Shown: piece by piece, positions 1-64,000 of the stretch
How positions within the stretch are numbered: position 1 is the first letter of the stretch
Layout: each line of letters opens with the position of its first letter
The notes under the pieces: model-generated
Database searches by the model: none
Seen by the model: only the letters and a program-made list of their open reading frames with translations
What the model was told of the DNA's origin: nothing
DNA from: Planctomycetota bacterium
GTDB taxonomy: Bacteria; Planctomycetota; Phycisphaerae; Phycisphaerales; Phycisphaeraceae
NCBI GenBank assembly: GCA_024276075.1
Contig: JAJRXX010000038.1
Coordinates: 1-64,000, forward strand
Reading direction: 5' to 3'
DNA length: 64,000 nt
Translations under genes and position numbers: made by a program

Positions 1-1
1 C

Positions 2-742
2 ACGCTCGACGGTTGGCACGCCGCGACCAACCGCGACAAAATGACCAACTCCGCCGCCGGCACGTTCCTTGACCTAGGCTGCGGCACCGCGCCGCTGCTG
101 ACCGCCGCGGCACCCCATTACCAAAAGGTCGTCGGAGTGGACATTGCCTTCCGCTGGCTCGTCGTCGCCAAAAAGCGCCTCGCCGAACACAACATCGATG
201 CACCGCTAATCTGCGCCTGCGCTGAAGCACTGCCCTTTCCCGACGGCTCGTTCAATACCGTCGCCGCCGAATCGGTCATCGAACACGTAAGCGATCAAAC
301 CGACACGCTCTCTCAATGTCACCGCGTCCTGAGCCCTGGCGGGCGGTTGCTCCTTTCAACGCCAAACCGTTTCAGCCTCGGTCCCGATCCGCAGACAGGC
401 GTGTGGGCCGGGTCGTGGCTACCGGATCGGATTGTCGCCGCCCTAGTCCGCCGTCAGGGCGGTATCCCACCAAAGCGACGCCTGCTCTGGGCACAGAGCC
501 TACGCCGACTCGTCTCCATCGCCGGGTTCGAAACATTACAGATCACAGTCCCCGACGTCTCATCCCAGCAGCGGGCACACTTCCCCGCGCCCATGAGGCT
601 GATCATCGATCTGTACCGATTGGCACGCGCCATGCCCGGCGCCCGTCAACTCCTACACCTGATCGGTCCTATGCTGCTGGCATCCGCTAGCAGGCCTCTG
701 ACCGATACGAACGACACACCACAACAAAGCACGCCACAATGA
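2..742 (+). CDS. class I SAM-dependent methyltransferase (5' partial)
   Basis: Seen: a Rossmann-type methyltransferase with motif I LDLGCGTAPLL, followed by VVGVDIAFRWL (acidic residue that binds the SAM ribose), ALPFPDGSFNTV and ESVIEHV. These are the usual order of a Methyltransf_11-type domain. The frame is open back to base 2 (codons reading TLDGWHAATNRDK before the Met at 41), so the gene very likely starts outside the window and the Met at 41 is internal. The C-terminal 100 residues are basic and carry no further domain I recognise. The stop overlaps the start of the next gene by 4 bases (ATGA), so translation is probably coupled. Inference: it methylates a sugar or lipid intermediate of the surface-glycan pathway encoded downstream. 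The substrate cannot be read from sequence. Confidence 0.85.
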   Translation, partial: TLDGWHAATNRDKMTNSAAGTFLDLGCGTAPLLTAAAPHYQKVVGVDIAFRWLVVAKKRLAEHNIDAPLICACAEALPFPDGSFNTVAAESVIEHVSDQTDTLSQCHRVLSPGGRLLLSTPNRFSLGPDPQTGVWAGSWLPDRIVAALVRRQGGIPPKRRLLWAQSLRRLVSIAGFETLQITVPDVSSQQRAHFPAPMRLIIDLYRLARAMPGARQLLHLIGPMLLASASRPLTDTNDTPQQSTPQ

Positions 743-1914
743 GCACTGTGTTTAGTCGCAAATTTCTGGTCCGATTGGTCGCGCTGGGCTTAAGTTGCCT
801 TTTCGGATTCATTTTCGCTGAATTATCATTACGCCTGCTTTGGCCCAGCCAATACTACTATTGGCCGCCGAATTTCGTCGCCGAGTTCCAACCGTCACCG
901 GATGTCATGCCGGGCGTCAACGCCGTCGCGCACTTCCGTGTCAATAGTCTGGGAATACGCGGTGACGAATGGTCCGCTGACCGCAGTGGAGAGTATCGAA
1001 TCATGGCCATCGGCGGCTCGACCACCGAATGCAACTATATCGACCAGGACAACACTTGGCCCGCATTACTTCAGGACGGATTACCCCGCACCGCAGACCA
1101 ACGCCGCGTCTGGGTCGGGAACCTCGGCAAGTCCGGATACAACTCACGCGACCACCTCGGTTACATGCGCCACGTCGTTGACCAACACGACATCGACGCC
1201 GTCCTGATCCTCCTAGGCGGCAACGACATGATCCACCGACTCATGGCAGACGATCAGTACGACCCGCATTTCGTCCAAAACGAACAGGAATACACCGATT
1301 GGCTAAACGAGCGGTTCTGGAAGGTTCCCCTATCCATGCGCATCTACACAGGGCCTTTGTACAAGCGCACGGCGCTCTACCAAGTTGCCAAAGAAATCCA
1401 GATAAAGCATTTCCCATCCGACAAAGCTCACATCCAAGACAGTGCAGGCAAGTGGCTGATCAAACTCCGGCTGATGCGGCAACAGGCGCCGCCCGCAGCC
1501 CAGACACCACCGCTTGATACCGCCCTCGATGAATTCGAGCAGAATGTCCGAGAGATGATCCAACTCGCTCGCAGCAGAAACCTACGCATCGTCTTCCTCA
1601 CACAGCCCACAATCTGGAAAGAACAGATGCCCCCTAACGAGCAAAAGATGCTGTGGTGGGGGTCCCGCAGACGCGACAAGGCATTTTACACCACCGCCAC
1701 ACTCGCACATGCCATGGACCTTTACAACCAACGCCTCATCGACACCTGTGCCGACACCGACACCGAATGCTTCGACCTCGCCAATCGGGTACCACGATCC
1801 CTCGACGTCTTCTACGACGATATTCACTTTAACGACCCAGGCTCAAAGCTCGTTGCCGACGAATTGATCTCGTATTTTACAGCCCGACCGCCTTTCACCA
1901 CGACAACAAATTGA
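739..1914 (+). CDS. membrane-anchored SGNH/GDSL hydrolase-like protein
   Basis: 391 aa. An N-terminal membrane anchor (about residues 10-30, ending in AELSLRLLWP) is followed by an SGNH hydrolase fold. Block I is read in AIGGSTTE (the nucleophile Ser follows GG), the Gly/Asn block is ILLGGNDM, and the catalytic Asp-x-x-His block is DDIHFNDPGSK near the C terminus. Members of this fold act as esterases or as glycan O-acetyl transferases/esterases. The active side would be periplasmic given the single N-terminal anchor. It overlaps the upstream methyltransferase by 4 bases and is followed by a flippase, so a role in acyl modification of the surface glycan is a reasonable inference. The protein at 50880-52055 has the same architecture and length. 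Confidence 0.75.
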   Translation: MSTVFSRKFLVRLVALGLSCLFGFIFAELSLRLLWPSQYYYWPPNFVAEFQPSPDVMPGVNAVAHFRVNSLGIRGDEWSADRSGEYRIMAIGGSTTECNYIDQDNTWPALLQDGLPRTADQRRVWVGNLGKSGYNSRDHLGYMRHVVDQHDIDAVLILLGGNDMIHRLMADDQYDPHFVQNEQEYTDWLNERFWKVPLSMRIYTGPLYKRTALYQVAKEIQIKHFPSDKAHIQDSAGKWLIKLRLMRQQAPPAAQTPPLDTALDEFEQNVREMIQLARSRNLRIVFLTQPTIWKEQMPPNEQKMLWWGSRRRDKAFYTTATLAHAMDLYNQRLIDTCADTDTECFDLANRVPRSLDVFYDDIHFNDPGSKLVADELISYFTARPPFTTTTN

Positions 1915-1985
1915 TCTGAGATGATCCCCTCCATCAACCACGACACTGCAAATTCGAACCCGCGACGACTGCCTCAAATCCAACG

Positions 1986-3380
1986 GTGAACCCTTTCCGT
2001 AACATCTTCAGGCTATCCGTAGGCGATTTTTTCGCCAAAACGTTCAGCTTCCTCGCGTTTGTCTACCTCGCCCGCGTGCTGGGAGTCAACACCTACGGCG
2101 TGCTGGAGTTCTCGATCTCGATCCTCGCCTATCTCTTGTTGCTGGGTGATTGTGGGCTCGAGTTGTGGTCTACGCGCGAGGCAGCGCTGGGGCGTGACAT
2201 GGTTAACCTCGTGGCACGAATCGTCCCCTTGCGACTGATCTTCGCGACTATCACGTTTACCGGCCTGTTATTCGTCCTGCCGATACTGCCCGACTACCCA
2301 CACCTACGCCCGCTGTTGGTCTTGTTCGGCATGACCATCTTCGCCCAGGCACTGAATCTCAAGTGGGCGTTCATGGGCAAAGAAAAGATGGGCCGCGTCG
2401 CCGCCGGACTGATCGTCGGACAGATCGTCTTCGCAGTAATCGTCTTCACCTGGATCAGACGACCCGAACAGGTCGTCACCGTCGCCGCGATCCGCGTCAT
2501 CGCTGATTTCGCCATGTCCGGGTACTTCTGGTCTCAGTTCGCTAAGACCTATAACCGCTGGCTCGTCCCGTTCACACTCCGAGGTACCCGCACCATCTTC
2601 CGACCCGCACTGACACTGGGCACCGCGCACGGGCTATCCATGATGAGTTACAACTTCGACTCCGTGCTGCTGGGCTTCATGCTCGGCCCCGCCTCAGTGG
2701 GCCTGTACAACGCCGCGTACAAGCCCGTCACTGTTCAACTCGCCATGCCCGTGACCTACTTCATCGGTCTGTTCCCCACACTCTCACGCACCTACAAGCA
2801 CAGCCACCACGCATTTCGAGATATCGTCACCGCATCTGTGCGTCTTATGGCCATGGTGGCGATGCCTATCGGCATCGTGGGTACATTTCTGGCTGTGCCC
2901 ATCATCGACCTGCTCTTTGGCGACGACTACGCCAGGTCCATTCCCGTCTTCCAGGTGTTAATCTGGTCCGCCGTCATGACCATCCTCCGCGGCACGTTCC
3001 GCCAATCGCTCAACGCCGCTGGCCGACAAGACCTCGACCTACGCTGCGCCGCCATATGCACCAGCATTAACGTCCTGCTGACCGTCCTGCTGATCCCGTC
3101 GTTCGGCATCATGGGCGCCGCCTTCGCCACGCTCACCTCCGAATGCGCCTGGTTCGCCATTGCCAGCTTTTGGTTCAACCGATACGTCGCCAGTATCCGC
3201 CTGCTATCGCTCCTGTGGCCCGCACTGACCGCGGGTGTGATCATGGCGCTTACCTTTACCCTGACCCAACAGCTATTCTGGGTCTACCAAGCCGCGCTGG
3301 CCCTGGCCGCATACACCGCCATGCTCCTGGTCCTAAAGCAGGGGCCCTATGTCCAACGCGCACTATCCAAAACATGGTAG
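1986..3380 (+). CDS. Wzx/MATE-type polysaccharide flippase
   Basis: 464 aa with about 12-14 hydrophobic segments. The N terminus (NIFRLSVGDFFAKTFSFLAF, then YLARVLGVNTYGVLEFSISI) is typical of the PST/Wzx oligosaccharide flippase family in the MOP superfamily, which moves undecaprenyl-linked glycans across the inner membrane. The start is GTG at 1986; there is no strong Shine-Dalgarno site in front, so the exact start is uncertain by a few codons. It lies 71 bases after the SGNH gene, and its stop overlaps the probable start of the next glycosyltransferase. Its presence supports reading this cluster as a Wzx-type glycan assembly locus, although no Wzy polymerase is evident. Confidence 0.88.
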   Translation: MNPFRNIFRLSVGDFFAKTFSFLAFVYLARVLGVNTYGVLEFSISILAYLLLLGDCGLELWSTREAALGRDMVNLVARIVPLRLIFATITFTGLLFVLPILPDYPHLRPLLVLFGMTIFAQALNLKWAFMGKEKMGRVAAGLIVGQIVFAVIVFTWIRRPEQVVTVAAIRVIADFAMSGYFWSQFAKTYNRWLVPFTLRGTRTIFRPALTLGTAHGLSMMSYNFDSVLLGFMLGPASVGLYNAAYKPVTVQLAMPVTYFIGLFPTLSRTYKHSHHAFRDIVTASVRLMAMVAMPIGIVGTFLAVPIIDLLFGDDYARSIPVFQVLIWSAVMTILRGTFRQSLNAAGRQDLDLRCAAICTSINVLLTVLLIPSFGIMGAAFATLTSECAWFAIASFWFNRYVASIRLLSLLWPALTAGVIMALTFTLTQQLFWVYQAALALAAYTAMLLVLKQGPYVQRALSKTW

Positions 3381-5317
3381 CCTTGAATAAGACAACCGAC
3401 CAGAACACCAAAATGAACCAAAGCAACCACACCCCAACGCCACCAACCGCACACCAGTCCGTCGCCACACCACGTTCCCTCATGGCCATCGGCGCCGTGC
3501 TGATCGCATTCGCATTCGTCTTCTCAAACGCCGCATACGAAACCGCCCTGCTAGGCGAATCGACCGGCCAACTCACCTGGGGCCCCATCCTATTCCGCGC
3601 CCTGCTGGCATTGCACGGCTGCGTCCTGATCTTCGCCGGGTGGCGCACCACAAAACGCGCCAGTCAACCTCCCCCCCTCGCAAATATCACGACCTACCAG
3701 CCCACCTCGCTAGCCACGTGGTGCACTCTAGCTGCCTTGTGCGCGATCGCACTAATTCTGCGGCTGCACCACCTCGAATCTGGCCTGTGGCACGACGAAA
3801 TCGGCACACTCGTCGATATCGTCCGTGAGCCTGTGGGCACTATCCTCACGAGCTTTCGCAATCAAAACCAACACATGCTCTACTCGCTGTCGGCTCACGC
3901 CGTCATCGCCACGTTCGGCGAGTCCGCATGGTCGCTGCGGCTGCCCGCCGCCCTGTTCGGCGTCGCCTGCATCCCCGCGCTGTTCTTTTTAGGCCGACGT
4001 GTCACCGACACCCGAGAGACGCTGCTGGCTTGCGCACTGTTGACCGCCTCATACCACCACGTCTGGTTCTCGCAAAACGCACGCGGGTACACAGGCGTGC
4101 TCCTGTTCGCCATCCTCTCGACTTGGTTGTGGCTCGAAGCATTACCCCGAAACGACTGGCGGTGGTGGACCGGCTATGTCCTAGCCGTGGCCTTAGGCAT
4201 GTGGGTACACATGACCATGGCGTTCGTGCTCACCGCGCACGGCCTGATCTACCTAGCCCTTTTGGCCGACTCCTTCCGTCAAAAACCAGATACAGACGCC
4301 CGCCCCCGGCTCGCTTCACGCACGAACCCCATCCTCGCATTCATACTCTGTGTCACCATCACGACCCAGCTATTTGCCTTGGCGCTGCCGCCGTTCTTCC
4401 AATCCGGGCTACACGAAGTCTCACTCGAATCAGACTGGATTAACCCATTCTGGCTCGTCGTCGAGACCGTCCGGGGCCTGATGGATGGCTTCTCCGGACC
4501 GCTTATATTTGTGGGTGCGATCATCATGATCTGCGGAGCCTTGTTCCTGGCTTCAGGATGGTTCAGCTACCTGCGTCAAGACTGGCCTTTTGCCATCATC
4601 ATGGTCCTGCCCGGCGTGCTGATCGTCGCGGTCATGGTCGCGTTGCAACACAACCTCTGGCCACGGTTCGTCTTTTTCTGTGCGGGCTTCGCTATCCTCA
4701 TCGTCGTCCGAGGGGCTTTTGTGTTCCCACGCATATTCCTGTCACTGATCCCGCCGCTGCGGACACGCCTCCACACCGCCTCCACCCTCGCCGGCACCAC
4801 GCTGATCGTGGTTATGGTCATCGCTTCGCTGATGAGCCTGCCCCGATACTACACCCTGTCAAAACAGGATTACCAGGGGGCTATGGATTACATCGAGCAA
4901 AACCTCGAATCCGGCCAGGCAGTGGTATCCGTCGGGCTCGCCCGTGTCGCTTATGGCCAACTCTACGCCCAGGACAAGCCCCGCTGGTTCACCGCTGAGA
5001 CCGCCGACGAGTTGATCTCACTCCGCAGCGACCACACGGGCCTCTGGGTCGTCTACTCACTGCCCATCCACCTCAAAGAGTGGCACCCCGACATTTGGCG
5101 GATGCTCCAAAACGACTTCGAGCAAATCAGGGTTTTCCCTGGATCACTCCGTGACGGAAACGTATACGTATTCAGACAGCGGCACGATAATCCCGGATCC
5201 GGCACGCTGTTTTTCAAGCCCACCACCCCGCTGGACGATCTTTCATATTCATGGACCACACAAACGCTTACACCGATCACACCCCCGAACTGTCGTTCGA
5301 GTAACCCGGCTTCATAA
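3374..5317 (+). CDS. GT39/PMT-family membrane glycosyltransferase
   Basis: About 647 aa and polytopic. After the first membrane segments comes GLWHDEIGT, the acidic D-E motif of the first extracytoplasmic loop of protein O-mannosyltransferase/ArnT-like GT-C enzymes. These enzymes use polyprenyl-phosphate sugars as donors on the periplasmic face. A soluble C-terminal part (from about residue 490) contains SVGLARVAYGQLYAQ. The frame runs further upstream, but a start there would lie well inside the flippase gene. The ATG at 3374 overlaps the flippase stop by 7 bases and is preferred; the ATG at 3413 is an alternative. The donor is probably made by the GT2 enzymes at 5322 and 10047. Confidence 0.82.
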   Translation: MVALNKTTDQNTKMNQSNHTPTPPTAHQSVATPRSLMAIGAVLIAFAFVFSNAAYETALLGESTGQLTWGPILFRALLALHGCVLIFAGWRTTKRASQPPPLANITTYQPTSLATWCTLAALCAIALILRLHHLESGLWHDEIGTLVDIVREPVGTILTSFRNQNQHMLYSLSAHAVIATFGESAWSLRLPAALFGVACIPALFFLGRRVTDTRETLLACALLTASYHHVWFSQNARGYTGVLLFAILSTWLWLEALPRNDWRWWTGYVLAVALGMWVHMTMAFVLTAHGLIYLALLADSFRQKPDTDARPRLASRTNPILAFILCVTITTQLFALALPPFFQSGLHEVSLESDWINPFWLVVETVRGLMDGFSGPLIFVGAIIMICGALFLASGWFSYLRQDWPFAIIMVLPGVLIVAVMVALQHNLWPRFVFFCAGFAILIVVRGAFVFPRIFLSLIPPLRTRLHTASTLAGTTLIVVMVIASLMSLPRYYTLSKQDYQGAMDYIEQNLESGQAVVSVGLARVAYGQLYAQDKPRWFTAETADELISLRSDHTGLWVVYSLPIHLKEWHPDIWRMLQNDFEQIRVFPGSLRDGNVYVFRQRHDNPGSGTLFFKPTTPLDDLSYSWTTQTLTPITPPNCRSSNPAS

Positions 5318-5321
5318 TTCA

Positions 5322-6302
5322 ATGATTAAAAAACTCTCCATCGTCATCCCCGCGTTCAACGAGCAGCAGATCATCGAGCAGGTCCTCACCGACCTAAAAG
5401 ACCTGCTCGCCAGCCACGACATCGACGGCGAGATCATCGTCGTCGACGACGGCTCAACCGACGACACCGCCCGCCACGCGCTGGCAACAGGCGTCCGTGT
5501 CCTGCAGCACCGGTCCAACCGTGGCTACGGCGCCTCGCTCAAGTCGGGCGTACTCGCCGCCTCGAACGACATCGTCGCCATTACCGACGCCGACGGCACG
5601 TACCCCATCAAGTACCTCCCGAAGATGCTCGAAGACCTGGAAACCGCTGACATGGTCGTCGGCGCACGCACCGGCGCGGACGTGCACATCCCCCTGGTCA
5701 GGAAACCTGCCAAGTGGGCGCTCAACAAGTTGGCAAACTTTGTGTCCGGCTACCAAATCCCCGACATCAACAGCGGCCTGCGCGTCTTCCGACGCGACGT
5801 CGCCATCAAATATTTCCCCATCCTCCCCGATCAATTTAGCTGGACCACGACCATCACCATGGCCATGCTCTGCGACAAGTATGCTGTGCGATACCTCCCG
5901 ATCGACTACAAGCAGCGCGTGGGCAAGTCTAAGATCACGCCCTGGGACGCCGGGACGTTTACCGTCCTGATCCTGCGCATGGCTGTGCTGTTCCGCCCCT
6001 TGCGCGTGTTCCTGCCCGTCGTCGGCTTATGCCTCGCTTACGCACTGATTAAGAGCTTCATTGACATCTTTGTGACCGCCGACCGCAACATTTCCGCCAC
6101 CGCCATCATGATGTTCATGAACGCTCTGATCGTTCTGTTGATTGGCATGGTTGCCGACGCCGTCTCGCGCATGGGCAAGCTCAGCCCAATCGCTATCGCC
6201 AGCGCTCGAACCAACGACACCGTCGAGGTCCAACAAGACGACGCGCAAACCAAGAGCAAACCTAAGAAGGATAAACCCAAGAAAGCCGCTAAATCCTCAT
6301 GA
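5322..6302 (+). CDS. GT2 family polyprenyl-phosphate glycosyltransferase (DPM1/GtrB-like)
   Basis: 326 aa. A GT-A domain opens with KLSIVIPAFNEQQIIEQVL, followed by IIVVDDGSTDDT (nucleotide-sugar site) and ITDADGTYP (DxD-type metal site). After about residue 225 there are two membrane helices and a Lys-rich tail (PKKDKPKKAAK). This is the layout of dolichol-phosphate mannose synthase-like enzymes, which load a hexose on a polyprenyl phosphate in the cytoplasm. The start at 5322 is chosen because the family N terminus begins exactly there; the open frame upstream is coding sequence of the preceding gene. The stop overlaps the next start (ATGATGA). It would supply donor to the GT-C enzymes around it. 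Confidence 0.88.
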   Translation: MIKKLSIVIPAFNEQQIIEQVLTDLKDLLASHDIDGEIIVVDDGSTDDTARHALATGVRVLQHRSNRGYGASLKSGVLAASNDIVAITDADGTYPIKYLPKMLEDLETADMVVGARTGADVHIPLVRKPAKWALNKLANFVSGYQIPDINSGLRVFRRDVAIKYFPILPDQFSWTTTITMAMLCDKYAVRYLPIDYKQRVGKSKITPWDAGTFTVLILRMAVLFRPLRVFLPVVGLCLAYALIKSFIDIFVTADRNISATAIMMFMNALIVLLIGMVADAVSRMGKLSPIAIASARTNDTVEVQQDDAQTKSKPKKDKPKKAAKSS

Positions 6303-6883
6303 TGATCGCCTTCCGCATCTACTTGCTAGCCGGCTTGGTCGCCCACAAAGCGCTGTGGGAGGCCATGAAGCGTCGCCAGGGCCACGTGCCCTCACGCCCG
6401 GCGCTCACGCTCAAGACCCGACTCGTCAAGACCGTCAAGTTGACCATCCTCGCCGCCATCCTCATCCAGACCGTTTGGCCCGACGATGTTTTGTCGATTA
6501 TCAAAGTGGGCCAGATCGACCCATTCACGATCCGCGTGATCGGGTTCTTACTCTACACGCTGGGCTTAGCGGTGGCGGTGCTCGGACGTGTCCAACTCGG
6601 TGATAACTGGTCCGACATCGAGCAAGGCAGCGTCATCGAAAAACAAGCCGTCAAGGACGACGGCATCTACCGCTACATCCGCCACCCGATCTACACCGGC
6701 GACCTGCTGCTGCTGGTCGGCTTGCAGTTGAGCCTAAACTCCTGGTTCGTCCTGGCCGTCGTCGCGCTGGCGCCGATCGTCATGCTCCAAACCATCAAAG
6801 AGGAGAAAATCCTCATGCAAAACCTCACCGGGTACGACCAATACGCCCAACGCACCAAGCGTTTTATTCCATTCATTATCTAA
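6299..6883 (+). CDS. isoprenylcysteine carboxyl methyltransferase-like membrane protein
   Basis: 194 aa with 4-5 membrane helices. The C-terminal part carries the ICMT/PEMT-type signature: [18 protein letters not shown] (the R-H-P-x-Y-x-G motif) and later [18 protein letters not shown], where the conserved Glu-Glu and Tyr lie. Members of this family methylate prenylcysteine carboxylates, phospholipids or other lipid-embedded groups with SAM. The bacterial ones in glycan clusters are mostly uncharacterised. It is translationally coupled to the GT2 gene (4-base overlap) and sits 16 bases before the flavoprotein. Inference: methylation of a lipid carrier or glycolipid. Confidence 0.8.
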
Positions 6884-6899
6884 CCATTTTTGTAAACCA

Positions 6900-8318
6900 A
6901 TGACACGCACCAAAGTCATCATCCTCGGCGCGGGCCCCGCAGGCCTCGGTGCCGCGTGGCAGCTCGCAAAACAGCAACGAGCCCACGTCACCGTGCTCGA
7001 GCAGCGCGACGACGTCGGTGGCAATGCAGGCAGCTTCGACCTACAAGGCCTATCCGTCGACTTCGGCAGCCACCGCCTGCACCCCTCTTGTCAGCCTCGT
7101 ATTCTCGATGACCTGCGCGAGCTACTCGGGCCTGACCTACTCGATCGCCCCCGCCACGGCCGAATACGCCTGGGCGGAAAATGGATCCACTTCCCGCTCA
7201 AAGCCACTGACTTGCTGCTAAATCTCCCTTGGCCGTTCCGCATCGGCGTCGCGTGGGACACGTTCCGGGGTATCCTTCCTCGCGCCAAGACGACCGCCGA
7301 CCCCACGTTTGCCAGTATCCTCCAGCAAGGGTTGGGCGCCACGATCTGCCGCGAGTTTTATTTCCCATATGCAGTCAAAATCTGGGGGCAACCACCCCAA
7401 GAGCTATCAGCCGTCCAGGCTCAACGGCGCGTATCCGCCAGTTCACTCATGAAAATGATCCGCAAAATCTTCGGGCTCAAGGTCGACACCGCCACGGCCG
7501 GCAAAGGCCGGTTCTTCTACCCACGCGGCGGCTTCGGTCAGATCAGTCGTGCCATCGCCGACGCCGCTCGACAAGCTGGCGCCGACATCCACCTGAGCGC
7601 TACCGCGCGCAAGATTCAACTCGGCTCACCCCACCGTGTCGAGGTCGAGCACGACGGCACCACCACCACCCTCGAAGCCGACTACCTCTGGTCGACCATA
7701 CCGATCTCTGTCCTGCCTCGGCTCATCACCGACGACGTCCCGCAAGCCGTCATCGACGCTAGTAAAAACAATCTCAGCCGTGCGATGGTCCTGATCTACC
7801 TCGTCCTCGATCAGGATCAGTTCACGCCTTTCGACGCGCACTACTTCCCAGGCGCAGATATCCGCATTACACGCCTATCCGAGCCCAAAAATTACAGCGA
7901 TCATTCCGACCCCGTCGGCCGTACGATCCTCTGTGCTGAGCTGCCTTGCAACGTCGGCGACGAACTCTGGCAAGCCTCCGACGACACGCTTGGGCAGCTA
8001 GTCAAAGACGCACTGGCACAATGCGGCCTGCCCATCTCAGCACCCGTCAGCCACGTCACCACCAAACGCCTGCCACAGGCCTACCCCATATATCTCAACG
8101 GCTACGAAAAGCATTTCCACGTACTCGACGACTGGGCGTCGGGCCTGAAAAATGTGCTCTCATTCGGGCGGCAGGGTTTATTCGCTCACGACAACACCCA
8201 CCACGCCCTGGCCATGGCGTACGCTGCCGCTGAATGCCTACACCAGGACGGCTCATTCGACGCCGATCAGTGGCGCCGCCACCGTGACGAATTCGAGTCG
8301 CATGTCGTCGAAGATTGA
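6900..8318 (+). CDS. FAD-dependent amine-oxidase-fold protein (UGM/PPOX-like)
   Basis: 472 aa. The N-terminal dinucleotide motif [18 protein letters not shown] is followed by [15 protein letters not shown] and [11 protein letters not shown], which place it in the protoporphyrinogen-oxidase/UDP-galactopyranose-mutase-like FAD group often found in exopolysaccharide loci. [11 protein letters not shown] and [19 protein letters not shown] near the C terminus fit the FAD-closing segment. The length is usual for the group. No haem genes are nearby, so PPOX activity is unlikely. A sugar mutase or lipid desaturase/isomerase activity in the surface-glycan pathway fits the context better, but the reaction is unknown. 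Confidence 0.82.
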
Positions 8319-8444
8319 TACGCATCAGCGTATGTTTTGACCGCGTCGTATAGACATAATTATTTGTAACATCTGCTCCCACGTACACGGACCATACGAC
8401 AATACTTCTAGAAGATTGGTAAAACCCGCAACCCCACAGCGATC

Positions 8445-10013
8445 ATGACCGACCACACCGCAACAAATCTCAACGAAGATCAGATCACCACTCTAGGCCG
8501 ATTCACCACCGGCCAGACGGCCATGCGCCTGTTCCTCACCACCTGGATCATTTTCACCCTACACTTCACCACGAACATCGTCCGAGAAATATACCCCGCC
8601 CTGGCACTGGGCGATCATCTCTCGTTCCGCGTCGACGAATACGCAAATATGCACCCCGACCTATTTGAAAAAGAAGGCTATGGCTGGCACATCGGCAACA
8701 ACCCCGGCGCCTCCATGCTCGCCGCGATTCCCTACGCGCTAGCACGACCCGTCATCGATCCCCTCGTCCAACATGTACTTGATACCCGTGCCAAGTCAGG
8801 GCAAACCGAGCCGCCCGCATACGATTCCCCTTGGCCTATGGCGCAGTACTTCTACGCTGAGTCGTGGCGGCGGGGATTCGATGTCAAGTTCGCACTCGCG
8901 GCGTTCGTCATGCAAGCATTCTGCATGGCGCCCTCGTCCGCACTGGCGGTCGTCGTCATGTTCTTCCTCTTGCGACACGTCTTCCGGTCCGATCGCACCG
9001 CCTTCTGGTTCGCCATGCTCTACGCGGTCGGCACGCCCGTCCTGTTCAGGACCGCGTTTCTCAACCACAACCTCATGCTAGGCCACATCGTATTCATGGG
9101 GTTCGCCGCCATGTGGAACCCCACCGGCTCCGATCGCTGGTCCTCTCACACACGACACCTGCTAGGTGGACTGGCCGGAGGGACGGCGATCCTATTTGAC
9201 TACAGCGGCGTCATCCTCCTGCTAGGCCTATTCATCTATGGCCTGGCTAAACGCCTACAGGTCGCCACGCCCGCAGATGCGTTCCGACACGGCTGCTGGT
9301 ATGTCTTGGGCACGCTCGCGCCGGTTGGCCTGCTGATGTGGTACCAGTGGCGCGCATTTGGCCACCCCGTTTACCCCGGACAACACTGGATGCCACCCGT
9401 ACAGTGGAGCGAGCGCGGCTACCAGGGCTATGGCCCCCCTCAACTCGAACTGCTCTGGATGCTCGCATTCGACCACCGCTTCGGTTTGTTTGTCTCCTGC
9501 CCACTGATGCTCTTGGCTCTAGCGGCCCCCTTCACAAACCGATCCGCACCCCACCGCATGCCAACGATCGAACTGCTATTCACCTTGTTACTGCTCCTGG
9601 CTCTGTGGGTCTTTTTCAGCGGCAGCAACTACACACGCTTGCAGTTCAACACCGGCATCCGCTACATGGCCCCGATCTTCCCGTTCCTATTCCTGCCCGC
9701 TGCCATCGTGCTCAAGCGGCTACCCAAAGGTGTGATCTGTCTTATCGCTGTCCTCGCCGTCACTCAGTCGTGGGCACTGGCCATGCACCGAAACGTCGAA
9801 CACCCCTTGGGCATGCTCAACCCGATCCTCCACGTATTATGGGGTGGGTTCGAGTTGCCCATCCTCACCCGGCTATCACGCATGGGTATGTTCGAACAAT
9901 TCTTTCCCTATGGCCCATCGCCCCTGCCCCTGTTCGTGTTGACCGCCGTTCTCGTTGGCGTCATTTGGCTACCACCACGCTCACAACGCCCATCGAACTC
10001 CATAGATACATAA
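8445..10013 (+). CDS. polytopic GT-C-like glycosyltransferase
   Basis: 522 aa, about 10-11 membrane helices. Early in the protein a loop reads FRVDEYANMHPDLF and then YGWHIGNNPGASM. The Asp-Glu in that first external loop is placed as in GT-C enzymes, but I do not recognise a named family. The rest is hydrophobic with short loops and no soluble C-terminal domain. The gene is separated from the flavoprotein by 126 bases, the largest gap in this cluster, with no clear terminator; a second promoter could lie there. It is followed after 33 bases by a GT2 gene that could make its lipid-linked donor. Confidence 0.7.
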   Translation: MTDHTATNLNEDQITTLGRFTTGQTAMRLFLTTWIIFTLHFTTNIVREIYPALALGDHLSFRVDEYANMHPDLFEKEGYGWHIGNNPGASMLAAIPYALARPVIDPLVQHVLDTRAKSGQTEPPAYDSPWPMAQYFYAESWRRGFDVKFALAAFVMQAFCMAPSSALAVVVMFFLLRHVFRSDRTAFWFAMLYAVGTPVLFRTAFLNHNLMLGHIVFMGFAAMWNPTGSDRWSSHTRHLLGGLAGGTAILFDYSGVILLLGLFIYGLAKRLQVATPADAFRHGCWYVLGTLAPVGLLMWYQWRAFGHPVYPGQHWMPPVQWSERGYQGYGPPQLELLWMLAFDHRFGLFVSCPLMLLALAAPFTNRSAPHRMPTIELLFTLLLLLALWVFFSGSNYTRLQFNTGIRYMAPIFPFLFLPAAIVLKRLPKGVICLIAVLAVTQSWALAMHRNVEHPLGMLNPILHVLWGGFELPILTRLSRMGMFEQFFPYGPSPLPLFVLTAVLVGVIWLPPRSQRPSNSIDT

Positions 10014-10046
10014 ACGAAAATCTTCGCTAAAATCGAGTAACAAGCC

Positions 10047-11084
10047 GTGAACCAGAAAGACACCGTCAACCCGACCACACCATCCAACGCCGGCAATTGC
10101 CTGCTGTCTATTGTTGTACCCGTCTTTAATGAGACCGAAGTCGTCGAAATTTTTTACGACCGCGCCCGGAAGTTCATCGACTCCCTCGACGGCATTTCAG
10201 GCCAACTCATCTTCGTCGACGACGGCTCCAAGGACGACACCTACGACAAGCTCACACGCATCGCCGACGCCGACCCTGAGGTCAAGATTATTAAATTCTC
10301 ACGAAACTTCGGCCACCAGACCGCTATCACCGCCGGCGTCGACGCTGCACAAGGCGACGCCGTTGCCGTCATCGACGTCGACCTGCAAGACCCGCCCGAG
10401 GTCATCGGGAAAATGGTTGAAAAGTGGCAACAGGGCTACGACGTCATCTACGGCATACGCAACAAGCGCGAAGGCGAGAGCGCTTTCAAACTCGCCACCG
10501 CCAACCTCTTCTATCGCATGCTCAAAGCACTCACCAAAACCGACATCCCCGTCGACGTCGGCGACTTCAGGCTCATGAGTAGGCGCGCCGTCGATCAACT
10601 CGTGCAGCTACGGGAAAAAGACCGCTTCGTCAGGGGCCTGGTTAGCTGGATCGGCTTCAAACAAACCGGCGTCTACTACAACCGCGAAGAGCGCCTCGCC
10701 GGCGAAACCCACTACCCGCTACGCAAGATGCTGCACTTTGCGCTCGACGGTATCACTTCGTTCTCCAACAAACCACTTCGAGCCGCCACCTACCTCGGTT
10801 ACATCACTTCATTCCTGGGTTTCCTGTACGCAAGTAGCGTCTTCGTTCAAAAACTCTTGGGGCACACCGTCCAAGGCTGGGCAACCATCATGGTCGGCGT
10901 CCTGTGCCTGGGCGGCGTGCAACTGATCTGCATCGGCATCGTGGGCGAGTACATCGGCAGGATTTTCACCGAGATCAAACAACGCCCGCTCTACATCGTC
11001 GAACAGGTCTATCAACAAGGGGACGAACACCCGTCGCCCGGCCAAACTAACACCGCAAATCAAGCCACGACGAGCCGAAATTAG
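10047..11084 (+). CDS. GT2 family polyprenyl-phosphate glycosyltransferase (ArnC/GtrB-like)
   Basis: 345 aa. The GT-A domain has LLSIVVPVFNETEVVEIFY, LIFVDDGSKDDT and VIDVDLQDPPEVI (the DxD-like DVDLQDPP motif of ArnC/GtrB enzymes). Two C-terminal membrane helices (about residues 235-260 and 270-295) then carry IVGEYIGRIFTEIKQRPLYIV, which is highly typical of undecaprenyl-phosphate hexose synthases. The start is GTG at 10047. It differs from the GT2 at 5322 in its DVDLQDPP motif and C-terminal signature, so the cluster probably makes two distinct lipid-phosphate sugars. The next gene begins 30 bases after the stop. Confidence 0.9.
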   Translation: MNQKDTVNPTTPSNAGNCLLSIVVPVFNETEVVEIFYDRARKFIDSLDGISGQLIFVDDGSKDDTYDKLTRIADADPEVKIIKFSRNFGHQTAITAGVDAAQGDAVAVIDVDLQDPPEVIGKMVEKWQQGYDVIYGIRNKREGESAFKLATANLFYRMLKALTKTDIPVDVGDFRLMSRRAVDQLVQLREKDRFVRGLVSWIGFKQTGVYYNREERLAGETHYPLRKMLHFALDGITSFSNKPLRAATYLGYITSFLGFLYASSVFVQKLLGHTVQGWATIMVGVLCLGGVQLICIGIVGEYIGRIFTEIKQRPLYIVEQVYQQGDEHPSPGQTNTANQATTSRN

Positions 11085-11114
11085 AACGCTGTTTTATTCA
11101 CTACGGATAGCCTG

Positions 11115-12494
11115 ATGAGTGCGATTCTGATAACAGGGGCCACCGGTTTTGTCGGGCGACGCCTATTGGCGCGTATTGACCCCGCGTCATACGACAAGGT
11201 CTACTGTCTCGGCAGACACGTCAGCGCCGCATCATTGACGGTTTATAACAACGATAAGTTCGAGCACGTCACCGCCGATCTGCTCGACCCCGCTTCTTAC
11301 GCTGACTACCTAAGCAGGGTTAACACCGTCGTGCACCTGGCCGCCATTACCGGCAAGTGTCCCCCTGATCAATATTTTCGCGTCAACCGCGATGCCACCG
11401 ACCTCCTGCTCCAGCAAGCCAAAAAAGCAGGTGTCAAACGCTTCCTGCACGTGAGCACCATCGCCGTCAAGTATCCAAACAAAGACCTCTACTACTACGC
11501 ACTCGCCAAGGAGCAAGCCGAATACGCCGTCAAGCAAAGCGGGCTTTCCTACACCATCGCCCGGCCGACCATCGTCCTGGGCCCCAAGTCTCCGATCTGG
11601 GACGCTCTGACCAAACTCGCAAAGCTCCCTGTCGTCCCCATCTTTGGCCACGGGCAAACCCGAATACAGCCCATCCACGTCGACGACTTAGCCGATTCGT
11701 TGCTGTACATACTCGAGCACGACCTATTCAACGGCGACACCATCGAGCTTGGCGGGCCCGAGCAAATCACTTTTGAGCAATTCCTAAGCGACATCCATCG
11801 TCTCTATCACGGCAAAGACCCCCGCACCTTACACATTCCATTGCGGCCCGTGATCGCCCTGCTTTCACTGGTTGAGAGACCCTTATATAAAGCCATGCCC
11901 CTGACCGTAGGTCAGCTTTGTGCTTTCCATAACGACAGCACCATCGAGCCCAACGCCGTCTTCGACGCCAACAAGGACCGCATGCTCGGTATCGATCAGA
12001 TGCTCCAACAGGCCAAAGACCAGGAACAGCTTGGCGAACACGCCCGTGAAAACACGCTCGACCAACAGTGCCAAACGTTCACCGCCTATTTGGTCGGCGC
12101 GCAACCCGACGGCTACATATTGAGCAAGTACCGGCAAGCCCACTCAACCAGCCCCCAACTCTCCGAGCCGCTGCCCTGCGCTACCGATCAAGCCTTTATC
12201 ACCATCGCGTCCAAGCACCCCTGGCTCACCAGGCTCGTCGATTCGTACACCCGAATACTTGCCCCTCACTATATCATTCGTCGTAAGCTGACTGTGTTGC
12301 TGGCGATACTAGAGACCAGCCCGGCCACATTTCGGTACTTTGATTTGCCCGACCCCGGCTCCAAAGCCATGCTCCTGCTGCGTGTGATAGGCAATGCTTT
12401 TTTCTTTACGCTATCGCTCGCTCTGTCACTGGTCGTGCTAGGGCCTATCCATTTGCTTTCCTCCCTTCGATCCTCAACAAAGAGAGACGCCTAG
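11115..12494 (+). CDS. NAD-dependent epimerase/dehydratase (extended SDR) with a membrane tail
   Basis: 459 aa, about 130 longer than a plain extended SDR. Seen: cofactor motif ILITGATGFVGRRLL, VVHLAAITGK, and the active-site pair in YYYALAKEQAEYA (Y-x-x-x-K), then ARPTIVLGPKSP. Residues about 300-400 form an extra alpha-helical region that I do not recognise. The C terminus (LLLRVIGNAFFFTLSLALSL) is a membrane segment. The stop is followed after one base by the GTG start of the GMC-type oxidoreductase, so the two are almost certainly co-translated. Inference: the SDR and the flavoenzyme act on the same membrane-bound substrate. Confidence 0.82.
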   Translation: MSAILITGATGFVGRRLLARIDPASYDKVYCLGRHVSAASLTVYNNDKFEHVTADLLDPASYADYLSRVNTVVHLAAITGKCPPDQYFRVNRDATDLLLQQAKKAGVKRFLHVSTIAVKYPNKDLYYYALAKEQAEYAVKQSGLSYTIARPTIVLGPKSPIWDALTKLAKLPVVPIFGHGQTRIQPIHVDDLADSLLYILEHDLFNGDTIELGGPEQITFEQFLSDIHRLYHGKDPRTLHIPLRPVIALLSLVERPLYKAMPLTVGQLCAFHNDSTIEPNAVFDANKDRMLGIDQMLQQAKDQEQLGEHARENTLDQQCQTFTAYLVGAQPDGYILSKYRQAHSTSPQLSEPLPCATDQAFITIASKHPWLTRLVDSYTRILAPHYIIRRKLTVLLAILETSPATFRYFDLPDPGSKAMLLLRVIGNAFFFTLSLALSLVVLGPIHLLSSLRSSTKRDA

Positions 12495-12495
12495 C

Positions 12496-14112
12496 GTGGC
12501 TCAGCACTTAGTCGTTGTTGGTTCCGGCGCCAGCGCCGTCCACTTTGCCCTATCCGTCTTGGAAAAGGGACACAAAGTGACCATGATCGACGTCGGTCAT
12601 GCGCCGCCACAGCCCGTCTCGCCCGGCCTCACCTTCAACGAGCTCAAAACCAAACTCGATGACCCCGTTGGCTACTTCCTGGGCAGGCGATACGAAGGTG
12701 TTGTACACGCCGACGGTGACGGCGAATACTACGGATTTCCACCCAGCAAGACGTATGTCTTCACCCCGCCCGATGACGACATCGACCTGAACACCACTGG
12801 GTTTGAGCCCCTGCGTTCGTTCGCCCAAGGCGGCCTTGCACAGACCTGGACCGGCGGGTCATACCCCCTCAATGACGCCGAGCTCGCCGACTACCCCTTC
12901 AGCTACAAAGACCTTCAGCCCTACTACGAGCAGGTCGCCCGCCGCGTGGGTATCTCCGGCGATGACGACGACCTCTCGCGGTTCTTCCCTACCCATGACC
13001 ACCTATTGCCAGGCCTCGAACTCGACGAGCACTCCCAACTACTCGCCGATACATACCGCAACGCCAAACACAAGCTCAATAACGGATTCCACGCCTACCT
13101 GGGCCGATCACGCATCGCCACCCTTAGCCGAGACCAAGACAACCGAAAGGCCTGCAGCTACACCGGCAGATGTCTCTGGGGTTGCCCTTCGCAGTCGCTC
13201 TACACCCCTTCGATCTCGCTGGGGCAGTGCAATAACCATCCCAATTTCACCTACATGTCACGCGTCTACGCCAGCCACTTCGTCTACGACGATCACAAGC
13301 AAATCAAGCACCTCGTCGCACGATCATTAGCCGATGGCCAAGTGATCGAAGTCAAAGGCGACAGCTTCATACTCGCCGCGGGCACGCTCTGTTCGTCCTA
13401 CATATTCATGGCCTCACTGCTGCACGGAGAGGGCAGGCTCGTCAGACTCCCTGGTCTAATGGACAACCGACAGTTGCTCGTGCCCTTTCTCAACCTCGCT
13501 ATGATCGGCAAGCCATTTCAACCCGACTCCTATCAATACCATCAGCTCGCTATGGGCATCGAAACCCCAGACCCCAAGCACTACGTCCACTGCCAGATCA
13601 CCACGCTAAAAACCGCGCTGGCACAACCTATCATCACGAGTATGCCTCTGAACCTGCGCACCGCTTCGTTCCTGTTCCGAAACCTACGCAGCGGCCTGGG
13701 CATCTTAAATATCAATCTCCACGACACCCGGCGCGACGACAACTTCCTCACGCTCGATGGCGGATCCAGGTCGGACCAACCCAGATTGGCCATCAATTAC
13801 ACCCCTCCACACGACGAGCCGCAACGACTCAAAAGGACCTTACACACCGTCAAAAAGTGTCTCTGGCAACTCGGGTGCGTCGTTCCCCCCGGTATGACCT
13901 ATACGCGTCCCATGGGCGCAAGCGTTCATTACGCAGGCACCATTCCGATGTCTGACAACCCCGCCCCACTAACCGCATCACCGACGTGTCGCAGCAACGA
14001 TTTGGGAAATCTCTATTTTGTCGACGGTACCACCCTGCCCTTCCTACCCGCCAAGAACCTCACCTTTACGCTCATGGCAAACGCCGCCCGGGTCGCCGAC
14101 CAAGCGTTTTAG
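12496..14112 (+). CDS. GMC-type FAD oxidoreductase
   Basis: 538 aa. The N-terminal HLVVVGSGASAVHFALSVL binds FAD. The C terminus has SVHYAGTIPM (position of the GMC active-site His) and LYFVDGTTLPFLPAKNLTFT followed by the final FAD-contact helix. CSYTGRCLWGCP in the middle is a Cys-rich stretch (three Cys) seen in some GMC-like sugar or alcohol dehydrogenases. It has no signal peptide. The start is GTG, one base after the SDR stop. It is the last gene of the cluster: the next 536 bases are non-coding. The substrate is probably a sugar or polyprenyl-linked sugar alcohol, by inference from context. Confidence 0.82.
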   Translation: MAQHLVVVGSGASAVHFALSVLEKGHKVTMIDVGHAPPQPVSPGLTFNELKTKLDDPVGYFLGRRYEGVVHADGDGEYYGFPPSKTYVFTPPDDDIDLNTTGFEPLRSFAQGGLAQTWTGGSYPLNDAELADYPFSYKDLQPYYEQVARRVGISGDDDDLSRFFPTHDHLLPGLELDEHSQLLADTYRNAKHKLNNGFHAYLGRSRIATLSRDQDNRKACSYTGRCLWGCPSQSLYTPSISLGQCNNHPNFTYMSRVYASHFVYDDHKQIKHLVARSLADGQVIEVKGDSFILAAGTLCSSYIFMASLLHGEGRLVRLPGLMDNRQLLVPFLNLAMIGKPFQPDSYQYHQLAMGIETPDPKHYVHCQITTLKTALAQPIITSMPLNLRTASFLFRNLRSGLGILNINLHDTRRDDNFLTLDGGSRSDQPRLAINYTPPHDEPQRLKRTLHTVKKCLWQLGCVVPPGMTYTRPMGASVHYAGTIPMSDNPAPLTASPTCRSNDLGNLYFVDGTTLPFLPAKNLTFTLMANAARVADQAF

Positions 14113-14648
14113 CCATCCCACCAACACATCATGCGATCTTATAACGATGCCCCGCAAAAGGTGCTCGCGTTCCGTATATCATCAGGTCGATCCATCTTTT
14201 TATTGACCCCTCATACCCATCAAGATTAATATTTGCGCGGCATCTGCGAACGCGAAGGCAAAACAGGCAATAACTTACATTCTTTACAACGCGCTAGAAC
14301 GATACGCAATGCGTATCACTCAAACCCTATAAAATAAACTGGAAAATATGCCGACACGGCAGTAAGATTAAAGTGTTAAACACGTCTAAAATAGCTCGTT
14401 TGTGTATTCGTCAAGTCAAAATATCACGCCATCCACATCGCACAGAATGAACTCTTTTTTCCCCCTGGATACAATTTCCCGTTTGACAGTTCGGGCGTAA
14501 CACCAGCACGATCCCACGGTCAACTTCATAGGCTGTCTTTTGATACAACTGCTGGCGGGCTAACATGTCGTGACGCAGTGGATAATCGTTTACATGACTT
14601 GCTCAGTAGACCACATATGGGCTACCCTCACTGAGGGTATTAAATTAA
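14113..14648. other. AT-rich intergenic region with two palindromes
   Basis: No credible coding frame on either strand. The base composition is clearly more AT-rich than the flanking genes. It contains a 17-base palindrome with a single centre base at 14301-14317 (arms GATACGCA/TGCGTATC), a TATAAAATAA stretch at about 14329, a TTGACA hexamer at about 14485 without a convincing -10 partner, and the hairpin at 14623-14639. It presumably carries the promoter of the glycosyltransferase at 14649. Confidence 0.6.
14623..14639 (+). promoter_or_regulatory. hairpin overlapping the ribosome-binding site of the gene at 14649
   Basis: Perfect inverted repeat TACCCTCA / TGAGGGTA with a one-base centre. 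In RNA the middle bases would form the loop, leaving a stem of about 6-7 bp. The right arm contains GAGGG, the only Shine-Dalgarno-like sequence in front of the GTG at 14649 (11 bases away). The stem could hide the ribosome-binding site. The DNA palindrome could alternatively be a repressor site. Confidence 0.45.
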
Positions 14649-16400
14649 GTGACTGTTACAAATCACTCTGTACAAGTGATGCGAGGCAACAAATTTTGCA
14701 CATCTCAGTTCAGATGGAACAATTTTTTGGCCGTTTTTGATACCAACTCGGATATAACTGAGTCAGACTCGATCGCCCAGCACACACCCAACGCCCACGG
14801 CTTGGTGTCGCGGGGGGATTGGACCGCCATTGCCCTGATTACGATCGCGTGGCTTTTGCCAACTTTTTTCATCGGCTTGAACGGCCAGTTCCCGCTCAAC
14901 GACGACTTCGCCTATGCAATCGCCGTGCGTGAACGCGTTGACCACGGCCAGTTCGTCAGAGACGACTGGACCTACGTCCCTTTGATCACCCACACGGTCA
15001 TCGGTAGCACGTTTTCGTATTTCCTAGGCTTTTCTCACGAAACGCTTCGGATTGCCGGCTTCTTCATGGGATGGGTCGGCATTGTCGGCTTCTACACCCT
15101 GTTCCGATGGGTCGGCGCGCCTTGGCTGATTGGTCTTTTTGCTGCGCTCGTCATCGGCTTCAACCCAGTCTATTTCAATCTCTCATACACCTTCATGACC
15201 GACGTCCCCTTCACCGCTCTATTCACGTGGAGCATGGTTTTCCTCGCCTACGGCATTAATTCCAAGTCGCTACCCGCAATAATCATTGGCACACTGCTTG
15301 CCTCAGCCACCACCCTCTCGCGGCAATTCGGGTTGGCGATCCCTCTGGGGTTTGCCGCAGCTGTCATCGGCACAGGTCCATTACGCCCCCGGCGATGGGT
15401 AGCAGGCCTGAGCGTCTCTGCATTTATCATTGCATCTTATTTGGTTGTGCCCAAACTAGCCTATGGCAATTTCACGACCATCGGCGAGGACCATGCTTCG
15501 GTCCTTAACATCATTAATCAGCCTAAGTATTTCTTCGGCGTCATCAGAAAAAATTTCGCCTACCAATTCATGTGCATCGGCATCTCTTTGGCGCCATTGA
15601 CGGTGTTGTTACTGGCCGCGCAAGGTCGTGCAAAACGCCGCATCATCTCGATTAGCCTAATACTGACCTTGGCGCTGGGAACCATCGTATTTATCAAGGG
15701 CTGGCGGCTGCCTTGGTTCAATATTGTGTACGACACCGGCCTGGGGCCTTTCAGACTACTGAAGGCTTTACCACCAGTTCAAGCCTCTCCTTGGATTTGG
15801 TGGCTGATCACAATAACGAGCGTCGCCTCGGGCGCGGTTCTTTTGACCATGGCCTACACCCATTTTTGGCCCCAAATCAAGTCATTTCGACCACACACCT
15901 CGCACTTGTTCCTGGCAATCACCATCGCCATCTACCTGGGCGTCATGCTCACAAAACGATTTGACCGATACCTGCTGCCGGTGATCCCGATCGTCGCCGC
16001 TCTTATCTTGATCGCAGCTTGCAAAGCCTACCAACCTGGACGTACTGGATGGACCGCTGCCAGCCTGCTGTTAGCTGCCATCGCGGCGGCGGCTATCCTG
16101 GGAAACTACGACTACTTTCAGCGCAACAGAACCCGGTGGGCCATGCTCAACCCGCTGCGCGAACAGGGCGTGAAAGCCGACCGCATCGACGGGGGCTTTG
16201 AGTTCAACGGCTGGTACCAGGATGAAAAAGACCCCCGACTCATCAATTGGGAAAAAGGATTCTGGGTAATCGACAATGAATTTGTGATCTCATTTGCCAG
16301 CCAACGCGACGGCTACGAAGTGATCGACCAGCGCACCTACTATCGCCTGCTGCCCCCGGGCAACGAACAATTGACGCTCTTCAAGCGGGTCTCACCTTGA
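14649..16400 (+). CDS. PMT/ArnT-like GT-C glycosyltransferase
   Basis: 583 aa. The first membrane helix is at about residues 55-75 and is followed directly by GQFPLNDDFAYAIAVRERV, whose Asp-Asp sits where the acidic pair of GT-C enzymes lies. About 11 helices follow, then a soluble C-terminal tail of about 80 residues containing DRIDGGFEFNGWYQDEKDP, a motif common in membrane glycosyltransferases of this group. The start is GTG at 14649 with GAGGG upstream inside a hairpin; the ATG at 14678 is an alternative. The 50 residues before the first helix are Ser/Thr-rich and poorly hydrophobic. It is separated from the preceding cluster and looks independently regulated. Confidence 0.75.
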   Translation: MTVTNHSVQVMRGNKFCTSQFRWNNFLAVFDTNSDITESDSIAQHTPNAHGLVSRGDWTAIALITIAWLLPTFFIGLNGQFPLNDDFAYAIAVRERVDHGQFVRDDWTYVPLITHTVIGSTFSYFLGFSHETLRIAGFFMGWVGIVGFYTLFRWVGAPWLIGLFAALVIGFNPVYFNLSYTFMTDVPFTALFTWSMVFLAYGINSKSLPAIIIGTLLASATTLSRQFGLAIPLGFAAAVIGTGPLRPRRWVAGLSVSAFIIASYLVVPKLAYGNFTTIGEDHASVLNIINQPKYFFGVIRKNFAYQFMCIGISLAPLTVLLLAAQGRAKRRIISISLILTLALGTIVFIKGWRLPWFNIVYDTGLGPFRLLKALPPVQASPWIWWLITITSVASGAVLLTMAYTHFWPQIKSFRPHTSHLFLAITIAIYLGVMLTKRFDRYLLPVIPIVAALILIAACKAYQPGRTGWTAASLLLAAIAAAAILGNYDYFQRNRTRWAMLNPLREQGVKADRIDGGFEFNGWYQDEKDPRLINWEKGFWVIDNEFVISFASQRDGYEVIDQRTYYRLLPPGNEQLTLFKRVSP

Positions 16401-16428
16401 CCCGTCCTGCCTCAGATCAAATTTTAAT

Positions 16429-16457
16429 TTGATTCCACTAATTAACTAGCTTGTAAA
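16429..16457 (+). promoter_or_regulatory. candidate sigma70-type promoter
   Basis: TTGATT at 16429-16434 and TGTAAA at 16452-16457 are separated by 17 bases in an AT-rich stretch just after the glycosyltransferase stop. It points at the structured region 16460-16590. This is pattern matching only; planctomycete promoters are poorly defined. Confidence 0.35.
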
Positions 16458-16459
16458 AA

Positions 16460-16590
16460 ACCCGATCAGTCAATCACGGCAAGAAGAACCTAGCGATGTG
16501 ATTGCTTGCAGTCGACAAGACGTGGGAGTTGGTAGTCACGGCAGTGGTCTCCCATTGAGGAAACGTATCAGGTGATACGTTTCTTTTTTT
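16460..16590 (+). ncRNA. candidate structured small RNA
   Basis: Non-coding and about 130 nt. Three consecutive stem-loops can be drawn: CAATCAC (16471-16477) with GTGATTG (16498-16504); TGGGAG (16523-16528) with CTCCCA (16549-16554); and the terminator hairpin at 16560-16583 with a T run. A promoter-like element precedes it at the right distance. It does not match the conserved cores of SRP RNA, tmRNA, RNase P RNA or 6S RNA that I know. It could instead be the 3' untranslated region of the upstream gene. Confidence 0.4.
16560..16590 (+). terminator. rho-independent terminator
   Basis: Stem GAAACGTATC / GATACGTTTC (10 bp) with a 4-base loop AGGT, followed by seven T at 16584-16590. The T run is only on the plus strand, so it ends plus-strand transcripts (the small RNA or the glycosyltransferase message) and not the minus-strand tRNA. 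Confidence 0.9.
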
Positions 16591-16658
16591 GGGTTACAGC
16601 CGTTCCGCAGCTTGAACGGGTATCCCCAACACAGGGGTTCAGCATAATTTACGTCGAA

Positions 16659-16732
16659 TGGGCCATACTGGACTTGAACCAGTGACCTCCTCGATGTCAA
16701 CGAGGCGCGCTAGCCAACTGCGCTAATGGCCC
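16659..16732 (-). tRNA. tRNA-Val (anticodon GAC)
   Basis: Read on the minus strand this folds into a full cloverleaf. The acceptor stem is GGGCCAT/ATGGCCC, the D arm GCGC..GCGC with AGTTGGCTA as loop, the anticodon stem CCTCG/CGAGG with loop TTGACAT (anticodon GAC), and the T arm ACTGG TTCAAGT CCAGT. The discriminator base is A. The 3' CCA is not encoded, as the genome continues TTCG. It reads GUC (and probably GUU) valine codons. It lies downstream of accC on the same strand, with about 240 bases between. Confidence 0.97.
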
Positions 16733-16974
16733 GTGATTTCCCTTTTCGCGTCGTCCGATTCGGTTGCGCCAAATTGGTGCTGAATCACATCAGACGATTC
16801 CAACTGCTGCATTATAACCACCTTGTGAATCGCTACCACAATTACATCTCAAGCGCAATGCCACCTGCTCAAAACAACCAGACCTACACGTCGGCTGAAA
16901 AATAGTAGCTTGCCCCTCCCACAAAATAAATTATAGACTTTTTCAACGAGCGCTACTAACTAGCCATAATCACT

Positions 16975-18321
16975 CTACCGCTGCCCAAACAAACGCTCGA
17001 CGAAGTGGATGTCCACGTCGCTCTTACGGAAGCTGCCGTTGAGCATTAGCCGTATGTGCAGCGGAATCGTGGTCTTGTTGGGTCCGATGTCGAACTCGCC
17101 CAAGGCACGACGGATCGTGGCGATCGCCTCGTCACGTGTGGGCTGGTGCACGATGAGCTTGGCGATCATGGAATCGTAATTGGGTGGCACGCGGTAGCCG
17201 CTGTAGCAGTGGGTATCGACGCGCACACCCGGTCCGCCTGGCATTTCAAATTCGGTCATTTGCCCCGGGCTGGGCGTAAAGCCATTATCCGGGTCCTCGG
17301 CGTTGATGCGTGTCTCGATGGCGTGGCCGTGACGCTTAATATGCTTCTGTGAAAATGGTAACTTCTCACCGGCGGCGATACGGATCTGGGTCTTGACGAT
17401 GTCGATCCCGGTTATCAACTCGGTGACAGGGTGCTCAACCTGCAGACGAGTGTTCACCTCCATAAGGTAAAATTTCTGCTTGGCGTCCATGAGGAATTCG
17501 ACGGTCCCCGCGGAGAAATATTTCGCCGCTTTGGCCAAGCGCACCGCTGCTTTGCACACATCTTCACGTTTGTCGTTGCCCAGCACGGGGCAGGGCGCCT
17601 CCTCGATCAGCTTTTGGTGACGGCGCTGCATGGTGCAGTCGCGTTCAAACAGGTGCACGACGTTGCCGTGCTGATCGCCCAGTATCTGCACCTCGACGTG
17701 GCGAGCGTTCTCGAGGAATTTTTCGAGGTAGACCGTCCCGTCGCCGAAGGCGCCCTGTGCCTCGGCCATCGCCTGCTTGATGCCCGAACGTAGGCTGATG
17801 TCGTTGTGCGCCACGCGCATGCCGCGCCCCCCGCCCCCGGCTGCGGCTTTGACCATGACCGGGTAGCCGATGTCGCGGGCGATCTTCACAGCGTCGGCTT
17901 CGTCTTCGATCTTGCCTTTCGACCCGGGTGCCACGGGCACCTTGTGCTTGATCGCCAGTTGCTTGCATTGCACCTTGTCACCCAGGATGGACATGGACTC
18001 GACGCTTGGCCCGATGAACTCGATATTGCACGATCGGCAGACCTCGGCAAAGTGAGCGTTCTCCGCTAGAAATCCGTACCCCGGATGGATCGCGTCAACG
18101 TTGGCCACCTCGGCGGCGCTGATGATGCGCGGGATGTTCAGGTACGAGTCGGCGGGTGCCGGCGGACCGATGCAAATTGCTCGGTCCGCCAGGCGGACGT
18201 GCAGGCTGTCCCGGTCAGCAGTGGAGAAGACCGCTACGGTTTCGATGCCCATCTCGCGTGCCGCACGGATGACCCGCACAGCGATTTCGCCACGGTTGGC
18301 GATCAGGATGCGTGAAAACAT
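16975..18321 (-). CDS. accC: acetyl-CoA carboxylase biotin carboxylase subunit
   Basis: 448 aa, the normal length. Seen: N terminus [20 protein letters not shown], the ATP-grasp glycine loop [29 protein letters not shown], and the catalytic segment [15 protein letters not shown]. It carboxylates the biotin on AccB using ATP and bicarbonate, the first step of malonyl-CoA formation for fatty-acid synthesis, in the cytoplasm. It follows accB by 97 bases on the same strand. The carboxyltransferase subunits AccA/AccD are not in the window, as is common. Confidence 0.98.
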
Positions 18322-18418
18322 AAGACTGCCTATTGGATGGCCGCGGTCTGGACGCCGGTGTTCTGTCGTGGTGGACGCCTAGCTCCAGCCCGCGGGCAGA
18401 TGATTTCAGGTGTTCTAG

Positions 18419-18913
18419 CTAATCGGGCCTGACGAGAAACAGGGGTTGGTCGAACTCCACCGCCTGGCCCGTCTGCACTAATATTTTTTCAATCGTGCCG
18501 GTGGCCTCGGCTTTGATCTCATTAAAGACCTTCATCGCCTCGATAATGCAAACGACCTTTTCAGGGTCAACCCGGTCGCCAACGGTGACAAACGGCGCTG
18601 CATCGGGGCTGGACGCCGCGTAAAACGTGCCGACCATCGGGCTGGTGATCTGCTCGAGACCCGTATCGCCTGCCTCCTGGTCCGCTTGTCCCTGGCCGAC
18701 CGCTGGAGGCGTCGCGGTGCCGTTGGTGGGTGGTGTGCCATTGGGTTCACCGGCTTGGAGCACGGGTGCCGCGGTGGGCACGTAGTGGACTTTTTGATCG
18801 CCGGGCCCCCGCTTGAGCGTCACACGCTCACCATCGCCCTGGAGGTCCAATTCCGTCAGGTCATTGGTCACCATGAGCTTGATAAGCTCTTTTAATTTTT
18901 TTACATCCAACAT
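18419..18913 (-). CDS. accB: acetyl-CoA carboxylase biotin carboxyl carrier protein
   Basis: 164 aa. The N-terminal part (LDVKKLKELIKLMVTNDLTE) is the usual BCCP helix region. A Pro/Gly/Thr-rich linker spans about residues 45-85. The C-terminal biotinyl domain starts at ITSPMVGTFYAASSPDAAPF (the thumb region) and has the biotin motif EAMKV, with the acceptor Lys at about residue 128. The residue after Lys is Val instead of the more common Leu/Met, a conservative change. Upstream on the same strand lies an M24 peptidase; the pepP-accB-accC order resembles the widespread pepP-efp-accB-accC order, but efp is missing here. Confidence 0.97.
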   Translation of the reverse strand: MLDVKKLKELIKLMVTNDLTELDLQGDGERVTLKRGPGDQKVHYVPTAAPVLQAGEPNGTPPTNGTATPPAVGQGQADQEAGDTGLEQITSPMVGTFYAASSPDAAPFVTVGDRVDPEKVVCIIEAMKVFNEIKAEATGTIEKILVQTGQAVEFDQPLFLVRPD

Positions 18914-19009
18914 AAATGTCCCTGCTAAGCCGTCAGCAGAATGCTGTTAATTAAATGACAACGCATTAACTGATAGTTAGTTGCCTACACCCATGATTCG
19001 ATAGATAGG

Positions 19010-20143
19010 CTAAATGATCGTGGATTCCAGGTCGCTGGGCAAATCGCTCAAAACACGCCCGCCCCGATCCGTCACCAGCACGTCGTCCTCGATCCGCACG
19101 CCTCCAACACCGGGCAGATAAATCCCAGGCTCCACAGTAACAATTTGGCCGGGACGCAATTCACCTTTTGAGCGGGCCGATAGTGTGGGTTGCTCGTGGA
19201 TATCGAGCCCCACGCCGTGCCCCAACGAATGGCCGAAGTACTGGCCGTACCCCGCACTGGCGATGATACCGCGAGCAATCGCGTCGATTTCGCCAAGCGA
19301 TTTCCCAGGACGGATTGCGTCGATCGCGGCCTGCTGCGCGTCGAGCACGACCTGGTAGATATCACGGATTTTATGGGGCATCTTCCCGATCGCTACGACA
19401 CGGGTCAGGTCGGAGCAGTACCCGCGATACCGCGCGCCCCAGTCGATCAGAACGATCCCCCCCTTCTTAATTTTTCGTGTACCGGGCACCGCGTGCGGGA
19501 GACTGGCGTTGGCGTCGGCTGCCACGATCGTCGGGAAGCTCGGGCCGTCCGCACCCAGCAGGCGCATCTGGTACTCCAGAAACGCCGCCACATGCTGCTC
19601 CGTTTGGCCTGGATGCAATTGGTGCACCGTCAGGCGAAACGCCTCCTGCTGGATCTTCAGCGCCCTGAGGATCGCGGCGATCTCGTCGCTGTCCTTGACC
19701 GCCCGCTGCTCGAGTAGCCGATCGTCGATGGGCACCAAACGACAGCCTTTGACGTGTCGGCCCAGGGCCTTGCGCTGCGCTAGTGTGACGTATCGCGATT
19801 GGATGGCGAGCTTTTTTAGGCTGTGTCGTTTGCCCAACGATGCCAACTCGACAGCGAGCCCCGATTTTTGCATCCTGACCGAGACGTGCGGCGCTTCACG
19901 AGCGATCTGTTCCTGAAAGCGAAAATCGGTGATAACCGTGACTTTGGGTTGACGTGCCCAGACCACCGCCCAGCTATCGTCGCCGACAAAGCCTGTGAGG
20001 TACCGGATGTCCCTGGCATGGGTCACCAGCAGTGCCTCGACGCCCCACTGCTTTATTCGGCTTCGCAAGACGCCGACTCGTTTCGTGAACCTCGACGGGC
20101 TAGCTGTATGCCGACGCGTAATTTTCTTTTTGGTTGATGGCAT
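19010..20143 (-). CDS. M24 family Xaa-Pro aminopeptidase
   Basis: 377 aa. The N-terminal creatinase-like domain contains LLVTHARDIRYLTGF. The C-terminal pita-bread domain holds the metal ligands in VLIDWGARYRGYCSDLTRV (two Asp), GHSLGHGVGLDIHE (His), VTVEPGIYLPGVGGVRIEDD (two Glu). It would cleave N-terminal residues ahead of proline in the cytoplasm. The ATG at 20143 (MPSTKKKITRR) is chosen over the longer open frame because the extension would run into hisI and shows no family similarity. It lies 50 bases after hisI and 96 bases before accB on the same strand. Confidence 0.93.
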   Translation of the reverse strand: MPSTKKKITRRHTASPSRFTKRVGVLRSRIKQWGVEALLVTHARDIRYLTGFVGDDSWAVVWARQPKVTVITDFRFQEQIAREAPHVSVRMQKSGLAVELASLGKRHSLKKLAIQSRYVTLAQRKALGRHVKGCRLVPIDDRLLEQRAVKDSDEIAAILRALKIQQEAFRLTVHQLHPGQTEQHVAAFLEYQMRLLGADGPSFPTIVAADANASLPHAVPGTRKIKKGGIVLIDWGARYRGYCSDLTRVVAIGKMPHKIRDIYQVVLDAQQAAIDAIRPGKSLGEIDAIARGIIASAGYGQYFGHSLGHGVGLDIHEQPTLSARSKGELRPGQIVTVEPGIYLPGVGGVRIEDDVLVTDRGGRVLSDLPSDLESTII

Positions 20144-20193
20144 AAGAAATATTTTTGTTTGCGAATGGCTGATACAGACGACACAGGCGTGGG

Positions 20194-20598
20194 TCACTTT
20201 TGATAAACCGTTGCAGGGTCGAAAACCTTTTCTTCGACAAACCGCAGCTTGTCCTGACCATCCCACGCTCGGTAGAAGCAGGTCTGGTATCCGACGTGGC
20301 AGCAGGGGCCATGCGACTTGCAGCTCAACAACACAACATCCTGGTCACAGTCAATGCGTGCCTCGACGACCTCCTGGACGTGGCCGGAGCTTTCGCCTTT
20401 GACCCAGAGCTTGCCGCGGCTACGGGAAAAGAACGTGGCTTTACGCGTCTGTAGCGTCTGCGTCAGGGCTTGCTGGTTCATCCAGCCCATCATCAGGACG
20501 GCTTTGGTGTCGGCGTCCTGGACGATCGCGGGGATAAGGCCCTGATCGTTGAACCGGACGCCCGGCACGGTGCCGATTTCTTGGGGTGACTGACTCAA
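20194..20598 (-). CDS. hisI: phosphoribosyl-AMP cyclohydrolase
   Basis: 134 aa, third step of histidine biosynthesis (opens the adenine ring of PR-AMP). Seen: VLMMGWMNQQALTQTL, FFSRSRGKLWVKGESSGHVQ and DCDQDVVLLSC, with the zinc-site cysteines in HGPCCHVGYQTCFYR. It is the stand-alone HisI form with no HisE domain. The start is TTG at 20598, supported by a GGAGGT Shine-Dalgarno sequence about 7 bases in front on the minus strand; the first in-frame ATG lies inside the conserved core. It probably leads the hisI-M24-accB-accC transcript. No other his genes are in the window. Confidence 0.96.
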   Translation of the reverse strand: MSQSPQEIGTVPGVRFNDQGLIPAIVQDADTKAVLMMGWMNQQALTQTLQTRKATFFSRSRGKLWVKGESSGHVQEVVEARIDCDQDVVLLSCKSHGPCCHVGYQTCFYRAWDGQDKLRFVEEKVFDPATVYQK

Positions 20599-20769
20599 AT
20601 CGATACCTCCGCAAAGGATGGTAAAGGGCGAGATTATAGCTCACAATCAGTTCATGACGACATGATAATGGCGATAAAAATTCCGTTGATTTGGAACTGA
20701 CCCCGCTTTACGGACTATTATAGATGGGGCTGTTCGTCCTAAACAGGGTAGAAATATGTGGGGTGTGGC

Positions 20770-21630
20770 ATGAACATGAAAAAGATGATCGTTTTGGCTG
20801 TGATGGTGTGTGCGGTATTGACCGGTCCCGTCGCTTGGGCTCAGGTCGAAGCGGTGACCAAGGCGCGTTACGACCTGCGGCTGGGCTTCACCGTCGGCGG
20901 CAAGGTGTCGCGCATTTTGGTAAAGCCGGGAGACCGCGTGAAAAAAGGGCAACTGCTGATCGAACTCGATGACGATGAGGGCAAGTCGCTGGTTGAGCTA
21001 TACCAGTTGCGTGCGTCGAGCGATCTGGCTGCGCAGTCGGCGGACGCGGGTTTGCGTCTAGCAAAGATAGAGGAAAAAGCCATCCGCAGGGCATTTGAAA
21101 AAGACGCCGCCATGCCCATCGAAGTCGAGCGGGCTCAACTCAACAGCATTCAGTCCAAACTAGAACTATTGATGGCCTACCAGCAAGGCCAAGAGGCGAA
21201 GCATCAGCTCCAGCAAGCCCAATCGCGTCACGATGAGTACATGCTCCACGCGCCGATCACTGGTATCGTGGATACGGTCACGGTATCTGAAGGCGAGCTA
21301 GTCGAGTCGCTCAAACCGATACTGCGCCTGGTCATGATTGATCCACTATGGGTCGATGCCAATGTGCCCACGCGCCAGACGCTGGGTCTTAATCCGGGCG
21401 ACACAGCGTGGGTGCGGTCGCAGTTGTTACCCAAAGACAGCGCCCCGATTCGTGGTAAGATAATCCACCTCGCCGAGGTCGCCGACGCCGCCAGTGACAC
21501 CCGCTTGGTCCGTATCGAAATGTCCAACGCTGAACACCTACCCGCCGGCAGTCAAGTCATCGTTACTTTTGACGCGTCTACGCCATCGACGTCGGCCGAG
21601 ACCGGCACCCAACGCACAGGTATTCGCTGA
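20770..21630 (+). CDS. HlyD/RND-type periplasmic adaptor protein
   Basis: 286 aa. Signal peptide or anchor KKMIVLAVMVCAVLTGPVAWA, then a first biotinyl-lipoyl half (FTVGGKVSRILVKPGDRVKK), a helical hairpin (about residues 70-150, rich in Gln/Ala/Glu), the second lipoyl half (MLHAPITGIVDTVTVSEGEL) and a beta-barrel part ending in SQVIVTF. It is short for an RND adaptor and lacks a C-terminal membrane-proximal domain. The ATG at 20770 is taken as start; a GTG at 20758 is possible. The stop overlaps the next start (TGATG). First of three adaptor-domain genes; divergent from hisI. Confidence 0.85.
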   Translation: MNMKKMIVLAVMVCAVLTGPVAWAQVEAVTKARYDLRLGFTVGGKVSRILVKPGDRVKKGQLLIELDDDEGKSLVELYQLRASSDLAAQSADAGLRLAKIEEKAIRRAFEKDAAMPIEVERAQLNSIQSKLELLMAYQQGQEAKHQLQQAQSRHDEYMLHAPITGIVDTVTVSEGELVESLKPILRLVMIDPLWVDANVPTRQTLGLNPGDTAWVRSQLLPKDSAPIRGKIIHLAEVADAASDTRLVRIEMSNAEHLPAGSQVIVTFDASTPSTSAETGTQRTGIR

Positions 21631-23525
21631 TGATGACTCAAGCCCCAGCGACAAACCGTCCCTCAGGCAGCGGGTGGGAGCGGATCGTCGAGCGCATTAA
21701 CGAAGCTTCCGACGAGCCCTCGTTCCTTGCCGCGATGCTCCAGCTCCAGTGCATGATCGTCGCTGCGGACTACGGCGCGATCTGGTTGACCGATGACCGC
21801 GGCGAGTTGCACCTCGGCGAGACTTGGCCCACAACGCTCAAGGAGCACGACCCCAACTCAGCGGTCGTCCAGATGCTACGCGAGGCCGCGACAGCCGGCT
21901 TGGCCCGCGGCAACAGCCATACCCTCAAGCTGCACATCGGAGACGAAGTCCCCTCCCCTGACACACAGCCCAAATCACTGGTGCACATCACCCCGATGCG
22001 TAGCCATGGCAAAATCGCGGCGGTATGCACCGCTGTCGCGGAGACGTCGGACCCGAAGGTCGCCAAGATCACCGCGCCGATGCGCGAGTTGGCGGCTGGT
22101 TTGTACGAAGGTTTTGAGAGCAGGCTAGACGCCCACGACTCGCGTCTCGACGCACAAGGTGTCCGCAGCGCCATGGCGTTGTTGGCGGTCAGCCAAGAGG
22201 GCAGAGGGTTTAACGGCGCCGCTTTAAATCTGGTTAACGAATTGGCGCGGCAACAGCAGTGCTCTCGGGTTTGCCTGGGCTGGGTTAAAGGCAAGTCCAT
22301 ACGCGTCGTAGCGATGAGTGATACCGAGCACCTCAAGCGTCATCACGAACAGGTGACGCGGTCCGAGATGGCCATGTCCGAGTGCCTCGATCAGCAGCAA
22401 CCGATTGTCTACCCCGTTTGGGAAGATGCCGAGCCTTTGCTGGCGCAAGCGGTCGTACACGCCCACCGCAGACTCACCGGCGATCACCCCTCGAAACACG
22501 TGTTGTCGATCCCGCTGCGCGACGGCGACGAGTGGGTCGGGGTGCTGCTGCTGGAACGGTCGGACGTGCCGTTTGACGATGATTTAATCCGATCACTACA
22601 GCTCGTAGCGGACGTGATCGCTCCGCACCTAGTTGATCGCCGCAGCAGCGACCGTTTCCTGTTTGTACACGCGTGGCACTCACTGATCGACGGGACCGGC
22701 TACGTACTGGGACCCAAGCACATCGGATGGAAACTGGTGGCGATCCTGGTCATGGCTGTACTGGGCGTAGCGGTCTTCGGCACTTGGCCTTACCACGTCT
22801 CCGCGCCGTTTACACTCGAAGCTCAGGACAAACGGATCGTACCGGCCCCCTATGAAGGCAGACTTGACCTTGTCAAAGTCGAGCCGGGCTTTGTCGTTCT
22901 CAAAGGGCAGTTGCTCGCTCAATTCGACACCACGGACCTGAAGCTGCAACTCGCTGAGACGACCGCTGAGGAAAAGAAGATCACGTTCGAGAAAAACCAA
23001 GCGACCGCTGAGAACAAACTCGCCGAAGCCCAACAGGCTCAGGCGCAGCTCGAGCAGATACAGTCTCGCATTAAGCTATTGCAATACCACATCGAAAAAG
23101 CGTCGATCCGCGCACCCATCGCTGGCGTTGTGCTCTCGGGATACTGGCACGACAAAGTGGGCGGTGTCCTTGAGCAGGGCAAACCCATGTTCGAGATATC
23201 TTCGATCAAGCAGCTACTCGCGATCGTGCGAGTCGAGGAGAGCGATATTGATCTGATCGACCTTGACCTTCGCCAGGACGGTCAGCTCGCGACGCGCAGC
23301 GTGCCGGAAGAAAAATTTGACATTATAGTCTCCCGCATCGTGCCCATGGCCACACCCATCGAGGGCACAAATGTCTTCGAAGTCCGCTGTGAGATCAAAG
23401 ACCCCGCCAAATGGCTGCGCCCGGGCATGGAGGGCCTGGCAAGGGTAAATGTCGGTGATCGGCGGATTATCTGGATACTCACGCATCGGATCATCAACAC
23501 CGTCCGGTTGTGGCTGTGGCTGTAG
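21630..23525 (+). CDS. GAF-domain protein fused to an HlyD-type adaptor
   Basis: 631 aa. Two GAF-like regions lie at about residues 10-165 (including MLQLQCMIVAADYGAIWLTD) and 185-335 (CSRVCLGWVKG, IPLRDGDEWVGVLLLERSD). One membrane helix follows at about 365-390 (WKLVAILVMAVLGVAVFGTW). The biotinyl-lipoyl domain with coiled coil is at about 395-490 (PAPYEGRLDLVKVEPGFVVL; IRAPIAGVVLSGYW) and an HlyD beta-barrel reaches the end. The GAF part would be cytoplasmic and the adaptor periplasmic, so a signal could pass across the membrane. Overlaps the previous gene by one base; the next gene starts 65 bases later. No pump is encoded nearby. Confidence 0.85.
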   Translation: MMTQAPATNRPSGSGWERIVERINEASDEPSFLAAMLQLQCMIVAADYGAIWLTDDRGELHLGETWPTTLKEHDPNSAVVQMLREAATAGLARGNSHTLKLHIGDEVPSPDTQPKSLVHITPMRSHGKIAAVCTAVAETSDPKVAKITAPMRELAAGLYEGFESRLDAHDSRLDAQGVRSAMALLAVSQEGRGFNGAALNLVNELARQQQCSRVCLGWVKGKSIRVVAMSDTEHLKRHHEQVTRSEMAMSECLDQQQPIVYPVWEDAEPLLAQAVVHAHRRLTGDHPSKHVLSIPLRDGDEWVGVLLLERSDVPFDDDLIRSLQLVADVIAPHLVDRRSSDRFLFVHAWHSLIDGTGYVLGPKHIGWKLVAILVMAVLGVAVFGTWPYHVSAPFTLEAQDKRIVPAPYEGRLDLVKVEPGFVVLKGQLLAQFDTTDLKLQLAETTAEEKKITFEKNQATAENKLAEAQQAQAQLEQIQSRIKLLQYHIEKASIRAPIAGVVLSGYWHDKVGGVLEQGKPMFEISSIKQLLAIVRVEESDIDLIDLDLRQDGQLATRSVPEEKFDIIVSRIVPMATPIEGTNVFEVRCEIKDPAKWLRPGMEGLARVNVGDRRIIWILTHRIINTVRLWLWL

Positions 23526-23590
23526 AACCCGGTGGCACGGAGCGGCCGTTCTTGGCGAATTAACCCTCTTACTTTGAGCAATGCACACCC

Positions 23591-25768
23591 GTGGAACGCC
23601 CCACCTTTAGCCAATCATGGAGCCGAGTCAGCAAGCTGACGCCGACGCTGCGCCCACACGTCCAGATCACACGCCAGCTATTCCGCGGTGAGCCGTGGTA
23701 CGTGGTCCACGACCCGGTGAGCAATAATTTTTTTCGGCTAAACCCCGTCGCACACCACCTCGTCGGGCTATTCGATGGCCGGCGTTCCGTAGACGAGGTC
23801 TGGCGGCTGACGCTCGACCGTTTCGGCGACATGGCGCCAACCCAGCACGAAGTGATCGGCTTGCTTGGACAACTAAACGAATCGAACTTGCTACGAGTCG
23901 ACCTGCCGTCGGATGCTGAGCCTTTGCTCCGCCGCGCACGCAAGCGCAAGGTCAAGCACTGGGGCGGACAGATGATGAGCATCCTGTTCTTCCGCGTCCC
24001 GGTGTTTAATCCCGACCGTATGCTGCGTTGGCTGCTGCCACTATTTCGGCCGCTGTTGTCGATCGTGGGGCTGCTGATGTGGCTGGCGTGGATCGGATAC
24101 GTCACCGTCCAATTTCTCCCAAGCATCGGCTCGTTTATCAACGACGCACAAAGTGTTCTGGCACCGACCAATTGGGGCTGGATGATTGTGTTGTTTTTGG
24201 GAACCAAATTCCTGCACGAGTTGGGCCACGGGCTGGTGTGTAGGCGGTTTGGCGGATCGGTGCCCGAGGTCGGGATCATGCTGCTGGTGATGTTCCCCGT
24301 GCCCTACGTCGACGCAACGAGTTCTTGGAACTTTACGAGCAAATGGCACCGTTTTTTCGTCGGCGCTGCGGGCATGATCTTCGAGTTAGCGATTGCTGGC
24401 ATAGGCATCATGATCTGGCTGCACGCCGAACCCGGATCACTGGCCAAGCAACTCTCCTACAACACGGTCTTCATGGCGTCGGTCGCCACCATCTTGTTTA
24501 ACGCCAACCCCCTGCTCAAGTTCGACGGCTACTACATGCTCAGCGACGTGCTGGAGATCCCAAATCTGTACGACCGTGCCAGCCGATACCTGCAATGGTT
24601 AATCCAACGGTACATCTACGGCATGACAAACGCCCAGCCGGTCAGCACCCGACACGGCGAGCAGTCTCTCCTGATCCTTTACGGCATATGCAGCCAAATT
24701 TATAAGGTCATCATCCTTTTCGGGATCATCCTATTCGTCGGAAGTCAATTCCACGCGGTAGGCATCCTATTGGCGGCTTGGTCCACTATCGCATGGGCAC
24801 TGGTGCCGCTGGGCAAGTTTATCCATTGGCTGGCGACACACCCGTCCCTCCACGAGCACCGGGTACGAGCGATCACAACCACGGTCTTATTTTGCTTCCT
24901 GCTACTGGGCACGCTCGGAGCGATACCGATGCCCGAACACCACCGAGCTGTGGGCGTAGTCGAAGCGGCCAAACGCACCGACCTAGCCATCCGAACCGAC
25001 GGCTTCGTGACAAAAGTCCTCGCTGAGGCGGGTGATCATGTGCAACAGGGGCAGATCATCCTCATCACCGACAGCCCGGAGCTACGCGTCAAATACGTAG
25101 AACTCACCGCTAAGCTCAAGGGCCTCCGCTCCGCACAACGCCAGGCGCTCGCCCAGGACCAAGTGATTCTCAAGAGCACCAGGGCAAAAATCGAAGCGGT
25201 CACCGAAGAGCTAACCAAAGTGCAGGAACGCCTCGACGATCTGACGCTGCGCAGCCCGATGCAGGGCACGCTAGTCGGCGGCATCATGACGCAATTCCTC
25301 GGCCAACACCTGCCTCGGGGCAAGGTCATCGGCCAAGTCGTGGACCTGGACACGCTTCGCGTCACGGCACTGATGGACCAGGCACAAAACGCCAAGCTGT
25401 TTGACCAAGCCAACACAATCGCGCGTGTGGAGCTACGCACCGCAGGTCAATTGGAACGCACCCTACGCAGTAAGTTGATTCAGGCATTCCCTTCAGGGCG
25501 ATCACATCTGCCACACCCCGCGTTGGGATACGCAGGTGGCGGATCGATCGCCATATCTACCGACGACCCACACGGCCAGACCGCCACGCGCCCGCAATTT
25601 GAACTTTGGCTCAAACTACCCGACTGGCGAGGCGGAACCAACACCTACGCCACCGCATTCCCCGGCCAGCGAGTCTATGTTCGACTCACCTCTGAGCAGT
25701 ACACCCCGTTGCTCGCGCAGTGGATACACAAGTTAAGACAGTTGTTCCGCGAACGGCTTAGTATTTAA
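23591..25768 (+). CDS. PqqD-like / M50 metalloprotease / HlyD adaptor fusion
   Basis: 725 aa. Residues 15-110 look like a PqqD-type peptide-binding winged helix (HDPVSNNFFRLNPVAHHLV). The membrane core follows with zinc motif HELGH at residues 209-213 and the third-ligand motif NANPLLKFDGYYM with Asp at residue 312, so all site-2-protease residues are present. About residues 405-425 form another helix, then comes a lipoyl/HlyD part (FVTKVLAEAGDHVQQGQI, coiled coil, LRSPMQGTLVGG, barrel). The start is GTG at 23591. This is the YydH/putative peptide zinc metalloprotease group. A PqqD domain usually means contact with a peptide substrate; none is visible here. Confidence 0.85.
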   Translation: MERPTFSQSWSRVSKLTPTLRPHVQITRQLFRGEPWYVVHDPVSNNFFRLNPVAHHLVGLFDGRRSVDEVWRLTLDRFGDMAPTQHEVIGLLGQLNESNLLRVDLPSDAEPLLRRARKRKVKHWGGQMMSILFFRVPVFNPDRMLRWLLPLFRPLLSIVGLLMWLAWIGYVTVQFLPSIGSFINDAQSVLAPTNWGWMIVLFLGTKFLHELGHGLVCRRFGGSVPEVGIMLLVMFPVPYVDATSSWNFTSKWHRFFVGAAGMIFELAIAGIGIMIWLHAEPGSLAKQLSYNTVFMASVATILFNANPLLKFDGYYMLSDVLEIPNLYDRASRYLQWLIQRYIYGMTNAQPVSTRHGEQSLLILYGICSQIYKVIILFGIILFVGSQFHAVGILLAAWSTIAWALVPLGKFIHWLATHPSLHEHRVRAITTTVLFCFLLLGTLGAIPMPEHHRAVGVVEAAKRTDLAIRTDGFVTKVLAEAGDHVQQGQIILITDSPELRVKYVELTAKLKGLRSAQRQALAQDQVILKSTRAKIEAVTEELTKVQERLDDLTLRSPMQGTLVGGIMTQFLGQHLPRGKVIGQVVDLDTLRVTALMDQAQNAKLFDQANTIARVELRTAGQLERTLRSKLIQAFPSGRSHLPHPALGYAGGGSIAISTDDPHGQTATRPQFELWLKLPDWRGGTNTYATAFPGQRVYVRLTSEQYTPLLAQWIHKLRQLFRERLSI

Positions 25769-26094
25769 CCCTCGCATCGCCACTAATACGCTTTCAGATA
25801 CATCCGTGCATGATCGTAACGAGCCCCGACCGTGAGGACATTATGCACGTATCACACGGGAATAGTTCTCAAGGAACACCGGGTGGCACTGGTTGCTTGC
25901 AACCAGTGAGTCACGATTGGCCCAACCACAGCTTGCAAGCAAATCGTGATTGACGCAAGGGGTTACAAATATTGGTGCATAATGTCCGTCAGAAAACAGG
26001 CAATTTGCTGTAACCAAACGCTACAGATGCGTTGAGAATGCTCTATACTGGCGATTCGACTAACCCTGATACCCGACTTTCTCGTGGAGACGCC
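25769..26094. other. intergenic region with repeat-C hairpins
   Basis: No coding frame is credible. It holds the two hairpins of repeat C (25881-25949) downstream of the M50 gene. The last 100 bases before 26095 presumably carry the DUF1844 promoter; no clear -35/-10 pair was seen. Confidence 0.5.
25881..25949. repeat. dispersed hairpin repeat C, copy 1
   Basis: GGGTGGCACTGGTTGCTTGC opens the element. CACTGGTTG (25887-25895) pairs perfectly with CAACCAGTG (25900-25908) across CTTG. A second stem TCACGATT (25911-25918) pairs with AATCGTGA (25942-25949) and encloses another GCTTGCAAGC palindrome. A related copy is at 33438-33500. Both lie at gene 3' ends. Confidence 0.7.
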
Positions 26095-26502
26095 ATGACT
26101 GACAGCGACACCGGTTCCAAGATTCACATCGACGCCGACTGGAAAGCCCAAGCCCAAGCTGAGAAGGAAAAGCTCGCCCAACAAGCCAAGTCTTCGGAAG
26201 GTCAAGGCCCCGGCAGCGCTAAATCCGGCCCCGGTGGGCTGCCACCCGCCACGTTTGAGTCGCTCGTGAGCACCATGGCTACGCAGGCGCTGTTCTCGTT
26301 GGGTGCGATCCCCGACCCACGCACCGGGCAACGCATAGTTCACCTCGACTTAGCACGCCACCACATTGATATGCTCAATGTCATCGAGGAAAAGACCAAG
26401 GGCAACCTGACGGACGAAGAGAGCAAAATGATCACCACGACGACGTACGAACTACGGTCGCGTTACATCCAGGCCGCCAGCGGCGCACGGGGTGCTATGT
26501 AA
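26095..26502 (+). CDS. DUF1844 family protein
   Basis: 135 aa. The first 55 residues are charged and Gly/Pro/Gln-rich. The core FESLVSTMATQALFSLGAIPDP, DLARHHIDMLNVIEEKTKGN and LTDEESKMI is the DUF1844 signature, a small helical protein of unknown function found in planctomycetes and several other phyla. The start is the ATG at 26095, with GGAG 8 bases in front; earlier in-frame starts lack one. It precedes the sdh genes by about 165 bases; a functional link is not shown. Confidence 0.9.
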   Translation: MTDSDTGSKIHIDADWKAQAQAEKEKLAQQAKSSEGQGPGSAKSGPGGLPPATFESLVSTMATQALFSLGAIPDPRTGQRIVHLDLARHHIDMLNVIEEKTKGNLTDEESKMITTTTYELRSRYIQAASGARGAM

Positions 26503-26668
26503 TCAACACCCGCACAACTGCGATCGAACGCTGCTAAATTACACGCTTACTCATATAACAAGATTGACGGCTCGTTGCCGACGGCTATCCTGGCTAACTT
26601 ACGCCACGAGAGTTGGGGCCACGTGCAATACACATTGCGTATAAATTGCGTTGAAAGGACCCGAGGCT

Positions 26669-27511
26669 GTGTCTGACGCCCACGCGACTGGTTTGCCAAA
26701 TACTTCGGAGACGACGTTCCTGAGTCGGCACCACTTTTTGCTACGCAGGCTCCACTCGCTGTCGGGCATCGTGCCCGTGGGTGTGTTCGTCATCATGCAC
26801 CTGTTCACTAATTTCCAGATGGTAGTGGGCGACTTCCAGCACGAGGTCGATTTCATCCACGCCACTCCCGCTCTGCTGTTCGTCGAGATCGCCTTGTGGG
26901 GATCGATCGCGTTCCATGCAGCCTTAGGCTTGGTTTACACCTTCTCTGGTCAGCCAAACACACGAAAATACCCCCACGCCGATAATTGGCGGTATTTTTT
27001 CCAGCGTGCCACGGGTTTCGCAGCGCTGATCTTTATCTTCCTGCATGTCGCCACGTTGCGTTGGCGGTGGGAATTTGGCGGCTGGTTCACGCCGTTTTAT
27101 GTGCGTGGCGCCGACGGCCAACCCCTGGCACACGCCACCACAGCCCTGGCGATGCAACACGCGTGGTGGGTCGTGGCGATCTACCTCGTCGGCGTGCTGA
27201 GTGTGATATATCACTGGTCAAACGGCCTGTGGTCCTCAGCCATTACCTGGGGATTGACGATCAGCGTCGCGGCGCAGCGGCGGTGGGGATACGTCTGTGC
27301 GGCCCTGGGCGTGGCGTTAACGATCTTTTCGCTCGGTGCTGTGGTCGGCGCGTTGAATTACGAAGTCAGCGACGCTGAAAATACCGCGATCCAGCAGACG
27401 AATTTGTATTACCAGCAAGGCGGCACGGGCCACGCCACGCCTGACGCGGTGGGTACGCACGCCGATCGGATGATCGAGGCAACCCCAACCGAGGCGGCCG
27501 CTGCGCATTAG
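26669..27511 (+). CDS. sdhC: succinate dehydrogenase cytochrome b subunit
   Basis: About 280 aa with five to six membrane helices. HHFLLRRLHSLSGIVPVGVF and IMHLFTNFQ match the start of the Bacillus-type cytochrome b558 subunit, whose His residues bind haem. FHAALGLVYTFSGQPN and HVATLRWRWEFGG are further family segments. It anchors SdhA/SdhB to the membrane and passes electrons to quinone. The GTG at 26669 is preferred as start (GAGG just ahead); a TTG at 26651 is the alternative. A single-subunit five-helix anchor explains the absence of sdhD. Confidence 0.93.
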   Translation: MSDAHATGLPNTSETTFLSRHHFLLRRLHSLSGIVPVGVFVIMHLFTNFQMVVGDFQHEVDFIHATPALLFVEIALWGSIAFHAALGLVYTFSGQPNTRKYPHADNWRYFFQRATGFAALIFIFLHVATLRWRWEFGGWFTPFYVRGADGQPLAHATTALAMQHAWWVVAIYLVGVLSVIYHWSNGLWSSAITWGLTISVAAQRRWGYVCAALGVALTIFSLGAVVGALNYEVSDAENTAIQQTNLYYQQGGTGHATPDAVGTHADRMIEATPTEAAAAH

Positions 27512-27586
27512 TGTCATAGCCTGCTGTCGCGGCTGGGACACATTGACCAGGCCGAACGCAGAGCATTGATTGAAGGTCGATTGCAC

Positions 27587-29509
27587 ATGGCTAAAAACCA
27601 ACCGAGGATCATCGTGGTCGGAGGTGGACTAGCAGGGCTGGCGGCGTCTGTACGCATCGCAGAGGCGGGCTTGCCCGTCGATCTGTTCAGCATGGTCCCC
27701 GTCAAACGTTCGCACAGCGTCTGCGCTCAGGGCGGCATCAATGCCTGCAACGAAGTAGCGCGTCAGCAGGGCTACTCCGAGTGGCTGCACATGGACGAGA
27801 CGCTCTACGGCGGCGACTTCCTCAACCACCAGCCGCCCGTCTACGAAATGACCCACTGGGCGCCCAAGATCATCGACCTGATGGACCGCATGGGCGTGCC
27901 TTTTAACCGCACTTCAGAGGGCCAACGCGATCTGAGAATGTTTGGCGGCAGCCTGTTTAAACGCACACACTTCGCCGGTGCCACGACCGGCCAGCAACTC
28001 TTGTACGCGCTCGACGAGCAGACCCGCCGATACGAAACGCAGGGCAAGATCAACAAATACGAGTTCTGGGAATTTCTCTGGCCCGTGATCGATCCGGACA
28101 CCGAGCGCTGCGTGGGCATCGTCGCACAGGACATGCGGTCGATGCAGGTCCGCTCGTTTCGCGCCGATGCGGTGGTCATGGCCACCGGCGGTTGTGGTGT
28201 CGTGTTCGGCAAGAGCACAATGAGCGTGATCTGTACCGGCGGGGCCGCGTCACGCTGCTACCAAGCAGGTGCTTGGCTGGGCAACCCCGAGTTTGTCCAG
28301 GTACACCCCACGGCCATCCCCGGCGAGGATAAGTGCAGGCTCATGAGCGAGTCGGCCCGTGGCGAGGGTGGACGCGTCTGGGTACCCGCAGTCAAAAAAG
28401 ACGGCAAGTGGCACCCACACCCCGATGCTGGCAAGCACCCCAATCAAATCCCGCAGTCCGAGCGGTGGTACATCCTCGAAGAAAAGTACCCCAAGTACGG
28501 CAACCTCGTCCCACGCGACATCGCTACGCGCGAGATATTTTTCATCTGCCAGCAGGGGTTCGGCGTCGGCGGCGGACGCATGGTCTACCTCGACGTCTCG
28601 CACCTACCCGAGCAGACCAAGCACAAGCTCGACGGCATCCTCGAGATTTACGAAAAATTTACCGGCGACAACCCCCGCCAAGTTCCCATGAAGATATTCC
28701 CTGCTGTCCACTACAGCATGGGCGGGCTGTACACCGTCTATACCCCCAAGCCCGACGGCAAGGGCATGGTCCACGGCGACCCCAATAACATGATGACCAA
28801 CGTCACCGGCCTGTACGCCTTCGGCGAGGTCAACTATCAGTACCACGGCGCCACGCGCCTCGGTGCCAACGCCCTGCTGAATTGCATCTTCGACGGCCTG
28901 TACTGCGGCTTGGGTGTCGCCAACTACGTCCGCGACCATATCAAGGGTACCCGTGCTGTCGACCTGCCCCCCACCGCTTTCGACAAAGCCCAGCAGCAGG
29001 AAGAAAACAAGATCAAACGGCTGATCGAATCCGACGGCCAATCCAACCCCTACGAGTTGCACCAGCGACTGGGCGACGAGATGACCGACTCCTGCACCGT
29101 CGTGCGTGAGGAGTCTCGCATGCGGCAGGCGTACGACGTGCTCCGAGAACTCAAAGCCCAATACAAAAACGTCCGACTCAGCGACACCGGCATGTGGACC
29201 AATCAGAATCTGAGCTTCACCCGTGCGCTGGGCGATATGCTGATCTATGCCGAAGCGCTCCTGGCTGCGTCGATCCTCAGGAAAGAGTCTCGCGGCTCGC
29301 ACTACCGCCCCGACTACCCCGAGCGCGACGACGCGAAGTTCCACAAGACCACCATTGCCAAATACGACGCAGCCAACGACCAGCCGATACTCGAATACGA
29401 GCCGGTACCCTCGCCACTGGTCGAGCCCAGGGCACGCACCTACGGCAAAGTTGAAACAGGCGAAGCCAACGCCACCGATCAGCAAAAGCAACCCGCCGCC
29501 GCGAGATAA
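27587..29509 (+). CDS. sdhA: succinate dehydrogenase flavoprotein subunit
   Basis: 640 aa. FAD site IIVVGGGLAGLAASVRIAEA; the His that binds FAD covalently is in RSHSVCAQGGINA (His at about residue 43). Substrate site VQVHPTAIPG, and HGATRLGANALLNCIFDG carries the catalytic Arg. It oxidises succinate to fumarate in the TCA cycle (or the reverse reaction). The start is the ATG at 27587; the open frame before it is short and unlike the family. It is followed 4 bases later by an extra membrane-protein gene instead of sdhB. Confidence 0.97.
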   Translation: MAKNQPRIIVVGGGLAGLAASVRIAEAGLPVDLFSMVPVKRSHSVCAQGGINACNEVARQQGYSEWLHMDETLYGGDFLNHQPPVYEMTHWAPKIIDLMDRMGVPFNRTSEGQRDLRMFGGSLFKRTHFAGATTGQQLLYALDEQTRRYETQGKINKYEFWEFLWPVIDPDTERCVGIVAQDMRSMQVRSFRADAVVMATGGCGVVFGKSTMSVICTGGAASRCYQAGAWLGNPEFVQVHPTAIPGEDKCRLMSESARGEGGRVWVPAVKKDGKWHPHPDAGKHPNQIPQSERWYILEEKYPKYGNLVPRDIATREIFFICQQGFGVGGGRMVYLDVSHLPEQTKHKLDGILEIYEKFTGDNPRQVPMKIFPAVHYSMGGLYTVYTPKPDGKGMVHGDPNNMMTNVTGLYAFGEVNYQYHGATRLGANALLNCIFDGLYCGLGVANYVRDHIKGTRAVDLPPTAFDKAQQQEENKIKRLIESDGQSNPYELHQRLGDEMTDSCTVVREESRMRQAYDVLRELKAQYKNVRLSDTGMWTNQNLSFTRALGDMLIYAEALLAASILRKESRGSHYRPDYPERDDAKFHKTTIAKYDAANDQPILEYEPVPSPLVEPRARTYGKVETGEANATDQQKQPAAAR

Positions 29510-29513
29510 GACG

Positions 29514-30056
29514 ATGAGCACGCTCCAGCGACCACCCATGACAGTCGCCCACGACGCACCGGCCGCCACCGCGCAACGTGTCGAGCAAAACCTCTGGCTA
29601 CCCCCCGCACGCCTGCGCCGATACGAGTGGAATAAGGTCATCGGCGGCCTGCTAGCCTGCACGATTTTCGCCGGATGGCTGGTTCTGCAGTGGTCCAACC
29701 CCGTCATGAGGCTGGTATCTCTGCTGCTGATCACCGTGACCGCTTGGGTCGTCGTATCGTCGATCCGTGACGACCGCCGCCACAGCCACGGCAGACAGAT
29801 CGCCCTGACCCACGACATACTGAGCATCACCATGCCCGACGCCACGACACCTGTTCGCCTGGCCGACGTGGCCCTGGCCCAGTGGCGCGACGACGATCAA
29901 CCGGGTCTCTGGTTTTACGGTACGGACAATCGCGTCCTGGCTCACCTCGACACCGACTTTCTGGCGGACCAGGAGCAAGCACGCCGATTCTTGAGGTGGG
30001 CACGCCAACTCACGCCCCTGCCCTTTGACGTGCGATGGCCCCATACGGCTGCGTAA
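29514..30056 (+). CDS. membrane protein of unknown function inserted between sdhA and sdhB
   Basis: 180 aa; family not recognised. Residues 45-85 form two close hydrophobic helices (GLLACTIFAGWLVL, LVSLLLITVTAWVVV). The rest is soluble: ITMPDATTPVRLADVALAQW and LWFYGTDNRVLAHLDTDFL resemble a small PH-like beta domain, and a final helix is Arg-rich (ARRFLRWARQL). Two helices followed by a beta domain recall bacterial PH/YdbT-type membrane proteins, but this is a weak similarity by eye. The start ATG at 29514 lies 4 bases after the sdhA stop and sdhB begins 37 bases later, so it is part of the operon. It may help assembly of the complex. Confidence 0.75.
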   Translation: MSTLQRPPMTVAHDAPAATAQRVEQNLWLPPARLRRYEWNKVIGGLLACTIFAGWLVLQWSNPVMRLVSLLLITVTAWVVVSSIRDDRRHSHGRQIALTHDILSITMPDATTPVRLADVALAQWRDDDQPGLWFYGTDNRVLAHLDTDFLADQEQARRFLRWARQLTPLPFDVRWPHTAA

Positions 30057-30093
30057 ACCCACGGAGCTACAAAACAACGGGATCGACAGACAC

Positions 30094-30870
30094 ATGAGCA
30101 GCGAAACCAACAAAAACAGGACGATCCGGTTCAAGATCAAGCGGCAAGACGCGCCCGATTCCCCCTCGTACTGGGACGAGTTCGACGCCCCCTGCCCACC
30201 CGGTGCCAATGTCATTAGCTGTCTGCTATGGATCGCAGCCAACCCCACCACCACCACCGGGCGCCAGGCCACACCCGTAGCTTGGGACTGCAACTGCCTC
30301 GAAGAAGTCTGCGGTGCCTGCACGATGGTCATCAACGGCCGTGCACGACAAAGCTGCTCAGCCCTGATCGACGAGCTTCAAAAAGAGGACCCCGTGGTCA
30401 CGCTCGAGCCGATGAGCAAGTTCCCCGTGGTCCGCGACCTGGTCGTCGACCGTAGCCGCATCTTCAATGCGCTAACAAAGGTCAAAGCGTGGGTCCCCGT
30501 GGACGGGATGCACGCGATGGGCCCCGGCCCGACCGAGACGCCTCAGCAGCAGGAGACACGGTACGCGTTATCACGGTGCATGAGCTGCGGCTGCTGCCTC
30601 GAAGCCTGCCCGCAATACCTGATTGATAACGAATTCATCGGCGCCCACGCCATCAGCCAGGCGCGTTATTTCAACGCCCACGCCACCGGCGCTTCGCTCG
30701 CGGGCAACCGCCTCGACGCGCTGGAGGGTCCCGGCGGGATCACCGATTGCGGCAACGCGCAGAACTGCGTCAAGGTATGCCCCAAAGAAATCCCCCTCAC
30801 CGAGTCGATCGCCGACATTGGCAGACAAACAACGGTCCACGCCATCGAGAAGTTCTTCACCGGCAAATGA
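30094..30870 (+). CDS. sdhB: succinate dehydrogenase iron-sulfur subunit
   Basis: 258 aa. The [2Fe-2S] ligands are in DCNCLEEVCGACTMVING plus QSCSAL; the [4Fe-4S] ligands are in SRCMSCGCCLEACP; the [3Fe-4S] set includes NAQNCVKVCPKEIPL. It transfers electrons from the flavin to the quinone site. The ATG at 30094 is selected because the longer frame overlaps the preceding gene. The N-terminal extension before KIKRQDAP is short. The last gene of the sdh operon; a 159-base gap follows. Confidence 0.97.
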   Translation: MSSETNKNRTIRFKIKRQDAPDSPSYWDEFDAPCPPGANVISCLLWIAANPTTTTGRQATPVAWDCNCLEEVCGACTMVINGRARQSCSALIDELQKEDPVVTLEPMSKFPVVRDLVVDRSRIFNALTKVKAWVPVDGMHAMGPGPTETPQQQETRYALSRCMSCGCCLEACPQYLIDNEFIGAHAISQARYFNAHATGASLAGNRLDALEGPGGITDCGNAQNCVKVCPKEIPLTESIADIGRQTTVHAIEKFFTGK

Positions 30871-31029
30871 TCACCCGTTCTCAGGACTCTCGGCAGACGA
30901 CAAGCCCCTATTTCCCACACCCTCACGCTATCTGTCGCCCATTCAAACCGCCGCCCCGTCCGATAATACCAGCCCGTCAACCCCCTAAAACCACGCCCGA
31001 AGACGATCGGTTATGGCCGTACAGGTTTC

Positions 31030-31893
31030 ATGCCGAATAATATAACTACCGCCCCACCCCGTTGGGCCTGGACCTATCTCATGCTCCCAATCGCAGACGA
31101 TGCTGATCAGTGCATCTCGATCCGCCCACTGGTGCGATACGTCGACCGAGAGCAAGCGGTGATCGACATCCGCGTCACCCTGCACCGCCGCCGTGATATC
31201 GGTAGCACCCAGGCAACCGATTTGGAGCTTCCCCTGGAGCTTTTTGTAGACGTCAAGGGACCAGACGGTTACGCCTACGAACACCACGCCCACCTGGACC
31301 TGCAAGACAACACAGGCATGGTGCGGTTCGAGATGGGCGACCCGCAACGATGGTGGCCCACGGGCATGGGACAGCAGCCGTTGTACGACCTGAGCGTCGT
31401 CGTCTTATTCGAGGACGATGTCATTGACCAATGGTCCAACACGATCGGTCTGACGTCGGTCCGACCCATGACCAAGCACATCTCGCTTGCGCACAATACA
31501 CACACCGCAGCGATGGGCCTGCCGCTCGACGAGCAAGCTATCCTGCTGATCAACGGCCACGAATGTTCGATCCGCACGGTCGTGCCGGTCGACCCGCCCG
31601 ATGAGCAGCAGGTCCTGCCCGTGGGCAAACACTGCCTGCTGATCGTGCGTGGCCACTACGGACCCGACGAGTTGTACAACGCCGCCGACCGAGCGGGCAC
31701 GCTGTTAGTCCAATCGATACCCCCTACCCACGACATTGATGCTGACCCGTCCATCGGAGTGCAGATCGACCGCCTCGCGGGACACCCGTCACTCGCGGGC
31801 TGGCTGGTCGAAAGCGACGACACGGATAGCGATCGTCTCGCGGCTCACGTGCACGACCTGGACCCGACGCGAGGCGTGTTGCGGTATCTGTAA
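31030..31893 (+). CDS. GH2-like protein with a degenerate catalytic part
   Basis: 287 aa. Residues 15-146 look like the immunoglobulin-like domain that precedes the barrel in glycoside hydrolase family 2: RWWPTGMGQQPLYDLSVVV at 107-125 and SNTIGLTSVRP at 136-146. What follows copies landmarks of a GH2 barrel in shortened form: LLINGHECSIRTV (172-184), DELYNAADRAGTLLVQSIP (213-231) and GHPSLAGWLVES (251-262). The barrel is less than half its normal length, and the Asn-Glu acid/base pair expected after the NHPS-x-x-x-W motif is missing (Val-Glu instead). There is no signal peptide. It is probably a non-catalytic sugar-binding or scaffold protein; the in-frame copy with no stops argues against a fresh pseudogene. 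Confidence 0.6.
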   Translation: MPNNITTAPPRWAWTYLMLPIADDADQCISIRPLVRYVDREQAVIDIRVTLHRRRDIGSTQATDLELPLELFVDVKGPDGYAYEHHAHLDLQDNTGMVRFEMGDPQRWWPTGMGQQPLYDLSVVVLFEDDVIDQWSNTIGLTSVRPMTKHISLAHNTHTAAMGLPLDEQAILLINGHECSIRTVVPVDPPDEQQVLPVGKHCLLIVRGHYGPDELYNAADRAGTLLVQSIPPTHDIDADPSIGVQIDRLAGHPSLAGWLVESDDTDSDRLAAHVHDLDPTRGVLRYL

Positions 31894-31995
31894 TACCCAA
31901 CCCTTGCTCGACCATTATTATCCAGCTTCGCACGGTGTTTTTTCCGTCATCAGCAGGCAATCCCCATACCCCGCCAAGCCCTGTAGAATGACCTG

Positions 31996-32556
31996 ATGAT
32001 TTCGTTGTTCCTGGGTCTCAGCGCCGCCAATATCATCATGCTCACCATCGTCTTCGGCCTGGGCATGTCCGCCACCGACGCGCAAGGTCAACCCACCGCC
32101 ATCTTCCCGTTTCACATCACCTTTGCCATTGCCGCGGGTTTTATGACGCTGCTGACACACACAGCCGTCTACACCTACTTCATGGCCACCACCCGTTGGC
32201 TCCAAGCCGCCTGCGACAAGGCAGCCTTGGGTACCCACCGCTTCGTTGCACCCGCTCTGACACGAAAGAACCGTGGACTGGTCATCGTCATGATCGCCAT
32301 TGCCACCACGATCGCCACGATGTTCGTCGGAGCCGCTGTCGACCCAACCATGCCCGGTACGGGTGTGCCAGGCGGTGTGCATCTGGCCATGGCTGTGTTA
32401 ACGATTCTTGTCAACCTCGCCGCAGCAGCCTGTCAGTTCCCGTTGATCCAGCAACAGAGCAGGCTAATCGACGACGCCTTGACTCACGTTAATAATATGC
32501 CCCCTGCAAACAAAGACGCTGCACCACCTATCGGCAACACCTACAACAGCCCGTAG
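31996..32556 (+). CDS. four-helix membrane protein of unknown function
   Basis: 186 aa, family not recognised. Four hydrophobic helices: about residues 3-25 (LSAANIIMLTIVFGLGMS), 36-60 (ITFAIAAGFMTLLTHTAVYT), 92-112 (GLVIVMIAIATTIATMFVGA) and 128-150. A short polar loop DPTMPGTGVPGG precedes the last helix. The soluble C-terminal tail is Gln/Asp-rich. It lies 102 bases after the GH2-like gene and 19 bases before the LolA-like gene, so it is probably co-transcribed with the latter. Confidence 0.65.
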   Translation: MISLFLGLSAANIIMLTIVFGLGMSATDAQGQPTAIFPFHITFAIAAGFMTLLTHTAVYTYFMATTRWLQAACDKAALGTHRFVAPALTRKNRGLVIVMIAIATTIATMFVGAAVDPTMPGTGVPGGVHLAMAVLTILVNLAAAACQFPLIQQQSRLIDDALTHVNNMPPANKDAAPPIGNTYNSP

Positions 32557-32575
32557 CACTGCCACAGGGACCTCC

Positions 32576-33424
32576 ATGACTCGCATCAGAGCACTGGCCA
32601 TCTTGATGACATTCACCGCCAACACCGCGTGCCAAGCCGCGGACGCGCCCACCGGGTCGATTGTCGCAACCGACCCGGCGACACCCGCCGACCACCAGAC
32701 GTCCGCTGATAATTCGGCGAAAAGCTGGCTCGACCGGATCGAAAAGCGTGCTTCGCAGATCAAGACCCTCCACGCCAAGATCACTTATGACCGTATTCAG
32801 CAACTAGTCGGCGACCGTCAGCGACGATTCGGCAGACTCGTCTACGCCGCCGGGCCGCCCGGTCGATTTGCCGTACTGTTCGATCGTTTGCTTGTGGACA
32901 ACCGACTCGACCACGACGAACGGCAATATATCTTTGACGGCCAATGGCTCGTCGAACGCTACGACGACGAAAAACTATTCATCAAGCGGCAGATCGCCCC
33001 ACCACCCAGGCCCGGCCACCCCGCTCAAGGGGCTGACCCGTTGGCACTGGGCTCCGGACCGTTCGCATTACCGATCAACATGCAAAAGGACAAAGTCCTC
33101 CAGCGCTTCCATGTCGAACTGATTCGTCCCTGCACGTTGAGCGATCAGCCCGACGCGATTCAACTGCGCCTGACGCCCAAAGCCACCGACTCCAACGGAT
33201 TCACCCGTATGGACCTCGTCTACAATCGCCGGTCGCTGCTGCCCCTGGTCGTGAGCACCCTCGACGACTCGGAAAACCAATCCGTCATCACGCTCAGCGA
33301 GTTGCGTGTAAATACCCCCATCGACGACGGCGTGCTCGATACCACCGCTCCTACCGAACGAGGCTGGCGCGTCGAGGTCAAGCCATGGGAAGATCGCCCC
33401 GCCTCGACCGGATCACAGGAATAG
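32576..33424 (+). CDS. LolA-like outer-membrane lipoprotein carrier family protein
   Basis: 282 aa. N-terminal export signal (ALAILMTFTANTACQAADAP; the Cys could be a lipobox). The core WLDRIEKRASQIKTLHAKIT and RRFGRLVYAAGPPGRFAVLF is the LolA/LolB-like open beta-barrel pattern, with YIFDGQWLVERYDDEKLFIK and MDLVYNRRSLLPLVVSTLDD following. Planctomycetes carry several such proteins, which bind lipoprotein acyl chains or other lipids in the periplasm. It sits 19 bases after the membrane-protein gene. Convergent with the aminotransferase, with repeat C between. Confidence 0.75.
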   Translation: MTRIRALAILMTFTANTACQAADAPTGSIVATDPATPADHQTSADNSAKSWLDRIEKRASQIKTLHAKITYDRIQQLVGDRQRRFGRLVYAAGPPGRFAVLFDRLLVDNRLDHDERQYIFDGQWLVERYDDEKLFIKRQIAPPPRPGHPAQGADPLALGSGPFALPINMQKDKVLQRFHVELIRPCTLSDQPDAIQLRLTPKATDSNGFTRMDLVYNRRSLLPLVVSTLDDSENQSVITLSELRVNTPIDDGVLDTTAPTERGWRVEVKPWEDRPASTGSQE

Positions 33425-33437
33425 ACACCTCGAAACA

Positions 33438-33500
33438 GGTGCGGCATGGGTTGCTTGCAACCCGTGTAAACGGCCCATTGCCAGCAAGCCTGTGCCACCC
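33438..33500. repeat. dispersed hairpin repeat C, copy 2
   Basis: CATGGGTTG (33445-33453) pairs with CAACCCGTG (33458-33466) across CTTG, with one G-U pair. The end of the element, GCAAGCCTGTGCCACCC, is the inverted form of the GGGTGGCAC opening of copy 1. It lies between convergent genes (LolA-like, plus strand; aminotransferase, minus strand), where it could stop transcription from both sides. Confidence 0.65.
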
Positions 33501-33517
33501 ATCACGCATCCATCCAC

Positions 33518-34672
33518 CTACGGCAGCGCCTCGATCAGCGTATCGATCTGCTCGGGTGTGTTATAGAAATGCACACTCGCACGCAGCCGTCCTTCACGCA
33601 CGACGATGATGATCCCGCGTTTCTCCAGTTCCACCACGATCCGCGCCGGCGACGGGGTCTGCCGCACCGATGTCGACGGCGGATCGAACACCACGATCCC
33701 GCTGCGCTCGCCATCGCCACGCGGACTGAACACGCCGTACCCTCGGTCGACCAAACCCGCACACAGCCGCGCGGTGAGCGACTCGACCCGTGACCAGACC
33801 GTCTCGATGCCCACCTCCAGAAGCATCTCGATGCTCGCACCCATCGCCATGACGCCGGGGATGTTGTAGCTGCCCGGCTCAAATCGTTTGGCCGTCGGCT
33901 CGAACTCGAACCGATAGTCGCCGTAATTCGAGCTGTCGACCATGTTCATCCACCCCACAACGCTCGGGTGCAGCCGCTCGATCAGCGAGCCCCGGCAATA
34001 GAAAATCCCGCACCCCTCGGGTGACAGCAGCCATTTGTGCCCGTCCGCCGCCAGGAAGTCGATGCCCATCGTCTCCACGTCCACCGGCATCACGCCCACG
34101 CTCTGGATCGCATCCACGCACAGATACCCACCCACCCGGTGTACCGCGTCACTGATCGGTCGCAGGTCGATCCGGAACCCCGACGCATACTGCACGTGTG
34201 AGATTGACACGACGCGTGTCCGATCCGTCACCGCTGCCACAACTTCTCGCGCGTCGATTCGGCCGTCCGGCGTCTGAGCCACCTCGATGACCTCCACACC
34301 CAAGCGTCGGAGGTCTTCCCACGGATAGCGGTTTGCCGGATACTCCACGTTGGTGATGACCACATGATCGCCCGGCCCCCACGCCAAGCCCTTGGCTACC
34401 AGGCTCAACCCTGCGGATGTGTTCGCTACGAATGCGATCTCGTCACCACTAGCCGCGCCGATGAGTTTCGCTGCCGCCGCTTTGGTCGTCTTCGCCTTGG
34501 CGTACCAACCCGCACCGACATACGCTGCGGATTCAGCTTGGTCCGCATACGCACGGATCGCCGCAGCTGCAGGCCCGCTGATCGGCGCCACCCCCGCGTG
34601 ATTAAAAAACACCCTCTTACGCAAGATCGGGAACTGATCAGAATAATCAATTGTTATTTGGTCAGGCATCAT
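33518..34672 (-). CDS. class V PLP-dependent aminotransferase (SufS/CefD-like)
   Basis: 384 aa. N terminus RVFFNHAGVAPISGPAAAAI; EIAFVANTSAGLSLVAKGL (phosphate cradle); VVSISHVQYASGFRIDL (His over PLP); the PLP lysine is in LAADGHKWLLSPEGCGIFYC. The closest general groups are isopenicillin-N epimerase-like and cysteine desulfurase-like proteins. The active-site Cys loop of SufS/CsdA is not evident and no sulfur-assembly gene is adjacent, so a desulfurase role is doubtful. Divergent from the TPR/peptidase gene, with 70 bases between. Confidence 0.88.
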   Translation of the reverse strand: MMPDQITIDYSDQFPILRKRVFFNHAGVAPISGPAAAAIRAYADQAESAAYVGAGWYAKAKTTKAAAAKLIGAASGDEIAFVANTSAGLSLVAKGLAWGPGDHVVITNVEYPANRYPWEDLRRLGVEVIEVAQTPDGRIDAREVVAAVTDRTRVVSISHVQYASGFRIDLRPISDAVHRVGGYLCVDAIQSVGVMPVDVETMGIDFLAADGHKWLLSPEGCGIFYCRGSLIERLHPSVVGWMNMVDSSNYGDYRFEFEPTAKRFEPGSYNIPGVMAMGASIEMLLEVGIETVWSRVESLTARLCAGLVDRGYGVFSPRGDGERSGIVVFDPPSTSVRQTPSPARIVVELEKRGIIIVVREGRLRASVHFYNTPEQIDTLIEALP

Positions 34673-34742
34673 GCCGATCCTAGACTATCAGACAGTGGGC
34701 AGCTAGCCGCTGGCGACCGATCATGCCGTTGCAGATACATAT

Positions 34743-37367
34743 ATGAAACTCGCTCACCCACACCCCGTTCGACTCCTCGCACTGCTGATGATCGCAGCCG
34801 TGTTGGCAGCCCCCACAGCCGCCAAGATACCCACCGACGTCGACCTGTCGCCCGTCGTCGCCAAGCTGCTCGACGACCCCGTCACGACCGAGGCCCAGCG
34901 GCAAAAGTTAGCCATCTTTCACGGTCAATGGAACCGGCTCGATCAACCCACACCCACTCAGCGTGCCGCGGTAGCTCTAGCGTCGTACCAACTCGACGAC
35001 CCCGTCCTATCCGATGTGGCTGTGCCGGTGCTGATCCGTGCACAAGCCGCTGCCGCACGCGGTGAGCCTGAAGCCGCCGTCGATCTTCTCAGCGACGACA
35101 CCTCTGCGCCCGCCGTCGTCGTGCTCGCCGGTGCCCTTGAAGCCCTGGGCCGTGTCCCTGATGCGGTTGATACGCTCACACCTTTGCGGCAACGCCCCCA
35201 ACAGGAGCAGATCACCGACCCTGCCGAACTCACCGCCATTGCGCAAGCCATCATCATGCTCGCCCGCTTTGAAGGCCGACCCGCCCAAGACTACGGCCTG
35301 GCCATGTCGCTGCTGGGCAAAGCACGCACAGAGCTCGATCCCCTGTATTGGCCGGCCTATGTCGCTGAGGCACGCGTGCTGATCGACAAGGACAACGCAC
35401 CTGAAGCCGCCAACGCCCTGCTCGAAGCACTCCGACTCAATCCACGCAGTGCAACCGCGTGGCACATGCTCGGGCAGATAGCGGTCAACGGTTACGACTT
35501 CGCTACAGCCGAACGCTGCGCCGCCAAGCTACGCAGGATTAACCCCACGCACCTGCTGGCAGACCTGCTCGACGCCGAATCGTTTTTGACTCAGAAAGAC
35601 ACAGCCGCCGCCTTAGCCGTGATCGAACCGGCGCTCGGCGCGTACCCGCATCACCGTCAACTGCTCGCGTTCCTCGCCACAGCCCAGGCACTCGCGTTTC
35701 AGCAAGACGCCCTCCAAGACACGCTCGACCAATTCGACGCCCTGTCACCCGGAAACGCGCGGGCCTATTTCACCGTCGGGCGATTCCTGTCCAAGGCACG
35801 GCAATACCCCGCCGGCGAGGCCGCCCTACGCACCGCGATCAATCGTGTCGGGAACTGGCCCCAGCCTCGTATCGAGTTGGGCTTGTTACTCATGCAAGCG
35901 GGCGACGAATCCGCTGCGTTGGTCGAGCTTTCCCACGCCGCCAGGCTCGACCCCTTTAACCGCCGCGCCAATAACCAACTCAAACTCGCACAAGAATTAG
36001 CCACCTACGATCATATCCGTACCGAGCATTTTCTGATCCGATATCAGCCCGGTATCGACGAGGCACTCGCACAAGACATGCCCAAGCAACTCGAACAGGT
36101 CTACCGCCACATCACCGGGGTGTTTGGCTATCAGCCCACCCGTCCAACGATCATCGAGATCATGCCCGACGAGCAGCGCTTTGCCGTGCGCATCACCGGT
36201 ATCGCCGACATCTGGACCATCGCCGCCTGCACAGGCGACGTCATCGCACTGACCCCGCCCCGTAGCGGCGCCAGTCAGCGGGGCGCCTTTGACTGGGCCC
36301 GTGTGATCCAGCACGAGTACGTACACACCGTCACGCTCAATCAAACCAATTTCCGCGTCCCGCACTGGTTTACCGAGGGCTGTGCTGTGTCGCAGGAACC
36401 CGGCGACCGCGCCTATCAGGAGTGTCTCTTGCTCGCCGCGGCTTGCGCTGCTGACAAGCTGTTCGACCTTGACCAGATCAATTGGGCATTCGTTCGCCCC
36501 AAGACACCCCGCGACCGCCCCCTGGCCTACGCGCAGGCTAGCTGGATGATCGAATACATCACCACGCGCTTTGGCCACGACGCGGTGATTAAGCTGCTCG
36601 ACCAATTCCGTGATGGCGCTACCGAACCGCAAGCGATCCTCGCCGTTACCGCCCAAAACGCCGATCAGTTCATAGCCGAGTTCAAATCTTGGGCCACCGA
36701 CCAGACGCGTCAATGGGGCTTGTACCCGCAACCTCAAGACCCGGAAATCGAAAAGCTGATATCAAGCGATCCACCGTATGACCAACGCACCCTGCAAAGC
36801 CTGCTCGCTCGCCACCCGGATCACCCCGACTTGCTGCGGCTGAAGTCCGAGATTGCCGTCGAAAACAATGACCCCGCTTCGGCACGCCAAGCGGTGCTGC
36901 GCTACGCCGCAGTTCGGCCGATCGACCCGTGGTCGGACAAACAATTGGTCAAACTCTCGCTACGGTCCGGGTCGCCTCACGAAGCAGTGATCTGGCTTGA
37001 ACAGCTTGACCGCCGCGACACCCAAACCGGGCAATGGGCCCAACAATTAGCCCAAATCCACCGCGACGCGGGCCGATTCGACTTGGCCGCCGATGCCATG
37101 ACACGCGCCCTGCACCGCCAGCCGTACAACGCCACTTACCGTGAGTCCGCAGCCGCCATCGCTCTGCAGACGGGCGATCCGCCCACTGCGTTGCATCACC
37201 TCAAGGCCTTGGCCCTGATCGAACCCGACCGCGCAATCCATTATGTGCGTTTAGCAGCGCTGTACGCCAAGATGGGCCTGCACGACGACGCTCGCACCGC
37301 AGCGACCCATGCGCGTCAGATCAACCCCCGTGCGCCTGTGGATAGGTTCCTTTCGCCTGGGGATTGA
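34743..37367 (+). CDS. exported TPR protein with a peptidase-MA (gluzincin) domain
   Basis: 874 aa. Signal peptide at residues 1-27 (LLALLMIAAVLAAPTAAKIP). TPR-like helical repeats fill about 60-410 (for example ANALLEALRLNPRSATAWHM). The middle domain has RVIQHEYVHTVTLNQ, the zinc motif HEYVH at residues 524-528, and HWFTEGCAVSQEP with the third-ligand Glu, so the metallopeptidase is intact. A second block of TPR-like repeats fills about 680-870. Peptidase-MA proteins with TPRs are frequent in planctomycetes; their substrates are unknown. Ends in the convergent region that carries repeats A and B. Confidence 0.85.
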   Translation: MKLAHPHPVRLLALLMIAAVLAAPTAAKIPTDVDLSPVVAKLLDDPVTTEAQRQKLAIFHGQWNRLDQPTPTQRAAVALASYQLDDPVLSDVAVPVLIRAQAAAARGEPEAAVDLLSDDTSAPAVVVLAGALEALGRVPDAVDTLTPLRQRPQQEQITDPAELTAIAQAIIMLARFEGRPAQDYGLAMSLLGKARTELDPLYWPAYVAEARVLIDKDNAPEAANALLEALRLNPRSATAWHMLGQIAVNGYDFATAERCAAKLRRINPTHLLADLLDAESFLTQKDTAAALAVIEPALGAYPHHRQLLAFLATAQALAFQQDALQDTLDQFDALSPGNARAYFTVGRFLSKARQYPAGEAALRTAINRVGNWPQPRIELGLLLMQAGDESAALVELSHAARLDPFNRRANNQLKLAQELATYDHIRTEHFLIRYQPGIDEALAQDMPKQLEQVYRHITGVFGYQPTRPTIIEIMPDEQRFAVRITGIADIWTIAACTGDVIALTPPRSGASQRGAFDWARVIQHEYVHTVTLNQTNFRVPHWFTEGCAVSQEPGDRAYQECLLLAAACAADKLFDLDQINWAFVRPKTPRDRPLAYAQASWMIEYITTRFGHDAVIKLLDQFRDGATEPQAILAVTAQNADQFIAEFKSWATDQTRQWGLYPQPQDPEIEKLISSDPPYDQRTLQSLLARHPDHPDLLRLKSEIAVENNDPASARQAVLRYAAVRPIDPWSDKQLVKLSLRSGSPHEAVIWLEQLDRRDTQTGQWAQQLAQIHRDAGRFDLAADAMTRALHRQPYNATYRESAAAIALQTGDPPTALHHLKALALIEPDRAIHYVRLAALYAKMGLHDDARTAATHARQINPRAPVDRFLSPGD

Positions 37368-37394
37368 CCCGCATTAGCTGCCGTAAATCGTGGT

Positions 37395-37493
37395 TAGAGC
37401 AACTTGCGTAATTATTCTCCATCTCCCCAAGAAGAAGGCAGGTCAATGACCTGCCCTACTCCAGAACTGACATGGCGATTATTTATGCAAGGT
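37395..37493. repeat. dispersed 99-bp repeat A, copy 1
   Basis: 98 of 99 bases are identical to 62865-62963, in the same orientation (the difference is ACTTGCG here against ACTGGCG there). It contains the palindrome GGCAGGTCA-A-TGACCTGCC. Located between the convergent peptidase-MA and ispD genes. Confidence 0.93.
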
Positions 37494-37514
37494 GTTCTAA
37501 TACCAATCAAGATT

Positions 37515-37635
37515 AGAACTGGTTTCATAACTCCCCTCCCTGTCAGGGAGGGGGTAGGGGGGAGGGTCGTGTGCACATGATTTGCGAGGCTTTCACCCCT
37601 GGTCCAACCTCTCCCCTGGAGGGGAGAGGGGTTTT
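37515..37635. repeat. dispersed 121-bp double-hairpin repeat B, copy 1
   Basis: Closely matches 58492-58611. Two G/C hairpins: CCCCTCCCT / AGGGAGGGG (37533-37553, loop GTC) and CCTCTCCCCT / AGGGGAGAGG (37608-37629), the latter followed by GGTTTT. Between convergent genes, so it is probably a bidirectional transcription stop. Confidence 0.9.
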
Positions 37636-37644
37636 GAAGTAGCT

Positions 37645-38496
37645 TTAATCGTCTTCGTCAGCGAACAGCCGCTTGCGCCCCAGCGATACTGCCTGGCGCT
37701 GCTCACGCCCGGCGACGATTGCCGCTGCGATCTGCACGTCCTCGGGTCGTGTGATCTTGAGGTTCGTCGTCTCACCGTTGATCACGTACACCACTTCACC
37801 CGTCGCTTCCACCAGACCCGCGTCGTCAGTAATACTTGATGTATCGATTTGCTTTTGTGCGATCCGATCGTACGCGCTGCGTAATAGTTCCACCTCAAAC
37901 ACCTGTGGCGTCTGCGCTTCCACAAGGCCGCTGCGGTCAACCGTCTTCACGATTCGCCTGACGCTCACGGGTGTCTTGCCCGCGTCACCCAGGATCGCGT
38001 CGAGCGGGTCCTCCGTCTCCTGCTGGGCTGGGGCGTCCTCTACCTGCTTGAGCGTGGCGCGGACCGGCACAGCGGGGATCACAGCCGAGTATTGCTGCGC
38101 CGCTTCAAACACCCGATCGATCAGCCCGCTGCTGGTGAGCGGTCGTGCCGCATCGTGGACCGCCACGTGCGTGCACGAGTCATCCACCACGGATAGCGCT
38201 TTGAAAACGGTCTCCCACCGCTCGGCCTTGCCGCCGGCCACGATCTTTACGCCGTGGAAGCCCAGCTTATCGCCCCATCGGAATTTAAAGTCCGCCACGG
38301 CGTCCGGGTTCACCGCCAGGATGATCTGGTTTACGCTTGGTCGATTGACAAACAGCTCAACCGCTCGCATAAAAACAGGCCGACTCGCCAGGTCGATTTC
38401 GAGCTTGCCTCGCGTGCCCATACCAGCCACCCCGTCATGGCTTTCGGCAAAACGTTTACCCACTCCCGCAGCCGGGATGATCACAGCAATCTTCAT
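37645..38496 (-). CDS. ispD: 2-C-methyl-D-erythritol 4-phosphate cytidylyltransferase
   Basis: 283 aa from the ATG at 38496. The nucleotide-binding start IAVIIPAAGVGKRFAES is the family motif, with an insertion after it (HDGVAGMGTRGKLEIDLASR) before the conserved Lys region. VHDAARPLTSSGLIDRVF and TVDRSGLVEAQTPQVFEVEL are IspD-specific. SSITDDAGLVEATGEVVYVI supports substrate binding. It makes CDP-methylerythritol in the non-mevalonate isoprenoid pathway. It is 40-50 residues longer than typical because of the N-terminal insertion, a loop around residue 150 (DAPAQQETEDPL) and a C-terminal tail. A GTG at 38505 is an alternative start. Confidence 0.93.
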   Translation of the reverse strand: MKIAVIIPAAGVGKRFAESHDGVAGMGTRGKLEIDLASRPVFMRAVELFVNRPSVNQIILAVNPDAVADFKFRWGDKLGFHGVKIVAGGKAERWETVFKALSVVDDSCTHVAVHDAARPLTSSGLIDRVFEAAQQYSAVIPAVPVRATLKQVEDAPAQQETEDPLDAILGDAGKTPVSVRRIVKTVDRSGLVEAQTPQVFEVELLRSAYDRIAQKQIDTSSITDDAGLVEATGEVVYVINGETTNLKITRPEDVQIAAAIVAGREQRQAVSLGRKRLFADEDD

Positions 38497-38557
38497 ATCA
38501 ATCACTCAATACTTAACGAAACAGGTGCGATACAGCCGCCCGCGTCTGTGATTGCCC

Positions 38558-40390
38558 CTACTTGATTACGATAGCTGTGGGCATGAGCGTGAGGATCGGC
38601 TCCTGCTGTATACGCATCAGCCCGGTGAGCACCGGCGCTGCCGCGCGCCAGCGGCGTTCGCCCAGCACCGCGCGGGCCGTGCCGATCAATTGACTCACCC
38701 CCATTCCCGGCGCACGCACACCTGGCATCTGAAATAATTCCTCCAACACCTCCGCAAGGCTCTTGGGCTGCGGGAGATTGACGACGTCGTACTCGCCCGG
38801 CTCGAACCCCACTTGCTCGGCTAGGTTCGCCAACACTGTTTCGACGCCGCCGATCTTGTCCGCCAGACCATTACCCACCGCCTGCCTGCCGGTAAAGACC
38901 CTGCCCTGCGCCACCGCATCCATATTACTCACACGCCGCCCCCTGCCAACGGCAACCCGATCGGTGAACTGCTCATAAATACGGTCAAACGCATTCTGCA
39001 ATGCCGCACGCTGCGGATCCGTAAACGGCTCGACGCTGTTAAACATATCGCCCAACGGCCCGCGACTGCGCCGGTGGACATTCACACCGATCTTCTCGTA
39101 CAGGCCACCCAGGATGATCTTTCCGCCCACCACGCCGATCGATCCCAGCAGCGACCCCGGCGATGCATAAATGCTCTGACCCGCACAGGCGATGTAATAG
39201 CCCCCGCTAGCCGCCATCGCCCCGACACTCACGAACACCGGCTTCGTCTCACCCAGATCGCGTACCGCCTGCCAGATCAACTCGCTCGCCAGCGCCGAAC
39301 CACCCGGCGAGTCGATCCGAAGCACCACGCCCTTAATTTTCGAGTTGTCTCTCGCCTCTACCAATGCATCGACCATCGTCTTGCTACCCACCGTCGACGA
39401 ACCAAACGTCCCGTCAGTCTGGCTCTCGCCCATGACAATCGGACCCTTGACGTGAATCATCGCCAGCGATGGCCGACGCACCCTGACCTGCGGTTCCTGG
39501 AACAGCATCCGGAACACCGCAAACGGGTTTTCCATTTCCTGTCGTGGACCCGTCGTCTCAAGCAGATCGTCCCATACAAAGCTATTGCCGAAGACCTCGC
39601 CCGTCGCTTCGATCAGGTCCCTGCCCGCAAGTTGATCGACCACGCCCCGCTCGATGTACTGTTCGTCGGTCATGGTCCAGCAGTCCGTCATGATGCGCTC
39701 GACCTGTTCGTGGCCCAACCCCCGATCTTCGGCGATCCGGCTCACAATCCACGCATAGAGGTCGTCGAGCAGGCGGTCCATCGTCTCGCTCCACGCCTCG
39801 CTGGGGGTGTCGCGTGTGAGCGGGTCCTGTGCGCCCTTAAAGCGCCCGACCTGAAGGAAGTCCGCCTGGAGGCCGACCTTTTTCAACAGCCCCGCCAGGT
39901 ACATCTCCTCGACGCCCAGCCCCGTCAACTCGATCAACCCCTTGCGCTGGAGCACGATCCGGTCCGCTGAGCAAGCCAGCAGATAAGTCAACAGGTCATA
40001 CTGCTCAGCAAAAACCAACACCTTCCGCCCAGCCGCACGCACTTCATTGATCGCCTCGGTGATCTCCTGCACCTGTGAGAGGTTTAGCATGACCTCGTCA
40101 AGGTAGATCACCACGCCGGCATATGATTCGTTTCGTGCCACGCGCCCAAGCGACTTGACCACCCGCCTCAGCGTCGCGCCCTCCTGGTCCGGCGTGACCC
40201 ATGCATACCGTGCCTGACCATCGGGCAAAGGCCCCGATAGCTCTAGCCAACCCACATACGCTTCGTTAACCGATTGGACCGCAGGCTCCTCCGCCTCGTC
40301 TTGCTGATCCGCACACAGCGGAAACACCGGATAGGCCAGCACCAACAAACACACAAGCTCAATGCACGAACGATTAAGGATACGAACCAT
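38558..40390 (-). CDS. sppA: signal peptide peptidase SppA-like S49 protease
   Basis: 610 aa, the two-domain (67K) form. Signal peptide or anchor LVCLLVLAYPVFPLCADQQ at the N terminus. The catalytic Lys is in QVGRFKGAQDP (about residue 185) and the nucleophile Ser in RIDSPGGSALASE (about residue 365), so the Lys/Ser dyad is intact across the two repeats. GAMAASGGYYIACAG follows. It would digest leftover signal peptides at the membrane. The ATG at 40390 is chosen because it gives a clean signal sequence preceded by GGA; the frame before it lacks one. Transcribed with ispD in the order sppA-ispD. Confidence 0.93.
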   Translation of the reverse strand: MVRILNRSCIELVCLLVLAYPVFPLCADQQDEAEEPAVQSVNEAYVGWLELSGPLPDGQARYAWVTPDQEGATLRRVVKSLGRVARNESYAGVVIYLDEVMLNLSQVQEITEAINEVRAAGRKVLVFAEQYDLLTYLLACSADRIVLQRKGLIELTGLGVEEMYLAGLLKKVGLQADFLQVGRFKGAQDPLTRDTPSEAWSETMDRLLDDLYAWIVSRIAEDRGLGHEQVERIMTDCWTMTDEQYIERGVVDQLAGRDLIEATGEVFGNSFVWDDLLETTGPRQEMENPFAVFRMLFQEPQVRVRRPSLAMIHVKGPIVMGESQTDGTFGSSTVGSKTMVDALVEARDNSKIKGVVLRIDSPGGSALASELIWQAVRDLGETKPVFVSVGAMAASGGYYIACAGQSIYASPGSLLGSIGVVGGKIILGGLYEKIGVNVHRRSRGPLGDMFNSVEPFTDPQRAALQNAFDRIYEQFTDRVAVGRGRRVSNMDAVAQGRVFTGRQAVGNGLADKIGGVETVLANLAEQVGFEPGEYDVVNLPQPKSLAEVLEELFQMPGVRAPGMGVSQLIGTARAVLGERRWRAAAPVLTGLMRIQQEPILTLMPTAIVIK

Positions 40391-40551
40391 TGGGTTTTCC
40401 TTGTGCAACAACGCTACACACGCGATTAACTCTTTACATCGCGAATTATACATGACATATGCCCGCTCCCTGACGATCGCGGCGCGTGGCAATTGTCGAT
40501 TTCAAACTACGACACGACTGAACACAGTCAATCGCTGACCATCATCAGCAG

Positions 40552-41463
40552 CTATCCACTCCGAGGCCGGGCGGCCCAGTGCATCTTCTTCGCGAGCATG
40601 TCCCAGTAGCTTAGGTCCGGGTTGTGCACGAGTGTGAGCGTCTTGGGGTGTCGCCGGACAAAGACCTGCTCATCAACGTTTAATTTAATAGGCACGCGGC
40701 CGTCGATTACAAGGGTCGTGCCTTCGTTGGCACGCTTGACACACACGCACGCGCAGTCGTTTGAACTGATCACGATCGGGCGAAACGCCAAGCTGTGCGG
40801 GCAGATCGGCGTGATGCACATCGCATCACTGCCCGGGCTGACAATCGGGCCACCGGCACTGAGGTTGTACGCGGTCGATCCGCTGGGCGTCGCGATGATG
40901 ATCCCGTCCCCGGCGCTAGCGGTCACGCTGGTCTGCGTCGCGCTGGGATTGATCGTCAACTCCCATTCGATCATCCGAAACGGTTCGCCCGCTGTCACCA
41001 CCGCGTCGTTTAACGCCAACGCACTGAACTTGCACCCAGACTGATCAATATGGTCTACCCGACACGGCGCAGCACCGGCACCGAAGACCATCACCTCCAA
41101 CACGAGCCGCTGACTCGTTCGGCAGCGTCCTGACGACACTAGCTCCCAGTGCCGGCGCAAGTCGTCGAGGCTAAACTCAGCTAAGAACCCCAGCTTCCCG
41201 AAGTTCACGCCCACGATCGGTAGGCCTCGCGCCACCGCTGATCGAGCCAGCGCCAGCATCGTCCCGTCACCGCCCAGGACCACCCCCAAGTCGGCCCGCG
41301 GCACCGCACCATCGTCTGCTGTGCCGTCGAGCTCATGGGCCTCGAGCTCCGCTACGATTTCCGCGCGCTCTTCAAGCCACGGGCGTAGCTGGGCCAGCGC
41401 GCCGGTCACGGGCGGCTTCGCCTTATTCGCCAAAATAATCACACGGGTCGGGTTCGTTGCCAT
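40552..41463 (-). CDS. nadK: NAD kinase
   Basis: 303 aa. The ATP/NAD site is GVVLGGDGTMLALARS (GGDGT at residues 64-68). IVGVNFGKLGFLAEFS is the second signature. GIIIATPSGSTAYNLSAGGP is the NAD-binding loop with conserved Asn and Ser, and LAFRPIVI follows. It phosphorylates NAD to NADP in the cytoplasm. The start is the ATG at 41463 (MATNPTRVIILAN); the longer open frame has no family counterpart. Divergent from the dehydrogenase at 41668, with about 205 bases between. Confidence 0.96.
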   Translation of the reverse strand: MATNPTRVIILANKAKPPVTGALAQLRPWLEERAEIVAELEAHELDGTADDGAVPRADLGVVLGGDGTMLALARSAVARGLPIVGVNFGKLGFLAEFSLDDLRRHWELVSSGRCRTSQRLVLEVMVFGAGAAPCRVDHIDQSGCKFSALALNDAVVTAGEPFRMIEWELTINPSATQTSVTASAGDGIIIATPSGSTAYNLSAGGPIVSPGSDAMCITPICPHSLAFRPIVISSNDCACVCVKRANEGTTLVIDGRVPIKLNVDEQVFVRRHPKTLTLVHNPDLSYWDMLAKKMHWAARPRSG

Positions 41464-41667
41464 GGCGTAAAAGTGTACCCGCCAGGACCGACGACAAAAA
41501 ATCACCCCGCCCCTGTCCCTACCCTTGCCCGCCTCACACCCGACACAATCCAAACGGTATAGTACAACCACGATGCGGCCGATAGACCCGATAAGCCGTC
41601 GATCCCAATCCGCCCAAGCGGTCGGCCAACAGACACCCGAAACACCCTATCAACGGAGCTTTCTGCA

Positions 41668-42642
41668 TTGCGTGCACTGGTATTCGACGGCCAAGAGCCC
41701 TCGCTCGACTCTAATCGCAAAGACCCCACCCTCGTTCCAAGCGAGGCGCTGATTCGGCCACTGCGCATGGGCGTCTGCGCGACCGATCTGGAAATCTGCC
41801 GCGGGTATATGGGCTTTACCGGCGTGCTGGGCCACGAATTCGTCGGCGTCGTCGAACAGGTCGGCAAGAAGGCTGACAAAGATTGGATCGACAAGCGCGT
41901 CGTGGGCAGTATCAACTGCGTCTGCGGCAAGTGCGACATGTGTCGAGGCGGTCTGCCCGAGCACTGCCGTGACCGTACTGTCCTGGGCATCGCCGGGCGC
42001 GACGGCTGCTTTGCAGACGCATTCACCCTGCCTATTCGAAACCTTATCGAAGTCCCTCCTGGCATTGATGACGACCATGCGGTGTTTACCGAGCCGCTTG
42101 CTGCGGCGTACCAGATTATTCGGCAACTCACGATCGAAGGTCGGCCGTTTATCACTGTCCTGGGCGATGGGCGCCTGGGCCTGCTGTGCGCACAGGTCAT
42201 GAGCCAGCTCAACGCCACGGTCCGCTGCGTGGGCAAGCACCCCGACAAGCTGGCACTGTGCGAAAAATGGGGTGTCAAGCACCGCCTGCTCGACGACGTG
42301 GGCCGGCGAGCCGATCAGGACATCGTCGTCGATTGCACCGGGTCAGCGACCGGCTTCGACACCGCGGTGCGCATGGTCCGTCCACGGGGCAAGATCGTGC
42401 TCAAGACCACCGTTTCACCCGATAGTCAAAATCAACCGATCGACCTTTCGCCCCTCGTGGTCAATGAGATTCAGGTCATCGGCAGCCGCTGCGGGCCGTT
42501 TTCCGAAGCACTCGCAACACTGAGCGAGCAAAAGGTAGACGTCCTGAGCCTGATCTCACGTCGCGTCAAGCTCACCGACGCTGTCGACGCCCTACGCACC
42601 GCCGCCCAGCCCGACGTCATCAAGGTCCTGCTGGAACCGTAA
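41668..42642 (+). CDS. medium-chain zinc-type alcohol dehydrogenase
   Basis: 324 aa. The catalytic zinc site starts at GVCATDLEICRGYMGF (Cys) and continues with LGHEFVGVVEQVG (His-Glu). The structural zinc cysteines are in NCVCGKCDMCRGGLPEHC. The Rossmann domain has VLGDGRLGLLCAQVMSQL, with the usual GxGxxG pattern shifted (GDGRLG). VFTEPLAAAYQI lies between them. It is a sugar- or polyol-dehydrogenase-like MDR protein; the substrate is unknown. The start is TTG at 41668, supported by CGGAGCT 9 bases upstream and by the match of LRALVFDGQEP to family N termini. The 3' end overlaps the uppP 3' end by 23 bases. Confidence 0.88.
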   Translation: MRALVFDGQEPSLDSNRKDPTLVPSEALIRPLRMGVCATDLEICRGYMGFTGVLGHEFVGVVEQVGKKADKDWIDKRVVGSINCVCGKCDMCRGGLPEHCRDRTVLGIAGRDGCFADAFTLPIRNLIEVPPGIDDDHAVFTEPLAAAYQIIRQLTIEGRPFITVLGDGRLGLLCAQVMSQLNATVRCVGKHPDKLALCEKWGVKHRLLDDVGRRADQDIVVDCTGSATGFDTAVRMVRPRGKIVLKTTVSPDSQNQPIDLSPLVVNEIQVIGSRCGPFSEALATLSEQKVDVLSLISRRVKLTDAVDALRTAAQPDVIKVLLEP

Positions 42643-43471
42643 GCACGCCGCCCCATAGCAACGCCCCTAGCAGCCCCGCCAGCACCAAGCGGTACCAGCC
42701 AAACGGCCCCAGCCCGTGTCGGGTGAGAAACGCCACAAACCACTTCACCGCCAGCGCCGCCGACACTGTCGCCGACACAAATCCGATCAGCACCGGGCCA
42801 ATTCCGATCATCTCCACCATCGCCTGACCGTCGCCCATGGCCTTATACCCCGTCGCGGCTGTCAATGTCACCAGCCCCAGCAGGAAGCTGAACTCCGCAG
42901 CAGCAGCAGGGTGCAGCCCCAGCATCATCGCCGCCACGATCGTCATCATCGATCGGCTCGTGCCCGGCCACATCGCCACGCACTGACCAAAACCAATCAA
43001 CAGCGCAATCTTCCAATTAATGTAGTCCAGGTCGCGCCCGGCGTGTTCGTTCTTCGCCAGCCGTCGGCTGTACGCCACTGCAAGCATCAACCACGCACCG
43101 ACAAACAGCGCGCCCACCACCGGCCACGGACCATTGAGGTACTGCTCGATCCGGTCATCGAGCAACGGCCCCAATACTGCAGCCGGCAGGAACGCGATCA
43201 TAATATTAATTGCCAGACGTTTGCCCTGATCGTCTCGCCCCGCCAGTCCCCGCGTCATCTGCCCTACGCGCTTGCGATACAGCCCAAGCACCGCAGCGAT
43301 CGCGCCCGCCTGAATCACGATATTAAATACATACACCGCTTGAGCCTGCTCGGGATTGCCCATCAAACCCAGCAGCCACGATGTGATAATCAGGTGCCCC
43401 GTTGAGCTGACGGGCAGGTACTCCGTCACCCCCTCCACGATCCCCAGTACCAACGCCTCCCACCAAGTCAT
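42620..43471 (-). CDS. uppP: undecaprenyl-diphosphatase
   Basis: 283 aa with 7-8 membrane helices. The two active-site motifs are IVEGVTEYLPVSSTGHLII (Glu13, Glu17 and the Ser-Ser-Thr-Gly-His) and MWPGTSRSMMTIVAAM (P-G-x-S-R). It dephosphorylates undecaprenyl diphosphate to recycle the glycan carrier for peptidoglycan and O-antigen-type synthesis. The family length is about 270. The 3' ends of uppP and the plus-strand dehydrogenase overlap by 23 bases, so antisense transcripts are expected there. Confidence 0.96.
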   Translation of the reverse strand: MTWWEALVLGIVEGVTEYLPVSSTGHLIITSWLLGLMGNPEQAQAVYVFNIVIQAGAIAAVLGLYRKRVGQMTRGLAGRDDQGKRLAINIMIAFLPAAVLGPLLDDRIEQYLNGPWPVVGALFVGAWLMLAVAYSRRLAKNEHAGRDLDYINWKIALLIGFGQCVAMWPGTSRSMMTIVAAMMLGLHPAAAAEFSFLLGLVTLTAATGYKAMGDGQAMVEMIGIGPVLIGFVSATVSAALAVKWFVAFLTRHGLGPFGWYRLVLAGLLGALLWGGVLTVPAGP

Positions 43472-43507
43472 CGCATCTGTCCTTACGTTAACCCTTTTGT
43501 AGTCCCA

Positions 43508-43529
43508 AGGTCGATAGTACTATCGACCT
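43508..43529. promoter_or_regulatory. 22-bp perfect palindrome between divergent uppP and metH
   Basis: AGGTCGATAGT / ACTATCGACCT form a perfect dyad with no spacer, 37 bases upstream of uppP and about 140 upstream of metH. No T run follows, so a terminator is unlikely. A dimeric-regulator site is the best guess. Confidence 0.45.
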
Positions 43530-43670
43530 GCCCGCGTCCCAAGCGTGAGGCTTATACCTTGGTAGGTACAGGTGTTGCCTTGATGGGACGGGTTTAATAA
43601 CATCTATCAATCCGGATAAACGGATAGTCAATATTCCTTTCGTAGATTTCCGCAGTCACGAGAAGCGTTT

Positions 43671-46600
43671 ATGAGCCGATTCACCGACCAACTAGCCAAG
43701 CGTGTGCTGTTCCTCGACGGGGCGATGGGGACGAGCATCCACAACCTCGACCTCGATCTGGAGAAGGACTACCTCGGCAAGGAAAATTGCACCGAGATAC
43801 TCGTCCAGACCCGCCCCGAAGCGATCCAAGCGATCCACGAATCGTTCCTGGCTATCGGTTCCGACGGCGTCGAGACCGACACCTTCGGTGCGAACAAGCT
43901 CGTACTCGCTGAGTTCGACCTCGCCGATCAGGCCTATCAGCTCAACAAGACTGCTGCCGAGGTCGCGCGTGCTGCCTGTGACAAATTATCTTCTGACGAC
44001 AAACCTCGGTTCGCTATCGGCTCAATCGGTCCTGGCACCAAGCTGCTGACCTTGGGCAACACCGACTGGGACACCATGCTCGACAGCTACCGCGAGCAGG
44101 TGCGTGGCTTGGTCGATGGCGGTGCGGACGTTCTGCTAATCGAGACCGCTCAGGATTTGCTTCAGGTCAAGTGCGCCATCAACGCCTGCCTCGCCGGGCT
44201 CGACGATTGTAAAAAGACGGCTCAAGACATCCCGATCATGGTCCAAGTCACCATCGAGACGACCGGCACCATGCTCCTGGGCACCGAGATCGCCGCCGCA
44301 GCTGCTGCGCTGGCGCCGTTTCCGATCCTGTCACTAGGGCTCAACTGCGCCACCGGCCCCACCGAGATGATCGAACACGTCCAGTGGCTATCGAAGCACT
44401 GGGACCGCCGGATCAGCGTATTGCCAAACGCCGGACTACCCCTGCTCGTCGAGGGGCGCACCGAATACCCGCTCAAGCCCGGGCCTTTCGCTAAGGCTGT
44501 GGCGCGATTCGTCGATGAGTTCGGCGTCGATATCGTCGGCGGTTGTTGCGGCACCACACCCGAGCACATCGCCGCGGTGGTCGAGACGATCGGCCAGCGC
44601 CCACCCGCCCCTATCACCAAAGACCCGCCCAAGCCCGCCTGCACCTCGCTTTACAGCCCGGTCGATTACCGACAAGACACGTCGATCCTCAATATCGGCG
44701 AACGCACCAACGCCTCGGGTTCGCGCGCGTTTAAGCGCATGCTCGAAGCCGAGGACTGGGACGCCATGGTCAGCCTTGCACGCCAACAGACACGCGAAGG
44801 CTCGCACGTGATTGATATCAACGTCGACTACGCCGGCCGGGACAACGCCGCCGACATGGCGCACCTCGTGCACCTATTCGTTCGTCAGGTCAACGCACCG
44901 CTCATGCTCGACAGCACTCAGGCACGCAATATCGAAGCGGGCCTGAAGAACTCGGCAGGCAAGTGCATCATCAACTCCGCCAACCTCGAAGACGGCGAGG
45001 AAAAATTCGCAGAACTCTGCCGCATCGCCAAGACCTACGGTGCTGCGCTGGTCATGGGCTGTATCGACGAGGACCCCGAAGAGGCCATGGCACGCACCGC
45101 TGATCGTAAGATCGCCATCGCCAAGCGTATGCACGACCTAGCTGTGAACAAGCATGGCCTGTCGCCTCAGGACATCTTTTTCGACCCGCTCGTCTTGCCG
45201 ATCTCGACCGGCATGGATAAGGACCGCGCCAGTGCGCTCGAATTGATCGAGGGCGTGCGCCGCATTGCTAAGGAACTGCCCCTGTGCCAGATCACCGCGG
45301 GACTGTCGAACGTCAGCTTCGGGCTCAAGCCCGCAGCGAGGCAGGTCCTCAACAGCATCTTGCTACACGAATTAATCAATGCTGGCCTAACCAGCGCCAT
45401 CCTCCATGCCTCGAAGATACTCCCACGCAACAAGATCGACGACCCGCTCTGGGACGCAGCGTTGGCCCTGATCTACAACCGCCCTCCGGCTTCGCCCGTT
45501 ACGCTCAACGACGGTTCGCAGACGACCGATCCGCTGCAGATTTTCGTCGACCTGTTCCCGGACGATGCCACCACGCAGTCGGCAGTTAAACAGGACATTA
45601 CCGAACTGCCGCTCGAAGAGCGTCTCCAAAAGTACATCATCGACGGCGAAAAACAGGGACTCGTCGACACACTCGAAGAGGCGTTGAAAAAATACACCGC
45701 GATAGAGATCGTCAACGACCACCTGTTAGCCGGCATGAAAGTCGTCGGCGAGTTGTTCGGCTCGGGCCAAATGCAATTGCCGTTTGTGCTCCAATCCGCT
45801 GAGGTCATGAAGATGGCCGTGGCGCACCTTGAGCAGTACATGGAGAAAGCTGAAGGCCAATCCAAGGGCTCGATCGTCCTGGCCACCGTCAAGGGCGACG
45901 TGCACGACATCGGCAAAAACCTAGTCGATATCATCCTCTCCAATAACGGGTACAAGGTCGTCAACCTCGGCATCAAGCAGCCGATCTCGACCATCATCGC
46001 CGCCTGGCGCGAGCATAAATCCGACGCCATCGGCCTCTCGGGATTACTCGTTAAATCCGTCAACGTCATGGAGGAAAACCTCAACGAGCTCAATACCCAG
46101 GGCATCGAGGTCCCACTACTTCTGGGCGGCGCAGCGCTATCACGCCACTACTGTGAGAGCCACCTGCGGACGGTCTACACCGGCAACGTCTACCACGGGC
46201 GCGACGCGTTCGAGGGCCTGCGCATCATGGACCACCTCGTCGGGGGCAAGCTCGACGACCTAAACCACGAGATCGCCGAGCGCCTCGACAAACGTGCCGA
46301 CACCGACAAAAAACTCGCCGCCATGGCCAAAAAGCAGCAGGCCCAATCCGCCGCAGAGGGCACCGTCACGCGATCCGACGTGGCGACCGATATCGACGTT
46401 CCCTCGCCACCGTTTTGGGGTAGCCGCGTCGTCGAGACCCTGCCGATCGATGAGGTCTACCCGTTTATCAATAAGATCGCCTTGTATCGCGGTCAGTGGC
46501 AGTTCAAAAAGGGCAAGCTCAGCGACAGCGACTACCAAGCCCAGATCGAAGACGACGTCGATCCGATCTTCAATCGCCTAGCTGCGCAGTGTCGCGACGA

Positions 46601-47192
46601 GGCGATCCTCGAGCCCAAGGTCGTCTACGGCTACTTCCCTTGCGCCACCGACGGCGACGACCTAATCGTCTACGATCCCGATCAGCACGACCGTGAGATC
46701 GAGCGGTTTACCTTCCCGCGTCAGCCGAACCGGAAACACCTGTGCATCAGCGATTTTTTCCGCCCCGTCGACTCGGGTCAGAAAGACGTGCTGGGGCTGA
46801 CGTGCGTCACCGTGGGGCACGAGGTCAGCAAACGCGCACGCGTGCTGTTCGAAGCCAACAATTACGCCGAGTATCTCTACCTCCACGGCTTCGGCGTCGA
46901 ATGCGCCGAGGCGCTAGCTGAACTGTGGCACAAACGCATGCGGCAAGAGCTGGGCACCGCGGGCGACGACAGCCCCAAGGTCCGCGAGCTGTTCACCCAG
47001 CACTACCGTGGTAGCCGATACAGTTTTGGGTATCCCGCCTGCCCCGACATGAGCGACCAGGAAAAGCTATTCCGCCTGCTCGAGCCGGGTCGTATCGGTT
47101 GTGTGCTCACCGAGAATTGGCAAATCGACCCCGAACAGTCGACCAGCGCCCTCGTCGTGCACCACCCCGAAGCCAAGTACTTTAATGTGTGA
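43671..47192 (+). CDS. metH: cobalamin-dependent methionine synthase
   Basis: 1173 aa, four modules in the standard order. The homocysteine domain has zinc ligands Cys226 (GLNCATGP) and Cys292/Cys293 (GGCCGTTPEH). The folate domain spans about 330-600 (NIGERTNASGSRAFKR; DINVDYAG). The cobalamin domain has the lower ligand His745 in VKGDVHDIGKN and GLSGLLVKSVNVM. The reactivation domain is at about 900-1173 (RYSFGYPACPDMSDQEKLF binds SAM). It transfers methyl from methyl-THF to homocysteine. It is about 50 residues shorter than the E. coli protein with no domain missing. About 200 bases upstream hold a palindrome; no B12, SAM or SAH riboswitch was recognised. Convergent with hpnH, 30 bases apart. 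Confidence 0.98.
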   Translation: MSRFTDQLAKRVLFLDGAMGTSIHNLDLDLEKDYLGKENCTEILVQTRPEAIQAIHESFLAIGSDGVETDTFGANKLVLAEFDLADQAYQLNKTAAEVARAACDKLSSDDKPRFAIGSIGPGTKLLTLGNTDWDTMLDSYREQVRGLVDGGADVLLIETAQDLLQVKCAINACLAGLDDCKKTAQDIPIMVQVTIETTGTMLLGTEIAAAAAALAPFPILSLGLNCATGPTEMIEHVQWLSKHWDRRISVLPNAGLPLLVEGRTEYPLKPGPFAKAVARFVDEFGVDIVGGCCGTTPEHIAAVVETIGQRPPAPITKDPPKPACTSLYSPVDYRQDTSILNIGERTNASGSRAFKRMLEAEDWDAMVSLARQQTREGSHVIDINVDYAGRDNAADMAHLVHLFVRQVNAPLMLDSTQARNIEAGLKNSAGKCIINSANLEDGEEKFAELCRIAKTYGAALVMGCIDEDPEEAMARTADRKIAIAKRMHDLAVNKHGLSPQDIFFDPLVLPISTGMDKDRASALELIEGVRRIAKELPLCQITAGLSNVSFGLKPAARQVLNSILLHELINAGLTSAILHASKILPRNKIDDPLWDAALALIYNRPPASPVTLNDGSQTTDPLQIFVDLFPDDATTQSAVKQDITELPLEERLQKYIIDGEKQGLVDTLEEALKKYTAIEIVNDHLLAGMKVVGELFGSGQMQLPFVLQSAEVMKMAVAHLEQYMEKAEGQSKGSIVLATVKGDVHDIGKNLVDIILSNNGYKVVNLGIKQPISTIIAAWREHKSDAIGLSGLLVKSVNVMEENLNELNTQGIEVPLLLGGAALSRHYCESHLRTVYTGNVYHGRDAFEGLRIMDHLVGGKLDDLNHEIAERLDKRADTDKKLAAMAKKQQAQSAAEGTVTRSDVATDIDVPSPPFWGSRVVETLPIDEVYPFINKIALYRGQWQFKKGKLSDSDYQAQIEDDVDPIFNRLAAQCRDEAILEPKVVYGYFPCATDGDDLIVYDPDQHDREIERFTFPRQPNRKHLCISDFFRPVDSGQKDVLGLTCVTVGHEVSKRARVLFEANNYAEYLYLHGFGVECAEALAELWHKRMRQELGTAGDDSPKVRELFTQHYRGSRYSFGYPACPDMSDQEKLFRLLEPGRIGCVLTENWQIDPEQSTSALVVHHPEAKYFNV

Positions 47193-47222
47193 TGCACAGC
47201 GTCGAATACCTTTACCAGGTAA

Positions 47223-48338
47223 TCACGCAGCACTGCCGCTAAGCACAGGTAACGGGTGATCTTTCCCGTTCTTCTTTTGCTCGTGTTGCTTCTCTTCGAG
47301 CTTTGCAGCAGCAGCCGGGTTAGCATACGTGCTGAAAACCATCGCTTTGAGCGTGCCCCATAGTCCGCCGAAGCTCGCAAACGTGTGATCCACAGCCGTC
47401 GGCTCATACCCGCAGTGCACCATGCAGTCCTGGCACTTGGGGTTTCCCGACGCCCGGCCGTAGCTGTTCCAATCTGTGTCGTCGAGCAATTCCTGAAACG
47501 TATCGACGTACCCGTCTTGCAATAGGTAACACGGCTTTTGCCAACCGAACATGTTGTACGTCGGGTTGCCCCAAGGCGTACACTCGTAGTCGCGTTTGCC
47601 CATCAGGAACTCGAGAAACAGCGGCGACTGGTTAAAGTTCCAGCGCTTCTTGCGGTTGCTGAGGATCGTCTCAAATAGCTCGTGCGTCTGCTGCCGCCGC
47701 AGGAAGTGCTCTTGATCCGGGGCCTTCTCGTAGCTGTACCCCGGGCTGACCATCATCCCCTCGACGCCCAGGTCGGTCATGTCGTCGAAGTATTGCCTGG
47801 CGGCAGCGGGATTACCCCCGTCGAACAGCGTCATGTTCGTCGTCACCCGGAAGCCTCGCTTGACCGCTTCGCTGATCGCCTCGGCAGCGACGTCATACGT
47901 CCCCTCTCGGCAGACCGCAAAATCGTGATGCTCCTTTGTGCCGTCCATGTGTACGCTAAACGTCAAATACTTGCTGGGCGTGAACAGGTCGAGCTTATCT
48001 TTGAGCAGCAGCGCGTTGGTGCACAGGTAGATGTACTTGCGCCGTTCGACGAGTCCACGCACAATTTCGTCGATCTGCGGGTGCATCAGCGGCTCACCGC
48101 CGGGAATGCTCACCATTGGCGTCCCGCACTCGTCGACCGCCTTGAAGCACTGCTCGGGTGTGAGTTGCTGCTTGAGGATGTGTGCGGGGTACTGGATTTT
48201 TCCGCAGCCCGCGCAGGCCAGGTTGCACCGAAACAACGGCTCGAGCATCAGGACCAGCGGGTACCGCTTTTTGCCCCGCAGCTTCTGCTTCACGACGTAC
48301 GACGCCACGGTCCACATCTGGGAGATCGGCACGGCCAT
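47223..48338 (-). CDS. hpnH: radical SAM adenosyl-hopene transferase HpnH
   Basis: 371 aa. The radical SAM cluster motif is CNLACAGC (Cys38, Cys42, Cys45), after MWTVASYVVKQKLRGKKRYP and VLMLEPLFR, which are close to the HpnH family N terminus. VSIPGGEPLMHPQI, YIYLCTNALLL, FSVHMDGTKEHHD and the C-terminal cysteine set (KCQDCMVHCGYEPTAV) are all family traits. HpnH joins the adenosyl radical of SAM to diploptene to start C35 hopanoid side chains at the membrane. No squalene-hopene cyclase or other hpn genes lie in this window, so the pathway must be encoded elsewhere. Confidence 0.94.
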   Translation of the reverse strand: MAVPISQMWTVASYVVKQKLRGKKRYPLVLMLEPLFRCNLACAGCGKIQYPAHILKQQLTPEQCFKAVDECGTPMVSIPGGEPLMHPQIDEIVRGLVERRKYIYLCTNALLLKDKLDLFTPSKYLTFSVHMDGTKEHHDFAVCREGTYDVAAEAISEAVKRGFRVTTNMTLFDGGNPAAARQYFDDMTDLGVEGMMVSPGYSYEKAPDQEHFLRRQQTHELFETILSNRKKRWNFNQSPLFLEFLMGKRDYECTPWGNPTYNMFGWQKPCYLLQDGYVDTFQELLDDTDWNSYGRASGNPKCQDCMVHCGYEPTAVDHTFASFGGLWGTLKAMVFSTYANPAAAAKLEEKQHEQKKNGKDHPLPVLSGSAA

Positions 48339-48539
48339 ACAACTAGGTCCTTGTAATCTTCAATAACGTCACGTTCCGCCGTTGCTTAACTGGGCAAGTT
48401 ATCTGCCTGCTGCGGCCCGCACGAATTATTATAGTAGTTTATCCATGCCCCCGAGCAAGCCTGGCCCACTCGACAAATACTATTCTACTACAATGGCATA
48501 CTGAATTTACGATAATAACTGTGCCAAGGATTCGAAAAT

Positions 48540-50120
48540 ATGATCGCACCCGACCCAGAGAACACCCCAACGACCCCAGCCACCGCGACGACCGTCCCAA
48601 CCGTCGCCGACGGTATAAAGACACAACTCGTGGTCGGCATGGAGGTCCACGTCCAACTCGCCACCCGGACCAAGATGTTCACCGGTGCCCCGAACGTCGC
48701 CTGGCCGGACAATTACGACGCCCAGCCCAATACCCTGTGCGACCCCGTGGTCCTGGGCATGCCAGGCGTCTTGCCGGTGATCAACAAGCAGGCGGTAGAG
48801 ATGTCCATGCTCGTGGGCTTGGCGCTGGGCTGTAAGATCGCCCGCCAAACCAAGTGGGACCGCAAGAGCTACTACTACCCCGACCTGCCAAAAAATTATC
48901 AGATCAGCCAATACGATCAGCCCCTGTGCGCCGACGGGCAGATCGACATCCCCGCTAGCGACGAGCCGGATGCGCCGCTCAAGACCATCCGGATCATCCG
49001 CGCACACCTTGAGGAGGACGCGGGCAAGCTGCTGCACGAAGCGCCGGGGGGCATCAAAATCGACCACTCCATCGTCGACCTCAACCGTGCGGGCACACCG
49101 CTGCTTGAGATCGTCACCCACCCCGACCTGGACACCCCCGAACAAGTCGTCATCTTCGCGCAAACATTACGCAACATCTGCCGAACCCTGGGCGTCACCG
49201 AAGGGATCATGCAGAAGGGGCACATGCGGTTCGAGCCGAATATCAACGTGGTCATTGAAAAGGACGGGCAGACCTACAAGACCCCCATCGTCGAGATCAA
49301 GAATCTTAATAGCTTCAAAGCCCTCTACGGTGCAGTCAGCTATGAGTACCGGCGTCAGGTCGACGATTGGCTGCAGACCGGCATCGTCATGAAATCCGGC
49401 TCCAAAAGCACACGCGGCTGGGACGATGTCAATCTGGTCACCCTCCTTCAACGTGAAAAGGAAGAAGCCCACGACTACCGCTACTTCCCCGACCCCGACC
49501 TGGTGCCCCTGGTCATCGACGATGCCTGGATCGACCGGATCAAGCCCCTGCTATCCGAGTTACCCCTCCAGCGGCACAAACGCTACGTCGAGCAACTCGG
49601 GCTGAATGCAAAGGACGCAAGCGCCATCATCGACGAGCCAAAGGTTGCTGCGTTCTTTGAGGAGGTGCTCACCACCGGCGTCGACCCCAAGCGTGCCGCG
49701 GCCATGCTCCTGAATTACGGCGCCAAGCGAGCCAACGAACAGTCCTGCCTGATCTCGGAGTTGGGTATCACACCCACACAGATCAAGAGCATCGCCGACC
49801 TCACAGCCGCGGACAAGATTGGTTCATCCGCAGCCGACGAGTTGTTCGGACACTGCTGCGAACCCGGCAATCAAAGCAAATCACCTGATGCGCTGGCCCA
49901 AGAGCACGGCTTGCTACAGGTCAGCGACACCGGCGCACTCGAAGGGTTCATCGACGAGGTCCTAGCCAACCCTAAAAACGCCAAGATCATCGACGACATC
50001 AAAAACGGCAAGGACAAAGCCATCGGCGCCCTGCTTGGCCAAGTCATGAAGCTCAGCAAGGGCCAAGCCAACCCAAAAGTCGTCGGGGACCTCATCAAGC
50101 AAAAGGTACGCGGCGGCTGA
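48540..50120 (+). CDS. gatB: Asp-tRNA(Asn)/Glu-tRNA(Gln) amidotransferase subunit B
   Basis: 526 aa. LVVGMEVHVQLATRTKMFTG, then FYYPDLPKNYQIS-type sequence (YYYPDLPKNYQISQYDQPLC), EEDAGKLLHE, DLNRAGTPLLEIVTHPDL, MRFEPNINVVIEKDG and EIKNLNSFKA are the GatB signatures. The C-terminal YqeY-like tail begins at about residue 400 (KIIDDIKNGKDKAIGALLGQ). It binds the mischarged tRNA and kinases it during transamidation. A 20-residue Thr/Pro/Ala-rich N-terminal extension precedes the conserved part. gatA and gatC are not adjacent. Confidence 0.97.
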   Translation: MIAPDPENTPTTPATATTVPTVADGIKTQLVVGMEVHVQLATRTKMFTGAPNVAWPDNYDAQPNTLCDPVVLGMPGVLPVINKQAVEMSMLVGLALGCKIARQTKWDRKSYYYPDLPKNYQISQYDQPLCADGQIDIPASDEPDAPLKTIRIIRAHLEEDAGKLLHEAPGGIKIDHSIVDLNRAGTPLLEIVTHPDLDTPEQVVIFAQTLRNICRTLGVTEGIMQKGHMRFEPNINVVIEKDGQTYKTPIVEIKNLNSFKALYGAVSYEYRRQVDDWLQTGIVMKSGSKSTRGWDDVNLVTLLQREKEEAHDYRYFPDPDLVPLVIDDAWIDRIKPLLSELPLQRHKRYVEQLGLNAKDASAIIDEPKVAAFFEEVLTTGVDPKRAAAMLLNYGAKRANEQSCLISELGITPTQIKSIADLTAADKIGSSAADELFGHCCEPGNQSKSPDALAQEHGLLQVSDTGALEGFIDEVLANPKNAKIIDDIKNGKDKAIGALLGQVMKLSKGQANPKVVGDLIKQKVRGG

Positions 50121-50174
50121 TATGCCCGGTTGGTGACCGCTTTAACATTTAGACCACTCGCCGCTGGTCACATC

Positions 50175-50392
50175 ATGCCAGACCCCATCCGCAAGCGTTG
50201 GACACGCCGCTACCTCCGTTGGATCGGCCAACAGCGGCTCGCAACCATGGGCTATGACCTCGACGAGCTGTTATCGCAGTTGGCAAGAACACCCACCCAC
50301 CTACAAACACCTATTGCCCGACGCGGTCAAGCTGTCGTATGGCTGGGCGTTTGAAACGATCAAACGAAAGCTGCTACGCAGTGGGCCGTGAC
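50175..50392 (+). pseudogene. possible small basic-protein gene with a frameshift
   Basis: From the ATG at 50175 the frame reads a protein-like N terminus (PIRKRWTRRYLRWIGQQR, then LATMGYDLDELLSQLAR). At about 50285-50295 the +1 frame takes over with EHPPTYKHLLPDAVKLSYG and WAFETIKRKLLRSGP before a stop at 50390-50392, while the original frame degenerates to Gln/Arg/Pro-rich text. Joined, they give about 72 residues of basic, helical character. Either a real one-base indel has broken a small gene, or there is a sequencing error, or frameshifting is programmed. The family is unknown. The rest of 50121-50443 shows nothing else. Confidence 0.35.
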
Positions 50393-50443
50393 CGAATACG
50401 ATAGGCCACCGTATACCCTCCATTACAGAAAAGGCACGCGCCC

Positions 50444-50797
50444 ATGCTCAAGTTCTATGGCTACGACAAGTGTTCCACCTGCCGCAAATCCAAGAAGCAC
50501 CTCACGGCGAGCGGTGTCCCGTTCAAGGACATCGACATCACGACGTCGCCCCCGCCCAAAGCGGTCCTCAAAGCCATCCTCAAGGCCGGTCGGTATCAAC
50601 TCCCAAACCTGTTCAACCGCTCCGGACAGATGTACCGTCAACTCAATATGAAGCAAAAGCTAAAGACCCTAAGCGAAGCCGATGCGATCGACCTGTTGGC
50701 CCGCCACGGGAAGCTCGTCAAGCGCCCTATCGTCACCGACGGCACCCGCCACACCGTCGGCTACGATCCCGGTGTATTCGACGAATACTGGACGTAG
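50444..50797 (+). CDS. ArsC/Spx-family thioredoxin-fold protein
   Basis: 117 aa. LKFYGYDKCSTCRKSKKHL has the redox Cys10-x-x-Cys13 at the family position. FKDIDITTSPPPKAVLKAIL, NLFNRSGQMYRQLNMKQKL and LLARHGKLVKRPIVTDG follow the Spx/MgsR/YffB pattern, with the conserved Arg in KRPI. It may be an arsenate-reductase-like reductase or an Spx-type redox regulator. The absence of other ars genes favours the general ArsC-like (YffB) group. The start is the ATG at 50444. Confidence 0.88.
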   Translation: MLKFYGYDKCSTCRKSKKHLTASGVPFKDIDITTSPPPKAVLKAILKAGRYQLPNLFNRSGQMYRQLNMKQKLKTLSEADAIDLLARHGKLVKRPIVTDGTRHTVGYDPGVFDEYWT

Positions 50798-50879
50798 CGA
50801 AGCCTGTATTCTCGGTTCCCAAAACCTTATACTCTTAGGTTGGATATTCAGACCTAAATCCATTTCGAGGAATCAGCCC

Positions 50880-52055
50880 ATGTCACCCTCTCAATCCACT
50901 GGACCCTCATCCGACTCAAAGCCACGCAAGGGGTTCGACTTCCGTATATTCTGCATTAATACGATGCTCGTATGCGGGTCGCTGTTGTTTACTTTCGTCG
51001 TGGCGGAAATCGTGCTGCGGGTGCTGGGCGTCGAGCCCAAGACGGCCACGGCATTAAACTCATACTTCCAGTACGACCCTCAAACCGGTTGGACCGGTCG
51101 GCCCAACGCCGCCATGCGCTTCGCCACCACCGCCTTTTCCGGCTACACCTCGCACGGACCCGACGGGTTCCGCGTCATCGCCAAACCCTACGAAACCGCG
51201 TCGAACGTGGTCTGGTGCATCGGTGATTCGGGCACCTGGGGTTGGGGCGTCAGCGACGGTGAAACATACGTCGATCGGCTCAATGAACTCGCTGATGAGC
51301 AGACCGTCTTCCGTAACCTCGGCGTCTGCGGTTTTTCCTCCGCGCAGCAGTACCTGCTGATCCGCTCGCTGGTCGAAAAACACCCCGACCAAATCCCCGA
51401 CACGATCCTGCTGCTGTTCTGCGGGAACGACCTCCCTGAAAACGTCGATTGGCAAGACCAATCCCCGCCACGCCCCTATTACACGATCAGCGACGACGGC
51501 ACCGTCGAGATGAAAAACTACCCCACCGCCATGTCGAGCATGTCCATCCGCTCGTGGCTCAAGCGAAACTCGCTGGCCTACAACCACCTCAATTTTTATC
51601 TCATCTTCGCTAAACGTGTCCTGAAAAACCGACAAGTCACCGGCAACTTCAACGTCCCACCCGACAGCCCCGAATCGCAGTGGCAAGTGCTCGAGTACAG
51701 CTACACACAGATCCGCGACTACTGCCGTGACCAAGGGATTAAGTTCGTACCCGTCTTCCTGCCCGGCTCCATACTCAGATTCGGCAACACACTCACACCC
51801 GCCCTGAACGACTACGACGAACGTACACGTGCCCGGCTCCACCAAGTGACCGACAACCTGGGTCTGGACCTCTTCGACATCACCGAAGACGTCCGCGATT
51901 ACTTCACCATCCAGCGAGACGAAAGTGAACGGCTCTCGTTTGTCCGCGACCCTCATTTCAACGCCAAAGGCCATCGGCTGATCGGCGACGCCATCTGGTC
52001 GCGCGTGCGATCAACCCTAAACGCCGATCGTCCCATGAAAGCCATGGTGCCCTAA
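50880..52055 (+). CDS. membrane-anchored SGNH hydrolase-like protein
   Basis: 391 aa. A short Ser/Pro-rich head, one anchor helix (MLVCGSLLFTFVVAEIVLRV at about residues 27-47), then the SGNH fold: WCIGDSGTWGWGVSDGETY (block I), VCGFSSAQQYLL, ILLLFCGNDLPEN (Gly-Asn-Asp block) and RDPHFNAKGHRLIGD (Asp-x-x-His block). The start at 50880 is supported by GAGGAA about 10 bases upstream; the open frame before it overlaps the ArsC-like gene. Same layout as the protein at 739-1914, so both belong to one planctomycete-type surface-acylation or esterase family. Followed 44 bases later by the ABC transporter. Confidence 0.78.
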   Translation: MSPSQSTGPSSDSKPRKGFDFRIFCINTMLVCGSLLFTFVVAEIVLRVLGVEPKTATALNSYFQYDPQTGWTGRPNAAMRFATTAFSGYTSHGPDGFRVIAKPYETASNVVWCIGDSGTWGWGVSDGETYVDRLNELADEQTVFRNLGVCGFSSAQQYLLIRSLVEKHPDQIPDTILLLFCGNDLPENVDWQDQSPPRPYYTISDDGTVEMKNYPTAMSSMSIRSWLKRNSLAYNHLNFYLIFAKRVLKNRQVTGNFNVPPDSPESQWQVLEYSYTQIRDYCRDQGIKFVPVFLPGSILRFGNTLTPALNDYDERTRARLHQVTDNLGLDLFDITEDVRDYFTIQRDESERLSFVRDPHFNAKGHRLIGDAIWSRVRSTLNADRPMKAMVP

Positions 52056-52099
52056 AGCCACACATAGCTGATCGGTACAACGGAATCGACGCTAATAAA

Positions 52100-53044
52100 A
52101 TGACCACCCGCGCCGACCCTGTGACCATCTCGCTGCGACCCGTCATGCGTCTGAGCTTCCGAGCGGGCACAAGCGGGCTGATCGTGCTACTAGTGGTCGG
52201 GGCCCTTTGCTTCATCACGCTGCCGTGGTCGCTGTCTCGATACGACCTGCAGCGCCTCGACGCCGACACTTCGCTAACAGCACCCAGCTTGGCCGAACCG
52301 ATGGGAACCGACCTACTGGGGCGATCAGTCCTGTGGCGTTGCATGCTCGGTGGGGCGATCAGCCTCAGTATCGGGGTCTGTGCCGCGGTGATCTCGGTGG
52401 CGGTGGGCGTGCTCTGGGGCATGATCGCCGGCTACACGGGCGGACGCACCGATGCGATCATGATGCGCGTGGTCGATGTGCTGTACGGCCTGCCTTATGT
52501 GTTGCTGGTCGTCTTGCTTGATATCGCGCTGCAACCCGTGATCGAATCAGCCGCGTATCGTCTGCTACCCGACAGCCTGGCGCCGGGCATCGCACAGGTG
52601 GCGACCCTACTGCTGGCAATCGGCGGCGTGAGTTGGCTGACCATGGCGCGCGTGATCCGTGGTCAGGTGCTGAGCCTGCGTAATCAGCCGTTCATCGAGG
52701 CGGCCAGGGCATACGGCGTGGGGCCGGGTCGTATCCTGAGGCGACACATCTTGCCGAATCTGGTCGGCCCGATCATCGTCTACGCCACGCTGACCGTACC
52801 CGCTGCCATCTTGCAAGAGTCGTTCCTGAGCTTTCTAGGGATAGGCGTACAGCCGCCGCTACCGAGTTGGGGTAGTCTTGCTGCGGATGGGCTCGGTGAG
52901 CTGCACGCGCTTGGCCAAACGGGTATTGATGTACGCTGGTGGCTGCTGGCGTGGCCGTGTATCCTGCTGGCGATGACACTACTAGCGTTAAACCTGCTGG
53001 GCGATGACCTGCGTGATCGTCTCGACCCGAGACACGCTCGCTAG
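52100..53044 (+). CDS. oligopeptide ABC transporter permease (OppC/DppC type)
   Basis: 314 aa. The N-terminal helix (GLIVLLVVGALCFITLPWSL) and a periplasmic loop ending GTDLLGRSVLWRCMLGG (the OppC motif G-T-D-x-x-G-R) are followed by five helices. The cytoplasmic EAA loop is EAARAYGVGPGRILRRHILP, and FLSFLGIGVQPPLPSWGSL is a DppC/OppC hallmark. It is the first of three permeases in this locus; a second OppC-type protein is at 56178. It sits 63 bases before the binding-protein gene. Confidence 0.92.
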   Translation: MTTRADPVTISLRPVMRLSFRAGTSGLIVLLVVGALCFITLPWSLSRYDLQRLDADTSLTAPSLAEPMGTDLLGRSVLWRCMLGGAISLSIGVCAAVISVAVGVLWGMIAGYTGGRTDAIMMRVVDVLYGLPYVLLVVLLDIALQPVIESAAYRLLPDSLAPGIAQVATLLLAIGGVSWLTMARVIRGQVLSLRNQPFIEAARAYGVGPGRILRRHILPNLVGPIIVYATLTVPAAILQESFLSFLGIGVQPPLPSWGSLAADGLGELHALGQTGIDVRWWLLAWPCILLAMTLLALNLLGDDLRDRLDPRHAR

Positions 53045-53107
53045 CACCGCACCAGACCGTGGCATGGGCACGCACGCCTGTGGCCCAACGCCCTGGGATT
53101 ACCGGAA

Positions 53108-54994
53108 ATGGAAAACCGCTTCGGATTTAAGGACCTGATCCTCACGCTCCTGCTGCTGGCGTTGATCGTCAGTGTTTGGCTTGGGATGCGCCAATTCGAT
53201 CGTCAATGGGCGGTGGTCCAATCGATCAACCAAAAGCTCGACGCCCTGACCCGAGAATTGACCGGCCTGCGGCGAGACCTCGCCACAAACGCTCCGCGCG
53301 CCAACGCACAAACTCACAACGCGGTGTCGCCAAGCCCCACGCCCTCGACCACCGCCGACCCAGCCCCGACGGCGATCGCCACCACGCAAACCGACGACGC
53401 CTTCGCCAGGATCATCGCCGCCAAAGCCCAGGCGGATTTTGCGGAGGGTGACTGGCTCGTTGACGCGTTCGGCGGCGGTGTCGCCAACATCACACCACTG
53501 CTCTCGGGCGACCTCTACGCCAGCATTATCCAAAACCACGTCTTGGACACGCTCGCCACGCGTGACCCCGACACACTCCAATGGAAGGGCCTGCTCGCCA
53601 CCGGCTGGCAGATCAGCGAGGACGGGCTGGCCATCACATTTCAGTTGCGAGACAACGCCACGTTTTCCGACGGCTACCCGCTCGATGCCGACGACGTCGT
53701 TTATACCTTTAATATGATTATGGACGAGCGCATCGCAGCACCTCGCCACCGCGCTTACCTCAGAACCATCAAGAGCGTCGAGAAGACCGGCCCCTATGAG
53801 GTCGTGTTCCGCTACCGAGAACCGTATTTCGAAGCGTTTGAGCTAGCCGCGAGTTTCACCGTGCTGCCCGAGCACTTCTATTCAAAATTCAAGCCCGAGC
53901 AGTTCAATCAATCCGTGGGCCTGCTGCTGGGGTCGGGGCCGTACCGCTTGGAAGACCCCACCGGCTGGAAGCCCGGCAAGCTCATCCAACTCGTGCGCAA
54001 CGACCGCTACTGGGGCGTGTACCCCGCTTTCGATAAGCTGATCTATAAAGAAATCACCAACGACGTCGCCCGCCAAACCGCGTTCCGCAACGGTGACGTC
54101 GACATCTTCTCCGCCCAGCCCCAGCAGTACAGGGACATGCGTCGCGACGACGACCTGACAGCCCGCACCCAATCGTTTGAATACCTCTCGCCCTTGGGTG
54201 GCTACCGATACATCGCTTGGAATCAACGGCAGAATGATCAGCCCACACCGTTCGCAGATCAGCGCGTCCGCCGGGCCATGACCATGCTCACCGATCGGCC
54301 ACAGCTTGTTCTGGAAATCATGCTCGGCTACGCCGTCACCACCACAGGCCCGTTCAACCCCATGAGCACGCAGAGCAACCCCGCTGTACAGCCCTGGCCG
54401 TACGACGTCTCGCGCGCAAAGCAGTTGCTCGCCGAAGCCGGGTTCGAGGACCGCGACGGCGACGGGGTACTCGAATCACCCGACGGCAGCCCGTTCGAAT
54501 TTAAACTCACCTACCCGTCGGGCAGTGTCAATTACGAGTCCATGGTCTTCCTGCTCAAAGACGCCTACGCCAGGGCCGGCATCATCCTCGTGCCCGATCC
54601 GCTCGAATGGTCCGTCTTCACCGATCGGCTCAAGAACAAAAACTTTCAGGCTGTCACCCTCGGCTGGACCAGCGGCATCGAGACCGACATCTTCCAGATG
54701 TTCCACTCCAGCCAAATCGTTGAGGGCGGCGACAACTTCATCTCATACAAGAGCGACGAACTCGACCGCCTGATCGACGAGGCACGCCACACCACCGACG
54801 AGGCCAAGCGCATGCCCTTGTGGCACCGCGCACATGAAATCATCCACGAAGATCAGCCTTACACATTTTTATTCTTTAGCAAGAGCCTGCGCTTCATCGA
54901 CGATCGCATCCGCAACGTGCAAAAAGTTAAGCTAGGCCTAAGCCCCAATCACGAGTGGTGGGTGCCCGCGTCACAACAACGCTGGACACAGTAA
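53108..54994 (+). CDS. peptide ABC transporter substrate-binding protein
   Basis: 628 aa. It has an uncleaved-looking N-terminal helix (DLILTLLLLALIVSVWLGM), a coiled-coil and Ala/Thr/Pro-rich linker up to about residue 95, then the family 5 binding domain: DGLAITFQLRDNATFSDGYP, DADDVVYTFNMIMDER, and the later AKQLLAEAGFEDRDGDGVLE and EWWVPA-like C terminus (NHEWWVPASQQRW). It captures peptides or similar solutes in the periplasm. The anchor helix in place of a lipobox, plus a 50-residue stalk, suggests a membrane-tethered receptor. Confidence 0.92.
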   Translation: MENRFGFKDLILTLLLLALIVSVWLGMRQFDRQWAVVQSINQKLDALTRELTGLRRDLATNAPRANAQTHNAVSPSPTPSTTADPAPTAIATTQTDDAFARIIAAKAQADFAEGDWLVDAFGGGVANITPLLSGDLYASIIQNHVLDTLATRDPDTLQWKGLLATGWQISEDGLAITFQLRDNATFSDGYPLDADDVVYTFNMIMDERIAAPRHRAYLRTIKSVEKTGPYEVVFRYREPYFEAFELAASFTVLPEHFYSKFKPEQFNQSVGLLLGSGPYRLEDPTGWKPGKLIQLVRNDRYWGVYPAFDKLIYKEITNDVARQTAFRNGDVDIFSAQPQQYRDMRRDDDLTARTQSFEYLSPLGGYRYIAWNQRQNDQPTPFADQRVRRAMTMLTDRPQLVLEIMLGYAVTTTGPFNPMSTQSNPAVQPWPYDVSRAKQLLAEAGFEDRDGDGVLESPDGSPFEFKLTYPSGSVNYESMVFLLKDAYARAGIILVPDPLEWSVFTDRLKNKNFQAVTLGWTSGIETDIFQMFHSSQIVEGGDNFISYKSDELDRLIDEARHTTDEAKRMPLWHRAHEIIHEDQPYTFLFFSKSLRFIDDRIRNVQKVKLGLSPNHEWWVPASQQRWTQ

Positions 54995-55090
54995 CCCGAT
55001 AATCAATATTTCGGCACTTCGGCCCAACCGATTGCCCGTAACCCGTACACGCCGACGATCCACTTGATCTAATCCAGCCAAACACCCGCA

Positions 55091-56185
55091 ATGCCGAACT
55101 ACATCGCCAGAAGACTGCTGCTGATGATCCCCACGCTGGTCGGCATCACCCTGGTCGTCTTCTCGGTCATGGCGCTGTCACCCGGGGGCATCGGAACCTC
55201 ACTGCTTAACGAAGGCTCGATGCGCGCCGAGGAACGTCAGGCACTACGCAGCTATTACGAAAAACGCTACGGCCTCAACAAACCCTGGTACATCCAGTAC
55301 GCCAAGTGGCTCAACCAGGTCTCTCCCGTCGGCCTCGAGACCCATGACGACGGCACGCTGGGCTCGCTGACGATCAAGAAACCCAACTTGGGCGAGAGCT
55401 TCATCCGCAACCGGCCCGTGCTCGACATCGTCCTCGAAGCGCTGCCCATTACACTGCTGCTGAATTTTATTTCCATACCCATCATCTACGCCATCGCCAT
55501 CACCGCCGGCATCCACGCCGCCAAGCACCGCGGCAAGCTATTCGACATCAGCAGCGGCACGGTCTTTATCGCCCTGTGGTCGCTGCCCACCATGTGGGTC
55601 GGCGTCATGCTCATCGGATTCCTAGCCAACAAGGACTTCATACAGCTATTTCCCACCGGCTCCGTGCACGACACCGTTGCCGGCAACATGACGTTCCTGC
55701 CCGATTGGCCCGCAGCCGAAGCGGCGACCCAGACCTCCCTCTGGGAACGGCGAGGCTGGTTGATCGACACCTGTTGGCACCTGATCCTCCCCATCATCTG
55801 TCTCTCGTATGGCGGGTTCGCGTTCCTGTCGAAGCTCATGCGTGCCGCCATGCTCGAAAACCTCACCGCCGACTTTGTCCGCACCGCCAGGGCCAAGGGC
55901 GTCTCCGAGCACGTCGTCCTCTACCGTCATGTCCTACGCAACAGCATCCTCCCATTGATCACCGTCGCCGCGGGCATCCTGCCATCCCTGCTGGGCGGGT
56001 CGCTGATTGTCGAATCAATCTTCAGCATCAACGGCATGGGCAAGCTCATGATCGACGCCATCTTCATGCGCGACCGTGAGCTGGTCTTGTCGGTGACGTT
56101 TGTGATTAGCCTCGTGAGCCTGTTGAGCCTGTTGCTGGCCGACATCAGCTACGCCATCGCCGACCCGAGGGTGAGCTATGACTAA
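55091..56185 (+). CDS. oppB: oligopeptide ABC transporter permease (OppB type)
   Basis: 364 aa. YIARRLLLMIPTLVGITLVV is the classic OppB N terminus. RYGLNKPWYIQYAKWLNQV and LGESFIRNRPVLDIVLEALP precede the membrane domain. The cytoplasmic coupling loop is FVRTARAKGVSEHVVLYRHV, and SLIVESIFSINGMGKLM with the C-terminal ADISYAIADPRVSYD complete the family pattern. A larger insertion than usual (DWPAAEAATQTSLWERRG) lies in the middle periplasmic loop. The 3' end overlaps the next permease by 8 bases. Confidence 0.94.
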   Translation: MPNYIARRLLLMIPTLVGITLVVFSVMALSPGGIGTSLLNEGSMRAEERQALRSYYEKRYGLNKPWYIQYAKWLNQVSPVGLETHDDGTLGSLTIKKPNLGESFIRNRPVLDIVLEALPITLLLNFISIPIIYAIAITAGIHAAKHRGKLFDISSGTVFIALWSLPTMWVGVMLIGFLANKDFIQLFPTGSVHDTVAGNMTFLPDWPAAEAATQTSLWERRGWLIDTCWHLILPIICLSYGGFAFLSKLMRAAMLENLTADFVRTARAKGVSEHVVLYRHVLRNSILPLITVAAGILPSLLGGSLIVESIFSINGMGKLMIDAIFMRDRELVLSVTFVISLVSLLSLLLADISYAIADPRVSYD

Positions 56186-57395
56186 CGCCACCACCACCGC
56201 ACCGCAGACCCCGTCCCCGGCACCGCCCGCCGCCGAGTCGCGCAATTGGCTCGTGCGCACAGCAGCCGATACCGTTAGCCGATTGGGCGCCAAGATTGGG
56301 TTAACGTGTATCGCCCTGATCGTCTTTTGTGCCGTCTTCGCGCCGCTGCTGGCTAGCTCGCACCCGTTGCTCATTAAACTCGACAACCAATGGTCGAGCC
56401 CCATGCTCAAGCACCTGACCCCCACCGATGTCATACTCCTGGTCGCTTTTGTCACCGCTGTGATCACCGCGACGCTTCGGCGTGTCAACCCGACCCGTCG
56501 GGCTTGGGTGTTTTTCGCTGTGACGCTGATCGCCGTCCCGTTGGCCGTCGTTTTTGTCAATCCACCCAGGGCTATCGTGTACGAGCAATACCGCGAAGCC
56601 CAAGCCGCCGACCGTGTCGAGTTCGTCCTCAGAGCCCCGATCCCCTACTCACCCATTGATCGGCTGCGCGACCAGTTTGACCCGGATCAACCCCACCCTC
56701 GTCCGCCGTCGGCACAGCACCCCCTGGGCACCGAGCGCAACGGCTCGGACATCCTCAGCCGCATGATCCACGCATCACGCATCGCGCTGGCGGTCGGATT
56801 CATCGCAGAGGGCCTGGCGCTGGTCATCGGCGTCACCATAGGCGGACTCATGGGATACTTCGCCGGGCCGGTCGATCTGTTCGGCATGCGCCTCGTCGAG
56901 ATATTTAGATCCATCCCGCAAATTTATCTCCTGCTCACGTTCGTTGCCTTCTTCGGTCGCAACCTATACCTGATCATGGTGATCATCGGCCTGACCAGTT
57001 GGGTTGGCTACGCGTTGTTTACCCGTGCCGAGTTTCTCAGGCTGCGCAAGCAAGACTTTGTCCAAGCCGCCATCGCCTGTGGGCTGCCGCTGCGATCGAT
57101 CCTGTTTCGCCACATGCTGCCCAACGGCATGGCGCCCATTCTCGTCAACATCAGCTTCGGCATCGCCTCTGCCATACTCGCCGAGAGCGTCCTGAGCTTC
57201 CTGGGCCTGGGTGTCATCGACGAGCCGAGTTGGGGCGAGATGTTAAACCAAGCGGTCAGCGCGGGCGGCGGGTTTTACTGGTGGCTGGCGACGTTCCGGG
57301 GCTTGGCGATCTTCCTGACGGTATTCTCATACAACATGGTCGGCGAAGCCGTGCGCGACGCCATCGACCCGCACCTGCAACGAACGCCTACTTAA
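56178..57395 (+). CDS. oppC: oligopeptide ABC transporter permease (OppC type, long)
   Basis: 405 aa, about 100 more than normal. The N-terminal half has three helices (about residues 38-58, 75-95 and 105-122) in place of one. A long loop then ends in GTERNGSDILSRMIHASRIA, the OppC G-T-D-x-x-G-R/D-hx-S motif. The core has FVQAAIACGLPLRSILFRHM (EAA loop) and VLSFLGLGVIDEPSWGEML. Such extended OppC proteins occur in some bacteria. It pairs with OppB; the permease at 52100 could be an alternative partner. Confidence 0.92.
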   Translation: MTNATTTAPQTPSPAPPAAESRNWLVRTAADTVSRLGAKIGLTCIALIVFCAVFAPLLASSHPLLIKLDNQWSSPMLKHLTPTDVILLVAFVTAVITATLRRVNPTRRAWVFFAVTLIAVPLAVVFVNPPRAIVYEQYREAQAADRVEFVLRAPIPYSPIDRLRDQFDPDQPHPRPPSAQHPLGTERNGSDILSRMIHASRIALAVGFIAEGLALVIGVTIGGLMGYFAGPVDLFGMRLVEIFRSIPQIYLLLTFVAFFGRNLYLIMVIIGLTSWVGYALFTRAEFLRLRKQDFVQAAIACGLPLRSILFRHMLPNGMAPILVNISFGIASAILAESVLSFLGLGVIDEPSWGEMLNQAVSAGGGFYWWLATFRGLAIFLTVFSYNMVGEAVRDAIDPHLQRTPT

Positions 57396-57425
57396 ATACA
57401 CCCTCGTCAACCACCAGAGCAAACC

Positions 57426-58493
57426 GTGACCGACAAACCGCTACTGAAGATCGAAGACTTAGCTGTTAGCTTCCCCACGTCGGGTAGCCTCGACCACCGT
57501 GTGCGCGCGGTCAACGGCCTAAACCTGTCGATCTACCCGCGCCAAACCTTGGCCATCGTCGGCGAATCGGGCTGCGGCAAATCGGTCTCAGCACTGTCAA
57601 CGCTCCAACTGATCCCCACGCCGCCGGGCCGATACGATCAAGGCCGCATCTGGTGGGACGCCGACGGTCAGCCTTGCGACTTGCTGAGCCTGTCAGAAAA
57701 GGAAATCCGCCGGGTCCGGGGCAATCAGATCGCCATGATCTTCCAGGAGCCCATGACCAGCCTCAACCCCGTCTACACCATCGGCGAGCAAATACTCGAA
57801 GCCATCCTCATCCACCAAAAAACACGCCGCGCCCAGGCCAGGCAAATTGCCACGCAAGCACTCACCGACGTCGGTATCGCCGATCCACACGCTCGGCTCG
57901 ACGAGTACCCTCACCAGCTATCGGGCGGTATGCGTCAGCGCGTCATGATCGCCATGGCGCTGGCGTGTCAGCCCAGGCTCCTGCTAGCCGACGAGCCCAC
58001 CACCGCGCTCGATGTCACCATCCAGGCACAAATTTTAGAACTGCTGCGCAAGCTCCAACGCGAACGCGGCATGTCGGTCCTGCTGATCACGCACGACCTG
58101 GGCGTCGTCGCTGAAAACGCCGACACCGTTGCCGTCATGTACGCCGGCAGGATCGTCGAATACGGGTCCGTGCACGACATTTTCAGTCAACCGCTGCACC
58201 CTTACACCCGGGGCTTGCTCGCGTCCATGCCCGTATTGGGTAAACGGCACGAGCGCCTAACGACCATCCCCGGCAGCGTGCCCAACCCCGCTGACTTCCC
58301 CTCCGGGTGCCCCTTCCACCCCCGCTGCGTTGATATGAAAGACGACCCAAAATGCACCGCAGACGATCCGCCGCTACGCGAGATACACGAAAAACACTGG
58401 GCCGCGTGCTGGCACACACCTGGTCACAACCAAGCCCAGACGACCACGCCCGACCTGTCCTACCGCCGACCGGAAGCCGCGCCGGTTGTCTAG
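57426..58493 (+). CDS. oppD: oligopeptide ABC transporter ATPase (OppD type)
   Basis: 355 aa. Walker [17 protein letters not shown]-loop [15 protein letters not shown], signature [15 protein letters not shown], Walker [14 protein letters not shown]-loop [12 protein letters not shown]. The C-terminal oligopeptide-transporter domain has the cysteine cluster GCPFHPRC and AACWH. The start is GTG at 57426. No OppF partner follows: repeat B begins at the stop codon. The second ATPase may be encoded elsewhere or this subunit may work as a homodimer. Confidence 0.95.
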
Positions 58494-58611
58494 AACCGGT
58501 TTCATAACTCCCCTCCCTGTCAGGGAGGGGGTAGGGGGAGGGTCGTGTGTCCATGATTTACGGGGCTTTCACCCCTCACCCAACCTCTCCCCTCAAGGGG
58601 AGAGGTGTTTT
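58492..58611. repeat. dispersed 120-bp double-hairpin repeat B, copy 2
   Basis: Closely matches 37515-37635 over its whole length. Hairpin 1 is at 58510-58530 (CCCCTCCCT / AGGGAGGGG), hairpin 2 at 58584-58605 (CCTCTCCCCT / AGGGGAGAGG) followed by TGTTTT. It starts inside the oppD stop codon and ends 10 bases before the stop of the convergent subtilase gene. Confidence 0.9.
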
Positions 58612-58621
58612 AAAACAGTTT

Positions 58622-60025
58622 CTAGTTCTCGTCATCCCTAGGCCTAGCCTCGATCCGCCAAGCGATCGCAAAATCCCACGCCTCATCTCGCTCGTCGGCG
58701 CGCGTCACTATCAGCCGATGCCGACCACTGGGCACCTGTTTCAAATAGACATGCTCGACATTATCCACCTTGCTAGCCGACTCGGATAAGACTTGGCCGC
58801 GCTCCTGGCCATCCGTCACCGACCACTTCAAGTCAAAGTCCGCCAAGCGAGGCGTGTCAAGCCACCTCGACTTTCCCGTTACGAGGTCCTCGACCTGCCG
58901 CCCGTCAATCCGACGGTTCCACACCAGCACGACCGACACCTCGCCCATCGCCTGCTGGAGGTTCAACTCGTACACCCACGTGCCCCCAGGCTCCAGCGAC
59001 TGAAAATCCCAGCCGTAATCCTCCAACTCCGCTCCCTGCACGGTAGGCCCAGCGCGTAAAACCGCGTAGCTATAACTGAAACGCACCACACCAGCACCCA
59101 GGTGTTCATCCAACGGCTTGCCCGCTTTTGCCCGCCATTTGCGTGATTTGCTCGCGCCCGCCATCAACACCGCCTTGATTACTTCCGACCGTCCCGCATC
59201 TGGAACGCCGTACATCCGATCCGCCGCCTCCAGCAGCCTCGCCACTGTCGCTGCCACCGCCGGTGTCGCAGCACTGGTGGTGTTACGCCTGGCCACCACG
59301 TCCGGCTTACACCGCCCTTTCCCTTCGTACACCGTGTACCCGCCGCTGCTGTTGCCGCTGGCCGTGCCCACCGCGATCACGTTGTACGCGCTACCCAGCA
59401 AAAACGGCACCGACGACTTCGCTCCATTGTTCAGGCCCACCACCATCTGCACGTCTTCGGTGTCGACGAGGTAGTCGATCCGCCGCAGTACGTTCGCTGC
59501 CACGGGCATGGCGCTACCGATCCAGCTATGAGTAAACACCCGCCGACCGTCGCTGATGGGCGGCTCGCCGCTGCCCACACGCAGGGCCCCATTCCCCATC
59601 CAGTAGCCGCTGCTATAGAAATAGACGTCACCGATCCCCGCTGCCAAACCCGTACGCCCAAAGATGATCTTGGACGTCATCTGCGAGTGGCTATTGACCT
59701 TGCTGGGGCCGCTGCGAGGGGTCATCTTCACACCCGCGAAGACCCCGTCGTTGGTATTAGGCAGGTAGTCACCGGGCTGCCCCTCAACGTGTCCCACAGG
59801 CACCCCTCGCCCCTGAATAAACCGGTAGTTAAGGCTTTCGCCCCGCTGACGAGATTTGCCCTTCGCGCCAACTTCCCGTGCAGGACTTAGGCCCGGCGCT
59901 TTATCATCCGCAATTAACCGTTTCGGCTGGCCGCACCACCACACCGCTAGCATCACGCACCACACCACCGCTCCACACGCCAACACCCAATGCCAATCGG
60001 TTTTGGTTTGGCCGTATTTAATCAT
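58622..60025 (-). CDS. divergent subtilisin-like (S8) serine peptidase
   Basis: 467 aa from the ATG at 60025. One N-terminal membrane helix (WVLACGAVVWCVMLAVWW). The S8 layout is then readable. GRGVPVGHVEGQPGDY is where the Asp is expected, but Glu81 is present. NSHSQMTSKIIFG supplies His113, VVGLNNGAKS the oxyanion Asn, and GRCKPDVVARRNTTSAATPA the nucleophile Ser251. A C-terminal beta-rich part (about 310-465, GGTWVYELNLQQAMGEVSVV) resembles a P/jelly-roll type domain. The start overlaps the GT4 stop by 8 bases (ATGATTAA), so the two are co-translated. The Glu variant could still be active or be a pseudo-enzyme. Confidence 0.78.
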   Translation of the reverse strand: MIKYGQTKTDWHWVLACGAVVWCVMLAVWWCGQPKRLIADDKAPGLSPAREVGAKGKSRQRGESLNYRFIQGRGVPVGHVEGQPGDYLPNTNDGVFAGVKMTPRSGPSKVNSHSQMTSKIIFGRTGLAAGIGDVYFYSSGYWMGNGALRVGSGEPPISDGRRVFTHSWIGSAMPVAANVLRRIDYLVDTEDVQMVVGLNNGAKSSVPFLLGSAYNVIAVGTASGNSSGGYTVYEGKGRCKPDVVARRNTTSAATPAVAATVARLLEAADRMYGVPDAGRSEVIKAVLMAGASKSRKWRAKAGKPLDEHLGAGVVRFSYSYAVLRAGPTVQGAELEDYGWDFQSLEPGGTWVYELNLQQAMGEVSVVLVWNRRIDGRQVEDLVTGKSRWLDTPRLADFDLKWSVTDGQERGQVLSESASKVDNVEHVYLKQVPSGRHRLIVTRADERDEAWDFAIAWRIEARPRDDEN

Positions 60026-61232
60026 TGATCTGCTCGTCGGGCAGGTACACAAATCCGGGTTTATCTGATCGACCAAGCAACCAGCGGTACATCTCGATCA
60101 TCTGCCGCACGATCACGGGCCATGCGTAGTTTTCCTCAATGACCCGCCGCCCCCGTCGCCCCATCTCCTGACGCTGGGCATCCGACAGCCCCATCGCCTG
60201 CTGCATCGCCGTACACAACGGCTCGACGCCCACGTCAATCCACCAGCCGCAGCCGTCGCGTGCCAACGCGCCCCAAGGCGTCGTATTCGAAACAATCGCC
60301 GGCAATCCACACGCCATCGCCTCAGCAATCGTGATGCCGAAGTTCTCACCCTCCGTAGGCAACACGTATAGGTCCGACGCACCGAGCAGTTGCTTCTTCA
60401 ACTCTCCCACAACCGGGCCGACAAATGTCGTACACCCTCCCGCGCCCGTCGACGTGATGATTTGTTGAGCCCTCGCACGGTCGTCGTCCAATTCCTGACC
60501 GGCAATGACCAACTGCCAATCCGGGTACCGACGCCACAACCTGCCCCACGCTTGTGCCAGTCGGCATAGACCTTTCTTACGATAGATCATCGACAAGAAC
60601 AGCAGCCGTTTCTTGCCCTTCAACTGCGGCCAACGCTCGATCACCGAGCCGTCATCTCGATCCACGGGATACTCTGCCGCATCCAAGCCGATCGGCACGA
60701 CCGCAATAGGGTTCCTCAAGCCATAAGCACGCACATGCCTCGCCTCCTGGTTCGACGTCACGTGAATACAGGCTGCATTTTGCAGATTTCGGTTCTCGTA
60801 TAGCAAGCCGATAATTTTTTTGCGTAACTTACCGTACCCGAGTATCCACGGGTCGAGTTGCCCGTGTGGCGATATGACCAAAGGCACACCCCGACGCACC
60901 GCCAAGCGCCTGGCCTCGTAGCTCGGGAGCATCCGCAAGCCATGCGAATGAACGATGTCGGCTTCACCGATCCGTTGATTGAGGAATCGTCGCAACACCG
61001 GGCTGTACCCCAACCATCGCGGGCCGATGTATCGACCCGTAAAAACCTTTGCCTCTTGAATATCCGCAGCGTCTTTCTGCACGTACCGATCACAAAGCGC
61101 CGCGATCGTTGCTTGCACGTCGTCTTTGGGGCACTGTTGCACAAATGACCGCAAGTACGCCGCCACACCGCCGCCGAGGCGTGAGATCGTCGGCGTCACG
61201 TGAACAAGATGAATGGGTGTATCGGTTACCAC
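60018..61232 (-). CDS. GT4 family glycosyltransferase
   Basis: 404 aa from the GTG at 61232, which has GGAG 8 bases upstream on the minus strand; the open frame extends further but without family similarity. N-terminal half: LVHVTPTISRLGGGVAAYLR, IVHSHGLRMLPSYEARRLA, VVPIGLDAAEYP. C-terminal half: LLFLSMIYRKKGLCRLAQAW, and the donor motif YVLPTEGENFGITIAEAMAC (E-x7-E). This is a GT-B enzyme using a nucleotide-sugar in the cytoplasm, similar to capsule and LPS mannosyl/glucosyltransferases. It is translationally coupled to the subtilase. Confidence 0.9.
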   Translation of the reverse strand: MVTDTPIHLVHVTPTISRLGGGVAAYLRSFVQQCPKDDVQATIAALCDRYVQKDAADIQEAKVFTGRYIGPRWLGYSPVLRRFLNQRIGEADIVHSHGLRMLPSYEARRLAVRRGVPLVISPHGQLDPWILGYGKLRKKIIGLLYENRNLQNAACIHVTSNQEARHVRAYGLRNPIAVVPIGLDAAEYPVDRDDGSVIERWPQLKGKKRLLFLSMIYRKKGLCRLAQAWGRLWRRYPDWQLVIAGQELDDDRARAQQIITSTGAGGCTTFVGPVVGELKKQLLGASDLYVLPTEGENFGITIAEAMACGLPAIVSNTTPWGALARDGCGWWIDVGVEPLCTAMQQAMGLSDAQRQEMGRRGRRVIEENYAWPVIVRQMIEMYRWLLGRSDKPGFVYLPDEQIND

Positions 61233-61393
61233 AGCGCGCACTCCAGGTGGAGAGTTGACCTGACAACGCCAGCCGATGCAAACAGACAACCGTAAATGGT
61301 GGGTCAAAAGGCTAGCTGGACGCACATCGTGAAAGTCATCGCTGGTTATGACGTGATGCCGCCAAGACGGGATCTTTAACTGTTAAAAGCAGA

Positions 61394-61780
61394 TCAGTCC
61401 GTAGATGCCGTACGCAAAAAGTGGTGCGACGTCATCAGGTAAGCCAATAGGTCATCGGTTTGCAAACGATCGAGCTTGGCCTCCTGAGCCATGTCGGGGA
61501 GGGTTTCACGCCATTGCTCAATGGAATACCGATCGATCGGCTCGACGCTGTGACAAGCGATACATTGGTTGAGGTAGACGTCTCGCCCTCGGACGAGTAC
61601 CTGAGAATCAAAGCCCTGCTGCCCCCCCACCGCGATCAGCCCCTCGTCCACAGGCGGGGCCATCCGTTCCAACGACAAACACCCGACAAACGCCACCGAC
61701 ACCCATACCACACTCAAGCCGATGCATAATCTGCGCCGTCGACGTTTGCACCCTGCCACATTTACAACCCAATGGCTCAT
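61394..61780 (-). CDS. small c-type cytochrome lipoprotein
   Basis: 128 aa. Basic start, helix, then a lipobox-like FVGC at residue 34, so lipid-anchored. A single haem motif CIACH is at residues 73-77 (GRDVYLNQCIACHSVEP). A possible axial Met is in RETLPDMAQEA. The C terminus LDRLQTDDLLAYLMTSHHFL resembles the last helix of small mono-haem cytochromes. It could pass electrons in the periplasm. No oxidase or reductase gene lies next to it. Confidence 0.78.
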   Translation of the reverse strand: MSHWVVNVAGCKRRRRRLCIGLSVVWVSVAFVGCLSLERMAPPVDEGLIAVGGQQGFDSQVLVRGRDVYLNQCIACHSVEPIDRYSIEQWRETLPDMAQEAKLDRLQTDDLLAYLMTSHHFLRTASTD

Positions 61781-61845
61781 CCGTCAATCACCCTAGACAA
61801 AAGAAACACCATACCCGTCCACCGGCCCAACCCTACACCGACAGA

Positions 61846-62688
61846 TCAAAAGTGCATGCCAAAGATCATTCGCGTCTGGAAGTCAGCCTCCGAATCGACA
61901 CCCGTCACCTGAAACAGTGGCGTCAGAGTCACCCACCACTTCTTGCTGCGATACGAGACATTCGGACCCAGGTAGACCACACTATCACCCGTCTTGTCCC
62001 AGTCATCAAACTCGACCTCGTGGAGAAATTCGACCCCCATCAAGAACTTTGGTGAAAACTGATAGCTGATCCCCGCCGTCTGCTCAAATTTACCCTTATC
62101 CTTGCTAAAATCATCTTCTTCCCATTCAGCCTCGATTGTGGCGTTGTAAGCCAGCGTCCAAGGGCCAATGTCTTTCTGTAAAATGATCTTGCCCTCCAGC
62201 TCGAATAGCTGATCACCCCCTTTGATCTCCCCGTACAGGGCCATACCAATCGGGTCCGTTATCGGATTGGTCAGGTTGTATTTTAATTCCACCGATGTAC
62301 TGCGGTACTGCACCCGATCATTGCTGACCGACTCGCCGTCTTGATACCGCCAATCCGCGAGATACAAGGCTACCTGAAACCGATCCGTGATCCCCCACTC
62401 CAGTTCGTGACGAAAGTCTAGCCTATCGAAGTCCGAGTCGTTTTTTTTGCTGGTCTTCCACGTTACCCACTGCTCAAACTCGAACGTACCCTTTGGAGCC
62501 GTCGTCGCTTCATAGACATAGGTAAACTTCCTGTCACTTGCGTTCGCCGAAACACACAAACCCGCCGCCAAGACCAGTACCAGGATTACGCCGTACCGCT
62601 TTACGGAACACGCAGTGGCTCTAGCAGTCCACCTAAATCTTTCTGCCACCCCTCTGCTTGCAAGCAATGCCCATTTCCCACATCTCAT
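61846..62688 (-). CDS. predicted outer-membrane beta-barrel protein
   Basis: 280 aa from the ATG at 62688 (GGTGG about 8 bases upstream). A long basic leader is followed by signal helix KRYGVILVLVLAAGLCVSAN. The mature part alternates polar and hydrophobic residues in antiparallel strands, such as FEFEQWVTWKTSKKND, FRHELEWGITDRFQVALYL and STSVELKYNLTNP, and ends in MIFGMHF with a terminal Phe, the mark of an outer-membrane barrel. It resembles DUF6662/transporter-like porin families. Function not determinable. The leader region contains a TGCTTGCAAGCA palindrome that recalls repeat C. Confidence 0.68.
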   Translation of the reverse strand: MRCGKWALLASRGVAERFRWTARATACSVKRYGVILVLVLAAGLCVSANASDRKFTYVYEATTAPKGTFEFEQWVTWKTSKKNDSDFDRLDFRHELEWGITDRFQVALYLADWRYQDGESVSNDRVQYRSTSVELKYNLTNPITDPIGMALYGEIKGGDQLFELEGKIILQKDIGPWTLAYNATIEAEWEEDDFSKDKGKFEQTAGISYQFSPKFLMGVEFLHEVEFDDWDKTGDSVVYLGPNVSYRSKKWWVTLTPLFQVTGVDSEADFQTRMIFGMHF

Positions 62689-62966
62689 CACCGACCACCT
62701 TCCATTAAAAGACCTCAATTGATTTCGAGTCTCAATCACCCCATTTGCCGCGCAGATGATACTGAGTTTCACCTACGTGTCAAACGGCCTTTCCTCCACC
62801 GAGGGAAGCTGTTTTGCCATCTCTTTATGTATTGGAAGATCGCCGCGATCAGAAATGTGGTGACTAGAGCAACTGGCGTAATTATTCTCCATCTCCCCAA
62901 GAAGAAGGCAGGTCAATGACCTGCCCTACTCCAGAACTGACATGGCGATTATTTATGCAAGGTACT
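62689..62966. other. intergenic region holding repeat A copy 2
   Basis: Between the barrel-protein gene and the 3' end of dnaA. Apart from repeat A (62865-62963) and a probable promoter for the barrel gene I see no feature; no cluster of DnaA boxes is present. Confidence 0.5.
62865..62963. repeat. dispersed 99-bp repeat A, copy 2
   Basis: 98 of 99 bases match 37395-37493. It ends 3 bases before the dnaA stop codon, so on the minus strand it is the first sequence after the gene. The palindrome GGCAGGTCA-A-TGACCTGCC at its centre could fold as a 9-bp stem in the dnaA message. Confidence 0.93.
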
Positions 62967-64000
62967 CTATGCGCGATAAATCGCGTGCTTGAGCCGCTCG
63001 ATAAGCTCGACGATCGGTACCGGCTGCGAATCCGCAGGCACAAGAACGCTACGATTTTCCGCCACCTGTTTTTCGACCCGCTGACACGCAGTCACCATCG
63101 TCGAATGGGTCCGACGCCCCATCGCTGTGGCGATTTCAGGATAACTCATCATGGTCATCTGCCGGCCAAGATATACCGCCAGCGACCTGGCAAACACCGC
63201 TCTCTGATGGCGGGTGCTGCCTAAAACCTGTTTACGGTCGATGCACAATTGTTGGGCCACCGTATTCAATATGGTTTCCCATCGAACAGCTTCTTTGCGA
63301 TGACGCCCGTAATCGGTTTGAAACAGCTTCTCGATCAGCGCGTGACCCACCTGCGCCGAATTGTCTCCCCTCCGACCATCGGTTTGATCACCACGCTGCG
63401 AATCCTGTTTCGTGCTCAACATTGCCAAAGCATGCAGCCGGGTCATCATGCCTTCAATGTCCCTGACTGATCCCGAACACCGCCCTGCTAGCAATTGGGC
63501 AGCGTTATCTTGGAGCGATAGCCTGCGTCGAGCGGATAGCTTGCGGATAATCTGCTCTCGCATGTCTTTATTGGGCTGATGAACCTGTACGACCATCCCA
63601 CGCACGCAACGACTGACCAGTGCCTCGCTAAACTGCTTGATGATACTCGGGTGACTGTCACTGGCTAATACCAACCGTGCACCCCCGAGTTCAATCGCGT
63701 CGAAGCTGTGGAGAAATTCCTGTTGTGTCGCCTGCTTGTTCGCCAAGAAATGAACATCATCCACCGCCAATAGGTCTAATCTCCGAATTTTTTTCCTGAA
63801 TCGATCGATCTTATTTGCCCGCATGGCCGCCAAGAACTCATTGGTGAAATGCTCGCCGGTCGTATACAGCACACGGGTCTTGGGATTCACAGCCAACATC
63901 CGCTGGCAGATGCCCTGCAGCAAGTGCGTCTTACCTAGCCCGCACCCGCCGTGGATGAATAACGGGTTCACCGCTGCTTCTTCGTCAAGTACCAATCGAT
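62967..64000 (-). CDS. dnaA: chromosomal replication initiator DnaA (5' end outside the window)
   Basis: About 344 residues are visible; the frame is open to the window edge, so domains I-II and part of III are missing. AAA+ Walker A is FIHGGCGLGKTHLLQ, Walker B LLAVDDVHFL. Sensor-like sequences RLVLASDSHP and SRCVRGMVVQVHQPN follow. Domain IV has YLGRQMTMMSYPEIATAMGR then RTHSTMVTACQRVEKQ: the DNA-contact motif is T-H-S-T-M where most phyla have D-H-T-T-V. It opens oriC as an ATP-bound oligomer. A short low-complexity insert (KQDSQRGDQTDGRRGDNS) precedes domain IV. dnaN and gyrase genes are not downstream. Confidence 0.93.
   Translation of the reverse strand, partial: RLVLDEEAAVNPLFIHGGCGLGKTHLLQGICQRMLAVNPKTRVLYTTGEHFTNEFLAAMRANKIDRFRKKIRRLDLLAVDDVHFLANKQATQQEFLHSFDAIELGGARLVLASDSHPSIIKQFSEALVSRCVRGMVVQVHQPNKDMREQIIRKLSARRRLSLQDNAAQLLAGRCSGSVRDIEGMMTRLHALAMLSTKQDSQRGDQTDGRRGDNSAQVGHALIEKLFQTDYGRHRKEAVRWETILNTVAQQLCIDRKQVLGSTRHQRAVFARSLAVYLGRQMTMMSYPEIATAMGRRTHSTMVTACQRVEKQVAENRSVLVPADSQPVPIVELIERLKHAIYRA

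Follow-up and report, generated by a model that had tools for sequence, protein, structure and literature searches.

Three neighbouring plus-strand genes in the analysed window, a 64,000-nucleotide stretch of a planctomycete genome (2.88 Mb, 77 contigs), probably encode the envelope core of a type-I-like secretion machine assisted by SecA; its clients would be giant surface proteins marked at the N-terminus by a LEPR-XLL motif. The trio is a member of a module described by Kamneva, Poudel & Ward in 2015 (PLoS One, PMC4452313), and the impression of a first-pass annotation of this DNA, that it could not be matched to a described system, does not hold. New here is a substrate for that module, the LEPR-XLL (NF012209) giant proteins, which is strongly supported by genomics. 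The evidence is genomic throughout, and each mechanistic step is inferred from it.

Architecture of the three-gene cluster

Genes 1 and 2 abut, and gene 3 follows after a gap of 65 bases. Gene 1 (positions 20770-21630, + strand, ATG start) encodes a plain HlyD/RND-type periplasmic adaptor of 286 amino acids, as first annotated, with family-search matches to HlyD_D23 (E 9.6e-23) and, above its cut-off, to TIGR01730 (RND_mfp). Its N-terminus is signal-peptide-like, consisting of a single hydrophobic segment followed by AWA. Gene 2 (21630-23525, + strand, 631 amino acids) comprises a GAF domain at residues 200-331 (E 6e-12), one transmembrane segment near residues 363-381, and an HlyD adaptor (HlyD_3, E 1.4e-15). 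From the GAF-GAF-helix-HlyD order originally proposed, the second GAF and the HlyD part are retained; the claimed first GAF at residues 17-174 gave nothing in a Pfam search, even at E 5.

Gene 3 (23591-25768, + strand, GTG start) encodes 725 amino acids and consists of a PqqD-like (RRE) domain, an M50 intramembrane metalloprotease core and an HlyD adaptor, with matches to PqqD (E 6e-6), M50 (E 6e-7) and HlyD_D23 (E 1e-8). The active site is intact, in agreement with the initial reading: HELGH occupies residues 209-213, and the aspartate of NPLLKFDG is residue 312. Both histidines and the glutamate of HExxH, as well as the NPxxxxDG aspartate, are invariant in 16/16 and in 30/30 aligned homologues, the opposite of the widespread catalytic loss that had been named as grounds for refuting the earlier reading. 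With these two motifs and a helical membrane core in its structural model, gene 3 has the features of an M50 (site-2) protease. The AlphaFold model (30-sequence alignment, mean pLDDT 84.5) shows a compact N-domain, the helical membrane core and an adaptor with its hairpin. In structure searches the C-terminal adaptor part superposes on MacA, AcrA and MexA with Z-scores of 13-16; these searches are dominated by the adaptor domain and are uninformative on the M50 core versus solved S2P structures. The N-terminus is assigned to PqqD/RRE by profile, both against PF05402 (26.9 bits, cut-off 23.4) and against the solved PqqD 3g2b (E 2e-5). In RiPP systems, PqqD-like domains bind leader peptides. Residues 18-400 align with positions 1-359 of the 379 in the daptide_HExxH model NF041824 (E 1.8e-49), at a score of 168.9 bits that lies under the curated cut-off of 300 bits.

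After the trio, a DUF1844 protein (window positions 26032-26502) precedes fumarate reductase/succinate dehydrogenase-type genes, and the same neighbours are present in one relative (L048).

Module partners in relatives and other phyla

Among 61 genomes, the own genome and its relatives, 52 match gene 3, two of them via the adaptor part only, so that 50 carry the M50 protein. Up to 20 kb were fetched around 40 M50 genes of relatives and around a second own copy, and genes were called and clustered. The gene order of the trio is repeated in about 40 loci of relatives, so its arrangement is not due to chance, and the earlier suggestion that such trios recur in planctomycetes proves correct. A GAF-HlyD gene adjoins the M50 gene in 32/40 Phycisphaerales-type and 59/70 other loci, and a gene 1 homologue lies beside it in 24/40 and 43/70, respectively. 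Genes were called with a simple codon-bias routine, by which the M50 gene was overlooked in 17/87 loci.

Immediately 3' of the M50 gene, 18 relative loci encode a short SecA-like ATPase of approximately 680 amino acids, which matches the NCBIfam SecA/SecA2 models at E 1e-113 to 1e-167, under every full-length cut-off. Its presence is concordant with that of the M50 protein in 60/61 genomes (49 with both, one with M50 only, none with the ATPase only, 11 with neither; Fisher p 3e-11). A phylum-wide count of short SecA was dropped, as canonical SecA (approximately 870-1400 amino acids) swamps the table. In the own genome, the short SecA (G000:C55:54768-56759, 664 amino acids) is encoded on a contig other than that of the window, and TolC-type (OEP) genes are likewise present elsewhere; the trio itself has neither a LEPR gene nor SecA or TolC as a neighbour, and these components are scattered in the genome. 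In public plasmid records, short SecA-like ATPases are mislabelled 'prepilin peptidase' (L115:16204-18120 and L116:17059-19083), while Pfam assigns SecA_DEAD and the SecA P-loop.

A DUF3467 protein (approximately 100-130 amino acids, around 127 in the relatives, acidic or neutral) is encoded 5' of the M50 gene in 14/40 relative loci, and a TolC-type gene lies beside 11/70 homologous proteobacterial and other loci. We considered DUF3467 as a SecB-like chaperone and found no support: its AlphaFold model is weak (pLDDT 68, pTM 0.43), a Foldseek search yielded nothing at E <= 0.001, with SecB missing from the hits listed, and neither a PDB sequence relative nor a weak Pfam SecB match was found. 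SapC-family proteins, which are known from loci for S-layer transport in Campylobacter, occur beside the module in 12/70 loci, from Rhodobacterales and other Alphaproteobacteria (L116, L149-L154, L161-L163, L166). Plasmid records illustrate how these components are combined: LEPR-XLL - HlyD - M50 - SapC - SecA - HlyD in Pseudosulfitobacter, LEPR-XLL - DUF3467 - HlyD - M50 - HlyD - TolC in Thalassospira, and giant - DUF3467 - HlyD - M50 - SecA - HlyD - TolC in Methylosinus. As judged from gene neighbourhoods, the device extends beyond the trio, and the short SecA-like ATPase and often TolC, DUF3467 or SapC belong to it.

Absence of a conserved pump

The trio had been read as a secretion-type device that lacks an ABC or RND pump, with the M50 membrane core where the pump would sit, and the neighbourhood data bear this out. 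Within the window, no ABC-ATPase pattern is found within 30 kb of the trio; the nearest, at 57426-58493, is in an unrelated gene. Within seven genes on either side of the M50 gene, the pattern is present in 0/40 Phycisphaerales-type and 4/70 proteobacterial or other loci, and an RND gene occurs in only 2/42 relative loci, each time beside separate adaptors. A hidden ABC or RND pump is rejected, as neither is kept near M50 across homologous loci; a consistently adjoining pump, which would have spoken against the earlier reading, is not what the homologues show. The trio has neither the ABC transporter beside the adaptor that characterizes classical type I secretion nor the RND transporter paired with an adaptor that characterizes an RND tripartite pump. 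The neighbourhood search proposed at the outset for a TolC, a pump or a small peptide gene yielded the first, beside the 11 loci above; it yielded no conserved pump and, among 42 loci, no conserved RiPP-like small peptide gene.

LEPR-XLL giant proteins track the module

Giant proteins with an N-terminal LEPR-XLL motif (NF012209) occur in several M50 loci. Their N-termini combine a short, positively charged (basic) tail with the conserved motif h-E-x-L-E-P-R-h-L-[LMF]-S-[AG], and a hydrophobic stretch of signal-peptide strength before the motif is mostly absent. The own genome contains 12 LEPR matches, 8 of them at or over the cut-off, corresponding to about ten LEPR-XLL genes; by inspection, all 12 have the motif close to the N-terminus, preceded by a basic stretch. 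The largest of these frames (G000:C45:12170-43034) spans approximately 10,335 codons and has a dockerin-like C-terminus.

Across the 61 genomes, with LEPR matches taken at E 0.05, LEPR-XLL and M50 occur together in 43, M50 alone in 7, LEPR-XLL alone in none and neither in 11 (p 8e-8). The 11 relatives without M50 have no LEPR match better than E 0.08, and the short SecA is absent from them as well. One whole related family in the order-level set (f3) has no M50 protein, short SecA or confident LEPR-XLL and forms a natural negative control.

Of 294 genomes sampled across the phylum, each at least 90% complete and with the short LEPR matches taken at E 0.01, 44 have both, 2 LEPR only, 57 M50 only and 191 neither (Fisher p 1e-21). 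This test assumes independent genomes, and the table collapsed to 69 families is safer: 16 have both, none LEPR only, 16 M50 only and 37 neither (p 3e-7). An M50 protein, as expected of an LEPR-XLL exporter, is thus present in 44/46 LEPR-positive genomes and 16/16 LEPR-positive families, with no clear M50 in the two remaining genomes (G142, G264). Conversely, 57/101 M50-positive planctomycete genomes have no LEPR match at E 0.01, for which a diverged motif or other clients are suggested alternatives. Physical linkage in the phylum, counted by eye, amounts to 9 of approximately 148 listed LEPR genes within about 15 kb of an M50 gene, versus approximately 1.3 expected.

When named genomes were scanned with the M50 profile, 80 loci were retrieved, almost all of them in Alpha-, Beta-, Gamma- and Deltaproteobacteria. 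Among M50-bearing genomes of other phyla, 45/48 have LEPR-XLL over the cut-off, compared with 0/14 control genomes, and the proteobacterial LEPR proteins often have open frames of 8,000-14,000 codons. In 35/48 of these genomes an LEPR giant and the M50 gene are no more than 10 kb apart, in 34 on the same strand, to be read against a chance linkage rate that is a rough estimate. These distances are based on frame lengths, and the contigs were matched by their exact lengths. The linked giant is usually directly 5' of the M50 gene, with only DUF3467 and GAF-HlyD intervening, and annotated records give the order LEPR-XLL or giant - DUF3467 - GAF-HlyD - M50-HlyD - SecA - HlyD - TolC. Large ORF size alone was rejected as evidence for a substrate in planctomycetes: large ORFs occur in 19/40 Phycisphaerales-type loci and in 10/20 random control windows. 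Since they are no commoner than in controls, the evidence for these loci reduces to the LEPR motif and to co-occurrence across whole genomes. Taken as comparative genomic evidence, the link from the module to the LEPR-XLL giants is strongly supported.

The own genome has a second M50 cluster (contig C42) with the order giant C-terminus - PilZ - GAF-HlyD - M50-HlyD, faced by an HlyD gene. The LEPR gene that lies at the terminus of contig C75 most probably encodes the first part of this giant: the two overlap by 104 residues at 95% identity, and at the orthologous locus of a related genome (L060) a single unbroken LEPR gene immediately precedes PilZ and M50. The PilZ gene (c-di-GMP-type, L008:1172-1618 on G000:C42) is located between the LEPR giant and GAF-HlyD, an arrangement with an orthologous counterpart in L060, and its position hints at second-messenger control. 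Some giants (the L008 C-terminus near 760-837 and the giants of L060 and L072) share a C-terminal motif like LxxLWxMhRxxG, which may act as a further signal for sorting or retention.

Proposed mechanism and alternatives

We postulate that the client is synthesized with no Sec signal peptide and carries a basic N-terminal tail that ends in h-E-x-L-E-P-R-h-L-L-S-A. By analogy with RiPP RRE domains, the N-terminal PqqD-like domain of gene 3 would bind this LEPR-XLL leader at the cytoplasmic face. The M50 core would then cut the leader in or at the membrane, which would license or start export, and the short SecA-like ATPase would thread the unfolded chain and supply the force. The three HlyD-type adaptors may build a periplasmic channel towards a TolC-type outer-membrane protein, and the GAF part of gene 2, along with PilZ in the second cluster, may tune activity. 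The full form of this proposal is put forward tentatively, and we regard it as possible rather than probable: export would be independent of both Sec and ABC, a PqqD-M50 inner-membrane gate would be opened by the cut of the LEPR-XLL leader, and a SecA-like motor acting on its own would push giant proteins directly through an HlyD-TolC conduit. If true, RiPP-like recognition and giant-protein secretion would for the first time be seen to share an N-terminal leader, LEPR-XLL.

An unlikely alternative is that the clients cross by SecYEG, with the SecA-like ATPase as an accessory SecA2, and that the trio acts later, in outer-membrane passage or in the cleaving or retention of adhesins at the surface. 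The secondary SecA branches near actinobacterial SecA2 (PMC4452313) and gene 1 is a periplasmic adaptor, both of which fit such a role. However, the LEPR N-termini lack a Sec signal peptide, the secondary SecA (approximately 670 amino acids) is without the SecYEG-binding scaffold/wing part (PMC4452313), and the PqqD-like and GAF parts are cytoplasmic by topology.

It is improbable that the trio is instead a small-molecule or envelope-homeostasis efflux or stress device, in which adaptors are combined with M50 signalling and the co-occurrence with LEPR-XLL reflects a shared lifestyle. M50 proteases are often signalling proteases, gene 1 scores as an RND-type adaptor, and co-occurrence by itself could arise from lifestyle, but the close and almost always same-strand linkage of LEPR giants to M50 in 35/48 genomes argues against this, as do a SecA-type ATPase, which is a protein motor and not a drug pump, and the lack of any RND or ABC gene conserved alongside. 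The peptide processing and export originally suggested, a signal-gated device in which M50/PqqD matures a RiPP-like peptide that leaves through the adaptors, is likewise improbable: although the PqqD-like and M50 halves resemble the daptide and YydH/LiaK peptide-maturation proteases, the daptide and LiaK family cut-offs are unreached, clustering of the 42 loci gave no conserved RiPP-like precursor gene, the sole recurrent small gene is that of DUF3467, a domain protein, and the recurrent linked large substrate is the LEPR-XLL giant.

Relation to known systems

The secretion core proposed here corresponds to the 2015 module in its HlyD, GAF-HlyD and M50-HlyD genes, the short secondary SecA, the occasional OEP and the phyla concerned. 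Its authors noted that no ABC transporter is present, proposed the M50 protein as a pore in place of ABC and SecA as the ATPase, and called the biological role of the module 'completely unknown' (PMC4452313). The window agrees with that description: the three genes stand together, and a short SecA_DEAD protein without most of SecA_SW is encoded elsewhere in the genome. The SecA gene is unlinked here, and cases of SecA unlinked to the module are included in PMC4452313. The earlier description differs in that it names no substrate, draws no link to LEPR-XLL, DUF3467, PilZ or SapC, and leaves the PqqD-like leader-binding domain unrecognised; the terms LEPR and DUF3467 are absent from its main text. 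Within the open-licence PMC literature searched, LEPR-XLL appears in two papers only, one of which is silent on an exporter, and literature beyond that may differ.

Type I secretion of giant adhesins (HlyBD-TolC, LapBCE, SapDEF) likewise uses HlyD adaptors and a TolC-type exit for very large repetitive surface proteins, and SapC is found beside some module loci. In contrast to these systems, the module has an M50 protein and a SecA-like ATPase and no ABC transporter, and its clients bear the N-terminal LEPR-XLL tag, whereas type I adhesins have a C-terminal signal. The daptide (NF041824) and epipeptide YydH/LiaK (NF058609) proteases share the PqqD/RRE-like domain, the M50 core and a leader-bearing substrate, but gene 3 is fused to an HlyD adaptor, scores far under their cut-offs and is linked to a giant protein. 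Peptidase-containing ABC exporters (C39-PCAT and NHLP type) are comparable by analogy, as they couple leader cleavage to export; the peptidase of the module is M50 and not C39, and an ABC part is missing.

The 2015 module had no cargo assigned to it, and for the LEPR-XLL tag, which is carried by some of the largest proteins in bacteria, no exporter was known in the literature searched; the link between them makes both testable. It suggests a secretion route in which a SecA-type motor and an M50 protease take the place of the ABC transporter, in Planctomycetota and in many Pseudomonadota, among them culturable Bradyrhizobium, Methylobacterium and Cellvibrio strains.
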